From NCBI RefSeq assembly GCF_009834915.1, contig NZ_WVHS01000001.1, forward strand, positions 124,001 to 188,000: DNA of 64,000 nucleotides. The letters are read 5' to 3'. Shown piece after piece: positions 1-64,000 of this stretch (position 1 is its first letter; every line of letters begins with the position of its first letter). The DNA is from Hufsiella ginkgonis (GTDB lineage Bacteria > Bacteroidota > Bacteroidia > Sphingobacteriales > Sphingobacteriaceae). The notes beneath the pieces were generated by a model, which worked only from the letters and a program-made list of their open reading frames with translations, did not search any database and was not told where the DNA came from. The position numbers were made by a program, and so were the translations under genes.

Positions 1-65
1 GAATTTTTTCATTTGAATAATCGTTTTTAACGGCAATGAAGCTTCGATAAACTTTTATCCTTTTC

Positions 66-1844
66 TCAATAGCCCGGGTTTTGTAACAATGACGGGTTAA
101 TGGTTACATCGTCTTTCGGGATGGGGAAATAATAGTAGTTGTCTTTAAAGTAGCGCGTGCGCACGTCGATCTTTTTATAGGTATAGGTGGTCCCGGTCCT
201 TGTGATCTGCATGCCGTGTACAAACTTGCCGTCTAACTGCGGACCGAGTTTCCAGCGCCTGATATCCCAGATACGGTGCTGCTCGAAAGCAAGTTCGATG
301 GCGCGCTCGTTTTGAATAATGAGACGCGCGTCGTCTTTTGCCGGACTTGCCGGAAGGCCATACATGCCGTCAGCACCCGCGTTGATGCCGGCACGGGCCC
401 GCAGCAGCTTCAGGGTATTCATTGCCTCAACCGCATTGCCCGTTTCATTGGTTGCCTCGGCATAATTCAGCAGGATCTCGGCATACCGAATTACCGGCAA
501 ACTTCTGTCCACATTGTTACCGCCCTGGACAGAAGCGTTCTCATCGCACATTTTTCGCCAGTAATAACCCGTGATGGTCGCCGTATTCGATGAGAGGGCC
601 ACAATGCCATCGCCGCTGGCAGCACCTACATACGTATCGACGGCCGAAAGCGTCTTCGTAGAATTGAGGAACAGTAAACCGCCGTTATATACCACCGTGG
701 CCGATAAACGCGGGTCGCGGTTTACATAAGGGTTCGAAGCGTCGTAGCCCAGGGGATTCGAGGCTGATTTAATGTCGGTCGCAATCGGCTTGCCGTTGAT
801 TGTCGGGAACCAGTCTACCAGTTCCTGCGTAGGATAACAATAGAAGTTGGCGCCTCCACGGGATTTCGGGTTACCATAGGTTTCCATTTGTTTACCTGTA
901 GGGAGCGGGCGCGGAAGAATAAATTCGCTATTGTTCCGGGTAATAAAGGTCTTGTAAAAACCGTAGCCCAGCCCGGTCGGGTTCCCGCCCCATTTGGTGG
1001 TATTGTCAGTCACAAGCGAGTAGATACCCATATCCATGACCGCTTTTGCTGCCAGCCGGGCTTTTTCCCAGCGGTTGTTGTCGGCGGCAGGATAGCATAG
1101 CAGCTTCTGCAGTTCGGCATCAGACGGCGCCGTGCCTCCGCCGTTATAAAGCGGGCTGGCGGCGAACAGCAGCATCCGCGATTTCAGACCCAGGCATGCG
1201 CCTTTGGTAATCCGTCCGAAATCGAGGCCATTATAGCTCAGCGGCAGTTCCCCGCTGATCGCATCGAGCTCGCTAACGATGTAGTTCACGCATTCCTCGT
1301 AAGTCGAGCGCTTTTGTACCGCTTCGGCATCCGTATCGAATACATCATCACCCAGCAGCGGGATCCCGCCGAACGACCGGACTGCGTAGAACGTGTGCAG
1401 CGCACGTATAAAGCGGGCCTCGGCTTTTACACGTTTTTTCTTTGCTGCCGAAAGCGGACTTTTGTCTACGTTCGCCAGGAAGATATTACAGTTCCTGATC
1501 ACCGAGTAAAACAGTGTCCATTCGGTTTGCTGCTGGTTAAAAAAGCCGCTGGCGAAAGTGCCCTGCGTAAAGATCTTGTCGTAGTTACCGCCGGCGGGAT
1601 AGCGTCCTTCGCCTTCGTCGGCGTTTTTAGAATAGTCCATCAGGTTGTGTGCGCTCGCGATCTGGTAATTGTACGCGATATCGGAGTAAAGCCCCGCCAG
1701 GAAATCCATGGTATTGGTACTATCCGCGAAGGTGGTCGCCGCATTGATGGTTGCCGTGGTTTTCGTATCCAGGAAACCGCCTTTTTTACAGGAAGCCGCC
1801 GCAAAAAGGATGAAAACCCAGGAGAATATATAAATTTTTTTCAT
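66..1844 (-). CDS. SusD/RagB-like glycan-binding lipoprotein (second pair of PUL 1)
   Basis: Outer-membrane surface lipoprotein expected to sit as a lid on the SusC-type porin encoded just upstream and to bind oligosaccharide. The N-terminus chosen here (ATG at 1844) gives a lipoprotein signal, MKKIYIFS...AAASCKK, with the lipobox cysteine at about residue 19. A longer frame starts at 1877, four bases after the upstream stop, but adds 11 residues before the signal. The protein is about 592 residues, normal for the family. The helical TPR-like N-terminal half and the C-terminal region ending in a typical '...LTQNPGY'-style tail (here SLLQNPGY) fit SusD, as do the conserved blocks RFIRALHTFYAVRSFGG, RYAEILLNYAEA and ERAIELAFEQHRIWDIRRW. 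It is the last gene of the tandem SusCD array. Confidence 0.95.
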   Translation of the reverse strand: MKKIYIFSWVFILFAAASCKKGGFLDTKTTATINAATTFADSTNTMDFLAGLYSDIAYNYQIASAHNLMDYSKNADEGEGRYPAGGNYDKIFTQGTFASGFFNQQQTEWTLFYSVIRNCNIFLANVDKSPLSAAKKKRVKAEARFIRALHTFYAVRSFGGIPLLGDDVFDTDAEAVQKRSTYEECVNYIVSELDAISGELPLSYNGLDFGRITKGACLGLKSRMLLFAASPLYNGGGTAPSDAELQKLLCYPAADNNRWEKARLAAKAVMDMGIYSLVTDNTTKWGGNPTGLGYGFYKTFITRNNSEFILPRPLPTGKQMETYGNPKSRGGANFYCYPTQELVDWFPTINGKPIATDIKSASNPLGYDASNPYVNRDPRLSATVVYNGGLLFLNSTKTLSAVDTYVGAASGDGIVALSSNTATITGYYWRKMCDENASVQGGNNVDRSLPVIRYAEILLNYAEATNETGNAVEAMNTLKLLRARAGINAGADGMYGLPASPAKDDARLIIQNERAIELAFEQHRIWDIRRWKLGPQLDGKFVHGMQITRTGTTYTYKKIDVRTRYFKDNYYYFPIPKDDVTINPSLLQNPGY

Positions 1845-1881
1845 TAGAATGTTTTTAATGGCACATAATGGTTTCATCGTC

Positions 1882-4800
1882 TTATTTGATTGATACGTTT
1901 AGTCCTACATTATAAATGGCCTGGTTCGGGTAACTCAATGATCCGCCGGGATCACCGCTTTGGCGAACCACCTCAGGATCTACGCCGTACCGGTCGAACG
2001 TTTTAGACCAGGTATACAGGTTATAGCCGCTCACGTAGGCCCTCACGCCTTTTATCCCGGCTTTGCTCACCCAGCGCTCCGGAAGTTTATATCCCAACTC
2101 GATCGATTTAAGCCGCAGGAAGTTCCCGCTGATAGCCCAAAAGCTTGAGTTGCTGGCCGTGGTCATATAGGTTCCGTGGAAATTGCTCACAAGCGAAGGG
2201 AAACGCGCGGTCGAAGCTGTTTCAGGTGTCCAGCGATCCATGTGGATAGGCAACATATTCCCCTTGAACGGAACAGAATAATTGTAGTTGATCTGCACAT
2301 CGTAATTGAGCGACGATTGCAGCATGAAGTTGAAAGAAAAATTCTTATAGCTCAGGCCGGTGGTTAGGCCGATGGTGGTAGTGGGCAGGTTCGAATGTCC
2401 TACAAAGGCACGGTCATCGTCGGAGATCACGCCGTCACCGTTCAGGTCGCGGTATTTCAGGAAACCCGGAAGCGTTGTGCCGGGGCCCCAGGCCGCGGTG
2501 GTTGAACCGATGTACTTAGGCACGGATGGGTCTTTCGCTTCCGCTTCGGTGTAATATCCGTCCCACACAAAACCGAGCACCTCTCCTACCGACTGACCGG
2601 TTTGGCGCTGGTATTCATATTTCGGGTTTACCTCATCCCGCTCAACGATGGTATTGTGTGCATAGGAGTAGTTCCCCCTCAGGTTGAAAGACAAGTCTTT
2701 ACCTATACTTCCGTTGTATTGCAGCTCCAGCTCATGGCCTTTATTTGACACTTTACCCAGGTTAAGCGGCGGCAGGTCGGCATTCTTGATCCCGAAATAA
2801 CTGGGAACGGTATTTCGCGAAGAAAGGATGTCGTACCGGAAATTGTCGAAGAAATTGATAGAGCCCGACAAGCGGTTCGCAAACAGTCCGAATTCCAGGG
2901 CTACATCAACTTTCCGCTCTTTTTCCCAGGTAACCTGGTTATTCGCCAGGGAGCCGGGAGCTACAGAAGTGGCATTGGTGTGGGTATCGCCGAAGGAGTA
3001 AGTACCACCTGCCTTGTACACTTCTTCATAGGAGTTTTTATATCCTGCCAGGTCATCGCTGCCGGTAATCCCCCAGGCGCCGCGAATCTTCAGCAAGCTG
3101 AGCACAGGAACGTTCTTCTTGATGAATGGCTCTTCTGAGATCACCCAACCTGCCGAGGCGGATGGGAAGAACCCGTATCGCCTGTTTGCGGCAAATTTAT
3201 CCGAACCGTTATACGCCCCGTTAAATTCGGCGAGGTACCTGGTTTTGAAGTTATAGCTTACTCGTCCCGCGAGGCCCCGGGAGTTCACCGGGATATAATT
3301 TGCTTCGATGAGGGAATTGCTGACACTTTTGGAATATTGGTTGGCAACGATGGTCGAGCTAACGTTGTGGCTTTTAGCGAACGTACGCTGGTAGTTGAGA
3401 CTAGCCTGCACACCCGTTTGCCTCCTCGGCGCGCCCGACGAATAACCCAGCGAATAGGGTTCGATACGTGCGGCGTTCACGCCTGCGGTCGTTTTTAATG
3501 TGTAAGTATTTGCCGCCGGGTCGTAATAATAACTCGGGAAATAGGAAGAGCTCAGCGACCTGTTGGATGTCGTTTGGTTGGCAATCGATCCGGTGAATTT
3601 AAGCAGGAGTCCCGGGGTGACGAAGTCTAGTTTTTGAATTCCCGAAACGTTCAGGTTGATGAGATTTTGCCTGGCACGGCTATACCCGCCATATTTGATG
3701 CGGCCTACTATATTGTTAGCGACCGACGGTTTCAGCGGATTTGTCGAGCCCAGGCTGCCATCCGGGTTGTAAACCGGGTATACGAATGGCGTTAGCGCTT
3801 CATAGCTGTAAATCTCACCAAAAGGGCCGCTGCCTACCTGCGGCTGGTTGGTTACCGTGTTGTTACCGGAGAGGTCCAGTTTGAAGCTCAGCGACTTATT
3901 GGCTTTGATGTCGAGGTTCGAACGGAAGTTATAGCGATCGAACCGGTAGTTGTTATCCACATCGTCAGACTTGAACTCGCGGAGCAGGCCACTTTGCGTT
4001 TCGTAACCGAGCGAAACGAAATAAGTAACACTTTCGGTACCGCCGGATAAGTCAAGATTGCTTTTTGACACTGGTGCGGTTTTTTTGTACAGCATATCGT
4101 ACCAGTCGATGTTCGGGTGCCCGTAAGGGTCGCTACCATCGCGGAATTTCTGAATATCGGCGTCGGTAAATTCAGGTACATAGGTACCGCCCGAGATAAA
4201 CATGTCATTTTTTAAGGCCTCGTTCCGCAGGATAGCGGCATCGGCCGAACCCAGAACTTCCGGTATGTTCGTGGGTGTTTGCTGGCCATATTCCGTGCGG
4301 AAATTGATCCTTGGAGCGCCCGCTTTACCGCGGCGGGTGGTCACGAGAATTACGCCGTTTGCACCTTTGATCCCGTACAAGGCAGTGGTCGAGGCATCTT
4401 TAAGCACACTGAGGCTTTCCACTTCGTTCGGATCGATGTTGCGGAAATCGTCGTAGCTGAACTCGATATCGTCAACCAGGATGAGCGGACGGACGTTTGC
4501 GTTCGCATTAAACGTACTTACACCGCGAATGAGAAAATCGGCGGCATCGCCACCGGGCCTTCCGCCGCGTTGCTGAGAGAAGAAGCCTGGAAGCTTGCCC
4601 GTGAGCGCGTTCTGAAGACTGGCTGACGGAGTGGCCTGGATCTCTTCCCGGCTTACCGTACTGACTGAGCCCGTTACACTGATTTTGCGCTGTGTTCCAA
4701 AGCCAACTACCACCACTTCGTCCAGGTGCTTCGAATCTTCTTCTATCAGGACGTCGACATTCGTGAGGTTCACTACCGAAACCTCTTTTGTGGCATATCC

Positions 4801-5031
4801 CATTAACCTAACGACCAGCGTATTCGATTTTCCGCTGAGCGTTATCCTGAATTTACCGGTACCGTCTGTACTCACGCCGTTCGTTGTCCCCTTTTCCATT
4901 ATCGTGACGCCGGGAAGTGTGCCAGCTGCGTCACTAACCGTCCCTGTTACTACTTTGCTTTGAGCCATGGCAGCACCCGAACAGAGTAGCAGTACCGCCA
5001 GGATCAATACGTATATATTTTTCATATTCAT
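1882..5031 (-). CDS. SusC/RagA-like TonB-dependent outer-membrane transporter (second pair of PUL 1)
   Basis: TonB-dependent receptor of the SusC class that imports oligosaccharides across the outer membrane, powered by TonB-ExbBD. It has a cleavable signal peptide (MNMKNIYVLILAVLLLCSGAAMAQ), a carboxypeptidase-regulatory-like (CarboxypepD_reg) domain at about residues 25-105, a TonB-box-like DEVVVVGFGTQ around 105-115, a plug domain at about 115-235 with the hallmark VLKDASTTALYGIKGANGV, and a C-terminal beta barrel to residue 1049. The length is typical. It starts 14 bases after the SusD-like gene of the first pair and is followed within four bases by another possible SusD start, so all four genes look co-transcribed. 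Confidence 0.96.
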   Translation of the reverse strand: MNMKNIYVLILAVLLLCSGAAMAQSKVVTGTVSDAAGTLPGVTIMEKGTTNGVSTDGTGKFRITLSGKSNTLVVRLMGYATKEVSVVNLTNVDVLIEEDSKHLDEVVVVGFGTQRKISVTGSVSTVSREEIQATPSASLQNALTGKLPGFFSQQRGGRPGGDAADFLIRGVSTFNANANVRPLILVDDIEFSYDDFRNIDPNEVESLSVLKDASTTALYGIKGANGVILVTTRRGKAGAPRINFRTEYGQQTPTNIPEVLGSADAAILRNEALKNDMFISGGTYVPEFTDADIQKFRDGSDPYGHPNIDWYDMLYKKTAPVSKSNLDLSGGTESVTYFVSLGYETQSGLLREFKSDDVDNNYRFDRYNFRSNLDIKANKSLSFKLDLSGNNTVTNQPQVGSGPFGEIYSYEALTPFVYPVYNPDGSLGSTNPLKPSVANNIVGRIKYGGYSRARQNLINLNVSGIQKLDFVTPGLLLKFTGSIANQTTSNRSLSSSYFPSYYYDPAANTYTLKTTAGVNAARIEPYSLGYSSGAPRRQTGVQASLNYQRTFAKSHNVSSTIVANQYSKSVSNSLIEANYIPVNSRGLAGRVSYNFKTRYLAEFNGAYNGSDKFAANRRYGFFPSASAGWVISEEPFIKKNVPVLSLLKIRGAWGITGSDDLAGYKNSYEEVYKAGGTYSFGDTHTNATSVAPGSLANNQVTWEKERKVDVALEFGLFANRLSGSINFFDNFRYDILSSRNTVPSYFGIKNADLPPLNLGKVSNKGHELELQYNGSIGKDLSFNLRGNYSYAHNTIVERDEVNPKYEYQRQTGQSVGEVLGFVWDGYYTEAEAKDPSVPKYIGSTTAAWGPGTTLPGFLKYRDLNGDGVISDDDRAFVGHSNLPTTTIGLTTGLSYKNFSFNFMLQSSLNYDVQINYNYSVPFKGNMLPIHMDRWTPETASTARFPSLVSNFHGTYMTTASNSSFWAISGNFLRLKSIELGYKLPERWVSKAGIKGVRAYVSGYNLYTWSKTFDRYGVDPEVVRQSGDPGGSLSYPNQAIYNVGLNVSIK

Positions 5032-5045
5032 CTGTTTTTATTCGT

Positions 5046-6701
5046 TTACCATCCTGGATTTTGAGTTAACGCCGGGTTCGCCTGCAGTTCCGGGAATGCG
5101 AACGGATAGAGGTACATCCTTGGCGCGATGAACACGATCGGCTCTACGCTGACGACCTGGTAGGTGAATATACCGGGCGCGGTCATGGTAATTTTCATAC
5201 CGTGTAGGATCTTATTAAAATCGGTCGCCGCGGTTTTCCACCGCCGGACGTCCCAGAAGCGTTGCTCCTCGAAAGCCATCTCTATACGGCGCTCGAGGCG
5301 GATCGCATCACGCATTTCGGCCTGGGTCATGTTGGCTTTCAGTCCGTACAGCGAACCGGCTCCTGCAGTGATACCGGCCCGTTTCCGGATATTTGTAAGC
5401 TGCGTATAGGCAATCGTCCGGTTTGCAAGCACGTCGCCTGACTCATTGATCGCCTCGGCATAGTTAAGCAACATCTCCGCATACCGGAAAATACTGAAGT
5501 TGTGATCAACCAACCCGTAATTGCTCGCGGTCGAAAGATCTGGAAGGAATTTGCGGAGGTAATACCCGGTCTTCGTTTGGGTCACCGCAGTATTCGGCTT
5601 ATCGGATCCTCCCTCGTAGGTTTGCACCGCCCGGCCCAGCCATTGAGCGCCGTTGTAAAAGATCGTGGCATTGAACCGCGGATCACGGTTCGCGTAGGGT
5701 GTTGCTGCATTATATCCGGAACCGGCCGCATTGATCGCCTGGCCGTTATTCATCGGGAAGGCATCGACGAGTTCCTGCGTGGGGCTGGTGGTCCCGGTAC
5801 TGGCGTACAGGTCAGTGGTATACCCTATCGGTGCATTCGCACGCTCCAGGTTCGAGTTTTTGGCCTGCTGAAAGCCGAGGATCACCTCTTTATCCGCGCG
5901 GTTAACGAACGCGGCGACGAAACTGGAGTTCAGAGCGTAGTAATTCAGGTCGATCACCGCTTTGGCGGCAGCGGCGGCGGCCGTCCACTTCGCAGGATCG
6001 TTGCCTGGGTTGTTCAGCGGGCTTGCCGCGTATAACAGAACCCTGGATTTGAGGGCAAGTGCAGCGCCTTGTGTAGCTCTTCCGCTTTGCGTAACCGGCT
6101 CCTTCTGAAGTAAAGGGCTGACGGCGTCGCACTCGGTTACAATGTACTGAACCACCTGGTCGTACGTATTCCTTGGCAAAGCCGCATTATCATCGGGTGT
6201 CAGCACCTTGTCGCCGATCAGCGGAACGCCACCGTAGCGCTTCGCCAGCTCGAAATAAAACATTGCCCGCAGAAAACGTGCTTCGGCTTTCCAGTACTGT
6301 TTGGTAGTAGTCAGCACAGGAACGATGTCTATTTTCGACAGGAAAAGGTTAGCCCGGTAAATGCCGCCATAGTTGGTCGCGTACGCTTCATCGGCGGTTT
6401 GAGTGGAGCTTTGCGTACCTTTTGAGAGCAGGTTGATGTTATTGGACACCAGGTCTGATGCAACGGCATCGTCGGTAGCCGCATCGAGGAAAGCGTTCCC
6501 TACGCGGTTGAATCCCTTCGGCAGGAAAGTATAGATATTGGTGAGCGCCTGTTCGGCGTACACCCCGTTGATGTCGGTCTTGTCGTAGATCACGTCTTCG
6601 GTCCGCTGTTCGAGCGGGATATCTTCGTTTTTAGTACAGGCTTGCAGGAAAGCGAAAGCGAGCACGGCTATTAAGCTTGTATATGTTCGTTTATTGAGCA
6701 T
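5046..6701 (-). CDS. SusD/RagB-like glycan-binding lipoprotein (first pair of PUL 1)
   Basis: Surface lipoprotein partner of the SusC-type gene that ends at 6712. I place the start at ATG 6701, 10 bases after the upstream stop, which gives MLNKRTYTSLIAVLAFAFLQACTK with the lipobox cysteine at about residue 22. The open frame extends back to 6788 but only by running inside the upstream gene. It is about 551 residues. SusD landmarks are visible: ARFLRAMFYFELAKRYGGVPL, RYAEMLLNYAEA, ERRIEMAFEEQRFWDVRRW and the C-terminal NPALTQNPGW. The two SusD proteins of this locus are clearly different in sequence, so they probably bind different oligosaccharides or different parts of one glycan. Confidence 0.95.
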   Translation of the reverse strand: MLNKRTYTSLIAVLAFAFLQACTKNEDIPLEQRTEDVIYDKTDINGVYAEQALTNIYTFLPKGFNRVGNAFLDAATDDAVASDLVSNNINLLSKGTQSSTQTADEAYATNYGGIYRANLFLSKIDIVPVLTTTKQYWKAEARFLRAMFYFELAKRYGGVPLIGDKVLTPDDNAALPRNTYDQVVQYIVTECDAVSPLLQKEPVTQSGRATQGAALALKSRVLLYAASPLNNPGNDPAKWTAAAAAAKAVIDLNYYALNSSFVAAFVNRADKEVILGFQQAKNSNLERANAPIGYTTDLYASTGTTSPTQELVDAFPMNNGQAINAAGSGYNAATPYANRDPRFNATIFYNGAQWLGRAVQTYEGGSDKPNTAVTQTKTGYYLRKFLPDLSTASNYGLVDHNFSIFRYAEMLLNYAEAINESGDVLANRTIAYTQLTNIRKRAGITAGAGSLYGLKANMTQAEMRDAIRLERRIEMAFEEQRFWDVRRWKTAATDFNKILHGMKITMTAPGIFTYQVVSVEPIVFIAPRMYLYPFAFPELQANPALTQNPGW

Positions 6702-6711
6702 GTTCGTCACA

Positions 6712-9534
6712 TTAAAGTTTAACCGATAAGCCTCCATTAATGATCCGCTGGATCGGGTAAAGGCTGGTGTAGTTTTCGGGGTCGGCATCTTTGTATTTCG
6801 AGAAGGTGGCCAGGTTTTGCCCGTTCACGAAAATCCGCAGTCCCTTGATCACGGACGAAGGCAGGTATTTGCCGTTCACCGTAAAGCCGATCTCCGCGTT
6901 GCGAAGGCGCACGTAATCACCGTTTCGCACATACAATGAAGAGGTCAGGAAGTTATTCGGGTTTGACGCGATAGTGACGCGCGGCAGGGTTGCCGTTGCA
7001 GCGGTTGCAGGTGTCCAGCGGTTGAGCGCGCGCTCGTAAGCATTCATTTTGCCGTTCGAGCCGAAAGCGAACTGGTAGTCGCCCGTGGTCAGAATATCAC
7101 GGTTTTTCACGCCCTGGAACAGGATGCTGACGTCGATACCCTTAAACCTGATGCCGGCCGAAGCCCCGTAAAACATCAGTGCCTTGTCATTGCCGATCAC
7201 TTTTTGGTCGCTGGCGTTGATCACGCCATCCGAGTTCAGGTCCATGTATTTCACATCGCCGGCTACGGGCGTGTAACCTTCGATAGCCGCAGCGCCGAGG
7301 TTCCCGCTGCTGAAGAAACCCTCGGCTACATATCCCCTTATCTGGTTCACCGGGCTGCCGGTACGCTGCATCCAGGAATAAGCCTGCTGCGCTTCGTCGT
7401 TAAAGAGGATCTTGCTGCTTACAGTAGACAAATTCGCGGAGATGTTATAGGTCAATGGGCCTGCGTGGTCACTCCAGCCGGTATTGAGCTCGATGCCCGA
7501 ATAGCGATTTTTGCCCAGGTTCTCTACCGGGTAGGTATTTCCGAACACCGCCGAATTATCGCCCCTCACCTGCAGCAGGTCAAACTGTTTGTTGTTATAA
7601 TAATCGATGTTCAGCCATCCGCGCTGACGGGCAAACCCGAGGTCGAGGCCGAGGTTCAGTTTATCGGCTTTCTCCACCGTACGGTTTGGGTTGGCAACCG
7701 CTCCCGGGGCGATACCACCGACGCTGGTGGCACTACCGCCGAAGTAATAGGTACCACCCCCGGCATAGGTTTGGCGGTAAGAATAATACCCGGGATTGGC
7801 ATTGCCTACCCTGCCATACGATGCACGTAACTTCAGCTCGCTGAACAGCCTGCTGTCTTTCAGGAAGCTTTCGTTATGAAGAAGCCAGCTGAAACCGGCG
7901 GCGGGATAGAAGTCGAACCGGTTATCGGGGCCGAACCGGTTATTGCCGCTGTAGGCGCCCGCAAGCTCGAATACAAAGCGACGATCGTAGCTGTAATTCA
8001 CGCGCGCCGCCAGCGTTTTATAAACCTGGTTCAAATCGCTGTTCGATTGACCATTATCGTAACTGGCCAGTACCAGCGCCGAAAGACCGTTGTTATTCCA
8101 CGTACGGTCTACGCCGGTTGATAGTTCGAAATACGCCTGCTGGAACCGCGCCACTACAGCATCTGTATTGGGTTGTTCGGATTTAGTGCTCACGCGCAGG
8201 TACCTGGTCGTGTCGCTGGCCACAGGATAATTGAAGGCGTCGTATCCCCTCGACCGGTCGATTGCATGTTCATACGATGGGCTGTAAGAAAGTAAGCCTT
8301 TGATCCAGGAGCCCCTGATGATCCCATCGGCCTTCTGCTTCAATCCCACATCCACCGAAGCGGCCTGCAAGTTGTTCTTCAGGTAACCGCTGGAGGTCGC
8401 GTCGGCGTAAGGATTCGTCGGATATACCCTGGAGCCAGCCAGCGAGCCCTGTACATTGGTAACCGGCGTTGCGTTATTCGGCGTCACCAGTATATTATTC
8501 ATTATCGGGGCATAACCTACCCCTGGCTGAACATAGTCCTGCATATTGCCTAACAGGTTGGCAAACAACGACATGTTCTTGTCCACATTGAACTCGATAT
8601 TCGAGCGGAATACATAGCGGTTGTAGTTGATATTGGTACCGTAGGCGAACGCGGGGCTTTCCTTAAAAAGTCCCTGCTGATTCTGGTAATCAAGCGACAG
8701 GAAATACTTCACGTTCGAGTAGTTGCCGCCCGCGTTGACGGTATAGCGCTGTAACGGCGCGTTGTCGCGCATCGCCGCATGCTGCCAGTCTACGTTGGGA
8801 AACATATACGGGTCCGTACCGTTCTGGTAGCCGCTGAGCTGCGCCGGCGTGTATACCGGTGCTAAGCCAGAGTTGGCCAGCGCCTCGTTGTAAAGGCTGG
8901 CGAAATCGTACGATGAAAGTGACTTTCGCATCCCAATGGCCGACTGTAAGCCTGCCTGCCCGGTCACCGAGATCGTTGATCCTTGGGCGGTTCCTTTGGC
9001 CCGGGTAGTGATCATGAGCACACCGTCCATCGCACGGTTACCGAGCATGACCGATGAAAGCCCGTCTTTCAGCAGGGACACCGATTCGATCTGCTCAGGA
9101 TTTACATTCAGTACGTCCAACAACGCCTGGTCGCCATTGGTGAGGTTGTAGCGGGGAATACCGTCAATAACCACCAGTGGATTTCGTCCGCGCAGGCTGA
9201 GCACCGGGTTGTCGAAACGTGGTGCGCCGTTCGTTTGGCTGCTGTACAACCCGGCCAGCCTGCCGGTAAAGGCGTTGGCCAGGAGGCTCACCGGTGCGCT
9301 TTCCAGCGTTTTACCGTCCAGGTACCCGATGGCGCCCACTACGCGGTCGCGCGGCTGCTGCGAATAAAGGACGGGAACCGTGGGTTTGATCGTGGCGGTA
9401 TCTTTTGCCGGCGACGAGGCGCGCGTACTATCCTGGAAAAAAGCCGCCCGGGAATTGCCGGCCAGCAAAACCCCGGAAGCCAAAAGACAGGAATAAATGG
9501 TTTTTTTGGAGCGAAAAAGCAGTTTTTTTCTCAT
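6712..9534 (-). CDS. SusC-like TonB-dependent transporter lacking the N-terminal regulatory-like domain (first pair of PUL 1)
   Basis: SusC-class outer-membrane transporter of 940 residues, about 100 shorter than the other two in this window. After a charged N-terminus and signal-like segment (KKTIYSCLLASGVLLAGNSRA) comes a short linker of about 45 residues, then directly the plug domain, with VLNVNPEQIESVSLLKDGLSSVMLG and GVLMITTRAKG. The CarboxypepD_reg domain and the usual DEVVVVGYG segment are absent. The barrel is complete and ends in GGLSVKL. The ATG at 9534 is supported by an AAGGAG Shine-Dalgarno sequence six bases upstream, unusual for this phylum. It is the first gene after a terminator, so it probably opens the SusCDCD transcription unit. 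Confidence 0.93.
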   Translation of the reverse strand: MRKKLLFRSKKTIYSCLLASGVLLAGNSRAAFFQDSTRASSPAKDTATIKPTVPVLYSQQPRDRVVGAIGYLDGKTLESAPVSLLANAFTGRLAGLYSSQTNGAPRFDNPVLSLRGRNPLVVIDGIPRYNLTNGDQALLDVLNVNPEQIESVSLLKDGLSSVMLGNRAMDGVLMITTRAKGTAQGSTISVTGQAGLQSAIGMRKSLSSYDFASLYNEALANSGLAPVYTPAQLSGYQNGTDPYMFPNVDWQHAAMRDNAPLQRYTVNAGGNYSNVKYFLSLDYQNQQGLFKESPAFAYGTNINYNRYVFRSNIEFNVDKNMSLFANLLGNMQDYVQPGVGYAPIMNNILVTPNNATPVTNVQGSLAGSRVYPTNPYADATSSGYLKNNLQAASVDVGLKQKADGIIRGSWIKGLLSYSPSYEHAIDRSRGYDAFNYPVASDTTRYLRVSTKSEQPNTDAVVARFQQAYFELSTGVDRTWNNNGLSALVLASYDNGQSNSDLNQVYKTLAARVNYSYDRRFVFELAGAYSGNNRFGPDNRFDFYPAAGFSWLLHNESFLKDSRLFSELKLRASYGRVGNANPGYYSYRQTYAGGGTYYFGGSATSVGGIAPGAVANPNRTVEKADKLNLGLDLGFARQRGWLNIDYYNNKQFDLLQVRGDNSAVFGNTYPVENLGKNRYSGIELNTGWSDHAGPLTYNISANLSTVSSKILFNDEAQQAYSWMQRTGSPVNQIRGYVAEGFFSSGNLGAAAIEGYTPVAGDVKYMDLNSDGVINASDQKVIGNDKALMFYGASAGIRFKGIDVSILFQGVKNRDILTTGDYQFAFGSNGKMNAYERALNRWTPATAATATLPRVTIASNPNNFLTSSLYVRNGDYVRLRNAEIGFTVNGKYLPSSVIKGLRIFVNGQNLATFSKYKDADPENYTSLYPIQRIINGGLSVKL

Positions 9535-9540
9535 ACAGAT

Positions 9541-9546
9541 CTCCTT
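9541..9546 (-). promoter_or_regulatory. Strong Shine-Dalgarno sequence of the PUL 1 SusC gene
   Basis: On the minus strand AAGGAG lies six bases before the ATG at 9534. Most genes in this window have no such motif, so this one both fixes the start and suggests efficient translation of the first SusC. Confidence 0.7.
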
Positions 9547-9691
9547 AATGGATCGCGTTGCTAAGAATTATAAATGTGTGTGTTAGGGGGTATTGTGTTA
9601 TGTATACAGGTAGAGGTAAAATAAGGCCGCCATCTACTAACTGCGTCCATAAAATATTTACGCGGAGACGCCGGGAATGCCCTTATAAACT

Positions 9692-9718
9692 AAAAAAAGG
9701 CAGCTTTAACGCTGCCTT
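9692..9718 (-). terminator. Rho-independent terminator between the PUL 1 enzymes and the SusCDCD genes
   Basis: Read on the minus strand, AAGGCAGC and GCTGCCTT form an 8-bp stem around a 6-nt loop, followed by a run of seven T. It lies 37 bases after the stop of the sulfatase gene at 9755 and about 160 bases before the SusC start. Enzyme and transporter genes are therefore likely separate, or only partly coupled, transcription units. Confidence 0.85.
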
Positions 9719-9754
9719 AAGAAAAGTGTAATACTAACTTAACATACCGGGGCC

Positions 9755-11371
9755 TTACCAGGTACCGCGGTAGATATGATCCTTTTTTCGTTCCAGCACC
9801 GGTTTGAGCGGAATTTGCAATCCATCGGTTTCTTCGAGCCATTTAAAGAGCTCGATATTCAGCTTTTGGATCAATTGCTGGTATTCGGGCTTTCGGACCA
9901 GGTTGTTCACCTCGTAGGGATCTTTTTTGATGTCGTATAACTGGTTAATATCCCAAATGCCCTGGCTGCGAATAAATTTGTACTGGTCAGTCCGGATCGC
10001 GAACTGCGTGGGCGTTTGCGGAAAATTGCTTTCCCAATAATATTCGTAGCAGAATTGACTTCTCCAGGGAACCTGCCGGCCCTTCAGTAGAGGGAGAAAC
10101 GATACACCTTGCATCTGTGCCGGCTTATTAACCCCTGCCAGTTCGAGGAAGGTCGGGCCGATATCCACGTTCAGGATCATTTGGCCGACCTTCGTCCCAG
10201 GCTTAATAAGGCCAGGACAGCGCGCAAGCATCGGTACGCGCATAGATTCTTCGTAAGCCTGTCGCTTATCGATCAATCCATGCTCGCCGAATGCGAACCC
10301 ATTATCGCCCATATATACTACGAGCGTTTCTTTGTTGAGCCCGTTCTCTTCGAGGTATTTCAATACACGTCCCACGCTTGTATCAATTCCCTGAAGGGTT
10401 TCGAGGTAGTCGATGTAAAACTGGTCGAAATCGGTTTGCCCGTGATACATGTAGTCGACCCCATGCCAGCTGTACCTCTGGGCGCGTACCCATTGCGGAA
10501 TATCTTCGGTATTAAACGTGTACATGGAGCCGTCGGCCCGTTTGCCGCGGGTGTATTGCTTGCTTTTATCCGTCGCGGTAGTAAACATCGATACCGGGTA
10601 TTGGATCTCCACGTCTTTGTAACGCCCTGCATCCCGCTTGGCGGCCTTGAAATCGGCATGAACGGCTTTGTGCGATAAATAGAGGAAGAATGGCTTGTTC
10701 TTATCGCGTTGTTTAAGCCAATCGAGGCTAAGATCGGTAAGAATATCGGTGATATAGGCCGTATCTGGATAATTCACCACCTTACCGTCTATATTCAGCC
10801 GGCAGTTATAATACGTTCCCTGTCCGTTAAAGCTTACCCATCGGTTGAAACCGGGTCGTGGTTCTCCTTCTCCGCCGCCCATGTGCCATTTTCCAAAGAA
10901 ACCCGTTTGGTACCCCGCCTTCTGCATGTACTGCGGAAAGAAAACCAACCCTTTGGGCGCCGCAGTCTCATTGTCGACCACGGTATGCGTGTGCGCGAAC
11001 TGACCGGTAAGGATTGACGCCCGGCTCGGCGAGCACAAGGCGGTAGTTACGAAGGCATTCTGAAGATGTGCGCCTTCGTTAGCCAGGCGATCGAGATTCG
11101 GTGTCTTTAAACCGGGAACTTTCCCGGTAAATCCCATAAAGTCGTACCGATGATCATCTGAAAGAATAAAGATGATATTTCGCGGTTTCGTCCCGGGAAT
11201 GGGTTTATAAAAAAGCTGCGGCACCTGGGCCGCCAGGTAACCTGGCACGACCAGGAGCAACAGTGCCGGGAGCAAAAGAGCTTTTTTGCAAAAACCGAGG
11301 GATTTCACCATTTCGGCCTGCAGCACCGAAGGCAAATTGCCCCATTCGCGGCTAGTATACCTTGTGGACAT
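9755..11371 (-). CDS. Type I (formylglycine) sulfatase
   Basis: Periplasmic or surface sulfatase that hydrolyses sulfate esters on a glycan. The sulfatase signature C-S-P-S-R begins at Cys113, the residue converted to formylglycine by a maturase not encoded here. Metal ligands are visible in ILSDDHRYD (Asp72, Asp73) and in the C-terminal VVYMGDNGFAFGEHGL. GFFGKWHMGG matches the conserved Lys/His block. The hydrophobic segment ALLLPALLLLVVPGYLAAQ is a signal peptide. With the start at 11371 (three bases after the upstream stop) it begins about 30 residues in; the alternative ATG at 11311 gives a more normal signal peptide and 518 residues. It is the last gene of the enzyme operon. Confidence 0.93.
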   Translation of the reverse strand: MSTRYTSREWGNLPSVLQAEMVKSLGFCKKALLLPALLLLVVPGYLAAQVPQLFYKPIPGTKPRNIIFILSDDHRYDFMGFTGKVPGLKTPNLDRLANEGAHLQNAFVTTALCSPSRASILTGQFAHTHTVVDNETAAPKGLVFFPQYMQKAGYQTGFFGKWHMGGGEGEPRPGFNRWVSFNGQGTYYNCRLNIDGKVVNYPDTAYITDILTDLSLDWLKQRDKNKPFFLYLSHKAVHADFKAAKRDAGRYKDVEIQYPVSMFTTATDKSKQYTRGKRADGSMYTFNTEDIPQWVRAQRYSWHGVDYMYHGQTDFDQFYIDYLETLQGIDTSVGRVLKYLEENGLNKETLVVYMGDNGFAFGEHGLIDKRQAYEESMRVPMLARCPGLIKPGTKVGQMILNVDIGPTFLELAGVNKPAQMQGVSFLPLLKGRQVPWRSQFCYEYYWESNFPQTPTQFAIRTDQYKFIRSQGIWDINQLYDIKKDPYEVNNLVRKPEYQQLIQKLNIELFKWLEETDGLQIPLKPVLERKKDHIYRGTW

Positions 11372-11374
11372 AAA

Positions 11375-12784
11375 TTATCGTATGGTTAGTTTAACAAAAG
11401 CGTTTTTAGGTACGTTTATTTGAAAGCCGGAGCCTTTTTTACCTGGAAGAAGCAATTCGCGGCCTAATTCCCGCCCGGTACGGTCGAATCCCCAAACCGC
11501 TGCGACCTGGTTAACCGTCATCCCTTCAATTTTCAGGTCCGCTATAACGCGCTCGGTCTCCTGGTGCTTGTTGATGAGATATATCCACACCGTTTTGCCG
11601 TCGTTGCTCCTTACACTCAGCGTTGTGAGGCGCGTCCCGGTATGCGAATCGGCGACCTGGCTTTGTCCCAGCACGGAACTGAAACTGGAGAACATTCGAT
11701 ACATCTCCAGGGGCTCGTAGGTTTTTTGTGAAGGGTACAATCCGCGTGCGGTCCAATCACTCTGCGGCCAGGATAACGGCCAGAAGCACGACATGAACAA
11801 CCCCGAACGGATATATTGTGTAAACTGCTCGGAAACCATGAGTGCGGCCTCAGCGTGCGTAGGAGCAGCATCTACCGGCGAAGGGCCGATATTCCATTCA
11901 AGCACCACCAGGCGTATGTTCGAAAACCCTTCTTCGGCGAACACTTTTTCCCAGATACCGCGTTGCTGTTCATACGATCCTTTTCCCTGGTGCGTCATCG
12001 CCGGCTCCGAAGTCCAATTTGCGAACGTAGCGTTCCGCCACTTCCAGTACATGTGCACGTCTACATAATCGATGTTCTTTCCCGCTTTTTTCAGCAAGGG
12101 GCGTATATAGGCATCGGTGCGGGGCTGGGTATTGACGATGATCTTGATACCGGGGTCTATTTTCTTCATCGCCGGAACGTAAATATTCACCATGTCGGCA
12201 TACTGCTCCGGTGTATAGGTAAAGTTCGCATCCGGTTGATAAGGCTCGTTGTCGAGGTAGTAATACTTGACTTTTACGCCTTTAGAAATACAGTGCTTCA
12301 TCAAACGAATGGCTTCGTCAACCCCATCCTGCACCCGGTTATACTTCATCCCCGAGCCCATATTAATGCCCACGAGCGCATCAGTTTTATGCTTTTTTAC
12401 CAGCTCAAGGTACTCGTCGATGTCCATGAACGTCGACGGACCGGTATTTTTCGATGCGTCGAATGAAGGGTCCCAGGTATCTTTCCAGCCCTGCCCGGTA
12501 GGACGTTCCCAATGATATTTAGTGACCACCGTTCCCCCGGGATAACGATATTGGCCCACATTCAGACGTCGCATTTCCTCGCCGACTTTCCCGGAGCCGC
12601 TATCCCAGGCCTTGTCGCCCTCGTAACAATATACAATGTTGAAACCCATGAGATTCGGGCTTACCGTCCCCAGCGCTTTCAAAGCATCGACCGTAATGCT
12701 CTCCCGCGCTGTTTGCGCGCAGGCGTTCAAGCCACTCCATAAACTGGAACCACAAAGGATGACAATTAAAAAAAACCGATTCAT
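11375..12784 (-). CDS. Clan GH-A glycoside hydrolase, GH51/GH39-like
   Basis: Secreted retaining glycosidase with a (beta/alpha)8 barrel. A signal peptide (MNRFFLIVILCGSSLWSGLNACAQ) is followed by an N-terminal block GTVSPNLMGFNIVY like that of GH51 arabinofuranosidases. The likely acid/base is Glu180 in LDNEPY and the nucleophile Glu296 in VLEWNIG; the spacing of 116 residues suits clan GH-A. A C-terminal beta-sandwich of about 90 residues (VWIYLINKHQETERV onward) resembles the arabinofuranosidase or GH39 C-terminal domain. The family cannot be fixed by eye: GH51, GH39 and GH79 are all possible. It lies one base from the upstream sulfatase and three bases from the downstream one, so it probably works on the same sulfated glycan. 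Confidence 0.8.
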   Translation of the reverse strand: MNRFFLIVILCGSSLWSGLNACAQTARESITVDALKALGTVSPNLMGFNIVYCYEGDKAWDSGSGKVGEEMRRLNVGQYRYPGGTVVTKYHWERPTGQGWKDTWDPSFDASKNTGPSTFMDIDEYLELVKKHKTDALVGINMGSGMKYNRVQDGVDEAIRLMKHCISKGVKVKYYYLDNEPYQPDANFTYTPEQYADMVNIYVPAMKKIDPGIKIIVNTQPRTDAYIRPLLKKAGKNIDYVDVHMYWKWRNATFANWTSEPAMTHQGKGSYEQQRGIWEKVFAEEGFSNIRLVVLEWNIGPSPVDAAPTHAEAALMVSEQFTQYIRSGLFMSCFWPLSWPQSDWTARGLYPSQKTYEPLEMYRMFSSFSSVLGQSQVADSHTGTRLTTLSVRSNDGKTVWIYLINKHQETERVIADLKIEGMTVNQVAAVWGFDRTGRELGRELLLPGKKGSGFQINVPKNAFVKLTIR

Positions 12785-12785
12785 A

Positions 12786-14336
12786 TCAGTGTTTGGTTGA
12801 TCGTGTGGACGTGCTATTTTTCACATATTGGAGAAATTCGGCAAGTGCCTGTGTTTCGGCAGAACGGGCATCAGCGAGGTTATTCTTTTCGCCAGTGTCG
12901 GTTTTCATGTCGTATAGCTGCGGCGAGGGGTCATTTCCCAGCTCCGTATTTGTAGTGGCCTGAATTTTAGGGCCACGGCTTGGCTCGATATATTTCCAGC
13001 TTCCCCTGATCAGGCTGAGCGTATTGTTGAGCGACTGCTCAATCACATAAGCCCTGGGGGCCGCCTTCCCTGTTAACGCGGCTAGACTGTTGAAGCTATC
13101 GGGAGCTTCTCCTTCGGCAAGCGGCTGACCGGTGAGCGCCGCGAACGATGCAAAGAGATCAACCTGACTGAATAAAGCACCAGCTATCGAGCCCGGTTTT
13201 ATTTTGCCGGGCCACCGTACCAGGAACGGCACGCGCGTGCCCGCTTCGAAAGCGCTGTACTTCCCGCCACGGAAGGTGCCTGCGGGCGCATGCGAGCCTG
13301 CCAGTTCTGCCGCCTGATCCTGGTAACCGTCATCGAGCACCGGACCATTGTCGCTCGTGAATACCAGTAAGGTATTATCGGCTATGCCGAGATCGTCCAG
13401 CGCTTTGAGCACCTCTCCCACGGTCCAATCCAGTTGAAGGATGGCATCGCCGCGGGCGCCCATACCACTCTTGCCGACGAACCGCGAATTGGGCACACGG
13501 GGCACGTGAATATCGTGCGTGGCGAAATAAAGGAAGAAGGGACTTTTCTGGCTATTTTTAATAAAACTGATCGCTTTATGGGTGAATACGTTCGCCATAT
13601 CTTCGTCGATCCAGCGGGCCTTATTTCCACCAGTCATCCACCCGATGCGGCTTACCCCGTTCACGATGGTATTGTCATGACCGTGAGATGGTTTCAATTT
13701 CAGCAGTTCGGGATTCTCCTTGCCGGTGGGATCGTTACCGATTTTGTTCTTATACGAAACGGTGATAGGGTCGGCCGGGTCGAGATCAACAATCCGATGA
13801 TTTTCCAGGTATACACAGGGTACCCGGTCGGCGGTAGCCGGCATTATGAAACAATAGTCAAAGCCGATTTCCAGCGGACCGGGCTTAACGTCCGCATTCC
13901 AGTCCGGACCTTCCGTACCACCCAGTCCAAGATGCCATTTGCCCACTACTGCGGTGCGATATCCAGCTTTCTTCAGCATTCCCGGAAGCGTGGCGGTTCC
14001 CGGCGGGATAAGCAGGCTGGCATCGCCGGGCGCAATACCGGTACCCGATTTTCGCCAGGCGTAGCGCCCGGTGAGCACCGAAAACCTGGATGGGGTGCAA
14101 GTGGCCGAGGTGGCATGGGCATTGGTTAAGCGCAACCCTTGTTTTGCGAGCCGGTCGATGTTAGGCGTTTTTACGCGTGTGGCGCCGTTGGCGCCGATGT
14201 CGCCATAACCGAGATCATCCGTGTAAATAAGGATGATGTTCGGTTTTGCTACCACGCCCGGTTGCGCTTTCATCACGGAAGCGGCACTAACAACAAAAAT
14301 CAGGGCGGCGAAGATGCTGAATCTGTAGTTGATCAT
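12786..14336 (-). CDS. Type I (formylglycine) sulfatase
   Basis: Second sulfatase of PUL 1, 516 residues, and quite different from the first. The active-site signature C-T-P-S-R starts at Cys80. ILIYTDDLGYGD supplies the paired metal aspartates (Asp40, Asp41), VVGKWHLG the Lys/His pair, and LVFTSDNGPV the second metal site. The signal peptide is MINYRFSIFAALIFVVSAASVMKAQ. The overall pattern (YAWRKSGTG, a long insertion around the ENHRIVDLDP segment, DLFASFAALTG) is that of arylsulfatase A-like bacterial sulfatases acting on sulfated sugars; the exact subfamily cannot be assigned by eye. Having two dissimilar sulfatases in one operon suggests that sulfate is removed from two positions or two sugars. 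Confidence 0.93.
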   Translation of the reverse strand: MINYRFSIFAALIFVVSAASVMKAQPGVVAKPNIILIYTDDLGYGDIGANGATRVKTPNIDRLAKQGLRLTNAHATSATCTPSRFSVLTGRYAWRKSGTGIAPGDASLLIPPGTATLPGMLKKAGYRTAVVGKWHLGLGGTEGPDWNADVKPGPLEIGFDYCFIMPATADRVPCVYLENHRIVDLDPADPITVSYKNKIGNDPTGKENPELLKLKPSHGHDNTIVNGVSRIGWMTGGNKARWIDEDMANVFTHKAISFIKNSQKSPFFLYFATHDIHVPRVPNSRFVGKSGMGARGDAILQLDWTVGEVLKALDDLGIADNTLLVFTSDNGPVLDDGYQDQAAELAGSHAPAGTFRGGKYSAFEAGTRVPFLVRWPGKIKPGSIAGALFSQVDLFASFAALTGQPLAEGEAPDSFNSLAALTGKAAPRAYVIEQSLNNTLSLIRGSWKYIEPSRGPKIQATTNTELGNDPSPQLYDMKTDTGEKNNLADARSAETQALAEFLQYVKNSTSTRSTKH

Positions 14337-14422
14337 CGTTTTAAAGACATAGGTTACCCGTTATTCCTTTTCGTTCTGTTGTTATTTTACCAAATTTTCC
14401 GGGGCCGCCAGCGACGCTGCAA

Positions 14423-16612
14423 CTAATTTACCCTGATTTGGGCCCGGACTTTGATCTCTGCCGACGAACTACCGGCAAGAAGCTGGTAGGTACCCTTCTC
14501 CACCTCCCAGGCATGGGTCTTTTCATTCCAGAATGCCAGATCTTCCCAATCGACAGTGAAGGTAACTTTTCCGCTCTGGCCTGCCTTAAGGAAGAGCTTG
14601 GCGTAATCTTTCAATTCTTTTACCGGGCGGTCGACGACGGAATTTGCTTTCTGCACATATAGCTGGGCCACTTCCGCACCATCAGCGGCACCCGTGTTCC
14701 GAAGGCTTAAAGTGAGGGTAACCGGCGTGTTGCGGGTAAGCACCTCGCCGCCTGCCAACAGCGGACCGTACGCAAAAGCGGTATACGAAAGACCGAAACC
14801 AAAAGGAAATTGCGGGGTGATATTCTTTTTCTCAAACCATCGGTAACCTATATAGATGCCTTCACTGTAGTTCACGTCGATTTTCTTGAACTTATCGCTC
14901 ATTTGGCGCGAAAAGCCTTTATCGCCCTGCCAGTAATAGTTGCCGTCGGCCATCTTATTGAAATCTTTAGCAGGGCTGTCGTTAAATTCCTTTTCGATGG
15001 TAAACGGCAGCTTGCCTGAAGGCGTCACTTTCCCGCTGACAATGTTCGCCAGGGCATCGCCGCTGTTTTGCCCGGCATAGTACGCAAACAGCAGACCTTT
15101 TACATCATTAAGCCAAGGCATCGAAAAACCGTTACCACCGGTAAAGATCACTACGACATTCTTATTAAGGGCCGCATACCGGGCCACGAGCTTGTCTGCC
15201 TCGGGCATAGGATAGGCAAAATCCGCCCCTTCGCGAACGTGCTTGGCGATGAAGCAAAGCACCGCATCTGCCGATCTGACCTCGTCGTCTGTTAAATCGG
15301 GTCTATACAGAAGTTTGTCGCCATATACTTTTTGCAAACCCTGAAGGTAGTCTACATGATCGTAACCTTCCACGGCGCCGCTACCTCTTCCAGCGAACAA
15401 CTTCAGCGTTTCCGCCGCGCCAACTACTGCGATTTTCGTCACCTTCGTCGGCGTGAGCGGCAAAATGCGATCATCGTTCTTCAGCAGGGTCATACTCTCT
15501 TCGGCGGTTTTTAGCGAAATGGCAATGTGCTTCCCGAACGTACCGGCAAGACTGGCGTCGCGATAAGGCTTATCATAAAGCCCCGCCTTGAAAAAGGTAT
15601 AGAGATTTTGCCGCACCATGTCGCCGAGCTGCTTTTCGATCTCCGCTTTCTTCTCCGGGTGGGCGGCGATCTCCCTTATTACGTAATCCGCAAATATCTT
15701 GTTATTATCCATCAGCAGGCTATGTCCCGAACCCAGTTCAAGATTTTGCTTGTCGGGCCAGAACTGGCTGCTCGCCCAGTCGCTCATGACGGTTCCTTTA
15801 AAGTTATATTCTTTGCGCAGCACATCGGCTACGAGCGGTTTGTTAGCAGCGCCAGGCCAGCCGTTCACCAGGTTATTTCCGGTCATAACGGCCAATGCTC
15901 CTCCCTTTTTTATGGATGCTTCGTAGGGCGGAAGATAAATCTCGCGAAGTGCCCGTTCGGAGATAACGCTGTTGGCCACATGCCTTGCAAATTCCTGCTC
16001 GTTACCGATGAAGTGTTTGATGGTGGCTACCGTACCTGTTTGTTGCACGCCCTTTACGTAGTTGACAGACAAGCGCGAAACCAGGAACGGATCTTCACCC
16101 ATATACTCGAAATTGCGGCCACCCTCCGAGTTGCGGTAGAGGTTCATGCCCGGGCCAAGCAACACGCCAATGCCATAGGTGCGGCATTCTTCCCCGATGG
16201 CCTGGGCGTAGCGGTAAGCCAGCTGGTCGTTCCAGGTAGCAGCCAGTGCGAGGGTGGAAGGAAAGGCGGTAGTTTTCCCCACCGGGATACAAATATTCTT
16301 GACATGTACGCCCTGCGAAGCGTCGGAAAAATAAATAGGGGCCAGCCCAAGCCTGGGAAGGCCGGGGAAATGCATCTGTTTCCATCCACCGGTGAGCATG
16401 ATCTTCTCTTCCAAAGTAAGCCGCCGCACTACATCGGTGGCGCGCGCCTCGGCAGACGCTTTCGGATCGGTATAAACCGCTCCTGCGGGTAGATTTTTAC
16501 GGAGCGAAATAGGGCTGAAGTCCGCATCGCATAAAGCATAGAGATTATCCTGGGCAGTTGCGGTGCAGAAAGTAGCAAGGGCGAGGCTCGCGATGAAAAA
16601 CATCCGGATCAT
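14423..16612 (-). CDS. Glycoside hydrolase family 3 enzyme (beta-glycosidase)
   Basis: Secreted exo-acting beta-glycosidase, about 729 residues from the proposed start. Domains in order: signal peptide (MIRMFFIASLALATFCTATAQ), GH3 N-terminal barrel with RLTLEEKIMLTGG and the conserved KHFIGNEQE, nucleophile aspartate in TVMSDWASSQ (about residue 278 from this start), GH3 C-terminal alpha/beta domain with the AVVGAAETLKLFAGRGSG segment, and a C-terminal fibronectin III-like domain (LRNTGAADGAEVAQLYV). The open frame extends to 16747 but its first 45 residues look non-coding, and ATG 16612 or 16603 gives a proper signal peptide. It is the first gene of the PUL 1 enzyme operon and would trim oligosaccharides released by the other enzymes. 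Confidence 0.93.
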   Translation of the reverse strand: MIRMFFIASLALATFCTATAQDNLYALCDADFSPISLRKNLPAGAVYTDPKASAEARATDVVRRLTLEEKIMLTGGWKQMHFPGLPRLGLAPIYFSDASQGVHVKNICIPVGKTTAFPSTLALAATWNDQLAYRYAQAIGEECRTYGIGVLLGPGMNLYRNSEGGRNFEYMGEDPFLVSRLSVNYVKGVQQTGTVATIKHFIGNEQEFARHVANSVISERALREIYLPPYEASIKKGGALAVMTGNNLVNGWPGAANKPLVADVLRKEYNFKGTVMSDWASSQFWPDKQNLELGSGHSLLMDNNKIFADYVIREIAAHPEKKAEIEKQLGDMVRQNLYTFFKAGLYDKPYRDASLAGTFGKHIAISLKTAEESMTLLKNDDRILPLTPTKVTKIAVVGAAETLKLFAGRGSGAVEGYDHVDYLQGLQKVYGDKLLYRPDLTDDEVRSADAVLCFIAKHVREGADFAYPMPEADKLVARYAALNKNVVVIFTGGNGFSMPWLNDVKGLLFAYYAGQNSGDALANIVSGKVTPSGKLPFTIEKEFNDSPAKDFNKMADGNYYWQGDKGFSRQMSDKFKKIDVNYSEGIYIGYRWFEKKNITPQFPFGFGLSYTAFAYGPLLAGGEVLTRNTPVTLTLSLRNTGAADGAEVAQLYVQKANSVVDRPVKELKDYAKLFLKAGQSGKVTFTVDWEDLAFWNEKTHAWEVEKGTYQLLAGSSSAEIKVRAQIRVN

Positions 16613-16915
16613 GTAGCTATAAAGTCTGTTAATCCTAAGAGTATATAAAAGGCTGTATATACTAAGCCTTATGACTACAGGAAGCGTTTTCTGAGAAGAC
16701 TGACTTAGCAGTGAAGATATAACAACATCATTGATACCGAATCTCACCCCAACTTTTTTTAAACTTCAACATGATCCGCACACCTGCTTGCATTTCCCGG
16801 AAGATGTAAAGCCTATCCAACATACATTTTTACAAAGTTTACATCTTTATTTACAATTGAAATCGTCCGATCCGAAACATATCAAACTAGATTCGCTGAA
16901 TCAATTTGAAAGGAT
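16613..16915. other. Intergenic region between divergent genes
   Basis: This stretch separates the GH3 gene (minus) from the small secreted protein gene (plus) and must hold both promoters. Its last 46 bases are part of a direct repeat found again at 23269. I saw no clear Bacteroidota consensus promoter; the nearest to a -7 element for the rightward gene is TCAATTTG within the repeat, one mismatch from TAnnTTTG. Confidence 0.5.
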
Positions 16916-16945
16916 ATGAAACATATGAAAAAAGCCATCTATGCG
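16870..16945 (+). repeat. Direct repeat, copy 1 (leader and first codons of the small secreted protein gene)
   Basis: The 76 bases from ATCCGAAACATATCAAAC to GCCATCTATGCG recur at 23269-23343 with two substitutions and one missing A. The copy covers about 46 bases of leader plus the first ten codons of the gene at 16916. The second copy is 6,399 bases downstream in the same orientation. Confidence 0.9.
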
Positions 16946-17503
16946 CTGATCTTACCGCTGGTTGTGGTGAGCGGATTAGTATTTGCTAATCGTGAAAGTA
17001 CAAATGAAACTTCTCCCAAATCCCCCCGAAAGCCGTTTTCTATTGCTGATCGGAAAGCCGGTCTTGAGGCCAGGAAAAAATGGGAGGCTTCTCCTGACGG
17101 TATCAAATTCAAAGAATGGGAGGCATCCCCTGTGGGGAAAAGCGTGCATGCCAGCATGGATAAGATAAGGGAATACGTAAAGGATTCTACCAATATGGAG
17201 GCGGTGATAACCTCTCTTTCTCTTCCGCCGGGATCATTGTTAGGCGGCGTCGGAGTGATGGTCAGGATTAATGGCGAAGCATATATTCTGACTTGTTCTC
17301 CGGATCGGTCTGGCCGGAATGTTACGCAGTTTAACAGGGATCTTCAGCAGTTACATGACCTGAAAGTTAACGACAAAATAGTGGTAAGAGTGCACAGCGT
17401 GGGGTATGCGCCTAAGTATTCATACCCTATCCTGTCGGCTGGCTATGTCGAACAAAATGGCAAAGTGGTTTTTAAACGTACCATTCGCAAGGGCGGTTGC
17501 TGA
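16916..17503 (+). CDS. Small secreted protein of unknown function
   Basis: Not recognised. The 195-residue product has a signal peptide (KKAIYALILPLVVVSGLVFANRES), so it is exported. A charged stretch (residues about 30-75) contains an imperfect internal repeat, KWEASPDGIKF then EWEASPVGKSV. The C-terminal 90 residues look folded and beta-rich, with GVGVMVRINGEAYILTCSPD and DLKVNDKIVVRVHSVGYAP; the second part could be a small OB or SH3-like barrel, but that is only an impression. Two possible ATG starts exist, 16916 and 16925. It stands alone, with no partner gene in the same direction except a short coding-like remnant. Its leader and first codons are duplicated at 23269. Confidence 0.7.
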   Translation: MKHMKKAIYALILPLVVVSGLVFANRESTNETSPKSPRKPFSIADRKAGLEARKKWEASPDGIKFKEWEASPVGKSVHASMDKIREYVKDSTNMEAVITSLSLPPGSLLGGVGVMVRINGEAYILTCSPDRSGRNVTQFNRDLQQLHDLKVNDKIVVRVHSVGYAPKYSYPILSAGYVEQNGKVVFKRTIRKGGC

Positions 17504-17681
17504 GGACTTCCGGTTCAGTGAACCCCGATATCCGAAAAACTATAAGGAGGCCAATCTCTTTACATCTTCTATACAAAAGTGCGATGTGAGCCCGGCGGAG
17601 CTACTGACCAAAGTAGTAAAAACTACTAAAACCATCAAAGTGAGCGAGGATATGAAAAGACTACACCAACGTTTAGGATAA
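17504..17681 (+). pseudogene. Possible coding remnant downstream of the small secreted protein
   Basis: A frame different from that of the preceding gene stays open from 17406 to a stop at 17681 and reads like protein after 17504 (EDFRFSEPRYPKNYKEANLF, then AELLTKVVKTTKTIKVSEDM). No good start codon lies after 17503; a GTG about 96 bases before the stop is the only candidate. It could be the tail of a rearranged gene or a short independent gene. The terminator at 17698 follows directly, which supports it having been a real 3' end. Confidence 0.3.
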
Positions 17682-17697
17682 AGAAGCCATCTGAATC

Positions 17698-17730
17698 AAA
17701 CAAACGGGTCATCACGAGGCCCGTTTGTTT
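17698..17730 (+). terminator. Rho-independent-type terminator hairpin
   Basis: AAACAAACGGG and CCCGTTTGTTT form a perfect 11-bp stem with an 11-nt loop. The 3' arm itself ends in a T-rich GTTTGTTT. It closes the transcription unit that starts at 16916 and insulates it from hipB. Confidence 0.85.
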
Positions 17731-17878
17731 GCATGAATAGCTAGCCGAATGTGTTTTTTATACAAAAAAATCGGCAAATTTTCGATTATCCTATCGAAAC
17801 TTACAACGCTGTACCTTAATATAGCAAACATTGACATATACGGAATCTTACTAATGGGAATAACAAGCATAATGTTCA

Positions 17879-17915
17879 ATATATTAAACAATATTTCTAT
17901 ATTTGATTAATATAT
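17879..17915 (+). promoter_or_regulatory. Probable hipB promoter and operator dyad
   Basis: ATATATTAA (17879-17887) and TTAATATAT (17907-17915) form a perfect 9-bp inverted repeat. Between them lies TATATTTG (17898-17905), an exact match to the Bacteroidota -7 consensus TAnnTTTG, 18 bases before the ATG at 17924. HipB proteins repress their own operon by binding such dyads, so this is the expected autoregulatory site; binding is inferred. Confidence 0.55.
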
Positions 17916-17923
17916 AAAACATT

Positions 17924-18232
17924 ATGAAGCAAACAACCCTTCTTCTTCCTAAGGTTCAGCGGTTGATGAATACCCTCGGAGAGAATATTAAGCTTGCCAG
18001 GCTGCGGCGTAAGATCAGTACGACCCAGTTAGCTGAGCGTGCCGGAATCAGTCGTGCAACACTTTGGCAAATCGAACGAGGGACGCCTTCAGTAAATATG
18101 GGAGCTTATTTCCAGGTACTTTTCTCACTAGGCCTTGAACAGGATTTCTTAAAGCTCGGTGCCGATGATGAGCTGGGCCGCAAGCTCCAGGATGCTGGAT
18201 TAATAACGAAGGAGCGCGCACCTAAAAAGTAA
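17924..18232 (+). CDS. hipB: HipB-type XRE antitoxin
   Basis: Small DNA-binding antitoxin, 102 residues. The Cro/C1-type helix-turn-helix covers residues about 17-75 (LGENIKLARLRRKISTTQL, AERAGISRATLWQIERG, PSVNMGAYFQVLFSLGL). HipB dimers bind operator DNA and hold the HipA kinase inactive. The stop is followed three bases later by the hipA ATG, the classic co-transcribed arrangement. The C-terminal tail (LITKERAPKK) is the part expected to reach into HipA. It belongs to the accessory segment bracketed by the direct repeats. Confidence 0.92.
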   Translation: MKQTTLLLPKVQRLMNTLGENIKLARLRRKISTTQLAERAGISRATLWQIERGTPSVNMGAYFQVLFSLGLEQDFLKLGADDELGRKLQDAGLITKERAPKK

Positions 18233-18235
18233 ATC

Positions 18236-19495
18236 ATGTCAAAACGAATATTCGTATTTGGCGACTGGGACGACCTTGAAAAGGCGACCTTAATCGGGCA
18301 ACTGACCGCCGACACCGTGCGCGGCAAGGAAGTATTCAGCTTTCAGTATGACCAGGACTGGTTAAAAAAACCTGCCAGCACTTACTTAGATCCTGACCTT
18401 CAGCTGTTTGCCGGTCCCCAATATGTGCGTGATGAAAAGCCCAATTTCGGCATGTTCCTGGATTCGTCTCCTGATCGCTGGGGAAGGGTTTTGATGAAAC
18501 GCCGGGAGGCCATTTTTGCAAGAAGAGAAAAGCGGTCTCCAACAGTATTCGGTGAATCGGATTTCCTATTGGGTGTGTACGATGCCAATAGAATAGGCGG
18601 ACTCCGGTTTAAAACAGACCCGGAAGGCCCATTTTTGGCATCTGATCCGTCACTGGCAGCGCCCCCGTGGGTATCGTTACGCGAACTGGAACACGCGGTT
18701 CTCGAACTAGAAAAAGACGATAAGCTAAGCGATAACCAGGAACTGAAGTGGCTCGATATGCTTATGGCCCCCGGTTCATCACTGGGCGGAACGAGACCAA
18801 AAGCCAGTATTACCGACCAGCAAGGTAATCTTTGGATAGCTAAATTCCCGAGTGGCAATGACGACGTGAATACCGGTGGTTGGGAAATGCTGGTTCACCA
18901 GCTCGCCAAAGAATGCGGCATAAAAGTTAGCGAGGCGCGACACCAAAAATTCTCGAGTCGCCACCACACATTCATTACCCGGAGATTTGACCGAACAGGC
19001 GAAAACCGGCGGATTCATTTCGCTTCAGCGATGACACTGCTCGGGCACAGCGATGGCGCTGATCACTATGATGGGGCGAGTTACCTTGACCTGGTCGGCT
19101 TTATTCAGCAATACGGCAATAATCCAAAAGAGAATTTAAAGGAGCTTTGGAAACGCGTGCTGTTCAATATCCTGGTAAAAAATACCGATGACCACCTGCG
19201 GAATCACGGCTTCCTGCTAACAAAAGACGGATGGGAACTCTCGCCAGCTTATGATATGAACCCGGTTCCAACCGGCACCGGCTTAACGCTTAATATTTCC
19301 GAAAATGACAACTCGCTGGATCCTGAGCTAGCGTTATCCGTTGCCAGACATTTCAGACTTATTAATAAAGATGCAGCAAACTTGCTCGTTCAAATGAAGA
19401 AAATTGTAAGCCAATGGCGTAAGCTTGCTTTGGACATAGGGATAGCCAACCAGGAGCAAGAACGTATGGCCGGCGCGTTTTACGTTGAATCATAA
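18236..19495 (+). CDS. hipA: HipA-type serine/threonine kinase toxin
   Basis: Single-chain HipA of 419 residues, close to the usual length, with both the N-terminal subdomain and the C-terminal kinase domain. The loop GSSLGGTRPKAS (about residues 180-191) is the HipA ATP-binding/autophosphorylation motif with serines. NTDDHLRNHGFL holds the catalytic Asp and Asn, and LSPAYDMNPVP the metal-binding Asp. In E. coli HipA phosphorylates glutamyl-tRNA synthetase and causes growth arrest; the target here is unknown. All catalytic residues I can check are intact, so the toxin is probably active. It converges on a histidine kinase gene only 17 bases away. Confidence 0.93.
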   Translation: MSKRIFVFGDWDDLEKATLIGQLTADTVRGKEVFSFQYDQDWLKKPASTYLDPDLQLFAGPQYVRDEKPNFGMFLDSSPDRWGRVLMKRREAIFARREKRSPTVFGESDFLLGVYDANRIGGLRFKTDPEGPFLASDPSLAAPPWVSLRELEHAVLELEKDDKLSDNQELKWLDMLMAPGSSLGGTRPKASITDQQGNLWIAKFPSGNDDVNTGGWEMLVHQLAKECGIKVSEARHQKFSSRHHTFITRRFDRTGENRRIHFASAMTLLGHSDGADHYDGASYLDLVGFIQQYGNNPKENLKELWKRVLFNILVKNTDDHLRNHGFLLTKDGWELSPAYDMNPVPTGTGLTLNISENDNSLDPELALSVARHFRLINKDAANLLVQMKKIVSQWRKLALDIGIANQEQERMAGAFYVES

Positions 19496-19512
19496 TCTAT
19501 ACCATGACAGTA

Positions 19513-21600
19513 TTAAATAGGTATTTCTATAACAAACTCCGTAAAGTCGTTTTCCCGCGTATCGACGATCATGCTTCCGCCATGCCCTTTCACGACAATA
19601 TCATAGCTTAAGGATAATCCCAGTCCCGTTCCTTCACCTGTGGGTTTGGTTGTAAAAAAAGGCTGCATTATTTTGTCGCGGATCGCTTCAGGGATGCCGG
19701 TACCGTTATCCTTTACGCAAATGTTAACCCTACCGGCACGGTGCATAGTGCGCACCTCCACACAGGGCTGGTAATCCGCCCCTGCGGTCTTTTGCTTTTG
19801 CTGTATCGCATAAAAGGCATTGTTATACAGGTTGAGCAGTACCCTCCCGATATCTTGTGCGACTACCGGGACGTTAGGCAGGTCTTCTTCTAAATGCGTG
19901 ACCAGGTCGGCGTTAAATGACTTGTCTTTTCCCCGTATGCCATGATAGGCCAGTAGAAGGTATTCGCCCGTTAATTTATTTAAATCAGCGGGTTCTTTTC
20001 GTCCGCTTGAAACCCGGGAATGTTCGAGCATGCTTTTTACGATGCTGCCTGCCCGCTGGCCATGGTGGTGAATTTTGTCCAGGTTCTGCTTCAGGTCATG
20101 GGCTATAATTAATACGTCACGGGTATTACCCGTTTCGGCTTCCTGCTTCAATTCTTCGAGCAGTTCGACGCTTACCTCCGAAAAGTTATTGACGAAATTA
20201 AGAGGGTTTTGCATTTCGTGGGCAATACCTGCGGTAAATTCCCCCAGACTGGCCATTTTTTCCGACTGTATCAGTTGTGTCTGCGTGCTCTTTAGTTCCT
20301 GAAGCGAATGGTTCAGTTCCCTGGTGCGTTCAGCGACTTTACCTTCAAGTGCCAGGTTCTGCTCCAGTACCAGTTTTTTATTTGCGTTTAGCTGGTTAAA
20401 GGCTTCTGCCTGCGCCGCTTCTTTTTCTTCCCGGTAGATATTTATCTTATTGGCAAGCGCGAATGAAAGTAACAAAGCTTCGATAGCGGAACCGATCCTT
20501 AGCGCGCTTACGGTTAACGGGTTATACGGCACGATGCTGTAGTCCTTCAATAGAAAGACCGATACGCCGATCAATAGAATAGTCCAGGCGAACAGGTAAT
20601 ATTTTGCCGGCTTATACCCTCGGCGGTATAAAATGATGCCGGTGATAAAGAGTGAAACGACACCCAGCATCGATACCAGCTCCGCTATGATCATCCCCCA
20701 AAACCTGTACCCGCAAAGTATGAAAATAATATTGATGCAGTAGCCGAAAATAAGCACATGAAAAAACCGGTGTATGCCCTTTGCGTTCTTCCTGGTCTGC
20801 AAAAACTCGGCGGTAAATAAAATAGCAAAACTTCCTGCAAAACAACCGATAACGTTCACATACCTGTTCAATTGCGGGGCGCCGGGCCATAAATATTGAA
20901 AGGCAAGCCCTTGTTCTATCAGGTTGGTCAAGGTGATAAAAACGACGTACAGCACATAAAACAAGTACGCCCTATCCCTGAGCGAAGTATAGATGAATAA
21001 GTTGTATAAGATCATCAATACCATGAATCCAATGTAGATGCCGTCAAAAATACCGGTCTGCTGGGCTGAGCTGATGAGGCTTTCATTGGTCAACAGGTAG
21101 ATGGGGAACTGCAGTCCTGTACTCGTTTTTACCCGGAGATAAAAACGCCTGGTACTGTCTTTCGGGATGTCGAGCAAAAATATATTCTTGTTGATGGACA
21201 GGTCACGCCGGCTGAAATGCCGGTAAGCCGATAGGGATGCTTTTAGAACAGAATTATTTACGGAAGTATACAGATCGATCCATTCCAGTTCGGTATTATC
21301 CAATTTTAAATATAGCTTTTCCCCGCAAGCGTTTTTAATAGAAAACCGGCACCACACCGGCGCCGTTTGTATACCAAAATCCGGTACGTCTTGTCGGCAT
21401 GCCGCAAACTGATGCTGAAAGGCCGCGGATGAAACGTCTTTATACGAGAGGCGGCCGGTAGTATCGAGAAAAAGAGCGACGCTTTTTGCGATAGCTAGCT
21501 TTTTATCCTTCGCATCCGCTACGATTACCGGCTGCGCCGAACAACGCAATGCCCAGATGGCACAGCCTAATGCGATAAATATGGTCCGCGCGATTCGCAT
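19513..21600 (-). CDS. 7TM-DISM sensor histidine kinase (orphan)
   Basis: Membrane sensor kinase of 695 residues. Order: signal peptide (about 1-22), 7TMR-DISM extracellular domain (about 30-165, with [21 protein letters not shown] and [17 protein letters not shown]), seven transmembrane helices (about 185-385), coiled coil (about 390-440), HisKA with the phospho-acceptor His461 in [12 protein letters not shown], and HATPase_c with NNAFYAI, DNGTGIP and [15 protein letters not shown]. The DISM domain of this class is thought to bind carbohydrate-like ligands. No response regulator lies next to it. It starts nine bases after the flavoenzyme gene, so the two are one operon. The kinase half is very similar to that of the kinase at 27336. 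Confidence 0.93.
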
Positions 21601-21609
21601 ATGAGAAAA

Positions 21610-23163
21610 TCAGGATAACCCTAATTGATTTTGCCAATACTGGCTAATGAAAATACCCTGAGGATCCAACGATTGCCTGATCGCATTCCATTTGTTGAAA
21701 TTGGGATATTGGGATAGCAAATATTCGCCGCCATTGGGTTTACCATTTAAAACCTGGGGCAGGTATTTTCCCCAGTGGCACCGGAAGTTGAGACTTTCCA
21801 GCGCGTCCCAATAATTTTGAAAAAGCTCTTTCACGGGATCTTTGTCCGTCTTGGCAAACCAGAACACATCCACACGTACCATATCACTCCCATAAGAAGG
21901 GCTCATCCAGAACTTACTTGCTTTGGCGCCGTAAATTTCGACGCTGAAGTAGCCGGTATTGGCCGTATTTTGCCCGTTAACACCATAGAAGCTTTGTAAT
22001 GCAAGCATGACTTCCTGGGCGCTGTCCATCGGGATCCATATTTCCGTAAATTTTACCGGGAGCAGTTTATCGTCCATTTCATTATCCATACATAAACCGG
22101 TATGCCAATAATCCTGGAACGGTTGATTCTCGCCTACGTTTACGAACACGTCAAGTATGGCCGGTAATATATGGGGATAAAAAAGGTTGGTGATCTCGTC
22201 GGCGGCCAGGCTCACCCCGGGCACGTTTTTAAATACTTTTAAAAACCATTCGGGCCAATAACCAATGGAAGAATAGAGAAGCCCTGCGGCGGCTGTAAGC
22301 GGATCTTCCGACCCGAGGATAAGCGGTCTTACTTCCTCGTAGGGTTTGGGAGTAAAACCATCTTCAGGAGGGATCTGGCTTGCCTGCCATACCACCATTT
22401 TCTGCACGTTAAGCTGTGGCCACCACATTAGCCGGGCATAATCCGTATGCTCGAAAAAGCTTTGAAGGTTCGTGGAGCTGGAGCCGAACAGATCGATGGG
22501 ACAATCTTTGGCATAAGTAGCCGTTTCCGCACCTCTAATATTGAATGTGGCAACGCAGTTAAACGTTACGGACACGATTATTCCGAACATTCCCAGGGCG
22601 ATACCGGCGGCATAAAAGCTATCCGTGTCTGGATCGTTAATAGAAAATGTCCGCAATTGCGGGGTGCTTTCGGCGGTAAGCAGTGTAATGCTTTCGATCA
22701 TCTCGTCGAACGAGTATTTTAAGGAGCCGCCCGACGAACCTGTGGAAAGAAAACCGCCGACCGTTTGATGCTTTATACCCCCCATTTCAGGAATGGCCCA
22801 ACCGTGATCAAATACTTGCGTAAATAAGCTATTCGCATCCGTCGATTTTACGCCGGTCGATTCAGGGGTCGGGTCGTACGGATCATAGCCTAAATGGCAA
22901 CCGCCGCCAACCGTGACCTGCATGGCCTCGTCGTTAAAAGAAACCGAGTTGAAATAGGACAATAGCAGGTATGTAGTATTTCCATAATCGCCGGCTTCCT
23001 GGTTTGGGATCAGCGGAAAAGAATGCCCCGAACCACGCATGCTTATTTTTTTATTAGCAGCGGTAGCGTCCGAAACGATTGCCGTTAAGTCTGCAATGGT
23101 CTGCGGTAAATAGTAATTTACGCCGCCTACCGTAACTGTACTGATGGTTGTAATCGGATTCAT
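21610..23163 (-). CDS. FAD-linked oxidase, aldonolactone/alditol oxidase-like
   Basis: Flavoenzyme of the VAO/PCMH superfamily, 517 residues, with no signal peptide. RGSGHSF near residue 43 is the FAD-binding loop; in alditol and gulonolactone oxidases the His of this motif carries the covalent flavin. GGIKHQTVGGFLSTGSSGGS is the second FAD-contact region. HWGKYLP near the C-terminus is the active-site HWGK motif of aldonolactone oxidases (gulono-, arabinono-lactone) and alditol oxidases. It should oxidise a sugar lactone or polyol with oxygen or another acceptor. The specific substrate cannot be read from sequence. It lies upstream of, and nine bases from, the 7TM-DISM kinase gene, an unusual pairing. 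Confidence 0.85.
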   Translation of the reverse strand: MNPITTISTVTVGGVNYYLPQTIADLTAIVSDATAANKKISMRGSGHSFPLIPNQEAGDYGNTTYLLLSYFNSVSFNDEAMQVTVGGGCHLGYDPYDPTPESTGVKSTDANSLFTQVFDHGWAIPEMGGIKHQTVGGFLSTGSSGGSLKYSFDEMIESITLLTAESTPQLRTFSINDPDTDSFYAAGIALGMFGIIVSVTFNCVATFNIRGAETATYAKDCPIDLFGSSSTNLQSFFEHTDYARLMWWPQLNVQKMVVWQASQIPPEDGFTPKPYEEVRPLILGSEDPLTAAAGLLYSSIGYWPEWFLKVFKNVPGVSLAADEITNLFYPHILPAILDVFVNVGENQPFQDYWHTGLCMDNEMDDKLLPVKFTEIWIPMDSAQEVMLALQSFYGVNGQNTANTGYFSVEIYGAKASKFWMSPSYGSDMVRVDVFWFAKTDKDPVKELFQNYWDALESLNFRCHWGKYLPQVLNGKPNGGEYLLSQYPNFNKWNAIRQSLDPQGIFISQYWQNQLGLS

Positions 23164-23268
23164 GATAAGAGTTTTGGAGGTAATATTTAGAAATAAATAT
23201 ATCCAAAAAAATCCACTCTCCTGCGAGGCATAAATATATTTTTAGATCGTCTGTTGATAATAGAATGA

Positions 23269-23343
23269 ATCCGAAACATATCAAACCAGATTCGCTGAAT
23301 CAATTTGAAAGAATATGAAACATATGAAAAAGCCATCTATGCG
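23269..23343 (+). repeat. Direct repeat, copy 2
   Basis: Copy of 16870-16945 with two substitutions and one deleted A in the A-run after the second ATG. Similarity stops abruptly at the GCG codon, with unrelated sequence beyond. The upstream boundary is equally sharp. Confidence 0.9.
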
Positions 23344-23490
23344 TTGTGCAGCTGCCTCCCGGCCATAGCTTCAGTTTTACTACTAACCTTCACATTTACG
23401 GATCAGTTTCTTAAATACCCGGATCACCTGGAAGATGTCGCCAGGGTCATGCCGCGGCTTGTCCGCTGTTCTACCTTTTCAATTAATTAA
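23305..23490 (+). pseudogene. Frameshifted 5' fragment of the small secreted protein gene, fused to unrelated sequence
   Basis: The duplicated leader brings in the start codons of the gene at 16916, but a one-base deletion shifts the frame so that ATG-initiated translation (MKHMKKPSM...) stops soon after. A TTG-started frame recovers the original KAIYAL reading and runs on through a hydrophobic stretch (LPAIASVLLLTFTFTDQFL) to a stop at 23488-23490. This is most simply a decayed duplicate; a short membrane peptide cannot be excluded. Confidence 0.5.
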
Positions 23491-23492
23491 CA

Positions 23493-24047
23493 TTATTCCC
23501 TTTTGCGGTAGTAAAGTGCTACGCAGCCGTTTTTGAAGATCTGCGTTTCTACCAGTGCCAGCTTAAGAGTCTCCGGGAGGCTGCCGGTATCGAGTAAATG
23601 TCTTCCACCGCCCGCAATGACCGGGTGCACCACTAAATGAAATTCATCGACCAGGCCCGCGGCCATCAGTTCCGGCAACATGCTTACGGTGTCCACCGAA
23701 ATCGTTTTGCCGGGCTGCTGTTTCAGTTTCAGTAGTTCAGCTGCCGGGTCGTTCCGGATGATCGTTGTATTGCCGTCCGCGTTTTCCAGGGACCGCGACA
23801 CTACTACCTTATCAATGGAGACCAGCCTTTCGGCGAATCGGACTTCAGCGGCAGAACCGGAACGGTCTTTTGCAACATCGGCCCAGTAGGGAAACATAAG
23901 CTGATACATAACGCGACCATAAAAGAGCAGGTCTACATCATCCATCATGGCAGTGAAATACTCCATAAGCTCTTCGCTTGGTTCGCCCAGGGTGTGGTCG
24001 CAATAGCCATCCAGGCTAATGTTCATACCAAATGATACCTTTCTCAT
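23493..24047 (-). CDS. Dihydrofolate reductase / RibD C-terminal family protein
   Basis: Protein of 184 residues with the DHFR-like Rossmann fold of the RibD_C family. Landmarks are SFGMNISLDGYCD at the start, DLLFYGRVMYQLMFPYW (NADPH-binding region), SVDTVSMLPELMAAGLVDEFHLVVHPVI and GGGRHLLD. These proteins are NADPH-dependent reductases; most members in Bacteroidota have no assigned substrate and do not replace the main folate enzyme. I start at ATG 24047, because the extension to 24098 adds a basic stretch with no family similarity. It is divergent from the SRPBCC-ArsR operon and shares a 213-bp control region with it. Confidence 0.88.
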   Translation of the reverse strand: MRKVSFGMNISLDGYCDHTLGEPSEELMEYFTAMMDDVDLLFYGRVMYQLMFPYWADVAKDRSGSAAEVRFAERLVSIDKVVVSRSLENADGNTTIIRNDPAAELLKLKQQPGKTISVDTVSMLPELMAAGLVDEFHLVVHPVIAGGGRHLLDTGSLPETLKLALVETQIFKNGCVALYYRKRE

Positions 24048-24134
24048 ACTACAAAAATAAGTGACGCGCCTCATACGGGTCAGGGTTACCCGCGACAAAA
24101 AAAGGGTGTTTTAAGCCACATACACCCCGTACAT

Positions 24135-24149
24135 AAAAGTTAAACTTTT
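24135..24149. promoter_or_regulatory. Perfect dyad in the divergent control region
   Basis: AAAAGTT-A-AACTTTT, a 7+1+7 palindrome, lies 88 bases before the DHFR-family start. Its AAGTTA half-sites resemble those of the two operators at 24213 and 24241. It could be a third, weaker site for the same ArsR-type regulator. Confidence 0.3.
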
Positions 24150-24207
24150 TGGTACCCATTAGCACCCGCCCTGTTTGCGGCTCTGAACCGGGAAAAGATC
24201 AAATAAA

Positions 24208-24239
24208 TTTGTGTAACTCACAAGTTACCTATATATTTG
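24208..24239 (+). promoter_or_regulatory. Bacteroidota-type promoter of the SRPBCC-ArsR-DinB operon
   Basis: TTTG (24208-24211) and TATATTTG (24232-24239) match the -33 and -7 consensus elements TTTG and TAnnTTTG, with a 20-base spacer, the optimal distance. Transcription would begin near 24246, inside the second operator. Confidence 0.75.
24213..24228. promoter_or_regulatory. Operator 1, between the -33 and -7 elements
   Basis: GTAACTCACAAGTTAC has perfect 6-bp arms around four bases. It fills the promoter spacer, so a bound repressor would block polymerase. It is matched by a second site exactly 28 bases downstream. Confidence 0.7.
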
Positions 24240-24240
24240 C

Positions 24241-24256
24241 GTAACTTCAAAGTTAC
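24241..24256. promoter_or_regulatory. Operator 2, at the transcription start
   Basis: GTAACTTCAAAGTTAC has perfect 7-bp arms around two bases and begins two bases after the -7 element. It lies four bases before the ATG at 24261. With operator 1 it forms a pair suited to an ArsR-type dimer, whose gene is the second in this operon. Confidence 0.7.
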
Positions 24257-24260
24257 TCAT

Positions 24261-24713
24261 ATGGCAAAAATTATTAAACACCAGTATTTTTTCGCCCATC
24301 CCGTAGAGACGGTTTGGGAGTACCTCACAAATTCCGCGCTCATGGGGCAGTGGCTCATGAAAAATGATTTTCAGCCCGTCGTTGGGCATGAATTTCAATT
24401 TCGTACCGGCGGGAGAGCTAACCTGAATTTCGACGGCGTCTTTTACTGCAAGGTGCTGAATATCGAACCCTTCAAAACTTTAAGCTATTCCTGGAACTGC
24501 GGGCCGGGCGAAGGACGGATCACGCTGGAATCGGTGGTGACCTGGCAGCTGGAACCCAGGGAAAACGGCACCGAAGTATTCCTCGATCACCGTGGCTTCA
24601 ACCAGGAACAGAACCTCGACATGTATCATGGCCTGTTGCACGGCTGGCCGGAGAAATTCCAGAATATCGAAAGACTTTTAAATCCTGAATCCAATGGCCA
24701 TTCCCACGCTTGA
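24261..24713 (+). CDS. SRPBCC (AHSA1-like) domain protein
   Basis: Cytoplasmic protein of 150 residues with the START/Bet v 1-like fold of the AHSA1 family: FFAHPVETVWEYLTNSALMGQW, HEFQFRTG, KTLSYSWNCGPGEG and a C-terminal LLHGWPEKFQNIERLL helix. These proteins have a hydrophobic cavity and bind small ligands; none is known for this member. The ATG at 24261 follows the operator pair, and the upstream in-frame extension to 24237 would begin inside the promoter. The 3' end overlaps the ArsR gene by 20 bases, so the two are translationally coupled. In most such pairs the regulator is encoded first; here the order is reversed. Confidence 0.9.
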   Translation: MAKIIKHQYFFAHPVETVWEYLTNSALMGQWLMKNDFQPVVGHEFQFRTGGRANLNFDGVFYCKVLNIEPFKTLSYSWNCGPGEGRITLESVVTWQLEPRENGTEVFLDHRGFNQEQNLDMYHGLLHGWPEKFQNIERLLNPESNGHSHA

Positions 24714-25017
24714 TACCTTCCAGGTCATCGGGGATCCCAGCCGGCGTAAGATGCTGATGCTGCTCTCCGGGGATAGTTTGACGATCAACAGCCTGGCAGA
24801 TAATTTCGACATGAGCCGCCCTGCCGTTTCCAAGCATGTGAAAATATTGGAGACTGCCGGGTTTATATCCATACAGGATATCGGGCGGGAACGCTATTGC
24901 ACGCTCAAAAAGGACGGCTTCGAAGAGCTGCAGGCCTGGCTGAACTACTTCGATGAATTCTGGACATCAAAACTGAAAAAACTGGAAATTTTATTAAACA
25001 GCAAACTGCCTAATTAA
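24694..25017 (+). CDS. ArsR-family winged-helix repressor
   Basis: Transcription factor of 107 residues. The winged helix-turn-helix spans about residues 5-90: IGDPSRRKMLMLLSG, LADNFDMSRPAVSKHVKIL with the recognition helix, and the wing IQDIGRERYCTL. No metal-binding cysteine pair of the CxC type is present (the single Cys is in the wing), so it does not look like a metal sensor. The paired operators in its own promoter suggest autorepression, relieved by a small molecule that may be the ligand of the SRPBCC protein. It overlaps that gene and precedes a secreted DinB-like gene by 29 bases. Confidence 0.92.
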   Translation: MAIPTLDTFQVIGDPSRRKMLMLLSGDSLTINSLADNFDMSRPAVSKHVKILETAGFISIQDIGRERYCTLKKDGFEELQAWLNYFDEFWTSKLKKLEILLNSKLPN

Positions 25018-25046
25018 AATCGAATACTCTTTTAAATTTAAAAAAC

Positions 25047-25574
25047 ATGAAAATTAAACGTTTAACAATCGCAACAGGCCTGGTCATAGCGGGGCAATTC
25101 GCCATCGCGCAGGTAAAAACAGCCGAGCTGGTAAAGGAATGGGAACGGTCGAAAGCCTATACAAAGGAATACCTGGACGCCATGCCGGAAAGGAGCTACG
25201 CGTTAAAGCCCACGCCGGAAATACGCTCTTTCGCAGCGCAAAATTTACACCTGGCAGATGCCAATTACGGCCTCGCCGCTGCCGCGCTGGGCATACAAAG
25301 CCCGTTTGAACTGGGAATATGGGAAAAAACCGGCGGAAAATCCAAAGCCAATGTGATCAAGATCGTGCTGGCCAGTTATGATTTCGTGATCGGTGAGATT
25401 ATAAAACTGTCTGACGCGCAACTGGATAACCCTGTTAAAATGCCGGGAAGTTTTGATATGTCTAAACGAATTGCGTTGGCGAAGGTTTTTGAACACCAGG
25501 TACATCACCGGGGCCAAACCACGGTGTATCTTCGACTGGCAGGCGTCACCCCACCACAGGAAAAGTTATTTTAG
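25047..25574 (+). CDS. Exported DinB-family protein
   Basis: Protein of 175 residues with a signal peptide (MKIKRLTIATGLVIAGQFAIAQ) followed by a DinB/YfiT four-helix bundle. The three potential metal-binding histidines are visible: one in AAQNLHLADAN and two in FEHQVHHRGQTTVYLRL. Members of this superfamily include metal-dependent thiol transferases (for example bacillithiol or mycothiol transferases), but most, like this one, have no known reaction. Export is unusual for enzymes using cytoplasmic thiols. It lies 29 bases after arsR and is probably under the same repressor. Confidence 0.85.
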   Translation: MKIKRLTIATGLVIAGQFAIAQVKTAELVKEWERSKAYTKEYLDAMPERSYALKPTPEIRSFAAQNLHLADANYGLAAAALGIQSPFELGIWEKTGGKSKANVIKIVLASYDFVIGEIIKLSDAQLDNPVKMPGSFDMSKRIALAKVFEHQVHHRGQTTVYLRLAGVTPPQEKLF

Positions 25575-25810
25575 CCTTTAGAGACGACCTGTTTCTGCAC
25601 TACGTCGCCGGCTGAGCACCTCCGGGGAACTACCTGTACCTCTCATTTTGAAGGGCCGGAATATTAACCTGGTTCAACCATTTTTCCTAATCCAGTTCAT
25701 TTTTAGACCAGCATTTACCCTCGAACTTTGCCTGTGCAAGATTTGGTTGTGGATCTATTATGATAGGCTCCTGCAACTTATATAAGTGTGAATATAAACT
25801 GAAACTAAAA

Positions 25811-26488
25811 ATGACACAAGAGAAAATCCCCGTTTACAATGAAGAGTATGCCACCCTTCGCGATGAAATGAGCAACGGCTTCCCAGCCGATTCCCTGGAG
25901 GTTTGGGATGCTGATTCCGAAAGAATGGATAGAGAACTTAAAGACCCGTTGAGATTAAAGGCAGGTGATTCCGCGCCGATGTTCGAATTGCCCAATGCTG
26001 TGGGAAAGCGTATCGCCTTGGAGGACTTTTTAGCAGAGGGGCCGGTTATCATTACGTTTTACCGCGGTGTGTGGTGCCCGTATTGTAACCTTGCGCTCAG
26101 CACTTATCAACGCATACTTAAACAAATTAAATCCTATGGAGCTAATTTGTTTGCTATATCCCCTCAATTGCCAGATCACTCGTTAAGTACCAAAGAAAAG
26201 AACAAACTGGAATTCGAGGTTTTGAGCGATAGCCATAACAGCGTTGCTAAACAATATGTGCAGACTTTCATCAATTCGGAGGCATCGACTTCCGAGGCGT
26301 TAAAGCTGGGCGTAGATTTCAGTTCTTTCAATGACGGCGATATCGTGGAGCTCCCGGTTCCGGCGGTCTATATCGTTAGCCAGGACGGAAAGATCGCATT
26401 TGCAAAATCAGCAGGTGCCGATTACAGGCACAGGGTAGAGCCTGCCGAAATATTGGAAGCATTAAAGGCATTAACGACAAACAAATAA
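25811..26488 (+). CDS. AhpC/TSA-type peroxiredoxin-like protein
   Basis: Thioredoxin-fold protein of 225 residues. The core is LKAGDSAPMFELPNAVGKRI, then FYRGVWCPYCNLALSTYQ, with a CPYC pair where typical 2-Cys peroxiredoxins have a single peroxidatic Cys in a T-x-x-C motif, followed by LFAISPQLPDHS and a C-terminal VPAVYIVSQDGKIAF. The CxxC arrangement is known from the AhpC/TSA group acting as thiol peroxidases or oxidoreductases. No signal peptide is present. I use ATG 25811 because the extra 17 residues from 25760 look non-coding. It is a single-gene unit between two intergenic gaps of about 220-240 bases. Confidence 0.88.
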   Translation: MTQEKIPVYNEEYATLRDEMSNGFPADSLEVWDADSERMDRELKDPLRLKAGDSAPMFELPNAVGKRIALEDFLAEGPVIITFYRGVWCPYCNLALSTYQRILKQIKSYGANLFAISPQLPDHSLSTKEKNKLEFEVLSDSHNSVAKQYVQTFINSEASTSEALKLGVDFSSFNDGDIVELPVPAVYIVSQDGKIAFAKSAGADYRHRVEPAEILEALKALTTNK

Positions 26489-26711
26489 GATTTATTTGGT
26501 AGCAGATGGAGGCCTGACAAAGATTTAAGTAAATAATCCAGCACTCCTGCTATCGCGTAGTAGATAGCGTCTACTGCAAAGAAGTCGTCTCATAAGTCAA
26601 TTATGGGGCGGTTTTCTATTTAATACATAGATTGCCAACCGGTAAAAAAGCAGGCCATCAATTATGTGTAAATTGCCGCTACCTTTCAACTAAACTTAAT
26701 GCCTGTTTATA

Positions 26712-27302
26712 ATGCACCATTACGATAGTTTAAAAAAGCATGTTTTAGACCGAGTTATTCTTACGGAAGATGAGCTGGAAATATTTTGCAATCATTTTCA
26801 AGTCGTAAAAGCAAAAAAACGGCAATTTATTATCCAGCCTAATTTTACCGCGAAAAGCAGGTACTATGTACTTAAAGGAGCGTTAAGGGCATATGTTATT
26901 GGTGATAAAGGGCAAGACCACACTATCCAACTGGCTATTGAAGACTGGTGGATATCTGATTATAACAGCTACATCTACCAGCAACCGGCCACTATGTTTG
27001 TTATGGCATTGGAAGACTGTACATTATTAGCAATTAGTTTCGATAATGAAAAGAAGTTGAAATCGCTTAACCATACATATGAAACTTATTTCCGCGTAAT
27101 AGCCGAGAGTTCCACTGCATATATGCAGCGCCGGATCACGACCGGACTTACCAAATCCGCAGAAGAGCGCTTTGAGCACTTCCAGGAAAAATACCCGCAA
27201 CTGATGCAACGCATTCCTCAATACGCCCTGGCTTCCTTTCTTGGGATGACTACAGAATATCTCTCCAAGCTTCGCAATAAGCGAGTTGCTAAAAACAGTT
27301 AA
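26712..27302 (+). CDS. Crp/Fnr-family transcription regulator
   Basis: Regulator of 196 residues with an N-terminal cyclic-nucleotide-binding-like jelly roll (KKRQFIIQPNFTAKSRYYVLKGALRAYV) and a reduced C-terminal helix-turn-helix (RIPQYALASFLGMTTEYLSKLRNKR). It belongs to the large Bacteroidota group of Crp-like proteins that lack the canonical cAMP-binding residues; no ligand is known. It is transcribed alone and converges on the histidine kinase at 27336 with a 33-bp gap. A near-consensus -7 element (TACCTTTC) lies upstream around 26670-26690. Confidence 0.88.
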   Translation: MHHYDSLKKHVLDRVILTEDELEIFCNHFQVVKAKKRQFIIQPNFTAKSRYYVLKGALRAYVIGDKGQDHTIQLAIEDWWISDYNSYIYQQPATMFVMALEDCTLLAISFDNEKKLKSLNHTYETYFRVIAESSTAYMQRRITTGLTKSAEERFEHFQEKYPQLMQRIPQYALASFLGMTTEYLSKLRNKRVAKNS

Positions 27303-27335
27303 CCTGGTTCACTTTACCGCGTTCAGCAGGCAGCG

Positions 27336-28739
27336 CTATTCTTTTAAGGGAAGCCTGATGGTAAACCTGGTATATTCACCTAACGCGCTCGCCATATTAA
27401 TGCTGCCGTTATGTCCTTTTACGATAATATCATAACTTAGCGATAAGCCCAATCCTGTTCCTTCTCCGGTGGGCTTCGTCGTAAAAAATGGCTGCATGAT
27501 CTTATCTTTAATGGCATCGGGAATGCCGTTGCCATTGTCCTGTACCGTAATTTCAACGAAGCTGCTCCTGGCTGATGTCGATACTTCAATTACGGGCTTG
27601 TAATCTTCACCAGTGTTTTTCTGCTTCTCCCTGACTGCGTAAAATCCGTTATTAAAAAGATTGAGCAAGACCCGCCCGATATCCTGCTGTACTACGTTTA
27701 CTTTTGGAAGATCCGGATCAAAGCGGGTTACCATTTCGGCGTTGAAGGAATTGTCTTTTGCGCGCAGGCCGTGGTAGGAAAGCTTTAAAAATTCATCCGC
27801 TAAAATGTTGACGTTGGTTGGCCGCCGTTCACCTGTGCTGGTACGGCTGTGTTGCAGCATCCCCTTTATTATAAAATCGGCGCGTTTGCCGTGATGGCTG
27901 ATCTTTTGCTCATTTCCCCCGATAGCTGAGACCAGGGATAAGGATTCTTCTATATTCCCCGATTTAAGCTCTTCTTCAAGCTCGGCCACCATTTCTATGT
28001 TCACTTCGGCGAAATTATTCACAAAGTTAAGCGGGTTCTGGATCTCGTGGGCGATGCCTGCGGTAAGCTCGCCTAGGGAGGCCATTTTCTCCGACTGGAT
28101 AAGCTGGTCCTGGGCAGATTTAAGCTCAGATAACATAACCTGTAAGCTGTCCTTTTGCTTACTGACTTCTTTAAACGCCTTGATGCGTGCGTTTTCAAAT
28201 ATCAACGCGATGAAGAAAATAATGAGCACTAACCCTAAATGGCCGCTGAAAAACAAAAAAAACTCTTTTGACCTGGAATAACCGTGCGGAAATTGAAACC
28301 CGTTATAATCCATTATACCTAACGCCGCCACGATTAACAGGGCTATTCCCGTCCATACATAACCGCTCTTTTTGCCTGCAATAAGTAAGATGACAATAGG
28401 AGATGAAGCCAGCCAGGGCAAGATCGGCGACTTAAATCCGCCCGAAAAATAGATACATCCGTAAACGGCCGTAGCGCCGATAAAGCCATAGGCATTGGCT
28501 ACTTTTAGTAAATTCACGCCCCATTTTAGCAGCAGCAACAGGCATGCATTTAATAAAAAGCAGCACATCATAATCACCATGCCCATAAAAAAGCCCGTGA
28601 TCCAGCTGACACTTACATAGAAAAGTGAAAATATTGCGGTAATGAATACGGTATAAGCTATCAGCCCTGCCCGCCGCATATATTCGCTGTCGGGCTCAAG
28701 CTGTTTGGGGATAAAGTATTCTATACATCTTCGAAGCAT
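27336..28739 (-). CDS. Membrane sensor histidine kinase (orphan)
   Basis: Sensor kinase of 467 residues: six predicted transmembrane helices (about residues 27-182) without a sizeable extracytoplasmic domain, a short coiled coil, HisKA with phospho-acceptor His231 in GIAHEIQNPLNF, and HATPase_c with NNGFYAV, DNGNGIP and [15 protein letters not shown]. From [12 protein letters not shown] to the end it is roughly 55-60% identical by eye to the 7TM-DISM kinase at 19513. No response regulator is adjacent. It is the last gene of a three-gene operon with the membrane protein (16 bases upstream) and the FAD oxidoreductase. Confidence 0.92.
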   Translation of the reverse strand: MLRRCIEYFIPKQLEPDSEYMRRAGLIAYTVFITAIFSLFYVSVSWITGFFMGMVIMMCCFLLNACLLLLLKWGVNLLKVANAYGFIGATAVYGCIYFSGGFKSPILPWLASSPIVILLIAGKKSGYVWTGIALLIVAALGIMDYNGFQFPHGYSRSKEFFLFFSGHLGLVLIIFFIALIFENARIKAFKEVSKQKDSLQVMLSELKSAQDQLIQSEKMASLGELTAGIAHEIQNPLNFVNNFAEVNIEMVAELEEELKSGNIEESLSLVSAIGGNEQKISHHGKRADFIIKGMLQHSRTSTGERRPTNVNILADEFLKLSYHGLRAKDNSFNAEMVTRFDPDLPKVNVVQQDIGRVLLNLFNNGFYAVREKQKNTGEDYKPVIEVSTSARSSFVEITVQDNGNGIPDAIKDKIMQPFFTTKPTGEGTGLGLSLSYDIIVKGHNGSINMASALGEYTRFTIRLPLKE

Positions 28740-28755
28740 ATGCGTGCTGCTGTTA

Positions 28756-29430
28756 TTAACCGATCAGTTTAAATGCGACAACATAAGAAACCCAGATCCA
28801 AAGGCCCTGGACAATCCCCATAGGTAGTTGAAGTAAATAGTGCCTGCGATGGATCTGTGTAAAAAACACCGGCAATAAGCTGCATATCAACCCCTCGCCC
28901 AAAATAATGTACCAGGGCGTATTACCGATCATCTTACAATTTACGTAATACCACCAGCCGGCTCCTTTGGCCCAGTGTTCAAATAAGGGTATAACCGCAA
29001 AGCCGATTAACGCGGTCGCCAGGATGCTTTTCCACAGTTTTTCATCAAGGCTGATCAGCCATCCTAAATAACCGATCTGGATAAGCAGAACGGCCCAGGC
29101 AAAAGGCATGTAGAAGGGAGAGCATGCTAACATCGGCTCGCCGGGTGTATAAATAAGCGTACCGGTATTTCTCACCAGCCAGCAATCCGCCAGAAGTTCC
29201 GTAAAACCCGCCGCAAGTCCGAATACCAGCAATCTCTTCAGGAAACGGTCATTTCGGTTTATCGCGAACCATGTCAATAAGCTATACATACCAAATGCAA
29301 GCACAAAACCCGACCGCCAGCTTAAGTTGAATGCCGCACTGATCCCTGCGATGACGACCGTCAATACCAGGGTGGTTACAATAAACCTTACCTCTTTTAT
29401 TTTTAATTTTTGAAGAAGCTTATCGCGCAT
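28756..29430 (-). CDS. Integral membrane protein of unknown function
   Basis: About 224 residues with six or seven hydrophobic helices from residue 20 to the end and short connecting loops. Conserved-looking polar features inside or near the membrane include ELLADCWLVRNTGTLIYTPGE, FYMPFAWAVLL, LFEHWAKGAGWWYY and GEGLICSLLP. I associate this pattern with an uncharacterised membrane family often found near flavoprotein desaturases, but I cannot name a reaction. The ATG at 29430 overlaps the end of the FAD oxidoreductase gene by 11 bases, showing translational coupling; the frame stays open to 29463. Confidence 0.8.
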   Translation of the reverse strand: MRDKLLQKLKIKEVRFIVTTLVLTVVIAGISAAFNLSWRSGFVLAFGMYSLLTWFAINRNDRFLKRLLVFGLAAGFTELLADCWLVRNTGTLIYTPGEPMLACSPFYMPFAWAVLLIQIGYLGWLISLDEKLWKSILATALIGFAVIPLFEHWAKGAGWWYYVNCKMIGNTPWYIILGEGLICSLLPVFFTQIHRRHYLLQLPMGIVQGLWIWVSYVVAFKLIG

Positions 29431-31177
29431 CGCCGGTTGTTTTACCTTCCTGGTCCGAAACACCGAATAGTCTCTTAAAAACCCTTACCGTTGTTTCAAG
29501 CAACCTGAATGTCAATGGCTCGTAAAACTGATAAGGCAACCCTTCCGCGTATCGCTTTTGATCCGTGTCTCTCATGCCCGCCAGGAAGCCGGGCTCATGC
29601 AGGTTCCATATTTCGCAAAGCGCCGCTTTTATCCCCGAAGCCTCGATAATGGCGTTAACGGCACGTCTTGCTGCCTCGTTAGCCCCTTCCATGGTAGCAA
29701 GGTCGGTATACGTCTGAACATAATCTGAGGCCAAAAAGAGATTCGGGATATGCGTATATGCCTGCGGCCGCAGATCCCATGAATTAATGGTATTCACCAA
29801 TAGCGGCTCCTTATCCTTGTCTTCCCGCTGGTGGCTTACGGTGATATCGTGGTCGATATACCAGTGGACGAGATCTTCGTCCCTGAGCACGATGTTCTCG
29901 TTTACATTTAACGAATCTTTCATCTGCGCCCACACTTCATTTTTAATCTCTTCATAACTGCAATCCCTTGCCGGTTTTTTACCGGTGGCTTCCAGTATCC
30001 CGGGTTCGTCCCAGTCTGAAATGTCCACCGATAATATGGTTTGTACCTTGCCGTCGTACCGTGCCGTTATATCATAATCTTTCCAAAACTGGAGCTGCGA
30101 AATAGACGTAATGGCCCAGGGAGAATCCGAATAAATGCAATGGCCGTGTACGACATCTATCGTGGCTGAAAGATAAAACTGTATTCCGTTCATCCACGCC
30201 ACGCTGGGGGCCAGGGTTTTAATGCCCTGGAGGGTAGGATCGGCCCGGAGCACATCGTCGGAAATAAGATCGGCCATTACTTCCACAGGCGTGGCAAAAA
30301 TGTAGTAATCAGCTGTTACCAGGTCGCTTTTCGGGACTCCATCGGTATACGCTTCTACCCAAACCCCTGCCACCCTGCCATCAGCCATCTCGATCTTTTT
30401 GGCGGATTTGCTGAAGTTGTATATTACTCCTTTTGAACGCAGGTAATCCAGCCAGGGGTTTATCCAGGCATCGTTAGTCGGGCCGTTTAACACCCTGTCT
30501 GTATTTACACCGGGGTCCGTCATATTAAAAAGCAGCTGCAGGAAAATGTCGCCACCTGTTTTAGTACTGGCTTTTTTAGCGTTTGCCGCCACCAGCGTGC
30601 GGGTTATCCCCTGCACCAGGAGCGCCTGGTACGTTTTAGAGAACCGGTCCGCCTCAAGGTATTGCCACCAGCCGATCTTTTCGTATTCGTTAACCCTTCT
30701 TTCATAACAGGTGGTGGCTAACTGCCACAATTTCCCGGCAAAGAACTTTTCCTCCTCACCGGTCAATCCCGTATGCGCATGGAGGGTTTGCATCATCACC
30801 CGTAAGTCGTCGAACGATTTCGGAAAGTTCACCAGGGTGTAGATCGGGTTTTGACCGTTCCTGAGGATCCCCGCGCGGGTTACGGCTACCAGGTTGTCAT
30901 ATACCCCTTCCTTTTGGCCATTAAAAGGGATCCGTTTCATCGTATCTGTTACATGCTTATAAAAACCGGGAAAGAAACGGAAACCATGTTCGCCGGGCAA
31001 ATATTTGTGAGGATCAGGAGTATTGGTCGCAGGTACATTTACGCTGCGCGCCTTACCGCCCGCATACAACCTGTGCTTGTCAAATACTTCTACTTCAAAT
31101 CCCCTTTCTACCAGTTCATGGGCGGCGCTCATGCCGGCTATCCCCCCGCCCAGAATGGCTACTTTCGTTTTTGTCAT
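29420..31177 (-). CDS. FAD-dependent amine-oxidase/phytoene-desaturase-like oxidoreductase
   Basis: Flavoprotein of 585 residues with an N-terminal dinucleotide fold AILGGGIAGMSAAHELVERG and an acidic strand end (FEVEVFDK), followed by GGKARSV, the substrate-domain region, and the C-terminal FAD motif LFLASDYVQTYTDLATMEGANEAARRAV. The architecture is that of the carotenoid desaturase, hydroxysqualene dehydroxylase and amine oxidase superfamily, where hydride is taken from a lipophilic substrate. No signal peptide is present. It opens the operon with the membrane protein and histidine kinase. A membrane-associated lipid or isoprenoid substrate is inferred from the neighbour, not shown. Confidence 0.85.
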   Translation of the reverse strand: MTKTKVAILGGGIAGMSAAHELVERGFEVEVFDKHRLYAGGKARSVNVPATNTPDPHKYLPGEHGFRFFPGFYKHVTDTMKRIPFNGQKEGVYDNLVAVTRAGILRNGQNPIYTLVNFPKSFDDLRVMMQTLHAHTGLTGEEEKFFAGKLWQLATTCYERRVNEYEKIGWWQYLEADRFSKTYQALLVQGITRTLVAANAKKASTKTGGDIFLQLLFNMTDPGVNTDRVLNGPTNDAWINPWLDYLRSKGVIYNFSKSAKKIEMADGRVAGVWVEAYTDGVPKSDLVTADYYIFATPVEVMADLISDDVLRADPTLQGIKTLAPSVAWMNGIQFYLSATIDVVHGHCIYSDSPWAITSISQLQFWKDYDITARYDGKVQTILSVDISDWDEPGILEATGKKPARDCSYEEIKNEVWAQMKDSLNVNENIVLRDEDLVHWYIDHDITVSHQREDKDKEPLLVNTINSWDLRPQAYTHIPNLFLASDYVQTYTDLATMEGANEAARRAVNAIIEASGIKAALCEIWNLHEPGFLAGMRDTDQKRYAEGLPYQFYEPLTFRLLETTVRVFKRLFGVSDQEGKTTGDAR

Positions 31178-31312
31178 GCAAATTAATCGTTAACTAGTAT
31201 TTTCATCACAATATATGGGTGTCGCTGATAAACCTGGAACTGTTGAACTAAATATATTAATTTTAATTATTTTCTTCACTCAGGGATAGAACCAAAGTTA
31301 AATCCCGTGAAT

Positions 31313-31332
31313 TTTCCTTCTTCAGAAGGAAA
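31313..31332. promoter_or_regulatory. Perfect 20-bp palindrome upstream of the PQQ-propeller lipoprotein
   Basis: TTTCCTTCT-TC-AGAAGGAAA has 9-bp arms around two bases. AATATTTG, one mismatch from the -7 consensus TAnnTTTG, begins at the last base of the palindrome. The position, about 105 bases before the ATG, suits an operator; a palindrome with so short a loop is less likely to be an RNA hairpin. Confidence 0.45.
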
Positions 31333-31437
31333 TATTTGTCGCCCGATTTATGCCCGTTATCAATTCTTTTTCCGAACTTCAACGTATTCACCGTGTTTAA
31401 ATGTTACCGGTCAAAGGTTTTTACATGTTCTGCCGCT

Positions 31438-32829
31438 ATGAAAAATATCATCTACTTATCCTGTCTTTTCCTGCTGCTAGCCACCGCCTGCTCTGAAGAC
31501 GACCCCTTTGAAGGAGATAATAGCGCCCCCGAGCCGTTCCAGGTTACCGTTACGTCGAGAGGACCAGCTACCGCAGACCTGGAATGGAACGCAACGACGG
31601 ACCCTGACGGAGACTCTATCACGTATGCCGTAGAGATCAGCGGGCGCAAAGTGATATCCGGCCTGAAGACCAACAAGTACAAGCTTACCGGCCTGCATGC
31701 GGACTCCACCTATAATGGTCACGTCGTAGCGATCGACAAACGCGGAGCCTATACCCCTGCCGGTTTCAAGATACTTCCTACCCCCGACCGAATCCTGTTA
31801 ACTACGGGTAATTACATCGACGGGCTCTCTAGCCTGGATGAAAACGGTACGGTTTCCTGGAGATTCGGATACCCGGTATCTGCCGTACCTGCGGTTTCCG
31901 GGGATACGATTTTCGCCGGCGCGGATAAGTTATACGCCGCTAAAGTAAGCGACGGGAAATTATTATGGACCAACTCTGATGCACCTGTACAATTGCGGGC
32001 AACGGCTATTTTACACTACCAGCACAAGCTCTATTATACAGCCAGCACCAAAACAGTTGCCGTAAATGCGGTCACCGGCGCTACGTTATGGAGCGTGACC
32101 CGTTCAGGTACCGGTAACATCGCCGTAAGTAACGGGTTGCTTTATACTGTAACGAACGGTCATTTATACGCCCTCGATATGAGTAACGGAAACCTTAAGT
32201 GGGATTTCCCCACCAGCGGCTTTACCACCTCACCCAGGGTAAAAGACGGCATAGTGTACGTGGCGTCACATGCCTCCAACAATGTGTGGGAAGGATACCT
32301 GTATGCGGTAGATGCAGTTACAGGTGCCGCGAAATGGCAAGTGAAATTCCCCGGCCAGGTGGTACAGCCTAATGATGGAGTGATAGGCTCACCGACCGTA
32401 TCCGGCAACCTGGTCTGCCTGCCGGTTTATACGCATCCGCAAACGGGCGTAACAGGCAATGTGATGGCGGTGAATACTACATCGGGCGCAATCGTTTGGC
32501 AAACACCGGTGGGTGGCAACATCGCCCTGGCCGACGCCACGGGTATTTATGTTGTTTCGGGATCGGTTATATCGAAACTCGATAAAACAACCGGCGCGGT
32601 CAACTGGTCCGTTGCGGGTACCTATCGCAGCGAGGCAACCATCGCCGATGATAAGCTCTACATCTTTACCGGCAATTCTAACGATGCCGCAATCAGCGTT
32701 TTCAGCACGGCAACAGGCGCCAAATTAAAATCGATCAATTTTACGCTTGTGTTCAATCCCTTTATCCTTGTGCTTAAAGGCGGAAAAACGTACTACCCGG
32801 CTACCAGCGGTATGAACCCGCTTAATTAG
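31438..32829 (+). CDS. Lipoprotein with fibronectin III domain and PQQ-like beta-propeller
   Basis: Exported lipoprotein of 463 residues. The signal MKNIIYLSCLFLLLATACSED has the lipobox Cys at about residue 18. A fibronectin type III domain (PFQVTVTSRGPATADLEWNA to AIDKRGAYTPAG) is followed by a seven- or eight-bladed PQQ-type propeller with repeated blades such as LYAAKVSDGKLLWTN, VNAVTGATLWSV, LYALDMSNGNLKWDF, LYAVDAVTGAAKWQV and LDKTTGAVNWSV. Residues needed for a PQQ dehydrogenase are not evident, so it is more likely a binding or scaffold protein than an enzyme. I start at ATG 31438; the frame extends to 31336 without a credible signal. Confidence 0.88.
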   Translation: MKNIIYLSCLFLLLATACSEDDPFEGDNSAPEPFQVTVTSRGPATADLEWNATTDPDGDSITYAVEISGRKVISGLKTNKYKLTGLHADSTYNGHVVAIDKRGAYTPAGFKILPTPDRILLTTGNYIDGLSSLDENGTVSWRFGYPVSAVPAVSGDTIFAGADKLYAAKVSDGKLLWTNSDAPVQLRATAILHYQHKLYYTASTKTVAVNAVTGATLWSVTRSGTGNIAVSNGLLYTVTNGHLYALDMSNGNLKWDFPTSGFTTSPRVKDGIVYVASHASNNVWEGYLYAVDAVTGAAKWQVKFPGQVVQPNDGVIGSPTVSGNLVCLPVYTHPQTGVTGNVMAVNTTSGAIVWQTPVGGNIALADATGIYVVSGSVISKLDKTTGAVNWSVAGTYRSEATIADDKLYIFTGNSNDAAISVFSTATGAKLKSINFTLVFNPFILVLKGGKTYYPATSGMNPLN

Positions 32830-33012
32830 GGACAACTACAACCTACCCGGCTTTACCCGGCGATAACAGGGATATTCGTCCGGGGTCGGGCACGATCATG
32901 AGGAGACCCTGCCCATCGCTCACTTTAACAACCCTTTCGTTTGCGAGCCGGAGCAGCAGCCAACTTGTTTAGCACCTGTACTGTACAGGCTGCCCGGACC
33001 TGGTAATTTCGT

Positions 33013-33789
33013 TTATTTATCGTCGTCATCTTTAATTAACGAGTCGATATATCCAGTAGGACTGACCTTAAAATATCGCTGAAAGTTTTTATTGAACCGG
33101 CTTTGAGAGGTGTATCCTACCATTTTAGCGATTTCGAACATGGTGAACTCGTTTTGAGAGATCAGCCGGACGGCTTTTTTTAACCGTGTAATGTTGATAA
33201 GATTTTTAGGCGATAAAGACGAGAGGGATTTTATCTTTCGGTAAAGCGTTGGCCGGCTCATATTCATGTGCTCGGCCAGCTGATCAATATCCAGGTCGGG
33301 GTCTTCGATGTTTTTGCGAATAAACTCGTCCAACTTTTTCAGGAAGGCTTCGTCCATCTTCGAATGCGCCATTACGCGCACGTCTTCGAAAGGCGAGCTG
33401 GCAAAATGCGCTTTTATTTTTAACCGGTTGCTCAGCAGGTTGGCGATCTGTAGCTCCAGCAAGTCAGGCAAAAATGGCTTTTGAATATAAATATCGGCGC
33501 CGACTTCCAATCCCTCGATATGAGCCTTATAAGTATTTTGTGCGGTTAACAGCACTACCGGTATATGACAATATTCTACGTTCGACTTTACCAGCCGGCA
33601 TAGCTCGAAGCCGTCGACCTCCGGCATCATAATGTCGGAGATGATCAGGTCCACCACCTCGTAATCCATAATTTCCTGCGCCATCTTGCCATCGGTGGCC
33701 AGGTGAAGGTCGTACGTATCTCCCAGCACTTCTGTTAAAAACTGCAGGATATCTTCATTATCATCCACAATTAAAATACTGGCTGCCAT
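33013..33789 (-). CDS. Response regulator with AraC-type DNA-binding domain
   Basis: Protein of 258 residues: receiver domain (about 1-120) with acidic pair Asp9/Asp10, phospho-acceptor Asp52 in IISDIMMPEVDG, conserved Thr in VVLLTAQN and Lys in IQKPF; then a linker and an AraC-type double helix-turn-helix (about 155-250, DLDIDQLAEHMNMSRPTLYRKI and FTMFEIAKMVGYTSQSRFNKNF). This is exactly the C-terminal part of a Bacteroidota hybrid two-component system, but encoded as a separate protein. It starts two bases after the kinase stop codon. It should activate PUL 2, encoded divergently next door. Confidence 0.94.
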   Translation of the reverse strand: MAASILIVDDNEDILQFLTEVLGDTYDLHLATDGKMAQEIMDYEVVDLIISDIMMPEVDGFELCRLVKSNVEYCHIPVVLLTAQNTYKAHIEGLEVGADIYIQKPFLPDLLELQIANLLSNRLKIKAHFASSPFEDVRVMAHSKMDEAFLKKLDEFIRKNIEDPDLDIDQLAEHMNMSRPTLYRKIKSLSSLSPKNLINITRLKKAVRLISQNEFTMFEIAKMVGYTSQSRFNKNFQRYFKVSPTGYIDSLIKDDDDK

Positions 33790-33791
33790 GT

Positions 33792-36700
33792 TTATAATCG
33801 TTTTTTCCAGCTTCCCAGGTTAAACTCAACTTCTTGACGTACGGGCAACGTCAATTCAAAAATTATCCTGTCGGGGTCACCCGAAATCAATGTCAACGAA
33901 CCTTTATGCAACTGCGTTAAGGACTGGGCCAGCGAAAGACCCAGGCCCGTGCCCGCTTTCTCACTCCCCCTTAAACGAAAGAAAGGCTCGAATATCCGGT
34001 CCTTAAACTCCCCCGGAATGCCCTTGCCGTCGTTGCGGAACCTGATAGAGAACACTTCGTTCCTGTCCGTTGGAGGCATAAGCGACACGGTGACTGTTGT
34101 ATCCGCATATTTAACCGCGTTAGACAGCAGGTTACTGCATATTTTAACAAACGCTTCCCTGTCTACAAAACAAACGACCCTGCTCTCCGGAAGCTCGAGG
34201 TTTAAACTGATCAGGTCTTTTTTTGCCTCCTGGTCAAACACCGCGATCTGCTCTTTAAGCAGGTTAGCGATATCAACATTAACGAAGTTCAGCCCGAATT
34301 GGTTCATCTCCGTTCTGCGGAAATCGAGCAATTGGCTGGTTAGTTCCGTTAACCGGATCGCGTTCTTATAAAGCATCTGGAGGCTACTCCTAATTCCGGG
34401 CAGTTCCTCCGATTTTTTGAGCAGTCGTTGTGCAGGCCCTACTATCAGCGTTAATGGTGTTTGTATCTCGTGGGTGATATTGGTGAAGAACTCGATCTTG
34501 GCTTCATAAATTTCCTTCCTTTTTTCATACTCGAATAGTTGCAGCCGGTTTAAGTTTTTACGTTCAAGCTGCCGGTGGTAATAACGGATGGAAACGTATA
34601 TACAAGTTCCCAGCAGTACCAAATAAACAATATAAGCCGTGTAAGTTTGCCAGAACGGGGGTAAGATCCGGATAAAAAAGCGCCGCTCCCGGCCGGACCA
34701 GCTGCCCACATTACTTTCCGCGCGTACCATAAAGGTATATTCGCCTGGCGAGAGATCGGTGAAATAGGCATTCCGGTTGGTGTTAAGGTAGGTCCAGTAC
34801 TTTTCTACGCCCTGCATGATGTACTTATACCTGGTAACCCTGGTGGACGAGTAATTAAGCGCCGCGAACTCGATACTGAAATTGTTCTGATCGTGTGCCA
34901 GCACCAGTGTATCCGTGTATAAGATCGACCGGTTAAGGGGACTGTCCTTCATTCCAGGTACAAGCTCTTTGTTGTTCAGCTGGAAGCCCGTGATGTAAGT
35001 AGGCGGAGAGCTGTCTTTCTGATCGAACTCAGCCGGGTCGAACGCGATCATTCCCTTTACGGAACCGAAATACATCTTCCCGGAAGGGTCTTTATATGCC
35101 GAGCTGTAGTTAAACTGGTCGGTTAGCAGACCGTTCGATTGTGTATAGGTTTTACATTTCCCCGTACGCAGATCGAAACAAATAAGCCCCTTTAACGAGC
35201 TGATCCATAAACGCTTCGAATTATCTTCCTGTATGCAGAACAGCACGTTGCTGGGTAAGCCGTTCACCGTCGAGAATTTTTTCATGGTCTTCCAATCCGG
35301 GCTTAACCTGATTAGCCCTTCGCCTGCCGTAGCGAACCACATCGCGTGGCTGCTGTCTTCAAAAATATACTGGACAGAGGCTTCATTCACGGTCTTGCCC
35401 TTCACCTTGTCGCCGAAACGCATATTGCCCGAGCGACCGTTCCCGGGATTATAATAAAATGCGCCCCGGGAGGAGCTGCTTGTCCAGATGTTTCCCTTGC
35501 TGTCTTCTAAAATATTAAACACATAAGAGTTATAAGGTATTTGCGTGATCCTGCTGAACACTTTACGCGTTCGGTTATAAGCGAACAGGCCCGATCCCTG
35601 GTATGCGGTACCAACCAGCAAGGTGCTATCCCGGGTTAAGTAAAAGTGATGGATGAAATCGCTGACATTATCGCTTTTATCGCCAATGAACTTGAAATGA
35701 TCGGTGACCTTTCCCGTACGCATATCCATGATATCCATGCCATGAAAAAACGGCCCGATAAACAGCTGGTTGTCCAATGCCAGCAATCCATGAATATTAT
35801 GGTAGGATATATCTCCGGGTCTACCGGTCGCACTATAGACGGTAAATTGCCCGGTGCGGGGATCCAGCTTATTAACCCCGGCGTCCTCCGTTCCTATCCA
35901 TAAATTTCCGTTGTTATCCGGACAGATCGCTCTTACGGCTTCGCCGGATATGGAATTAATGCCTTTTACAGGGTAATATTTCTCGAATCGCGCATTTTCC
36001 CTTGAATAATAGTTCACCCCTCCAAAATAAGTGCCGGCCCACATGCTTCCCTGGTTATCCCTGCAGATGGCATAAACCGCGTTATCGCCTAGCGAATAAG
36101 GATCGCCGGTCCGCTTTCGCAGATTCCGGCATTTGCCTGTAACCATGTCGTACACGAATATTCCCGATTCGGTAGCGATCCAATACTCCCGGTCGCTGCC
36201 GGCAGTAATGTCTCTTACATAGATCTCGGTGTTCTCACTATTTCGGAGCGGCAAGGATTTGATCGCCCCGGTTTTAACGTTATAGCTCTTTAAGCCTAGT
36301 TTAAAGCAACCTACCAGTACTTCCCCGCCGCTTAACGGATATATTTTACTGATCGACCGCATATTTCCCGGTATATCTTTGCCGATCACGCGGATATTGA
36401 AAAGCGATCTATTTCCCGGGTGATAGGTGCTGACAACGCCATCGTTATCGCCCATCCAGATATTCATTTTGCGATCTATCGCCAAACAAGATGCCCCGAT
36501 ATGCAGGTTTTCGATCTTCTTTTGCCGCTGGTCATATTTATACAATGAATAGTTGGCCAGGAACCAGACGTTATTTTCCTGGTCGATAACAAGGTGGCTT
36601 ATATAAGAAGCCGGAGCGATTTCCAGCGGGCTTACCGCTTCGCTAAACGGATTATACATAAAGATCCCGGTTCCCGTTGCGATCCATAACATACCGGCTT

Positions 36701-36977
36701 TGTCTTCCGCGAGTGCGGTGATCACATTATTGCCGATACTGCCGAATTTATTATGGGGATTACGGTAAACTTTAAAATTGTAGCCGTCAAAACGGTTTAG
36801 CCCGCCCCGGGTGCCAAACCACATAAAGCCTTTACTGTCTTGCAGGATGGTCACCACGGCGTTATGTGCCAATCCGTCGTCGACCTGGTAGCGCTTAAAA
36901 TAATACTGGCCGTTACACACGGAGGCAACAAACTGGAACAACAGGCTTAGGTAAGCGAAATAATAGGCCGGGCGCAT
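33792..36977 (-). CDS. Propeller-type sensor histidine kinase of a split hybrid two-component system
   Basis: Sensor of 1061 residues. Signal peptide or N-terminal anchor, then two seven-bladed propellers built from Reg_prop repeats (GFMWFGTRGGLNRFDG, MLWIATGTGIFMY, NLWIGTEDAGVNKLD, AMWFATAGEGLIRL), a Y_Y_Y domain (about 690-765), one transmembrane helix (about 779-800), HisKA with His836 in ITHEIQTPLTL and HATPase_c ending in [12 protein letters not shown]. In hybrid systems the receiver and AraC domains follow on the same chain; here a TAA stop ends the protein just before the separate regulator gene. The periplasmic propellers probably sense an oligosaccharide from the PUL 2 substrate. Confidence 0.94.
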   Translation of the reverse strand: MRPAYYFAYLSLLFQFVASVCNGQYYFKRYQVDDGLAHNAVVTILQDSKGFMWFGTRGGLNRFDGYNFKVYRNPHNKFGSIGNNVITALAEDKAGMLWIATGTGIFMYNPFSEAVSPLEIAPASYISHLVIDQENNVWFLANYSLYKYDQRQKKIENLHIGASCLAIDRKMNIWMGDNDGVVSTYHPGNRSLFNIRVIGKDIPGNMRSISKIYPLSGGEVLVGCFKLGLKSYNVKTGAIKSLPLRNSENTEIYVRDITAGSDREYWIATESGIFVYDMVTGKCRNLRKRTGDPYSLGDNAVYAICRDNQGSMWAGTYFGGVNYYSRENARFEKYYPVKGINSISGEAVRAICPDNNGNLWIGTEDAGVNKLDPRTGQFTVYSATGRPGDISYHNIHGLLALDNQLFIGPFFHGMDIMDMRTGKVTDHFKFIGDKSDNVSDFIHHFYLTRDSTLLVGTAYQGSGLFAYNRTRKVFSRITQIPYNSYVFNILEDSKGNIWTSSSSRGAFYYNPGNGRSGNMRFGDKVKGKTVNEASVQYIFEDSSHAMWFATAGEGLIRLSPDWKTMKKFSTVNGLPSNVLFCIQEDNSKRLWISSLKGLICFDLRTGKCKTYTQSNGLLTDQFNYSSAYKDPSGKMYFGSVKGMIAFDPAEFDQKDSSPPTYITGFQLNNKELVPGMKDSPLNRSILYTDTLVLAHDQNNFSIEFAALNYSSTRVTRYKYIMQGVEKYWTYLNTNRNAYFTDLSPGEYTFMVRAESNVGSWSGRERRFFIRILPPFWQTYTAYIVYLVLLGTCIYVSIRYYHRQLERKNLNRLQLFEYEKRKEIYEAKIEFFTNITHEIQTPLTLIVGPAQRLLKKSEELPGIRSSLQMLYKNAIRLTELTSQLLDFRRTEMNQFGLNFVNVDIANLLKEQIAVFDQEAKKDLISLNLELPESRVVCFVDREAFVKICSNLLSNAVKYADTTVTVSLMPPTDRNEVFSIRFRNDGKGIPGEFKDRIFEPFFRLRGSEKAGTGLGLSLAQSLTQLHKGSLTLISGDPDRIIFELTLPVRQEVEFNLGSWKKRL

Positions 36978-37141
36978 AACTGGTCAACCCAAATATAGAT
37001 AAAAAGGAAGGTTACGGTCTGGATAAGTCGTTGTTCACATTTAGTTTGAGACAAAACGGCAAAGGGTTGAATAAATAATACCGTTGCGGGTCTGTTTCTT
37101 TGTTCCTGCTAACCAATGATTCCGGATCATAAAAACGATAA

Positions 37142-37894
37142 ATGAACATTAAAAAGAACTGCCTGGCATCGATCGTTGCGATGCTTTTCATCGCTGCGGC
37201 TAACCTGGCTGCGGCGCAAAACAATACCCTCACCGCTAAAGAAAAGAAAGATGGCTGGCAACTGCTTTTCGACGGAAAAACCACCACCGGCTGGCGGGGC
37301 GCCAAAATGGCTGCTTTCCCTGCGGCAGCCAAAGGATGGATCGTGAAAGACGGCTTGCTGACCATCCAGGCCTCCGGTGGAGCAGAATCGCAAAATGCGG
37401 GCGATATCGTTACACTTGGCGAATACAGCGCATTCGAGCTGGTATTTGATTTCAAACTGACCAGGGGCGCTAACAGCGGCGTTAAATATTTTGTAACGCT
37501 CAAAGAAAATTCCGGTGCTTCCGCGATAGGCTTAGAATACCAGGTACTGGATGACGAGGTACATCCCGACGCTAAACTGGGCCGTGACGGGAACCGTACG
37601 CTGGCATCGCTTTATGACCTCAAGACATCGGCCAAAGCAGGAGCGACCCGGCCGATCGGCGAATGGAATACCGGTAAAGTGATCGTGTACCCTAACAACC
37701 ATGTTGAACATTGGCTGAACGGTGTAAAAGTGCTTGAATATGAGCGCAAATCGCCGGAATACCGCGAATTGGTGAAAATCAGCAAATATAAGACGTGGCA
37801 GGATTTCGGGGAAGCCGACCAGGGCCATATCCTGCTGCAGGACCATGGCAATGAAGTGAGCTATCGCAACATCAAAATCAGGACATTAAAATAA
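37142..37894 (+). CDS. DUF1080 / 3-keto-disaccharide hydrolase family protein
   Basis: Exported protein of 250 residues with signal peptide (MNIKKNCLASIVAMLFIAAANLAAAQ) and a single concanavalin-like beta-sandwich domain. Family marks are GWQLLFDGKTTTGWRG, AAKGWIVKDGLLTI, FDFKLTRGANSGVKYFV, GLEYQVLDDEVHPDAK and ILLQDHGNEVSYRNIKI. Some members of this family hydrolyse 3-keto-glucosides or 3-keto-disaccharides; others may be carbohydrate-binding. No partner 3-dehydrogenase is seen in the window. It is the first gene of PUL 2, divergent from the sensor kinase, and is followed after seven bases by the glycosidase. Confidence 0.9.
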   Translation: MNIKKNCLASIVAMLFIAAANLAAAQNNTLTAKEKKDGWQLLFDGKTTTGWRGAKMAAFPAAAKGWIVKDGLLTIQASGGAESQNAGDIVTLGEYSAFELVFDFKLTRGANSGVKYFVTLKENSGASAIGLEYQVLDDEVHPDAKLGRDGNRTLASLYDLKTSAKAGATRPIGEWNTGKVIVYPNNHVEHWLNGVKVLEYERKSPEYRELVKISKYKTWQDFGEADQGHILLQDHGNEVSYRNIKIRTLK

Positions 37895-37901
37895 CAACTT
37901 C

Positions 37902-38960
37902 ATGAAATATCGTTTTTTAACACTTCTTTTATTGATCTCTTCGGCATGCGCGGCTCAACGCTGGACTGCCGAAAAAGCGAACACATGGTATAAGTCTCAG
38001 CCCTGGTATTGCGGGGCTAACTTTCAGCCGAGTACGGCTATCAATCAACTGGAGATGTTCCAGGCGGCCACCTTCGATGCAGCCACCATCGATAAGGAAT
38101 TAGGCATGGCAGAAGCGCTGGGTATGAATGCGATGCGTGTATACCTGCATCATGTAGCCTATACTTCTGATAAAACCGGGTTTAAAAAGCGGCTCGACAA
38201 CTACCTGGCTATCTCGAAAAAACACGGCATCAAAACCATCCTCGTGTTCTTTGACGATTGCTGGAACGATGAATATAAAGCAGGTAAACAGCCTGAACCT
38301 AAATCGGGCATACACAACAGCGGCTGGGTACGCGACCCCGGAACAGCCATACGCAACAATCCCGACAGCCTGAAAATGCTGGAAGGGTATGTAAAGGATA
38401 TCTTAAACACGCACAAGAACGATAAGCGCGTATTGCTTTGGGACCTGTATAACGAGCCCGGGAACAGCCAGTATTTTGATGAAAGCATGCCGCTGCTCAA
38501 ATCGGTGTTCGCCTGGGCCAGGGAAGTGAAGCCTTCACAACCGGTGTCGTCCGGCGTGTGGAACTGGGGACCTAAGTTCGCAAACCTCAATAAGTTCCAG
38601 CTGGAAAACTCTGACGTGATCACCTACCATCATTATGGCAAACCAGAAGAACATCAGAAGAAGATAGACGAGTACAAGGCGCTGGGCAGACCCATGCTTT
38701 GCACGGAATATATGGCCAGGAAGAACGGAAGCACTTTCCAGGCCATCCTGCCGCTACTGAAGCGCGAGAATATCGCTGCCATTAACTGGGGATTCGTGGC
38801 CGGCAAAACCAATACTATTTTTGCCTGGTCATCACCGATGCCGGGAGTGAAGGAGCCCGAATTATGGTTCCATGATATCTACAGGAAAGACGGCTCCGCC
38901 TTTAACGATGAGGAAGTGAAAAGTATTAAGCAGTTCACCGGGAAAAGTAAGAGAGACTGA
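37902..38960 (+). CDS. Clan GH-A glycoside hydrolase, GH5-like
   Basis: Exported (beta/alpha)8 glycosidase of 352 residues with signal peptide (MKYRFLTLLLLISSACA, where a lipobox-like LISSAC gives a possible lipoprotein anchor). The acid/base is Glu185 in LYNEPGN and the nucleophile Glu269 in LCTEYM; INWGFVAGKTNT after strand 8 completes the GH5-like pattern. Other marks are GMNAMRVYLHH and KTILVFFDDCWND. It could be an endo-acting glucanase, mannanase or xylanase-like enzyme; family and substrate are not decidable by eye. It is co-transcribed with the DUF1080 gene, and a hairpin follows at 39015. Confidence 0.85.
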   Translation: MKYRFLTLLLLISSACAAQRWTAEKANTWYKSQPWYCGANFQPSTAINQLEMFQAATFDAATIDKELGMAEALGMNAMRVYLHHVAYTSDKTGFKKRLDNYLAISKKHGIKTILVFFDDCWNDEYKAGKQPEPKSGIHNSGWVRDPGTAIRNNPDSLKMLEGYVKDILNTHKNDKRVLLWDLYNEPGNSQYFDESMPLLKSVFAWAREVKPSQPVSSGVWNWGPKFANLNKFQLENSDVITYHHYGKPEEHQKKIDEYKALGRPMLCTEYMARKNGSTFQAILPLLKRENIAAINWGFVAGKTNTIFAWSSPMPGVKEPELWFHDIYRKDGSAFNDEEVKSIKQFTGKSKRD

Positions 38961-39014
38961 ATTAAGTTTTATTGGTGGTTAGAAAGCGCTATGATTTGGT
39001 TAGTTAGCGCAAGG

Positions 39015-39035
39015 AGCTGTTCCGAAAGAACAGCT
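39015..39035 (+). terminator. Hairpin after the PUL 2 enzyme genes
   Basis: AGCTGTTC and GAACAGCT form a perfect 8-bp stem around a 5-nt loop, followed by the pyrimidine-rich TTCCTGCTTTACC. It lies 54 bases after the glycosidase stop and 165 bases before the SusC start. It may terminate or attenuate, so enzymes and transporter are probably expressed at different levels. Confidence 0.6.
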
Positions 39036-39199
39036 TTCCTGCTTTACCACGCCAAGCCATAATTGAGAAATAACGGCAAAAACTTGAACATTTTATGCAA
39101 CCGGGGTTCGCTTACTTTGGCGTGCACCAACTAAGCCAATTACTAACCGGGCTCCCTGGGCCTCCAATTATAATTTCTAACAATTAATTAGCCACTTAA

Positions 39200-42100
39200 A
39201 TGGAAAAACTTCTACTTGACATCAGGCAGCATGATTCTTTGCCAGGCAAACTCAGGCGCCGGATCAGACAACTACTTTTATTATTCGCCCTGTTATCCGC
39301 TGCCGCGAGCGCCGGCGCTCAATCAACCGAACCGATCACCATCAACGGCGTGGTGAAGGACCAGGACGGGCAGGAGGTCATCGGCGCCAGCATTAAAGTT
39401 GATGGAACCGCCAACGCAGTTTCTTCGAATGCCAACGGCCTATTCAAGATCGTTGCACCATCTAACGGTATCCTCGTTATATCGTATCTCGGGTATGAAA
39501 CGGTACGCATCCCGGTAAATGGCCGCCAGGCGATCGCCGTAGAGATGAAAGCCACCACCAGCCAGCTCGATGAAGTAGTGGTAGTGGGTTACGGAACGAT
39601 GGAAAAAAAGGACCTGACCGGTTCCATTACCCAGATTAAAGCCACCAAACTGGAGAAGGAGGCGCCGCGTTCGGTGCAGGACTTGCTTCGCGGGAACGCA
39701 CCGGGGCTTAACATCGGTCAAACAAATGGCCCCAAGGCAAGCGCCAGCCTGGAAGTACGTGGCCAGCGGTCGCTCAAAGCCAATAACGAACCCATGGTGG
39801 TACTGGACGGGGTGGTTTTTTTCGGTGAGCTTTCCGAGATCAACCCGATGGACATCGAAACCATCGACGTGCTGAAAGACGCTTCATCGGCCGCTATTTT
39901 CGGCGCAAGATCGGCGAACGGCGTATTGATGATCACCACTAAAAAAGGGAAGACGGAAAAACCGACGATCCGCTTCAGCGCCAATAACAGCCTGGCTACC
40001 ATGGGCGCCAACCGGGAAGTTTACGGGCCTTCGGAATACCTGCAGTACCGGCAGGACCTGCTGAACAGCGGTACGCGGTACGCTACCCCCGCGAAATACG
40101 TATTGCCTACACCGGAAAACCTGGCGAAATATGGCATTACCTATGCGCAATGGAAGGCATATGACGCTACCCCTGGCGCCGGTACCGACGAGGAGATCTG
40201 GCTACAGCGCCTGGGTTTGTTCGAAAGAGAAATTGAAAACTACAAAGCAGGAAGGACGTTCGACTGGTACGACTATTCGTTCCGGAACGGATATAACCAG
40301 GATTATAACATCAGTACCTCCGGAAGAACACCGAGCTCATCGATCAATTACTACTTGTCTTTCGGCGCACTCAAAAATGAGGGCGTTATCGACGGGGATA
40401 ATTACCGGGCATACCGTGCCAATTTTAAACTGGACGCCAAGGTGACCAATTGGTTAACCTCCGGCATCAATATTAATTTCCAGGACCGTTCCGACGGCAA
40501 TTTCGCTACAGATTGGGGCGGCCAGATCATCAATAACTCGCCGTTTTCCTCGCCTTACCTGCCCGACGGTACGCTCGATCGTCGCCCTATGAACTCCTCT
40601 TTGAACCAGGGCGTCAATACCGCCTATACTAACCAGTTCAGGAAACTCGATAAAGGTTACACGGTGCTGAACCCCGTCGTCAGCCAAAATGTTAAGCTGC
40701 CGCTGGGGATCACCTACACGATGAACTTCTCGCCGCGGCTGCAGTGGTTTAACGACCGCTATCACGAATCGTCCGCAAATCCCGACTGGACAGACAACGG
40801 CCGCGTGAACCGCACAGATGCCAAGAATTTCGATTGGCAGATCGACAATATCTTGAAATGGAACAAGACGTTCGCCGAGAAGCATAAGATAGACGTGACC
40901 TTGCTGCAGAATGCGGAAGAACACCGCACCTGGAGCTCCACGATCACGGCAACGGACTTCACCCCGACCGATGCATTGGGTTACCACAACGTGGGCGCGG
41001 CTAATATGGCGAAATCGACCATCAGCAGTAACGATACTCACAGTACCGGCGACGCACTGCTGGCCCGTGTATTCTACGGTTTCGATAACCGCTACATGGT
41101 TACAACCTCGGTGCGCCGCGATGGTTACTCGGCATTCGGATCCTCTAACCCACGCGCAACGTTTGCCTCCGCAGCGGTTGCCTGGAATTTTACCAACGAG
41201 AAATTCTTCCATTGGACGCCAATGAATTATGGTAAGCTGAGCGTTTCCTACGGCCAGAACGGTAACCGGTCTATCGGTATTTACCAGGCACTGTCAAACC
41301 TCACCACCGGTTCAGGTAAATATGCCTATGTGCAGTCGAACGGCACGGTTTACGAGTTGTCGCAGCTGTATGTCGACCGCATGTCTAACCTCAACCTGAA
41401 ATGGGAGGCGACATCGGCGTGGAACGCCCGGCTCGACTTCGGCTTCTTCGACAGCCGGATCACCGGTAGTGTTGAGGCCTATCACATGCCGACCACCGAC
41501 CTGCTCATGGACCAAACCCTTCCAGACCTGACAGGTTTCAGCGTAGTGACCAGTAACCTGGGCGAAGTGGTGAACCGCGGCGTTGAACTGTCGCTGAGCA
41601 CACGCAACCTCGACCACAAGAACTTCGCATGGTCAAGCACCTTCGGCCTTTCGGCGAACCGGAACCAGATCAAGCACTTGTACTATAACTACCAGGATGT
41701 GCTCGACGCCTCGGGCAACGTAGTTGGATCCAGGGAAATGGACGATATTTCCAATGGCTGGTTCATCGGGCGTGATATCGGTTCCATCTGGACTTATAAG
41801 ACGATCGGCATCTGGCAAAAAGGGGAAGAAGACCAGGCGAAACGTTACGGGCAGATCCCCGGCGACGCGAAGGTGCAGGACGTGAACGACGACGGAAAGC
41901 TCGACAATTTGGATAAGCAATTCCTCGGTTATACCACGCCGCGTTTCCGCCTCAACCTCCGGAATGATTTTACGGTCCTTAAAAACCTCGACCTGTCAAT
42001 AAACATGTATTCCTATCTCGGTCATAAATCCGCTACCACCGATTACCTGAATAACCTGGGTGCGAATACCGAGCGGACTAATTCTTACGTGCGCAGCTAC

Positions 42101-42388
42101 TGGACGCCTGAAAATCCGTCAGGCACGTTTGCCAGGCCGAACTCTACTAACCCGCAGAACGTATCGCCGCCGCTTATGCTAAGCAAATCGTTCGTCCGGC
42201 TGGATAATGTGAGCCTATCTTATACGGTGCCCGCGCATATTACCAAACGCCTGGACATCAGCCAGCTTCGCATCAGCGGCGCCATTCGCAACGTAACTGA
42301 ATACAGCCCTGATTGGTATAACTGGGACCCTGAATTAACCGGTCCGCTCCCGCGTACCTTCTCCCTCGGCCTCAACGTAACCTTTTAA
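39200..42388 (+). CDS. SusC/RagA-like TonB-dependent outer-membrane transporter (PUL 2)
   Basis: Full-length SusC homologue of 1062 residues. An unusually long charged N-terminus (about 22 residues) precedes the signal core LLLLFALLSAAASAGAQ. Then come a CarboxypepD_reg domain (about 45-130, INGVVKDQDGQEVIGASIKV), a TonB-box-like DEVVVVGYGT, the plug domain with VLKDASSAAIFGARSANGV, and a beta barrel ending in PRTFSLGLNVTF, the C-terminal aromatic expected for BAM recognition. It imports oligosaccharide produced by the upstream glycosidase. The SusD partner follows after 16 bases. Confidence 0.96.
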   Translation: MEKLLLDIRQHDSLPGKLRRRIRQLLLLFALLSAAASAGAQSTEPITINGVVKDQDGQEVIGASIKVDGTANAVSSNANGLFKIVAPSNGILVISYLGYETVRIPVNGRQAIAVEMKATTSQLDEVVVVGYGTMEKKDLTGSITQIKATKLEKEAPRSVQDLLRGNAPGLNIGQTNGPKASASLEVRGQRSLKANNEPMVVLDGVVFFGELSEINPMDIETIDVLKDASSAAIFGARSANGVLMITTKKGKTEKPTIRFSANNSLATMGANREVYGPSEYLQYRQDLLNSGTRYATPAKYVLPTPENLAKYGITYAQWKAYDATPGAGTDEEIWLQRLGLFEREIENYKAGRTFDWYDYSFRNGYNQDYNISTSGRTPSSSINYYLSFGALKNEGVIDGDNYRAYRANFKLDAKVTNWLTSGININFQDRSDGNFATDWGGQIINNSPFSSPYLPDGTLDRRPMNSSLNQGVNTAYTNQFRKLDKGYTVLNPVVSQNVKLPLGITYTMNFSPRLQWFNDRYHESSANPDWTDNGRVNRTDAKNFDWQIDNILKWNKTFAEKHKIDVTLLQNAEEHRTWSSTITATDFTPTDALGYHNVGAANMAKSTISSNDTHSTGDALLARVFYGFDNRYMVTTSVRRDGYSAFGSSNPRATFASAAVAWNFTNEKFFHWTPMNYGKLSVSYGQNGNRSIGIYQALSNLTTGSGKYAYVQSNGTVYELSQLYVDRMSNLNLKWEATSAWNARLDFGFFDSRITGSVEAYHMPTTDLLMDQTLPDLTGFSVVTSNLGEVVNRGVELSLSTRNLDHKNFAWSSTFGLSANRNQIKHLYYNYQDVLDASGNVVGSREMDDISNGWFIGRDIGSIWTYKTIGIWQKGEEDQAKRYGQIPGDAKVQDVNDDGKLDNLDKQFLGYTTPRFRLNLRNDFTVLKNLDLSINMYSYLGHKSATTDYLNNLGANTERTNSYVRSYWTPENPSGTFARPNSTNPQNVSPPLMLSKSFVRLDNVSLSYTVPAHITKRLDISQLRISGAIRNVTEYSPDWYNWDPELTGPLPRTFSLGLNVTF

Positions 42389-42404
42389 CACCCAAACGAC
42401 AGAA

Positions 42405-44312
42405 ATGAAATCTACATATAACAAAGCAGCACGGGCAATCGCGCTAACCGCAGCGATGAGCTTTTCCTTCAGCTGTAAGGAGGAATTTTTAAAGCCAGAT
42501 CCGCTCTCGTTTTACGAACCTACCAATACTTTCACCACTAAAGCGGGACTCCAGGCGGCCATTACCGCAAACATCCGCAACATGCGGTACATCTGGTATG
42601 GCGAAGCAAGCCCCCTGCTTACCGAGAACCTGTTCTCTGACGTAGCCGTAGAAGGCACCACCGATAAATCGGGACCAGCGCAGGATATCAACCAGCTGGT
42701 GACTCCCACATCGGATAATAATAACGACAACACCAATAAGATCAGCTGGTTCTGGTATGAAGGCTATAAAGGCATCAAGTACGCCAATTCGATCATCTCT
42801 AACATCGACCGCGTAGAAGGGCTCGACGCTAAGGTACGCAACCAGATGCTGGGTGCGGCATATTTCCAACGGGCGTTCCGCTACTACTTCATGGTGTTCC
42901 AGTTCGGTGATATTCCGTTCCTGACCAAAGAAGTGAATACGCCCAAGTTCAACTATAAGTCGACCAAACGATCGGTGATCATCGCCAAGATGATCTCGGA
43001 CCTGGAATTTGCAGTTCAGAACGTTCCGGCGGCCGTTGATTATGGCGATGTGAACAAAGCTGCCTGTCAGCATTTATTGGTCAAATTTTACCTCGCCGCG
43101 GGTAATTTCGATAAAGCCATCGAAGTAGCCAATGCCGTGATCACCGGCTCAGGATATTCCCTGATGCAGAGTAATTTCGGTACGTTCGTTAACCCGGCTC
43201 CCGCGGTGCACCCCATCACCCGGAATGTGATCTGGGATTTACACCGTCCGCAGAACAAATCAATTCCCGCCAATAAGGAGACGATCTTTAACGCGATCAG
43301 CCGGGAGGATTTTATTAACAGCCGTTTAGACCTGGCCACCATGCGGGCAGCCACGCCGTTCCTTTCCGGCACATCCAACCAGTTGGTGAACACCCCCACC
43401 GGGCGCAGCGGAATGAGCTACAGCTACACCGCTACCAACGGCAAGATCGACCTTCGGAAAACGTATGGACGCGGCATCGGGCGCTCGCGCCCCACCTGGT
43501 ATGCCACTAACGGGGTATGGGACGATCCGAACGATCTTCGTCACAGCTCGGCTAACGGTAACTGGGTGCGGATGGAAGACCTGGTTTATAACAACCCATC
43601 CCTGCAGACCGCCAACGACACCTGGTATGGCAAACCCCTGGTGAAATTCAGCCCTACCACAGGCAAGCCGCTGGTTAACGACACTATACGCTGCTGGTTC
43701 GACTGGCCGCATTATAAGCTCTTTATCGAGTCGCCGCGTGCGGAAACCGTCGACAATTACAGTGGCGGAGCCGCAGATTGGTATATCTACCGCCTGGCGG
43801 AGACCTACCTGCTTCGTGCTGAAGCTAATTTCTGGAAAGGGAATCTTGCCGCTGCGGCCGACGATGTAAACGCCGTTCGCCGCCGCGCGGGATGTACCAG
43901 GCTTTATACCGCTGCTACCATAAACGCCGGCGCCATCATGGATGAACGTGCCCGTGAGCTTACTTTCGAGGAGCTGCGTCACGTAGAATTGTCCCGTGTG
44001 TCGTATATCTTTGCGCTGACCAGGAAAACCGACGAGTTTGGAAAAAGCTACACTGAACAGGGCCTTCCCCAGTCGAGCTATTGGTATGAGCGGGTGATGA
44101 AATATAACAATTTCTACAACAAGGGCGTGAAAACGACTTATGGCGCTACGTTCACGATCAGCCCGTACCACCTGTTCTGGCCCGTGCCGCAAAAAGACAT
44201 CGACGCCAACCGCCTGGCGGTGATCAACCAGAACTTCGGCTATACCGGCTACGCCAAAAATGTGGTTCCAAACCAGACACTTGAAGAAGCGCTGGAAAAT
44301 GAAAACAACTAA
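42405..44312 (+). CDS. SusD/RagB-like glycan-binding lipoprotein (PUL 2)
   Basis: Surface lipoprotein of 635 residues, slightly longer than the two SusD proteins of PUL 1. The lipobox is in ALTAAMSFSFSCKEE (Cys about residue 25). SusD marks: AAYFQRAFRYYFMVFQFGDIPF, YRLAETYLLRAEANFWKGN and ARELTFEELRHVELSRVSYIF. It ends with a polar tail after the usual C-terminal region (NQNFGYTGYAKNVVPNQTLEE), atypical for the family, which more often ends in NPGY or NPGW. It closes the PUL 2 SusCD unit, followed by a strong terminator. Confidence 0.95.
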   Translation: MKSTYNKAARAIALTAAMSFSFSCKEEFLKPDPLSFYEPTNTFTTKAGLQAAITANIRNMRYIWYGEASPLLTENLFSDVAVEGTTDKSGPAQDINQLVTPTSDNNNDNTNKISWFWYEGYKGIKYANSIISNIDRVEGLDAKVRNQMLGAAYFQRAFRYYFMVFQFGDIPFLTKEVNTPKFNYKSTKRSVIIAKMISDLEFAVQNVPAAVDYGDVNKAACQHLLVKFYLAAGNFDKAIEVANAVITGSGYSLMQSNFGTFVNPAPAVHPITRNVIWDLHRPQNKSIPANKETIFNAISREDFINSRLDLATMRAATPFLSGTSNQLVNTPTGRSGMSYSYTATNGKIDLRKTYGRGIGRSRPTWYATNGVWDDPNDLRHSSANGNWVRMEDLVYNNPSLQTANDTWYGKPLVKFSPTTGKPLVNDTIRCWFDWPHYKLFIESPRAETVDNYSGGAADWYIYRLAETYLLRAEANFWKGNLAAAADDVNAVRRRAGCTRLYTAATINAGAIMDERARELTFEELRHVELSRVSYIFALTRKTDEFGKSYTEQGLPQSSYWYERVMKYNNFYNKGVKTTYGATFTISPYHLFWPVPQKDIDANRLAVINQNFGYTGYAKNVVPNQTLEEALENENN

Positions 44313-44382
44313 CGATTAGTATACACCCGCATAGTTCTTAAACTCCTCCGCGAACTGCGGAATGTTAAATAAGATCTCTTAA

Positions 44383-44418
44383 CCCCTGGACGCTTGCAAA
44401 ACGCTCCAGGGGGTTTTT
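44383..44418 (+). terminator. Rho-independent terminator of the PUL 2 SusCD unit
   Basis: CCCCTGGA and TCCAGGGG make an 8-bp GC-rich stem with a 14-nt loop, followed by G and five T. It lies 70 bases after the SusD stop. Confidence 0.88.
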
Positions 44419-44808
44419 ATATCCCCCGCATATCCCCCGCCCAATATATACAAGATGATCGACAGCGGGGCATTCTTAGCCCGGCGCGACAGGGAATTTG
44501 CCCGGCCCCTAAGAGAGTCGAACAGGAACAAACTGGTCTTACATTATATAAACCAAAAAACCAGTTATGTATAACCCATGCCGGCACGGGCGCAAAAAAG
44601 GAAAAGCCGACTGCAATTAACACGAACGGGTTACGCGGCCTGGGGTGCGGCTTACAGGGATGCCGCAAAAAAACCACCGAACAAGAATGCCTGGTTGACC
44701 TTGACTGGCTCTTTAACGTACGCGGCGATAAAAAACAGCCGGCAAGTACCGGAACCCGATCGATCCGAAGTGGGAAAGTATGAAGTACTTCCGGGCGGGC
44801 GGGCTTGT
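44419..44808. other. Intergenic stretch with no supported gene
   Basis: Between the PUL 2 terminator and the 3' end of the YihY-type gene. Open frames exist on both strands (for example plus 44394-44783) but they are rich in Arg, Pro and Gly, lack family similarity and start sites, and overlap the terminator. I see no RNA gene in it. It may be decayed coding DNA. Confidence 0.5.
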
Positions 44809-45666
44809 TTAGCCAGGCTTCGCGGCTTCGGCCCATGCTTTGGTAAAGGCGGCGCCGAAGTATAGGATCAGCGAAGTATAGAACATGAACAGGAGCAGCA
44901 GCACAAACGCGGCGCCTGTTCCAAAAAGCATGTTCACATTGCTTTGTATCAGCAATATGCGTAATACGAATTTCCCGGCGGTGAATAGCGCGCCTGTGAA
45001 TAATCCGCCGGCGATTACCGTCGGCCACCCAAGCTTTTCTGCCGGCAGCATCCGGAAAAGCAGGGCGAACCAGGCGCCGGTAACCGCTATGGAGAACACG
45101 TTATTCAGCACACCGTCAAGATAATCAGCCACCCAGGGGAGCATTTGCCGGGTGATTTCACCCAGGTACGACTGCACGGCTTCTGCTACGAGTGCGGCGC
45201 TGAAGAGGAACGAGGTGACCATAATAACCAGTACTCCACGCCACCGCACCATTAGCTTCTCTTTCCAGGATAGCTTCCGGATGACGCTGATCTTCCATAA
45301 CTCGTGGATAGAATCCTGGATAATGCGAAAAAGGTTGGTGGCCACAAATGTCAGCAATACGATCACCAGTAAGCCGATGTACCAGGAGCTTGCCAGGTCG
45401 CGAAAGGCGCGTAGCGTGTCTATCACCTGCCGGGTACTGCTTACGCCGATGGTTTGAGATAACCGGGAAAAGATTTGCCGGTGTATATTCCCGGTGTATA
45501 AAAACCCGACCGAGCGGCTGATCACGATGAGTATGGGCGGCAGCGCAAAGGTGGTGAAAAACGCGGTAGCCGCCGCCATGCAGAGCGGGTCTGCTTCTGC
45601 GAAAATTGCACAAGCGCCGCGAATGGCCCTGAAGAACTGTCTGATAAGCGTTTTTCGTTGCTTCAT
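44809..45666 (-). CDS. YihY/BrkB-family inner-membrane protein
   Basis: Polytopic membrane protein of about 285 residues (start ATG 45666, MKQRKTLIRQFFRAI). The YihY pattern is clear: an amphipathic N-terminal helix, AEADPLCMAAATAFFTTFALPPIL, and six transmembrane helices, with LFRMLPAEKLGWPTVIAGGLFTGALFTAGKFVL before the last two. The role of the family is unsettled; it was once misannotated as ribonuclease BN. The frame extends to 45696 but the extra ten residues are unlikely to be used. It is divergent from the EamA transporter gene with 97 bases between the starts. Confidence 0.9.
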   Translation of the reverse strand: MKQRKTLIRQFFRAIRGACAIFAEADPLCMAAATAFFTTFALPPILIVISRSVGFLYTGNIHRQIFSRLSQTIGVSSTRQVIDTLRAFRDLASSWYIGLLVIVLLTFVATNLFRIIQDSIHELWKISVIRKLSWKEKLMVRWRGVLVIMVTSFLFSAALVAEAVQSYLGEITRQMLPWVADYLDGVLNNVFSIAVTGAWFALLFRMLPAEKLGWPTVIAGGLFTGALFTAGKFVLRILLIQSNVNMLFGTGAAFVLLLLFMFYTSLILYFGAAFTKAWAEAAKPG

Positions 45667-45763
45667 ATACCGGCAATAAGGCCACGAAGGCAACAACAGG
45701 GTTGATGAATAGTTTAAAACAACCTGAACTCATCCTTATTTGCTATTTTCGCGGCTCGGACAG

Positions 45764-46657
45764 ATGAAGGCACACTCGAATTTTCGCGGCTTCTTTTTCG
45801 CCGTTACTGCCGGCATTTGCTGGGGCGTGTCGGGAACCTTCGTGCAGTTCCTGCTGCATACGCGCGGACTGAACATCGAGTGGCTGGTTTCTGTACGGCT
45901 CCTGGTGGCGGGCTCGATCCTGCTGCTGCTGGCCGCCGCGAAAAAAGATACCTCGCTTACCGCGATCTGGCACGACCGGCGCAATGCCACCAGCCTGCTC
46001 ACCTTTAGCCTCCTGGGTATGCTGGCCGTACAATACACCTTTTTTTCGGCCATTAAATATACCAATGCGGCTACGGCGACCATCCTGCAGTTCCTCGGAC
46101 CGGTGATAATTGCCGGGTACCTTGCTATCAGGCAACGGCGAATGCCCGACCTGCGGCAGCTGCTGGCCATAGGCCTGGCGGTGGCCGGCACCTTCCTGCT
46201 GGTAACGCACGGCAGCTTCGACACCATTTCCATCTCCGGCGAAGGATTGTTATGGGGCATCGCTTCGGCGGTAACGCTCGCGTTCTATTCGCTGCAGCCG
46301 GCGGCGCTGTTCAAGAAATTCAACATGGCCACCATTGTAGGATATAGCATGGTAATTGGAGGGATCGCGCTTAGTATAGGCTCCCATCCGTGGGAAGTGC
46401 CCGGTACGTGGGACTTGCCAACCTATTTATGCACCGCTTTTATTTTCATTCCGGGTACGCTGGTTGCATTCTATATATATCTTATTGCAATAAAGAACAT
46501 CGGGGCGCAAACACCAAGCTTGCTGGTGAGCGTAGAGCCGGTATCTGCGGCGCTGCTTTCTGTCTTCTGGCTGGGGGTGCCCTTCGGCTGGACCGACCTG
46601 TTGGGAACGGCGTTTATCCTGGCGACGATCTTTTTGCTCACCAAAGGCAGGGAATAG
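45764..46657 (+). CDS. EamA/DMT-family transporter
   Basis: Drug/metabolite transporter of about 297 residues with ten transmembrane helices in two EamA repeats (FRGFFFAVTAGICWGVSGTFVQ and GEGLLWGIASAVTLAFYSL as the start of each). Second-repeat marks are LLVSVEPVSAALLSVFWLG and GTAFILATIFLL. Such proteins usually export amino acids or metabolites; the substrate is unknown. Start ATG 45764 is used; the TTG at 45740 is less likely. The gene converges with the ABC permease with four bases between the stop codons. Confidence 0.9.
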   Translation: MKAHSNFRGFFFAVTAGICWGVSGTFVQFLLHTRGLNIEWLVSVRLLVAGSILLLLAAAKKDTSLTAIWHDRRNATSLLTFSLLGMLAVQYTFFSAIKYTNAATATILQFLGPVIIAGYLAIRQRRMPDLRQLLAIGLAVAGTFLLVTHGSFDTISISGEGLLWGIASAVTLAFYSLQPAALFKKFNMATIVGYSMVIGGIALSIGSHPWEVPGTWDLPTYLCTAFIFIPGTLVAFYIYLIAIKNIGAQTPSLLVSVEPVSAALLSVFWLGVPFGWTDLLGTAFILATIFLLTKGRE

Positions 46658-46661
46658 CCGA

Positions 46662-47783
46662 TCAGCCGGCGGCGGGTGTTTCAGCTTGCAGCTCGTGAGA
46701 ACGGTAATAGTTGCGATAAAACAGCAGGTATGCTGCCGCGAAACTTCCAGGGCAAAGCGCAACCGTCCACCTGAACAGGATCACCAGGAACAGCACCACG
46801 AACAAGCCTCCCACCCACTGCATGTACCTGTCCATATCCGGGCCCAGCCAATACAGCAGGCAATGGAGCAACATGATGGTCCCCAGCGCAAACACCAGCA
46901 AACCTGCTGCCATTACCAGGTTAAAACGGCTGAAGATCCAGATCGCTTCCGGTATTACCAGCACAAGATAACCCAGCAGGTACCCGCCAAACAGGCTGAG
47001 CCTCGTGTAAGGCAAGTTGCGCGAAAACTGCATCCGTTCCCGTTCAAAAACGTGCTGGTTAAACACCAGGACGGCATGGGCGGCAGCGATGGCCAGCAAG
47101 GCGATGCAGGCTACCCGGCTGTCGCTGCTTACATCGGCAAATAACGCAAACACGGCCGTTATAATCCCCCATGACAGCAGCTTGACCAGTAGGTAAGCTA
47201 CTTTTGCCTGGTGCATTACCTGGTAGCCGTACAGGCTGAAAAATGGTTTCCGCCATTGCTGGCTGAATCGGGTAAGAACCGACAGCTGCGAACGGTCGCT
47301 TAACCGGTTCACCAGCCTCACGTATAACCACGCGCAGCCCGTAACCAACAGCAACAGGTAGCAGATCACCACCACGGGCAGTACATAAAGATGGTGGTAC
47401 AGACCCATCGCGGCCGCCAGCAGGCCATAAACGGATACGGGCAGCATGATCGCCAGCTGTACGGCACACCAGCTCTTCAACTGTTCGGGCTTTCCAAAGG
47501 AGTTGCTGCTGTAAAAAAGGAATTGCTGGCTGCTGCCGTTAAGCTGCGACGCCACATAGTGAAAGGTTTTGAGCGCATACAGCAGCCACCCCGCGAAAAC
47601 CAGCGATAACATCACCGGGTCTGATACAAAAGCCAGCATAAGCGCCCGGTGGTAACCGAGCAACTGCCCGGGATCTACCGATCCGAAGATCACCAGGAAC
47701 GCAAAAATGAACAGCCCGGCATGTGCCCGGTAAAAGCCGTTCACAAAGATCTTGCTTAATACTACCGTAAGGGGATGCTGCAT
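46662..47783 (-). CDS. Putative ABC transporter permease
   Basis: Integral membrane protein of 373 residues with about ten hydrophobic helices and no recognised signature. It starts one base after the stop of an ABC ATPase gene, which is the main ground for the call. Visible blocks include ALMLAFVSDPVMLSLVFAGWLLYALKTFHYV near the N-terminus and NLPYTRLSLFGGYLLGYLVLVIPEAIW in the second half. It resembles two-gene exporter-type transporters of Bacteroidota in size and gene order. The substrate is unknown. Confidence 0.75.
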   Translation of the reverse strand: MQHPLTVVLSKIFVNGFYRAHAGLFIFAFLVIFGSVDPGQLLGYHRALMLAFVSDPVMLSLVFAGWLLYALKTFHYVASQLNGSSQQFLFYSSNSFGKPEQLKSWCAVQLAIMLPVSVYGLLAAAMGLYHHLYVLPVVVICYLLLLVTGCAWLYVRLVNRLSDRSQLSVLTRFSQQWRKPFFSLYGYQVMHQAKVAYLLVKLLSWGIITAVFALFADVSSDSRVACIALLAIAAAHAVLVFNQHVFERERMQFSRNLPYTRLSLFGGYLLGYLVLVIPEAIWIFSRFNLVMAAGLLVFALGTIMLLHCLLYWLGPDMDRYMQWVGGLFVVLFLVILFRWTVALCPGSFAAAYLLFYRNYYRSHELQAETPAAG

Positions 47784-47784
47784 A

Positions 47785-48414
47785 CTAATTAACCTGGTGT
47801 AAGGTTTGTTCTGCCACTAATAACTCCCTGGCATCGGGAAACATTTCCGCGTCGAGCGCCTGGTGCGAAGTAAGGAGAAAACTGGCGCCATCCGCGTATT
47901 TGGCCGCGATCCACTGGTGCAGGATGCCCAGCGAAGCGTTGTCGATGGTGATGAGCGGCTCATCCAGCAGTATCAGTTCCGGCTTGCCGAGAAATGCCAG
48001 TAACAACGATAGTTTTTTGAGCATCCCGCTGGAATAAGTGCCTACAGGCTTATGGATATAGCTTCGCATCTGCATATCGTCCAGGTAGCGCTCTTCCTGC
48101 CCTGCAGGAGCGAATTTTGCGGCGGCAAACAAGCGGATCATTTCCGTTCCGGTAAGGAACGCCGGAAATAAAGGTTCCGCCTCCGCGAAGTTAACGAGTT
48201 TACGGTACGCTACCGGCTGCCTGGTCAGGCTTACCTGGTTGAGCAGCACCTCGCCTTTAAAAGAAAGGATACCGGCGACAGACTTCAGCAGGGTGCTTTT
48301 CCCGGAGCCGTTTACGCCTTTTACCCAGTAAATGCCCGGATGGATAGCCATATCGGGAATGCTGAGTGCCTGGAACTGGTTATAGGATTTCTGAAAGTTA
48401 GAGAATTGGAGCAT
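47785..48414 (-). CDS. ABC transporter ATP-binding protein
   Basis: Compact ATPase of 209 residues. Walker A GVNGSGKST (about 33-41), a degenerate signature YSSGMLKK in place of LSGGQ, Walker B ELILLDEP and the H-loop LLTSHQ are present in order. The Q-loop region is NFAEAEPLFP, with a Glu where Gln is usual. The size and motif pattern fit CcmA-like or export-type ATPases working with one permease. It is encoded immediately before the permease. It lies 30 bases downstream of the ppx gene on the same strand's far side and forms its own two-gene unit. Confidence 0.9.
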   Translation of the reverse strand: MLQFSNFQKSYNQFQALSIPDMAIHPGIYWVKGVNGSGKSTLLKSVAGILSFKGEVLLNQVSLTRQPVAYRKLVNFAEAEPLFPAFLTGTEMIRLFAAAKFAPAGQEERYLDDMQMRSYIHKPVGTYSSGMLKKLSLLLAFLGKPELILLDEPLITIDNASLGILHQWIAAKYADGASFLLTSHQALDAEMFPDARELLVAEQTLHQVN

Positions 48415-48444
48415 CTTCTATAGACCGCAATTTTGGCCCGCAAG

Positions 48445-49323
48445 TTACTTTAAATTCTTCTCAATCAGCATCTGCACGATCCCGTCAACCATGCCCACGC
48501 GTGGTACATAGATCTGCTTGATCCCGGCCCATTTCAGCACCGTGAGGTAGATCTCGCAGGCAGGGATGATCACATCAGCGCGGTCCTGGTTAAGACCGAG
48601 CACGGAGATCCGCTCTTTCAGCGAAAACGAGTTGAGGTGATTGTATATGGTTTTCAACTGGTTAAACGTAAGCGGCTGACCCTCCTTTTCTTCGGAGATC
48701 CGGAACAGTTTGTTGATATTTCCGCCGGTACCGATTCCCGAAAGGGATTTATATTTCCGGCAGTTGTCTTTTATCCATTCTTTCAGCTCGTCCCAGGTCT
48801 CTTGCTTATCCTGGTTGTCGAGCATACGGATGGTGCCGATGTTAAAAGAGCGCGATACTTCCGGCTGCCCGTCAGAAAACACGGAAAGCTCGGTGCTGCC
48901 GCCGCCCACATCGATGTACAGGTAGTTCTTTTTGATATCGATCTGCTCGTTTACGTGGCTCGAGTAAATGATGTTAGCTTCCCGTTGCCCTTCCACGATC
49001 TCTAGTTCGATATTGGCTTCGTCGAGCACCTTCTTTACGATTTCCTTGCCGTTCTTTGCTTCCCGCATGGCGGAAGTGGCACAGGCCATGTAATCCGTTA
49101 CTTTATAAACGTCCATGAGATTACGGAAAGCCACCATGGTTTTAACCAGCTCGGCGACCTTCTTGTCAGAGATCTTTTTATCGAGGAAAGCATCGTCGCC
49201 CAGGCGCAATGGCACGCGGATCAGGGTATTCTTCTTAAAGGAAGCGTTTCGCGAAGGTTCGTTGATGTCGGCGATCAGCAACCTGATGGCGTTGGATCCT
49301 ATGTCTATTGCGGCGTATCTCAC
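48445..49323 (-). CDS. ppx: Ppx/GppA-family exopolyphosphatase
   Basis: Phosphatase of the actin/Hsp70-like fold, 292 residues, shorter than the enterobacterial enzymes because it has only the two N-terminal domains. Motifs: AAIDIGSNAIRLLIAD (phosphate loop 1), YMACATSAMREAKNG, EGQREANIIYSS, YLYIDVGGGSTELSVF (phosphate loop 2) and LSGIGTGGNINKL. It releases phosphate from polyphosphate or converts pppGpp to ppGpp. Its first four bases overlap the end of ppk (ATGA), so synthesis and breakdown enzymes are co-expressed. Confidence 0.93.
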   Translation of the reverse strand: MRYAAIDIGSNAIRLLIADINEPSRNASFKKNTLIRVPLRLGDDAFLDKKISDKKVAELVKTMVAFRNLMDVYKVTDYMACATSAMREAKNGKEIVKKVLDEANIELEIVEGQREANIIYSSHVNEQIDIKKNYLYIDVGGGSTELSVFSDGQPEVSRSFNIGTIRMLDNQDKQETWDELKEWIKDNCRKYKSLSGIGTGGNINKLFRISEEKEGQPLTFNQLKTIYNHLNSFSLKERISVLGLNQDRADVIIPACEIYLTVLKWAGIKQIYVPRVGMVDGIVQMLIEKNLK

Positions 49324-51386
49324 GGGTGGTTCTTGTATTTCAGGTAAGTATAAATATCTGTTTGTGCACGGTAACTCACTTTCCCGCGATTTCTGCGGTA
49401 ATTATTATTGTTGAGGCGATTAATTTCACGCGACTTGGTATTGTCTTTTAGCTGGATGTTGATGATGTCCCTGAGCTCCTTGCGGATGTTCTGATCAAAG
49501 ATCGGGAAACCGACTTCCACGCGCCGGTCGAGGTTCCTGGTAAGCAGGTCGGCAGACGTAAGGTACATTTTTTCTTCACCATTGTTGCCAAAGATCCAGA
49601 GCCGTGCATGCTCCAGGAAACGATCGATGATGCTCACCACCTCTATATTCTCGCTCACCCCCGCAATACCGGGCACCAGGCAGCACATGCCCCTGATAAT
49701 GAGCTGGATCTTTACACCCGCAGCGCCCGCCTCGTAAAGCTTACCGATCACCTCCTCGTCGGCGAGGCTGTTCATTTTCAGGATCACGTATGCAGGCTTT
49801 CCTTCGCCGGCCAGCCTGATCTCTTCGTCTATCAGTTCGTAAAACTTGGTACGGCTTTCCAGCGGCGATACCACCAGGTTCTTGTAACCTTTATAAAATT
49901 CCTTACGCTGCAAACCGTCAAACAGCTTGCGCAGCTCGCCCGTTATTTCGGGGTTAGCGGTAAATATGCTGTGATCGCAATAGATCTGCGCAGTTTTCTC
50001 GTTGTAGTTCCCGGTAGACAGGTTCGCATAATTTACGATCCTGCCTTTCTCTCTCCGGCTTACCAGGCAGATCTTCGAGTGCACTTTATAATCCTGCAGC
50101 CCATAATCCACTACTACGCCTTCTTCTTCCAGTTTGCCGGTCCAATAAATATTGGCCTGTTCGTCGAACCTGGCCTTCAGCTCGAGCAAGCAGAACACTT
50201 TCTTGCCGTTTTTTGCCGCATTGATCAACGCGTTGATCACCCTCGAATTCTCGGCAAGCCGGTAAAGCGTGATCGAAATCGCGGTTACCTTGGGATCGAT
50301 GGCCGCCTCGCGCAAAAAGTGGATGATATAGTCGAACGACTGGTACGGCAAGTTGACCAGGTAATCGCGCCTGGCTACCTGGTTCAGTATACCTTTCGAG
50401 GCGTCCAGTTGCTTCACTTCCAGCGGATTTATGCGGGGATATTCAAGCTCGGCACGCCCGATATTCGGGAACCTGATAAAATCCTTGAATTTGTGGTACC
50501 GGTTACCGGGGATCAGGCCATCGGCATCCAGGTCGAGCTGTGCCACCAGGTAGGTGAGCATATCCAGCGGCATAGCGCTGTCGTACAACAAGCGCATAGG
50601 CTTCCCCTTTTTCCGTTTCTGCAGGCTTTTGGTAAGCGTGTCGATAAATTTCTCACTCACGTGACGGTCGAGATTAAGCTCGGCATCGCGGGTAAGCTGT
50701 ACAGAATACGCTTCGATGTGGTTGTACTGGAAAATGTTGAAAATATCGTCGAGGCAATACCGGATGATATCGTCCAGCAGGATCACAAACTTAAGGTTAT
50801 TGGTTTCCGGCAGCACCAGGAAACGGTCGATGCTGTGAGGGATTTCGATCAGGCTGTAACGCACCTTGGTCTTTGGATGGTCCTTGGTGAGCTTGATGAG
50901 AAAGTACACCACCCGATCCTTCAATTCAGGCAGCGGGTTCGTTTTGTCGGGCATCACCGGCACGAGCGTCGACAGGATCTTTTCGCGAAAATAGTTTCGT
51001 ACGAACTGGCCGCGGGACACGTTCAGTTGTGTTTCGTTCAGGATAAATATCTTCTCCTGCTCGAGCTCCTTGATGATCTCGTCTTCGTAGAGATGGTTAA
51101 AACGCCGCTCGTGTTTTACCACCAGCGTTTTAATGTCGTTCAGTACCTTGCGCGGGTTGTACCCGAGCAGCTCCTTGGCTTTCGCGTTTACGTTGGCCAG
51201 CCTGTTTAGCGTAGCTACTCTTACCCGGTAAAATTCGTCGAGATTGGACGAGAAGATGGCCAGAAAGCGGATACGCTCAATAAGGGGCACTGTTTTGTCG
51301 GCTGCCTCCTGCAATACCCGTTCATTAAAGTACAGCCAGCTGATCTCACGGTTTAAAAGCGGTTTTGATGGTTTCTGCATCAGCAC
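49320..51386 (-). CDS. ppk1: Polyphosphate kinase 1
   Basis: Full-length PPK1 of 688 residues that makes polyphosphate from ATP and runs the reverse reaction. Domains: N-terminal helical domain (LLNREISWLYFNERVLQEA), head domain, and two phospholipase-D-like C-terminal domains. The autophosphorylated His436 is in DYKVHSKICLV and the second catalytic His in LEHARLWIFGN. RLAENSRVINALINAAKNGK and GKKVFCLLELKARFDEQ are conserved. It precedes and overlaps ppx. A lysine-rich histone-like gene ends 214 bases upstream on the same strand. Confidence 0.97.
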   Translation of the reverse strand: MLMQKPSKPLLNREISWLYFNERVLQEAADKTVPLIERIRFLAIFSSNLDEFYRVRVATLNRLANVNAKAKELLGYNPRKVLNDIKTLVVKHERRFNHLYEDEIIKELEQEKIFILNETQLNVSRGQFVRNYFREKILSTLVPVMPDKTNPLPELKDRVVYFLIKLTKDHPKTKVRYSLIEIPHSIDRFLVLPETNNLKFVILLDDIIRYCLDDIFNIFQYNHIEAYSVQLTRDAELNLDRHVSEKFIDTLTKSLQKRKKGKPMRLLYDSAMPLDMLTYLVAQLDLDADGLIPGNRYHKFKDFIRFPNIGRAELEYPRINPLEVKQLDASKGILNQVARRDYLVNLPYQSFDYIIHFLREAAIDPKVTAISITLYRLAENSRVINALINAAKNGKKVFCLLELKARFDEQANIYWTGKLEEEGVVVDYGLQDYKVHSKICLVSRREKGRIVNYANLSTGNYNEKTAQIYCDHSIFTANPEITGELRKLFDGLQRKEFYKGYKNLVVSPLESRTKFYELIDEEIRLAGEGKPAYVILKMNSLADEEVIGKLYEAGAAGVKIQLIIRGMCCLVPGIAGVSENIEVVSIIDRFLEHARLWIFGNNGEEKMYLTSADLLTRNLDRRVEVGFPIFDQNIRKELRDIINIQLKDNTKSREINRLNNNNYRRNRGKVSYRAQTDIYTYLKYKNHP

Positions 51387-51486
51387 TGGTAAGCGGCCCG
51401 GCCCTGTGCCCGGAGCTGCAAATGTCTGTTTTGATTGTTAATTGAATGTTAAGACAGCGTAAACAGCTATTGGTCGACAGTTGTAA

Positions 51487-51542
51487 GTTGTCAGTTGTCA
51501 GTGATCAGTTGTCAGTTATCAGTTGTCAGTTATCAGTTGTCA
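51487..51542 (+). repeat. Heptamer tandem repeat (GTTGTCA / GTTATCA)
   Basis: Eight 7-bp units in a row: mostly GTTGTCA alternating with GTTATCA, one GTGATCA. They lie between ppk1 and the lysine-rich protein gene. Inverted units of the same family occur at 51574-51601, so the RNA could form a long hairpin. Confidence 0.85.
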
Positions 51543-51573
51543 GTAGCAGTTCCTGTATGGCACAACATAGGAC

Positions 51574-51601
51574 TGATCACTGACTACTGATAACTGATAA
51601 C
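51574..51601 (-). repeat. Inverted array of the same heptamer family
   Basis: On the minus strand four units read GTTATCA, GTTATCA, GTAGTCA, GTGATCA. The array overlaps by one base the stop codon of the lysine-rich protein gene. Paired with 51487-51542 it could act as a transcript-end hairpin for that gene. Confidence 0.8.
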
Positions 51602-52203
51602 TACTCACCACCGTCCTGTCCGTTTTCTGCCGGGGCACCCGGTTCGTTTGCGGGTACCGGATCCGCGGCTGCTGCTGGTTTAGGCGTCCGTTTGCGGGCG
51701 GGTGCAGGCGCCGCTCCGGTTTCCGTCGATCCGGAAGCCGCGGGTTTACGGGGAGCCCGAGTTGCAGGCGTCGGTTTAGCCGCCACCTTTACGGCTTCTA
51801 CGGCCGTGTCGACGGCTTTCGCGGCGCGGGTTGCGGGTTTACGGGTTGCTTGCGCAGCGGTGGCAGCGGCCGCTTCAACGGGCTTCACCGCCATTTTGGT
51901 GGCCTTTTTAACGGTTTTAACCGCCGTTTTTAATTTCTTTTTGGTGGCCGGCTTCGGTTTCTCGTCTTCGAGCTTGGTTTCTACGGCGTCCTTTATGGAT
52001 TCATATTTCTCCGACACCTTTTTGGCTACCAGCTTTGCCGCTTTCTTAACTTCCTTGCTGAGCTTCCCGGCATCGTGCCCGAGGTGTTTTACCGCTTCGA
52101 GGAACTTGTCGGTGATGCTTGCTTCAAGCTCCCTTTTTACTGCCCGCCTGGTCGACTTAGCCGCAGTTTTTACACTTGTTTTCGTAGTTTTTTTCTTTGC
52201 CAT
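51601..52203 (-). CDS. Lysine/alanine-rich histone H1-like protein
   Basis: Highly basic protein of 200 residues. The first part (about 1-95) has an amphipathic helical region, ITDKFLEAVKHLGHDAGKLSKEV, within Lys-rich sequence. The rest is low-complexity, with many Ala-Lys, Thr-Lys-Lys and Pro-Ala-Arg motifs (KKLKTAVKTVKKATKMAVKP, ATRAPRKPAASG), and a short acidic end (ENGQDGGE). It resembles histone H1-like DNA-binding proteins of bacteria and should condense nucleic acid. The neighbouring ppk and ppx genes make interaction with polyphosphate conceivable. The low complexity limits any firmer call. Confidence 0.75.
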   Translation of the reverse strand: MAKKKTTKTSVKTAAKSTRRAVKRELEASITDKFLEAVKHLGHDAGKLSKEVKKAAKLVAKKVSEKYESIKDAVETKLEDEKPKPATKKKLKTAVKTVKKATKMAVKPVEAAAATAAQATRKPATRAAKAVDTAVEAVKVAAKPTPATRAPRKPAASGSTETGAAPAPARKRTPKPAAAADPVPANEPGAPAENGQDGGE

Positions 52204-52336
52204 AACGGAAATATTTAGGTGAAAGGTAGGTTGCAGGCTAATTAGCTGTAACTGAAACAGATCACCGATTATTATGTTTCAGTACTTATTCTAAATCTAT
52301 CTGTATATTTTTACAACCACAAATTATTTTTTTGTT

Positions 52337-52828
52337 ATGCCTTCATTTGATATTGTCAGCAAAATTGATAGCCAGACACTCGACAACGCCATCAACACCG
52401 CGAAAAAAGATATTCTCAACCGTTACGATTTCAATAATTCTAAGAGTACCATCGAACTGGATAAAAAAACGAACGAGATCACCATTGTGACCGAGGATGA
52501 CATGCGCCTGAAAGCCATTAAAGACGCTATTATCTCGCGTATGGTAAAACAGAATATCGACCCCATGAGCCTCGACGATGGTAAGGCACAATATGCATCA
52601 GGAAATATGATCCGCAAGGAGATCAAAATTAAAACCGGGATCGACAAAGAAACCGCTAAAAAGATCGTAAAAAAGATCAAAGACAGCGGCCTGAAAGTGC
52701 AAGCCGCCATTATGGACGACCAGGTGCGCGTCGATGGCAAAAAGATCGACGACCTGCAGGCAGTGATCTCGCTTTGCCGGAAAGAAAATTTTGGACAGCC
52801 GCTGCAGTATATAAATATGAGGGGTTAG
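52337..52828 (+). CDS. yajQ: YajQ-family nucleotide-binding protein
   Basis: Cytoplasmic protein of 163 residues, the usual length. It begins MPSFDIVSKIDSQTLDNAIN and contains NRYDFNNSKSTIELDKK, KEIKIKTGIDKETAKKIVK and VRVDGKKIDDLQAVI, the two ferredoxin-like halves of YajQ. In Xanthomonas and Pseudomonas homologues bind cyclic di-GMP and affect transcription. It is transcribed alone. A possible -7 element TATATTTT lies upstream. The gene converges on the next one, with a palindromic repeat between. Confidence 0.93.
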   Translation: MPSFDIVSKIDSQTLDNAINTAKKDILNRYDFNNSKSTIELDKKTNEITIVTEDDMRLKAIKDAIISRMVKQNIDPMSLDDGKAQYASGNMIRKEIKIKTGIDKETAKKIVKKIKDSGLKVQAAIMDDQVRVDGKKIDDLQAVISLCRKENFGQPLQYINMRG

Positions 52829-52841
52829 TTAGTTGTCGGAG

Positions 52842-52857
52842 ATCAGTGATCACTGAT
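52842..52857. repeat. 16-bp perfect palindrome of the GTTATCA repeat family
   Basis: ATCAGTGATCACTGAT is self-complementary and continues into AAC, giving the unit TGATAAC seen at 51588. It sits in the 38-bp gap between two convergent genes and may act as a two-way terminator. Confidence 0.65.
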
Positions 52858-52866
52858 AACTGGCTC

Positions 52867-54180
52867 CTACACCGTCTTCACATCCTTCCTGTCAAACTCT
52901 TCGATATCCGTGATATAGGCGTTCTTCACCAGGAACTCAAATAGCGGTTTGGCTTCGCCAGACACCGGCATATTGCGGGTGGTGATGATCTCATCGTTGT
53001 TCTTTTTATCCAGGTAAGGGTAAGCGTAAAGCTTTACGTTTTTACTGAACAGGTCGCTTACGTATGCCAGCAGCTCGTCGGTGTACCGTTCGCCGAAACT
53101 CGTGGAGTCGAAAATACGCTTTAGGTTGGCAATGTTAGTAGAGATGCCTACACTGTTAGGTTTGCAGCGGGCCAGGTAGGCAGCGAGCTTGTGGTTGCGC
53201 GAAAAGTCGGATACGATCACATAGTTGCCGGTGGCGCAAAGGTCTTCCGCACGGGCGGCGAGGGCGTCGAGATCTGCGCTGTCAGGTTCTGCGCCTTCCC
53301 CGAACAAGTTGGTCATGAGCACTTCGATCAGCACCACGAGATTTTCATCTGCCACATGCTGGGAGCGCTTAAATTGCTCTACCGCACGGTTAAACAGGTC
53401 GAAATTAGGCGTAGATTTCTGTTTATAGCGGGTACGCAGGATCATGATGTCCTTTTTATACAGCAGGTCTTTAGCTTGCAGTGCGCTGGCATCCTTATCG
53501 AAGATGGCGGCACCCGAAAATCCTTTTGCGATCAGGTACAGGTTTACGAGGCGGTCGTTGGCATCGCTAAAGACCGGCCCCTGCAGGCTGATCAGGTCGA
53601 TTTCCACGGAACCGGGGGTAAGGTTATCTACCAGCGACTCGATCATGAGCCGAACCTGCTGGTGGTGGTAAAAAGCGGCATAAACCAGGTTCACTCCTAA
53701 GATCCCCAGCACATTTTGCTGAAGTACGGAGTCGCTGTCGAGCAGCCGCACGTGGAAAACGATATCGTTAGGCGGGCCGCCGGGCGTAACCTGGAACCTG
53801 ATCCCCAGCCAGCCGTGCGGATCGTTGGTCTTATTGAAATTAAGGGTGGTAACCGTATCCGCGAAAGCGAAAAAGGTTTTGTGGTGATGTTTCTCCCCTA
53901 TCAGCCGCTCAGAAAGCAGGCCGAACTCATGGTCGAGCATCTTTAATAAACGCGACTTGCTCACATAACGTCCCGAAGTCTCTTCCCCGTAAATGGAATT
54001 GCTGAACGACATGTCGTATGCCGACATCGTTTTGGCTACTGTACCCGAGGCCGCTCCTGCGGTAAAAAAGTTACGTGCAACTTCCTGCCCCGCGCCTATC
54101 TCGGCGAAAGTGCCGTAAATAGGTACGTCGAGGTTGATTTTTAATGCTTTCCTTCGGGTTTCTAGTATTTCGCGGGCCAT
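52867..54180 (-). CDS. Conserved protein of unknown function
   Basis: Soluble protein of 437 residues without signal peptide or membrane helix. I recognise no domain. The N-terminus has a striking conserved-looking block, KINLDVPIYGTFAEIGAGQE, followed by a Gly/Ala-rich segment (FFTAGAASGTVAKTMSAYDM) that could bind a phosphate or nucleotide. Later blocks are WLGIRFQVTPGGPPNDIVFH, ILGVNLVYAAFYH and YVIVSDFSRNHKLAAYLARC. Database names for this kind of protein may not be reliable, and nothing here supports a transporter or receptor role. It is a single gene, convergent with yajQ. Confidence 0.8.
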   Translation of the reverse strand: MAREILETRRKALKINLDVPIYGTFAEIGAGQEVARNFFTAGAASGTVAKTMSAYDMSFSNSIYGEETSGRYVSKSRLLKMLDHEFGLLSERLIGEKHHHKTFFAFADTVTTLNFNKTNDPHGWLGIRFQVTPGGPPNDIVFHVRLLDSDSVLQQNVLGILGVNLVYAAFYHHQQVRLMIESLVDNLTPGSVEIDLISLQGPVFSDANDRLVNLYLIAKGFSGAAIFDKDASALQAKDLLYKKDIMILRTRYKQKSTPNFDLFNRAVEQFKRSQHVADENLVVLIEVLMTNLFGEGAEPDSADLDALAARAEDLCATGNYVIVSDFSRNHKLAAYLARCKPNSVGISTNIANLKRIFDSTSFGERYTDELLAYVSDLFSKNVKLYAYPYLDKKNNDEIITTRNMPVSGEAKPLFEFLVKNAYITDIEEFDRKDVKTV

Positions 54181-54653
54181 ATCCGCGAAAATAAGGAATA
54201 ATGAGGATCAAGCAATAAATCTGGGACGGGCTCACGGAATTAAACTGAGGCCTTGTCAAAAACATTCACCCAAAGAATACCGGGACCTTTACGGAGGTAA
54301 CGGGAAATGGCGATCCTGAAGAGAAACGGATCAGGCAAAATAATTGGGGATCGGGAGATATTTTATCCTCCTCCGTCTTCGGCACCCCCCTCCGAAGGAA
54401 AACAAAATCCCGGTCTCACCGGGGTAACTTAATAAAAACAAGTTACTTATTTGTAATGAAATCCTATCTCCCTGACGGAGGGAGTCCCGAGGTGAGGAAG
54501 GATAATTATCGTCTCCGAAACTTTCCGGACTGACCCTGGAAAATCAACGTCTATGCGGAAGCGAAACAGAAAACGCCCCGGTTACCCCGGGGCGCTCTCC
54601 ACTCAACAACCTAAACTTCACACTTAACTTATCTTTATAAGATACCCTGGACC
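54181..54653. other. Intergenic stretch with dyad elements
   Basis: About 470 bases without a supported gene. It holds several inverted repeats: CCCGGT-CTC-ACCGGG (54409-54423), GTAACTT and AAGTTAC nine bases apart (54424-54446), CTCCCT-GACGG-AGGGAG (54468-54484), plus CCTCCGTC near 54370 complementary to GACGGAGG at 54474. Together they look like a REP-type repetitive extragenic element. The Hsp20 terminator is at its right end. Confidence 0.5.
54564..54594 (-). terminator. Rho-independent terminator of the Hsp20 gene
   Basis: On the minus strand CGCCCCGG and CCGGGGCG form an 8-bp GC stem around five bases, followed by TTTTCTGTTTC. It lies about 60 bases after the stop codon. Confidence 0.85.
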
Positions 54654-55094
54654 TTACTTAATGGTAATCTCGCGGGTTACCTGCCTGGCTTCTTCTTTCT
54701 TTGCTACGTTCACGCTCAGGATACCATCGGTGTACTGCGCTTCGATGTTGGCATGGTCGACGGTTTCAGGCAGGGTGAACGACCTCACAAAAGTTGAGTA
54801 GCTGTACTCACGCCTGTTGTACTTTTTGGTCTCCCCGGCAGCGGCCGACTTATTCTCAGCAGAAATGCTTAACATATTTTTCTCCAGGTTGATTTTGAAA
54901 TCTTCTTTTTTCAGCCCGGGAGCGGCCAGCTCGATGTGGTAGTGGTTCTCAGTTTCTGCAATGTTTACCGCAGGCACTTTTGCAGTGAAGCGGTCAGACA
55001 CGAATGAATCATTAAAAAAGGATTCGAAAGCATCTGTGAATAAAGGGCTTAAACCATTTCTTTTGTGTCCGTTAGCGAATTTTACAAGTGTCAT
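54654..55094 (-). CDS. Small heat-shock protein (Hsp20/alpha-crystallin)
   Basis: Chaperone of 146 residues that binds unfolding proteins and prevents aggregation. The alpha-crystallin domain spans about 38-135: VPAVNIAETENHYHIELAAPG, the KEDFKINLEKNMLSISAE strand pair, YSYSTFVRSFTLPE and DGILSVNVAKKE. The C-terminal EITIK carries the I-x-I motif used in oligomer assembly. The start ATG 55094 is backed by a GGAGG sequence eight bases upstream. It is a single-gene unit with its own terminator. Confidence 0.95.
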   Translation of the reverse strand: MTLVKFANGHKRNGLSPLFTDAFESFFNDSFVSDRFTAKVPAVNIAETENHYHIELAAPGLKKEDFKINLEKNMLSISAENKSAAAGETKKYNRREYSYSTFVRSFTLPETVDHANIEAQYTDGILSVNVAKKEEARQVTREITIK

Positions 55095-55102
55095 TTTATA
55101 TT

Positions 55103-55107
55103 CCTCC
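55103..55107 (-). promoter_or_regulatory. Strong Shine-Dalgarno sequence of the Hsp20 gene
   Basis: GGAGG on the minus strand, eight bases before the ATG at 55094. It decides between that ATG and a TTG 15 bases further upstream, which would overlap the motif. Confidence 0.75.
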
Positions 55108-55257
55108 AATTATTTTTGTATTTGAAAAGAAATATTCAATCAACATGCCAACGCAGCAACGACAAAAAATAGAAGACAAAATGACACTAAACGCAAAATA
55201 AAGACGACAAAATGTCCTCTTTAAGGAAATCAAGGTGACGATTCTTACCTTCGCCTC

Positions 55258-55602
55258 ATGAAAGTCTACGGCATCCCCAACTGCGATACAGTACAAAAAG
55301 CGCTAACCTGGTTAAAGTCGAACCAAATGGATCCCGGGTTCCACGATTATAAAAAGCTGGGTATCTCTGAAGAAAAACTGAAAGAATGGATCGATAAAGT
55401 GGGATGGGAGATCCTTGTAAATAAAAAAAGCACCACCTGGCGCGCGCTTACGCCCGAAGAGCAGGCGAAGGTAACCACGGCGGCGGACGCCATCCGGCTG
55501 ATGCAAGCCCACAACAGCGTGATTAAACGTCCCGTTATCGAGTTTGGAGATAAAATTACCGTGGGTTTTAATGAAAAAGCTTACCAGGAGTCCTTTTTAT
55601 AG
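55258..55602 (+). CDS. ArsC/Spx-family thioredoxin-fold protein (YffB-like)
   Basis: Small protein of 114 residues. KVYGIPNCDTVQKALTWL is the N-terminal active-site region with a single Cys, as in YffB and unlike the CxxC of Spx. The conserved RALTPEEQ (an Arg used for anion binding in ArsC-type proteins) and the C-terminal IKRPVIEFGDKITVGF with the usual R-P-V/I motif follow. A glutathione- or thiol-dependent reductase role is assumed for the family but unproven. A TACCTTCG -7-like element lies only four bases before the ATG, so the transcript may be nearly leaderless. Confidence 0.9.
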   Translation: MKVYGIPNCDTVQKALTWLKSNQMDPGFHDYKKLGISEEKLKEWIDKVGWEILVNKKSTTWRALTPEEQAKVTTAADAIRLMQAHNSVIKRPVIEFGDKITVGFNEKAYQESFL

Positions 55603-55705
55603 GATTTCTTATTAACAACCAGGTAACATTTGCCTTACCTGGCCGGCTATTTCCCTGTTTTTTGCCGCAATAACCTACTTTTACCGCCTAACTATTAAAT
55701 AAGGT

Positions 55706-57874
55706 ATGAGATTTAAAAGATCAGCCGGTACTTTACTGGCTATGCTTGCATCTGTGGGAATTGCACAGGCGCAGCGACCGGGCGCCGGCCCTGAAATAGG
55801 CTCGGTAGGCGCACCTAAAACCAATTACGATTATCACGATGCTTTTGCCCCGTTCTTTTATACAAAAAACGGAACGGAATATCGCGCAGCCGATGGTCAG
55901 CCGGGACCTAAATACTGGCAAAACCGTGCCGATTACCAGATAGCTGTTTCATTCGACGAACAGAAAAGTGAGGTATCAGGTACCGAAGTGGTAACCTATA
56001 CCAATAACAGTCCCAACAAGCTCGGTTACCTGTGGATGCAGCTCGACCAGAACCTTTTCAAACTCGATTCGCGCGGCTCTATGATCGTTCCGACCACCGG
56101 CAGCCGCAACGGCGGACGCGGACAGGTATTCGATGCAGGTTATAAGATCAAGTCTGTGAAGCTGGTAAGCACCGTTAAGGGAAAGACCACGCTAACCGAT
56201 GCTGATTTTATGATCGACGATACCCGGATGCAAGTCTCCCTGCCCTCAGCCGTTCAGCCTTCCGGCGGACAGGTGAAAGTACAGGTAGAGTACAGCTTTA
56301 TCTCGCCCGTGATCGGGTCTGACCGCATGGGCATCGCCGAATCCAGGAACGGGCGGATCTTCGAATTCGCGCAGTGGTACCCGCGCATGTATGTATATGA
56401 CGACCTGCAGGGATGGAATACCCTCCCCTATACCGGTCCCGGTGAGTTTTACCTCGAATACGGTGATTTCGACATTAAGATCACCGCGCCTTCGAATCAC
56501 ATCGTGGTTTGCTCCGGCGAATTATTGAATACACCGGAGGTTTACACGCCAGTACAACAGGCCCGTTGGGCGAAAGCGGTTGCAAGCGACTCCACCGTAA
56601 TGATCCGCACGCCGGAAGAGGTGACGGATCCTACATCCCGCCCGCAGGGCAAACCAACCCTCACCTGGCATTTTGCCATCAAAAACGCGCGCGATGCGGC
56701 ATGGGCTACATCGGCGGCATTCGCCATCGACGCCGCAAAGCTTAATATGCCAAGCGGGAAGAAAACCCTCGCGATCTCCGCATACCCGGCGGAAAGCTGG
56801 GGCGGCAAAAACATGGCGTGGGGACAATCGACCCAGCAGGTTAAATTCTCTCTCGAGTTTAACTCAAACCGGTGGTTCGAATACCCGTACCCTGCAGCTA
56901 CTAACGTTGCCGGTATTGCGGGCGGCATGGAATATCCTGGCATCGTTTTCTGCGGAAAAGGCAACGGCACCGGTGATATCTGGGGTGTAACCGACCATGA
57001 GTTCGGTCATACATGGTTCCCGATGATCGTCGGCTCGAACGAGCGCATGTATGGTTTCATGGATGAAGGCTTTAATACGTTCATTAATACCCTTACCACG
57101 GCAGATTACCGCAAGCTTCACCCGGCACAGCCGAGAGGAAATTTTGGTGGCAGGGGTGCACAGGGTGCTGCCGGCCCCGCAGGCGCTGCACCGGGCACAC
57201 AAGGCCAGGGTGCTGCAGGTCAGCCGGGCGCACAGGGAGCAGGACCGGGAGGTCGCGGCAATTTCGCTCCGCGCGATGCTAAATCTATCGGCGCCGGGTA
57301 TACCCGCCCGGATATAGAACCGATCCTAAGCGTAACCGATAACCTGAAAGAAGTAAATAACGGGACCCTATTGTACAACAAACCAAGCTATGGACTGGTG
57401 CTGCTGCGCGAGCAGGTACTGGGTCCGCAGCGTTTTGATAAAGCATTCCGCGCTTACATTGCCAGCTGGGCATTTAAGCACCCTGCACCCGACGATTTTT
57501 TCCGCACCATGGAGAACGTAGCCGGCGAAAACCTTAACTGGTTCTGGCGCAGCTGGTTCGCTAATAACTGGCGGCTGGACCAATCGATCCGCGACGTTAA
57601 GTACGTAAACAACGATGCGAAACAAGGCGCATTGATCACCCTTGATAACCTCGAGAAAATGCCGATGCCGGTGATCATGGACATCAAAACCAAGAACGGA
57701 AAAGTAACCCGCGTAAAGCTCCCTGTAGAGATCTGGATGCGCAACAAATATTGGGTGTACAAATTCCCTTCCACCGAAGAGATCGAATCTGTAACGCTCG
57801 ATCCCGACCACGTATTACCGGATTTTAACATCGATAACGATGTATGGCCGGCCGCGGCGAAGAAAGCGGATTAA
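55706..57874 (+). CDS. M1-family metallopeptidase with a collagen-like insertion
   Basis: Exported zinc metallopeptidase of 722 residues. Signal peptide [24 protein letters not shown]-terminal M1 saddle domain ([20 protein letters not shown]); catalytic domain with H431-E-F-G-H435 and Glu454 in MDEGFNTF, the exact HExxH-x18-E zinc motif; and a downstream helical region ([42 protein letters not shown]). Between about residues 479 and 521, right after the zinc site, lies a low-complexity Gly-Ala-Gln-Pro segment resembling collagen Gly-x-y repeats. The N-terminal GxMEN/GAMEN motif of aminopeptidases appears as AGGMEYPG, as is common in this Bacteroidota subgroup. It is probably a periplasmic peptidase. 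Confidence 0.92.
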
Positions 57875-57883
57875 ATCGGTAAT

Positions 57884-57913
57884 GGTTGGACGTTAAACGT
57901 TTAACGTCCAACC
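57884..57913. repeat. Perfect 30-bp palindrome between convergent genes
   Basis: From GGTTGGACGTTAAAC to its exact reverse complement, with no loop. It starts nine bases after the M1 peptidase stop and ends two bases before the stop codon of the small membrane protein gene. As RNA from either strand it would form a long hairpin, so a bidirectional terminator is likely. The AACGTTTAACGT core is a repeat-like sequence. Confidence 0.8.
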
Positions 57914-57915
57914 TA

Positions 57916-58128
57916 TTACTTTTTCCCCGAAGCCACCAGCACCACAATCCCGCCCACGAGGAGCACGCCGCCGAGGTAAGGCGGCCAGTTTACGGACTTC
58001 TCTCTGTCCGCAGACACTTCGATAGGGCCTGCATCGATCACTTTTTCTTTTTTGGTATAGGTAAAGCCTGTCCAGACCAGCATGGCGACGCCTGCCAGAA
58101 TTAAAATTAAACCAACTGTACGATTCAT
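57916..58128 (-). CDS. Small two-helix membrane protein (DUF3185-like)
   Basis: Protein of 70 residues with two transmembrane helices (VGLILILAGVAMLVWTGFTY, and LGGVLLVGGIVVLVASG) joined by a charged loop of about 25 residues containing KKEKVIDAGPIEVSADREK. The length and arrangement match DUF3185 proteins, whose function is unknown. The start codon ATG 58128 lies inside the 3' arm of a perfect 11-bp hairpin, so translation may be regulated. No Shine-Dalgarno motif is seen. Confidence 0.8.
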   Translation of the reverse strand: MNRTVGLILILAGVAMLVWTGFTYTKKEKVIDAGPIEVSADREKSVNWPPYLGGVLLVGGIVVLVASGKK

Positions 58129-58157
58129 AGGAGATATATTTATATACTATGAATCGT
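58120..58157 (-). promoter_or_regulatory. Hairpin enclosing the start codon of the small membrane protein
   Basis: On the minus strand ACGATTCATAG (58157-58147) and CTATGAATCGT (58130-58120) are perfect 11-bp complements separated by an AT-rich 16-nt loop. The ATG (58128-58126) is in the second arm. The RNA fold would hide the start codon; alternatively the dyad is a protein-binding site in DNA. Confidence 0.5.
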
Positions 58158-58176
58158 TTTGGAAACGAATTGTTTT

Positions 58177-59373
58177 CTATTTAAACGCGTTAAAGCCGGT
58201 TACGTCCATGCCGGTAATAAGCAGGTGGATATCATGCGTCCCTTCATAGGTTACCACCGATTCGAGATTCATCATATGCCGCATGATCGGGTATTCGCCG
58301 GTGATGCCCATGCCGCCCAGCATCTGCCGCGCCTGGCGTGCAATGTCTAACGCAACTTCTACACTGTTCCGTTTAGCCATAGAGATTTGTTCCGGTGTTG
58401 CCCGGTTTTCGCTTTTAAGTATCCCGAGACGCCATACGAGGAGCTGCCCCTTGGTGATTTCGGTGATCATCTCGGCCAGTTTTTTTTGCTGAAGCTGGAA
58501 TCCGCCGATCGGCCGATCGAACTGCACCCGTTCTTTCGAGTAACGGAGCGCGGTATCATAGCAATCCATGGCAGCTCCTAAAGCGCCCCAGGCAATGCCG
58601 TACCTGGCCTGGTTGAGACAGCTCAGCGGACCTTTAAGCCCCTTTACCCCGGGGAGGATATTGGCTTTTGGCACCTTAACCTGGTCGAACACCAGCTCGC
58701 CGGTTGCCGATGCGCGTAGACTCCACTTCTGATGTGTTTCGGGCGTAGAAAAACCTTCCATGCCACGTTCTACGATCAGTCCGTGAACAACGCCCTCTTC
58801 ATTCTTGGCCCATACTACCGCAATGTCGGCAAACGGTGCGTTCGAGATCCAAAGCTTGGCGCCGTTTAACACTACGTAATCTCCCGCATCCTTAAAGCTG
58901 GTGACCATCCCTCCCGGGTTAGACCCGAAATCAGGTTCCGTTAAGCCGAAGCAGCCCATCATTTCGCCCGCAGCCAGCTTAGGAAGGTATTTTTGTTTCT
59001 GTTCTTCAGACCCGAACGCATAGATCGGGTACATTACCAGCGATCCCTGCACCGAGGCGGTAGACCGGATACCGGAATCGCCGCGTTCCAGTTCCTGCAT
59101 GATAATGCCGTAAGCCGTGTAGTCCAGTCCCGCGCCGCCGTATTCGACCGGGATGGTCGGGCCGAAAGCGCCGATGGCGGCAAGCCCCGGGATCAGATAC
59201 CGGGGGAACTCCGCGCGCTGCGCGAAATCCTCTATCACCGGGCTCAGTTCCTTTTTCACCCACTCACGCACCGATGCACGGATCAGCTTATGTTCTTCCG
59301 TGAGCAGCTCATCGAGCAGGTAGTAATCGGGAGAATCGTACAGGTCTTTCTTCTGGGAACGGGAATGGTTCAT
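58177..59373 (-). CDS. gcdH: Acyl-CoA dehydrogenase, glutaryl-CoA dehydrogenase type
   Basis: Flavin enzyme of 398 residues. The N-terminal alpha domain, middle beta domain and C-terminal alpha domain are complete. GDSGIRSTASVQGSL and MGCFGLTEPDFGSNPGGM are typical of glutaryl-CoA dehydrogenases. The catalytic base is the Glu in VTYEGTHDIH, and QMLGGMGITGEYPIMRHMMN is the conserved C-terminal block. It would convert glutaryl-CoA to crotonyl-CoA in lysine or tryptophan breakdown, passing electrons to ETF. It stands alone, divergent from folB. Other short-chain acyl-CoA dehydrogenases cannot be ruled out fully. Confidence 0.9.
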   Translation of the reverse strand: MNHSRSQKKDLYDSPDYYLLDELLTEEHKLIRASVREWVKKELSPVIEDFAQRAEFPRYLIPGLAAIGAFGPTIPVEYGGAGLDYTAYGIIMQELERGDSGIRSTASVQGSLVMYPIYAFGSEEQKQKYLPKLAAGEMMGCFGLTEPDFGSNPGGMVTSFKDAGDYVVLNGAKLWISNAPFADIAVVWAKNEEGVVHGLIVERGMEGFSTPETHQKWSLRASATGELVFDQVKVPKANILPGVKGLKGPLSCLNQARYGIAWGALGAAMDCYDTALRYSKERVQFDRPIGGFQLQQKKLAEMITEITKGQLLVWRLGILKSENRATPEQISMAKRNSVEVALDIARQARQMLGGMGITGEYPIMRHMMNLESVVTYEGTHDIHLLITGMDVTGFNAFK

Positions 59374-59411
59374 GAGGCGGCGGTTTTTTCAAAAGTAGCA
59401 AATAGTGGGGG

Positions 59412-59440
59412 ATAGAGAATGGGAATGGAGAATTCTCTAT
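59412..59440. promoter_or_regulatory. Inverted repeat between gcdH and folB
   Basis: ATAGAGAAT and ATTCTCTAT form 9-bp arms around 11 bases in the 84-bp divergent region. TACTTTTA, one mismatch from the -7 consensus, follows at 59445-59452, five bases before the folB start, suggesting a nearly leaderless folB transcript. Confidence 0.3.
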
Positions 59441-59457
59441 TTTGCTACTTTTACGCC

Positions 59458-59826
59458 ATGTCAACCATCACCAGGAAAATTGCCTTAGAAAAGATCCGCT
59501 TTTTCGCCTTCCATGGCTTTTACGCGGAAGAACAGGTTACAGGGACCGAGTTTTTTGTGGACGCAGAAGTTTCGTTACCGGTATATAACAACGCCAATGA
59601 AGACCTTTCACAAACGATCAACTACGAGCGGCTGTTCGAGATCGTGTCGGCGCAGATGAAAGTTCCGCGTAAGCTGATCGAGACCGTGGCGCACAATATC
59701 CTCGACGAGGTACATTTAGAATGTATGCAGGCGACCCACATCCGCATTGCGATCCGTAAGATGCATCCCCCGCTGGGCGGAGAAGTGAACAATTCATTGG
59801 TGGAAGTGAGCTTTGTAAGGCAATGA
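59458..59826 (+). CDS. folB: Dihydroneopterin aldolase
   Basis: Folate-pathway enzyme of 122 residues that cleaves 7,8-dihydroneopterin to 6-hydroxymethyl-dihydropterin and glycolaldehyde. Visible family blocks: KIALEKIRFFAFHGFYAEEQ, TEFFVDAEVSL, TINYERLFEIVSAQM, KLIETVAHNIL and AIRKMHPPLGGEV, which holds the catalytic Lys. I use ATG 59458; the frame extends to 59419 into the promoter. The stop codon overlaps the start of the next gene (ATGA), so folB is translationally coupled to an FAD oxidase, a pathway-unrelated partner. Confidence 0.94.
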   Translation: MSTITRKIALEKIRFFAFHGFYAEEQVTGTEFFVDAEVSLPVYNNANEDLSQTINYERLFEIVSAQMKVPRKLIETVAHNILDEVHLECMQATHIRIAIRKMHPPLGGEVNNSLVEVSFVRQ

Positions 59827-61223
59827 TACCATTCAGCCCCATAACGGAAGACATCCTGGCCGAGATCACCGCGATCGCCGGACCAGGATATGTATTGTGC
59901 GGCCGGGAGGAGCTGGAGCCCTTCGCACACGACGAAACAGAAGATCTCCGTTTTTTCCCGGAGGTAGTGGTACGTCCTGCCGACACGGCGCAAGTATCGG
60001 CGCTGCTCAGGCTTTGTACCAAACACCGCGTACCGGTAACGCCGCGCGGGGCAGGCACGGGCTTAAGCGGGGGCGCGCTGGCGGTGAACGGCGGTCTGAT
60101 GCTATCGACGGACCGGTTGAACAAGATCATCTCCATCGATACGCAAAACCTGCAGGCACTGGTAGAACCCGGTGTAATTACAGAAGTATTTATGAACGAG
60201 GTGGCCGGTTACGGATTGCTGTACCCGGTAGATCCGTCGAGTAAAGGAAGCTGTTTCCTCGGCGGCAACGTAGCGCATGGGTCCGGCGGTCCGCGTGCCG
60301 TAAAATACGGAACAGTACGTGAGTATGTACTGAACCTCGAAATCGTATTGCCAGATGGCGAAGTAACCTGGACCGGCGCCAACACCCTCAAATATGCTTC
60401 GGGGTACAACCTCACCCAATTGATGGTGGGCTCGGAAGGCACCCTTGCCGTGATCACGAAGATCGTGCTGAAGCTGATCGCCCGGCCGGCGCTGAACGTG
60501 CTGATGATGGCTTCTTTCCTATCGAATGAGCAGGCATGCGCGGCCGTTTCGGGCATCTTCAGGGCGGGTATATTGCCGTCTGCGCTCGAATTTATGGAAC
60601 GCAAAGGGATAGAATGGGTGAAGGTTTTTGACCACATCAGTTTCCCGCTTAAACCGGGAGACCAGGCCTTCCTGCTGATAGAGCTTGATGGGAACGACAG
60701 CGGGGTGCTCTTCGGCGAAAGCGAAAAAATAAATGAAGTGCTCGAGCTCCATGGTTGTACAGATGTACTGTTTGCCGATAGTTCTGTACAGAAAGAAGAG
60801 CTCTGGAAAATCCGCCGCACGATGCCGCTTTCGGTGAAGTCGAACTCCATCTACAAGGAAGAAGATACCGTGGTACCCCGCGCGGGCTTACCGCAGCTTA
60901 TTAACGGAGTAAAGGAAATCGGAAACAAGTACGGCTTTGAATCTGTTTGTTACGGACATGCCGGAGACGGCAACCTGCACATCAACATCATCCGTGGGGG
61001 GATGAGTGAAGATGCCTGGAATACAAAGCTAAAAGCTGGTATCCGCGAGATTTTTGAGCTTACGGTTTCGCTGGGCGGCACCATCTCCGGGGAACACGGC
61101 ATCGGTTATGTGCAAAAGGAATACATGCCGCTAAAGTACTCCGCTACACACCTGGCATTAATGAAAGGAATTAAGGCGGTGTTTGATCCGCAGGGGATTT
61201 TAAACCCCGGTAAAATATTTTAA
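59823..61223 (+). CDS. FAD-linked oxidase of the glycolate oxidase GlcD / D-lactate dehydrogenase family
   Basis: Flavoenzyme of 466 residues with no signal peptide. FAD-binding region: VTPRGAGTGLSGGALA and FLGGNVAHGSGGPRAVKYGTVREYV. C-terminal FAD_oxidase_C domain: VCYGHAGDGNLHINI and the iron-site-like GTISGEHGIGYVQKEYM. It should oxidise a 2-hydroxy acid such as glycolate or D-lactate to the 2-oxo acid. Fe-S partner subunits (GlcE, GlcF) are not encoded nearby, which favours a stand-alone D-2-hydroxyacid dehydrogenase. The enzyme's coupling to dihydroneopterin aldolase, whose by-product is glycolaldehyde, is intriguing but may be coincidental. Confidence 0.9.
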   Translation: MIPFSPITEDILAEITAIAGPGYVLCGREELEPFAHDETEDLRFFPEVVVRPADTAQVSALLRLCTKHRVPVTPRGAGTGLSGGALAVNGGLMLSTDRLNKIISIDTQNLQALVEPGVITEVFMNEVAGYGLLYPVDPSSKGSCFLGGNVAHGSGGPRAVKYGTVREYVLNLEIVLPDGEVTWTGANTLKYASGYNLTQLMVGSEGTLAVITKIVLKLIARPALNVLMMASFLSNEQACAAVSGIFRAGILPSALEFMERKGIEWVKVFDHISFPLKPGDQAFLLIELDGNDSGVLFGESEKINEVLELHGCTDVLFADSSVQKEELWKIRRTMPLSVKSNSIYKEEDTVVPRAGLPQLINGVKEIGNKYGFESVCYGHAGDGNLHINIIRGGMSEDAWNTKLKAGIREIFELTVSLGGTISGEHGIGYVQKEYMPLKYSATHLALMKGIKAVFDPQGILNPGKIF

Positions 61224-61224
61224 C

Positions 61225-61872
61225 ATGATCGACTTTATCGTCAGGCAGCAAGAAATGATCGACATCGGGGCTTCCCTGGTTTGCGGAGCCATGATCGGTA
61301 TCGAACGCGAGTATAAAAACAAGGTTGCCGGTTTGCGTACCATGATCCTTATTTGCCTCGGGTCCACTATTTTCACGCTCGTATCTCAGCATGCCGCGGG
61401 CAAGGCAGACGACCGCATAGCTTCCAACATCGTTACGGGAATAGGTTTTATCGGTGCTGGCGTTATCTTCAAAGATAAGCTTTGGGTAAAGGGGCTTACC
61501 ACTGCCGCGGTGATCTGGATAACCGCGGCAATTGGCATGATGTGCGGTACAGGCAATTATGTACCCGCTATAATCCTCTCCGTTATTGTGGTTGCTATTC
61601 TTTCCCTTTTTAACAGCATCGAAGATTTTATCGACCGTATCCATCACCGCAAGCAGTTCACTATTACTTTTAACGGGCTCGACCTGCAACCGTTACATCA
61701 GCTCGAGCAGGAGATTAAGATGCGAAAACTCCACTCCAGCAGAAAGAACATCTCCAAAGACCAACATTGTCTTATCGTGATCCTGGCGGTTTACGGCAGG
61801 AAAAAACAGGTAAGGAACCTGGATGAGTACATGGTGGGGTTACCGGAGATCAAGGCGTTTGAGATGATGTAG
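61225..61872 (+). CDS. MgtC/SapB-family membrane protein
   Basis: Inner-membrane protein of 215 residues with four or five N-terminal transmembrane helices and a C-terminal cytoplasmic domain (from about 140, KQFTITFNGLDLQPLHQLEQ). The MgtC signature is well kept: LVCGAMIGIEREYKNKVAGLRT, CLGSTIFTLVS, RIASNIVTGIGFIGAGVIF and GLTTAAVIWITAAIGMMCG. Members relate to magnesium homeostasis and acid stress, and in pathogens inhibit the F-ATPase. It starts one base after the GlcD-type gene's stop and is the end of the folB operon. Confidence 0.93.
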   Translation: MIDFIVRQQEMIDIGASLVCGAMIGIEREYKNKVAGLRTMILICLGSTIFTLVSQHAAGKADDRIASNIVTGIGFIGAGVIFKDKLWVKGLTTAAVIWITAAIGMMCGTGNYVPAIILSVIVVAILSLFNSIEDFIDRIHHRKQFTITFNGLDLQPLHQLEQEIKMRKLHSSRKNISKDQHCLIVILAVYGRKKQVRNLDEYMVGLPEIKAFEMM

Positions 61873-61944
61873 TTTTGAATGGTGAGTAACCAGCCGTCAA
61901 TACTTCGTAGCGTCTTAAAGGAACTGGTCACCGGCAACTGGTCC

Positions 61945-64000
61945 CTACCTGAATACGACCCTGCTCCCCTCGCCATGTGCGTTAAATTCAGGTGCGTATA
62001 CGCTTTGCATAGAAGCGAAACCTGCGGAGAAATTTCCGGGCTGGCTTACGCGAAGCCGGTATTCAACTACGTAATTCCCCCTGGGTAAGTAGTTGAAGAA
62101 GAAATTCGTTGAAACATCCTTCGTTACCTGGTAATAATACAACTGATCCTGGTATTTATACCCTGACAATACCGCCGACGGCTCGGTACCTGCCGGGCGA
62201 AGATCTTTAAGGTGCACGTATTCATAGTCGCGGTCTGCCACGATGTTGATCACTACTTTCAATTCGTCGCCAACCTTCGGGATATGCTGCGCGTCAACAG
62301 CAGTGAGCACGGGCCCATTCGCGGTGTATTTCAGGATGTAGTACTTTCTTTCCAGCTTCATGGCCGACAGCGATGCCGGTAGCTTGTCCGGGTTCTCCAG
62401 GTACTGCCAGTGAAGCGCTCCCCAGGAGATGGTCTTGCCCGTATTTTTTACTGCCACATTGCCAAGTAAGGGTTTAATATCCTCGCCTGTCCAGGCAGTT
62501 TTTAAATAGCCCGTGCCCGTTTCCGCCACCAGCGAAGGCTTAAGCGCGGTAAGCGGGTGTCCCCCCAGTTTTATTTCAGGCACCGCGGTTTCTGCCAGCA
62601 GGTTGCTGCCGCGCATTAGTAAAGCGTAACAGGCCGCGGCCGTAGCCTTGGTAGTTTTCCAGTTGGACGTTTGCTTTTTCCGCAGCAGCCAGATCTTCAT
62701 CTCTTCGATATCACCGGCATTCTCCCCGGCTTCCGCGAACAGTTCCATAATAACTGCCTGAACCTCTACGGGCGATTGGTTCCAGGCGTACCCCAGCTGG
62801 TTTACCGGCCAGTACATACCCATTTCGCCGGTGTGTTTCGCGGTATCCTTTAACGACCGTACGATCATTGCAGGCAGCGCAGGCTGTTGGTAACGCAGCA
62901 ACGTAAGCGCGATCATCGCCTGCTCGTACGCACTGCACTTATTCCATATAGCCCTGGTTAAGTTTATATACCCTTCGAAGGCTTCTTTAAGCGCAGGTTT
63001 CATAGCTACCCTAGCGAAATAGCTGCGTGCATACCAGGCATGTATTACAATGGAACCCTGCCAGAGCGATTTAGACGCGCCGCGCTTGTCGTACCTGTAG
63101 TTTTCGATGATCTTTTCATCTACAAAATCCAGCGTTTTCAGCGCCACAGGCTTTAAGGCTGTCCCGGCATTTACCGAATCGATCACCGTGAGCTGGCCCA
63201 TGCCCGCCAGGATGTGCTGGGTAATGTATTGATCGGCGTACAAAGAGCCGGTAAACCAGGGGAATCCACCATCGGGGCGCTGCATTTTGCTGAGCTTGGA
63301 CAGGTTTTCCGCAAGGGCGTTACTCATATTATTAAGGTCGAACAGGAGGGCGATCCGTCTTTGCTGTTCACTTTCGCTTTCGGCATCGCGCAGCCAGGGC
63401 GTTTCTTCGACCAGTACCGCCTTAAGCTCCTGGTTCTTTTCCAGGTTCGAAAGCAGGGAGGAGGCGCCGTTGTCTTTCCAACGTTCGAACACGGGCTTAA
63501 TTTGCGGCAACGTATTTACGATCTGCCGCGCCAGGGTATTGGCATAATAGCGGCTGAACACCTGCTCAGAACATTCATACGGAACCTCCGAGAGGTATGG
63601 CAATGCCTGTACCGCGTACCAAACCGGGTTCGACGTAAACTCGAAGGTGAGCGTCTTGTTGATCAGCGTGCCCGATGCTTGTTTAACGAACCGGTCGAAC
63701 GTAAAGGTTTGTTGCTGACCGGCACGCACCATCAGCGGCATCGATTCCGTCACCGGGACGCGGTTAGGCAGCACCGGTACGGTATTCTCCTCCCCGTCCG
63801 TATGCAGGGCCGAAATGGCGCGGATATTATAGGTCAGCGCGTCCAATCCTGCGGGGATAATAAAGGTAAATGAAACCGGCCGGGTGGTCCGCGCAGCGAT
63901 CTCAAACGCCTGCTTTGCCGACGCCGGGTTCCTGAGCAATTGTACGGGCTGCATATTTATCGCGTTAAACAGGCGCAATTCAGTTTGCCCTTTGATGGTT
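61945..64000 (-). CDS. Alpha-2-macroglobulin-family protein, 3' part (5' end beyond the window)
   Basis: The frame is open to the right edge of the window, so the gene is incomplete here; about 685 C-terminal residues are seen. Bacterial alpha-2-macroglobulins trap proteases in the periplasm. The thioester motif C-S-E-Q lies in VPYECSEQVFSRYYANT, so thioester chemistry is possible. It is followed by the helical thioester-domain toroid (KLSKMQRPDGGFPWFTGS, ACYALLMRG) and a C-terminal receptor-binding-like beta domain (GDELKVVINIVADRDYEYVHL, NYVVEYRLRVSQPGNFSAG). Long Bacteroidota members carry many MG domains in the part not visible. Confidence 0.9.
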   Translation of the reverse strand, partial: TIKGQTELRLFNAINMQPVQLLRNPASAKQAFEIAARTTRPVSFTFIIPAGLDALTYNIRAISALHTDGEENTVPVLPNRVPVTESMPLMVRAGQQQTFTFDRFVKQASGTLINKTLTFEFTSNPVWYAVQALPYLSEVPYECSEQVFSRYYANTLARQIVNTLPQIKPVFERWKDNGASSLLSNLEKNQELKAVLVEETPWLRDAESESEQQRRIALLFDLNNMSNALAENLSKLSKMQRPDGGFPWFTGSLYADQYITQHILAGMGQLTVIDSVNAGTALKPVALKTLDFVDEKIIENYRYDKRGASKSLWQGSIVIHAWYARSYFARVAMKPALKEAFEGYINLTRAIWNKCSAYEQAMIALTLLRYQQPALPAMIVRSLKDTAKHTGEMGMYWPVNQLGYAWNQSPVEVQAVIMELFAEAGENAGDIEEMKIWLLRKKQTSNWKTTKATAAACYALLMRGSNLLAETAVPEIKLGGHPLTALKPSLVAETGTGYLKTAWTGEDIKPLLGNVAVKNTGKTISWGALHWQYLENPDKLPASLSAMKLERKYYILKYTANGPVLTAVDAQHIPKVGDELKVVINIVADRDYEYVHLKDLRPAGTEPSAVLSGYKYQDQLYYYQVTKDVSTNFFFNYLPRGNYVVEYRLRVSQPGNFSAGFASMQSVYAPEFNAHGEGSRVVFR

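Follow-up and report, generated by a model that had tools for sequence, protein, structure and literature searches.

Autoregulated ArsR operons, the sigmaA promoter boxes of Bacteroidota and residue-base correlations in other regulator families are all already known. The metal ligands of ArsR/SmtB proteins are sets of cysteine and histidine residues at alpha3, alpha5 or N-terminal sites, and the -33 box of Bacteroidota sigmaA promoters is TTTG. SdpR-type proteins are ArsR-family autorepressors adjoining their target gene, the arrangement also proposed for the srpbcc-arsR operon described below. For flavobacterial sigmaA, an excerpt of one report places the -7 box at -12 to -5 (PMC9723704). In Frankia an ArsR-like gene may form an operon with the gene of an AHSA1-type protein, and the extract of that study states that the direct link of ArsR/AHSA1 expression 'has not been elucidated' (PMC4531530). 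In the MerR (PMC5045206), IclR (PMC8222616) and GntR (PMC4494728) families, operator letters have been correlated with residues of the DNA-binding domain, and LacI regulons and sites have been treated by comparative genomics (PMC4052901), as far as partial texts of these four papers go. Among the matches listed for open papers, covering titles and the starts of abstracts, there was no residue-base code for ArsR; the study of Desulfovibrionales ArsR proteins by Kazakov et al. (2013), the nearest related work and cited in the partial text of PMC8222616, falls outside that scope.

Here we analyse a promoter from Hufsiella ginkgonis, within a window (the whole stretch of DNA that was analysed) of 64,000 nucleotides. 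We judge it highly likely that positions 24208-24261 form the sigmaA promoter of a srpbcc-arsR operon that regulates itself through two operators bound by its own ArsR, whose residues 43, 44 and 47 would read bases 2, 4 and 5 of each half-site.

Results

Promoter and operon structure

The features of the locus are collected in Table 1. In the stretch inspected (24180-24265), both palindromes precede the ATG of the SRPBCC gene. The boxes at 24208-24239 have the form of a Bacteroidota sigmaA promoter (TTTG and TAnnTTTG at a spacing of about 20 bp), as do those of relatives; scans for sigma-70-type promoters and terminators listed no site here. A sequence-only reading of the same DNA had placed TTTG, a 20-base spacer and TATATTTG at exactly these positions. 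It had also described two 16-bp palindromes with GTAACT/AGTTAC half-sites 28 bp apart, and both are indeed perfect: the starts of GTAACTCACAAGTTAC and GTAACTTCAAAGTTAC are separated by 28 bp and all four half-sites read GTAACT. That one palindrome occupies the spacer is plain from the sequence. The earlier reading put the other at the transcription start, and this would hold: with the -7 box occupying -12 to -5, the position given in the excerpt of PMC9723704, +1 would lie near 24244, within the second palindrome. Operator 1 would then span approximately -31 to -16 and operator 2 approximately -3 to +13.

Table 1. Features of the srpbcc-arsR locus, numbered within the window
Feature	Position	Strand	Basis
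-33 element, TTTG	24208..24211	+	sequence
Putative operator 1, GTAACTCACAAGTTAC, inside the promoter spacer	24213..24228	.	pattern counts; kept in closest relatives
-7 element, TATATTTG, after a 20-bp spacer	24232..24239	+	sequence
Putative operator 2, GTAACTTCAAAGTTAC, across the inferred start point	24241..24256	.	sequence, pattern counts
SRPBCC/AHSA1 protein, operon gene 1	24261..24713	+	Pfam AHSA1, E 1.9e-19
ArsR-family regulator, gene 2, 20-nt overlap with gene 1	24694..25017	+	Pfam HTH_5, E 2e-12; model pLDDT 90.1
Recognition-helix codons, residues 42-55	24817..24858	+	model helix H42-55; covariation
DinB-family protein, possible gene 3	25047..25574	+	Pfam DinB, E 1.8e-13

Perfect matches to GTAACTN4AGTTAC in the window are GTAACTCACAAGTTAC and GTAACTTCAAAGTTAC only. 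With up to two mismatches the pattern has four matches against a shuffle mean of 1.38, a result that is weak taken alone because 5 of 100 shuffles reach the same count. A tandem score, which asks for four like half-sites of any sequence, gave 69.6 for this locus, whereas none of 1,140 dinucleotide shuffles made from the loci of the scan went above 49.2. Promoter and palindromes are confirmed as real, and they are far from chance.

The regulator is the second gene of the operon, as the earlier reading had it. It belongs to the ArsR/SmtB winged-helix family (PF01022, 47.2 bits against a cut-off of 22), and its model is a winged helix that matches ArsR structures with Z scores of 11-14, the best being 3f6v (Z 14.0), SrnR (7p6f, Z 13.7) and 3f6o (Z 12.6). 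Residues 43, 44 and 47 are located at the beginning of the recognition helix of this model. The first gene is an SRPBCC/AHSA1 protein (PF08327, 70.5 bits against a cut-off of 22.1). Among its 107 residues the ArsR has a single cysteine (C69) and a single histidine (H48) and no metal-site pair, so that it does not group with the metal-sensing ArsR/SmtB proteins and the label 'non-metal' attached to it beforehand fits. Its score for the SdpR family (NF033789) is 55.2, below the cut-off of 100. A DinB-family gene follows arsR after a gap of 29 bp; we rejected it as a fixed member of the operon, since among the matches for loci L003-L032 it appears only in L003 and L004. In L004 (G185), the nearest relative, the DinB match (1854-2389 in the arsR orientation) is split over two frames that overlap, as would be expected if the gene were frameshifted or the sequence contained an error.

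Conservation and genomic distribution

Loss of the sites upstream of orthologous operons had been named as evidence that would tell against the operators. The check did not bear this out: of the 15 closest relatives (L004-L018; 47-93% identity), 14 carry both sites in an unchanged promoter frame, and L017, also in this group, keeps one site and has a decayed second. Their half-sites read GTAACT or GTAACC and deviate little otherwise. Two of these relatives have the sites 26 bp apart and one has them 29 bp apart with the -33/-7 spacer still at 20, so the spacing tracks the promoter boxes and not the helical repeat. The SRPBCC gene is upstream of arsR in all but L017 of the 15; the more distant L020-L032 have arsR first with SRPBCC behind it in 12 of 13 cases, and 94 of the 116 loci with long flanks carry an SRPBCC gene beside arsR on the same strand. 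In L008 and L011 two consecutive SRPBCC genes lie between operators and arsR, with operators only ahead of the first.

A genome search for GTAACTT(n)AAGTTAC-type pairs, proposed in the sequence-only reading as a way to define a regulon, was run and gave no sign of one beyond this promoter. Perfect GTAACTN4AGTTAC occurs in the 5,208,024-bp genome only at the two sites of the srpbcc-arsR promoter, as if the switch served this one operon. Allowing as many as two mismatches gives 127 matches, little more than the 111 of a reversed control pattern, and a wider regulon was rejected; two one-mismatch sites elsewhere, and further two-mismatch sites, are among the matches listed.

The same genome holds eight ArsR hits. 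Seven, counting the window ArsR, show tandem palindromes that are arranged alike but vary in their letters: GTAACT, GTAACC-like, GCAAGC, G(A/C)AACC, GCAATC, GCAACT and GTAG(T/C)T. The eighth, the distant L039, was excluded from this comparison. The sites of L034, L035, L036 and L037 differ from one another by 1-3 of 12 letters; with as little as one letter between them, insulation among these four is doubtful. The closest paralogue (L033, 52% identity; 99228-99539 of G000:C1, outside the window) has, some 490 bp upstream, a pair of sites with looser letters and a spacing of 28 bp.

The tandem-palindrome promoter layout, with one 16-bp palindrome in the spacer and one over the start, is widespread among related ArsR loci: 274 of 319 score above the 99% shuffle level. 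These 319 are all loci then collected except L001, L002 and L039; nearly all are from Bacteroidota, some genomes are counted twice, and L194 comes from a record titled Rickettsiales. In the first scan 202 of 229 loci passed this level and 164 lay above all 1,140 shuffles. The 45 failures comprise 27 from that scan and 18 of the 87 in the fresh set described below, where some (L275, L289, L305, L307 and L320) have a weaker pair and others none. A TAnnTT-type -7 box lies between the sites in 260 of the 274 scored loci. Both promoter elements could be placed in 248 loci; 220 of these have a spacer of 20, and in 238 a TTG stops one base short of site 1. The separation of the sites is 26 bp in 177 scored loci and 28 bp in 67; it is 28 in 41 of 59 loci where over 300 bp separate the sites from arsR, which is the case in SRPBCC-first operons, and 26 in 161 of 210 whose sites are close to arsR.

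A proposed residue-base code in Bacteroidota

We wrote the operator family as GNANNN-N4-NNNTNC, with bases numbered within the half-site. In an open scan of 100 ArsR columns the top rank went to residue 43 for base 2, to 44 for base 4 and to 47 for base 5; the scan gave no clear reader for base 6, and residue 46, considered for base 5, was not informative. At position 43 proline goes with T2 and glutamine with C2 or A2; at 44 alanine goes with A4 and threonine with G4; and at 47 lysine goes with C5 and glutamine or leucine with G5. From P43, A44 and K47 the code predicts T2, A4 and C5, which is what the window locus has in each of its four GTAACT half-sites, this locus being part of the set from which the rules were derived.

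In the training set (the first 202 scored loci of the 229 scanned), P43 went with T2 in 434 of 488 half-sites and with C in 2, Q43 with C2 in 258 of 300 and with T in 1, K47 with C5 in 552 of 612 and with G in 4, and L47 or Q47 with G5 in 175 of 184 and with C in 1. The rules for residues 43 and 47, together with a third giving base 4 to residue 41, were fixed in writing before fresh loci were collected. Of 87 such loci 69 scored: T2 accompanied P43 in 147 of 148 half-sites, Q43 had C2 in 100 and A2 in 24 of 124, and base 5 followed K47 as C in 208 of 228 and Q47 or L47 as G in 22 of 24. This set held near-copies of training proteins (4 at ≥95% and 7 at ≥90% identity), and for that reason the test was repeated on fresh loci less than 90% identical to any earlier ArsR, 62 of 80 scoring. 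Here P43 had T2 in 123 of 124 half-sites; Q43 had C2 in 98, A2 in 22 and T2 in none of 120; K47 had C5 in 204 of 224 and never G5; and Q47 or L47 had G5 in 22 of 24 and never C5. Thus the rules for residues 43 and 47 held in loci collected after they were written. Locus L258 carries Q43 with Q47, a combination absent from the 191 proteins of the tree below, and three of its half-sites read GCAAG, the fourth GCAAT.

The third rule fared differently. Fresh loci with S41 and T44 (L303 and L321) also have G4 and residue 44 outranks 41, which is why 44 was put in place of 41 after the fact. Over the 274 scored loci, all 32 half-sites that go with T44 (8 loci) have G4, and those with A44 have A4 in 1033 of 1048; this rule was drawn after the fresh test and made no independent prediction. 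Of the 274 scored loci, 269 have A3 in at least three half-sites; over the 260 distinct ArsRs that these provide, agreement is 260/260 for Q47 or L47 with G5, 260/260 for T44 with G4 and 256/260 for Q43 with a base 2 other than T, the exceptions being one P43, one T43 and two A43. The code is loose in that Q43 takes C or A at base 2 and K47 also tolerates T at base 5. In the 73 loci with Q43 and K47 (e.g. L035, L293, L299 and L301), A2 occurs in 57 of 146 outer and 4 of 146 inner half-sites, a bias that makes the operator pair mirror-like about the -7 box; P43 K47 loci show an opposite, weaker trend (15 of 256 outer, 35 of 256 inner).

Tests of shared descent

Residues 43, 44 and 47 also track ArsR subfamilies, and part of the association is therefore shared descent. 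We built trees without the recognition-helix columns, using 191 proteins for branch counting and 260 for Pagel tests. All seven changes between P and Q at residue 43 fall on branches with a change between T and C at base 2, and same-branch co-changes of 43 and 2 number 8 against a null mean of 0.36 and a maximum of 3 in 2,000 draws. For 47 and 5 there are only 3 (null mean 0.42, maximum 4), as many as for the cross pair 47~2. We ascribed this low count to ties on neighbouring branches and therefore used a likelihood test instead. Comparing dependent with independent evolution, 2ΔlnL is 74.3 for 43~2, 58.4 for 47~5 and 14.7 for 44~4; the cross pairs, at 22.0 (43~5) and 12.0 (47~2), indicate some signal of shared history. 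The pairs 43~2 and 47~5 stand well above the cross pairs, whereas 44~4, with few changes, does not.

Loci beyond Bacteroidota

The cross-phylum set comprised 28 plasmid loci from the best 60 of 573 matching records. A qualifying palindrome lies within 130 bp upstream in 22 of them, against 3.34 expected in shuffles; L324, L329, L340, L347, L349 and L350 have no listed site, L324 having a tandem GATACC palindrome without A3. Streptomyces and Nonomuraea ArsRs with RPA.SR have GTAACC and two Rhodococcus ArsRs with RPAVSQ have GTAAGC; Neorhizobium QPAMSQ goes with ATAAGT, Sinorhizobium LPAVSK with TTAACC and LAAVSK of the haloarchaeon Natronococcus with TCAACC. Among plasmid loci for which a site is listed, K47 or R47 accompanies C5 in 16 of 18, although L328, counted among these 16, has a chance-like site, and Q47 accompanies G5 in 3 of 3 with a site, two further Q47 loci having none listed. 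The exceptions to the base 5 rule are L331 and L339 (K47 without C5), whose listed sites, like that of L328, appear chance-like. Elsewhere L331 has L42 without T1, L323 has P43 with A2, L343 has A43 with T2 whereas two haloarchaeal relatives have C2, and S44, which goes with A4 in Bacteroidota, goes with G4 in L330.

These loci suggest tentatively that residue 42 reads base 1 (R with G1, L or F with T1). In Bacteroidota R42 is nearly invariant (201 of 202). Drafted after the first 12 plasmid loci, where it fits 8 of the 9 that have both such a residue and a site, the rule was tried on the next 16 and fits 9 of 9 of that kind, L347 and L349 having the residue and no site. Some of these nine are near relatives, hence the rule stays tentative. 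The alphaproteobacterial ArsR of Microvirga lotononidis (L344, QPAVSK) has two palindromes 27 bp apart, so that paired sites are not confined to Bacteroidota. A GFA-family gene follows ArsR-SRPBCC in L325, L350 and L334 (Sinorhizobium, Rhizobium rhizoryzae and Natronococcus), a possible hint of function.

Discussion

The neighbouring ArsR is very probably both the binder of these sites and an autorepressor. The best evidence for its binding here is that the letters of the sites co-vary with its recognition helix, which points to the ArsR encoded in the operon as their reader. The steps of binding, repression, derepression and base contact that we infer would run as follows. An ArsR dimer may occupy each operator, one between the -33 and -7 boxes and the other over +1, and most likely acts as a repressor that obstructs RNA polymerase at each of them, a mode of action that fits the position of the sites. 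The N-terminal part of the recognition helix would read the letters, residue 43 facing base pair 2, 44 facing 4, 47 facing 5 and 42 probably facing 1. Release would follow a signal, probably not a metal; the lack of a metal-site pair and the SRPBCC partner lead us to guess that the inducer is some hydrophobic small molecule, or else the SRPBCC protein. The window ArsR would be one of seven paralogues in its genome that share a promoter layout and differ in half-site letters.

That the pair of sites serves activation, or repression through a loop or a cooperative tetramer in place of simple occlusion, is unlikely: the sites are kept as a pair in most loci, which suggests that the pair matters, but both overlap the core promoter, separations of 26 and 28 bp do not make whole turns of the helix, and the spacer is 20 in most loci. 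Somewhat less likely still is that the match between residues and bases reflects only the common ancestry of ArsR subfamilies and their promoters, with no direct reading of bases. Residues outside the helix are indeed informative (column 31 for bases 2 and 5, column 32 for base 4), L47 occurs only together with Q43 among the 191 proteins, and the Pagel value for 44~4 is no larger than those of cross pairs. Against this, every P/Q exchange at 43 shares its branch with a T/C exchange at base 2, the Pagel value is several times larger for 43~2 and 47~5 than for the cross pairs, test ArsRs less than 70% identical to the training set still follow the rules (31 of 35 scored), and Q47 goes with G5 in two Rhodococcus and one Neorhizobium ArsR.

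A 16-bp palindrome by itself names no protein, and inexact copies of the pattern do occur in the genome, as they would if a regulator encoded elsewhere used these sites to control many promoters. We consider this very improbable given that the perfect pattern is found at a single promoter in 5.2 Mb, that the loose count barely exceeds its reversed control and that the site letters co-vary with the helix of the ArsR in the same operon. Least probable of all is a metalloregulator operon. The protein does score 63.9 with NCBIfam HTH_metalloreg, over the cut-off of 55, and its plasmid relatives are annotated as metalloregulators, but one cysteine and one histidine form no metal-site pair and the partner is an SRPBCC protein, neither a transporter nor a reductase.

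More broadly, we lean towards the view that SRPBCC-paired ArsRs follow a near-modular code, residues 42, 43, 44 and 47 specifying base pairs 1, 2, 4 and 5, in Bacteroidota, Actinomycetota, Pseudomonadota and haloarchaea, and that duplicated operons become private switches when one or two of these residues change along with the operator. If this is true, at least seven repressors, each serving a single operon, may coexist in one genome, several being mutually insulated, and their operators could be predicted from protein sequence. Plasmid relatives are labelled metalloregulators in public records, though the window ArsR has no metal-site pair; for such genes a protein-based rule would yield a binding site and a target operon, and it would allow a direct test of how duplicated repressors avoid cross-talk. 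The seven paralogues of one genome would be a natural set from which to construct independent repressor-operator pairs for Bacteroidota.

Compared with known systems, the -7 box of the srpbcc-arsR operon is as described for the Bacteroidota sigmaA promoter in the excerpt of PMC9723704, the difference being that here spacer and start region are filled with putative operators. The ArsR model has its winged-helix fold in common with SrnR (7p6f), 3f6o, 3f6v, 2oqg, SmtB and CzrA (Z 11-14); the window ArsR differs in having no metal-site pair, and those structures supply no operator code. SdpR-type autorepressors differ by the sub-threshold NF033789 score and by the partner, which in Hufsiella is an SRPBCC protein. 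The MerR, IclR and GntR studies, in the parts of them cited above, apply the same idea as the ArsR code to other families, and the LacI study (PMC4052901), likewise in part, is comparative genomics of a family other than ArsR. Relative to the ArsR-AHSA1 operons of Frankia, as given in the extract of PMC4531530, the present locus adds a putative operator, its position in the promoter and residue-base rules, together with the two-site layout of Bacteroidota.
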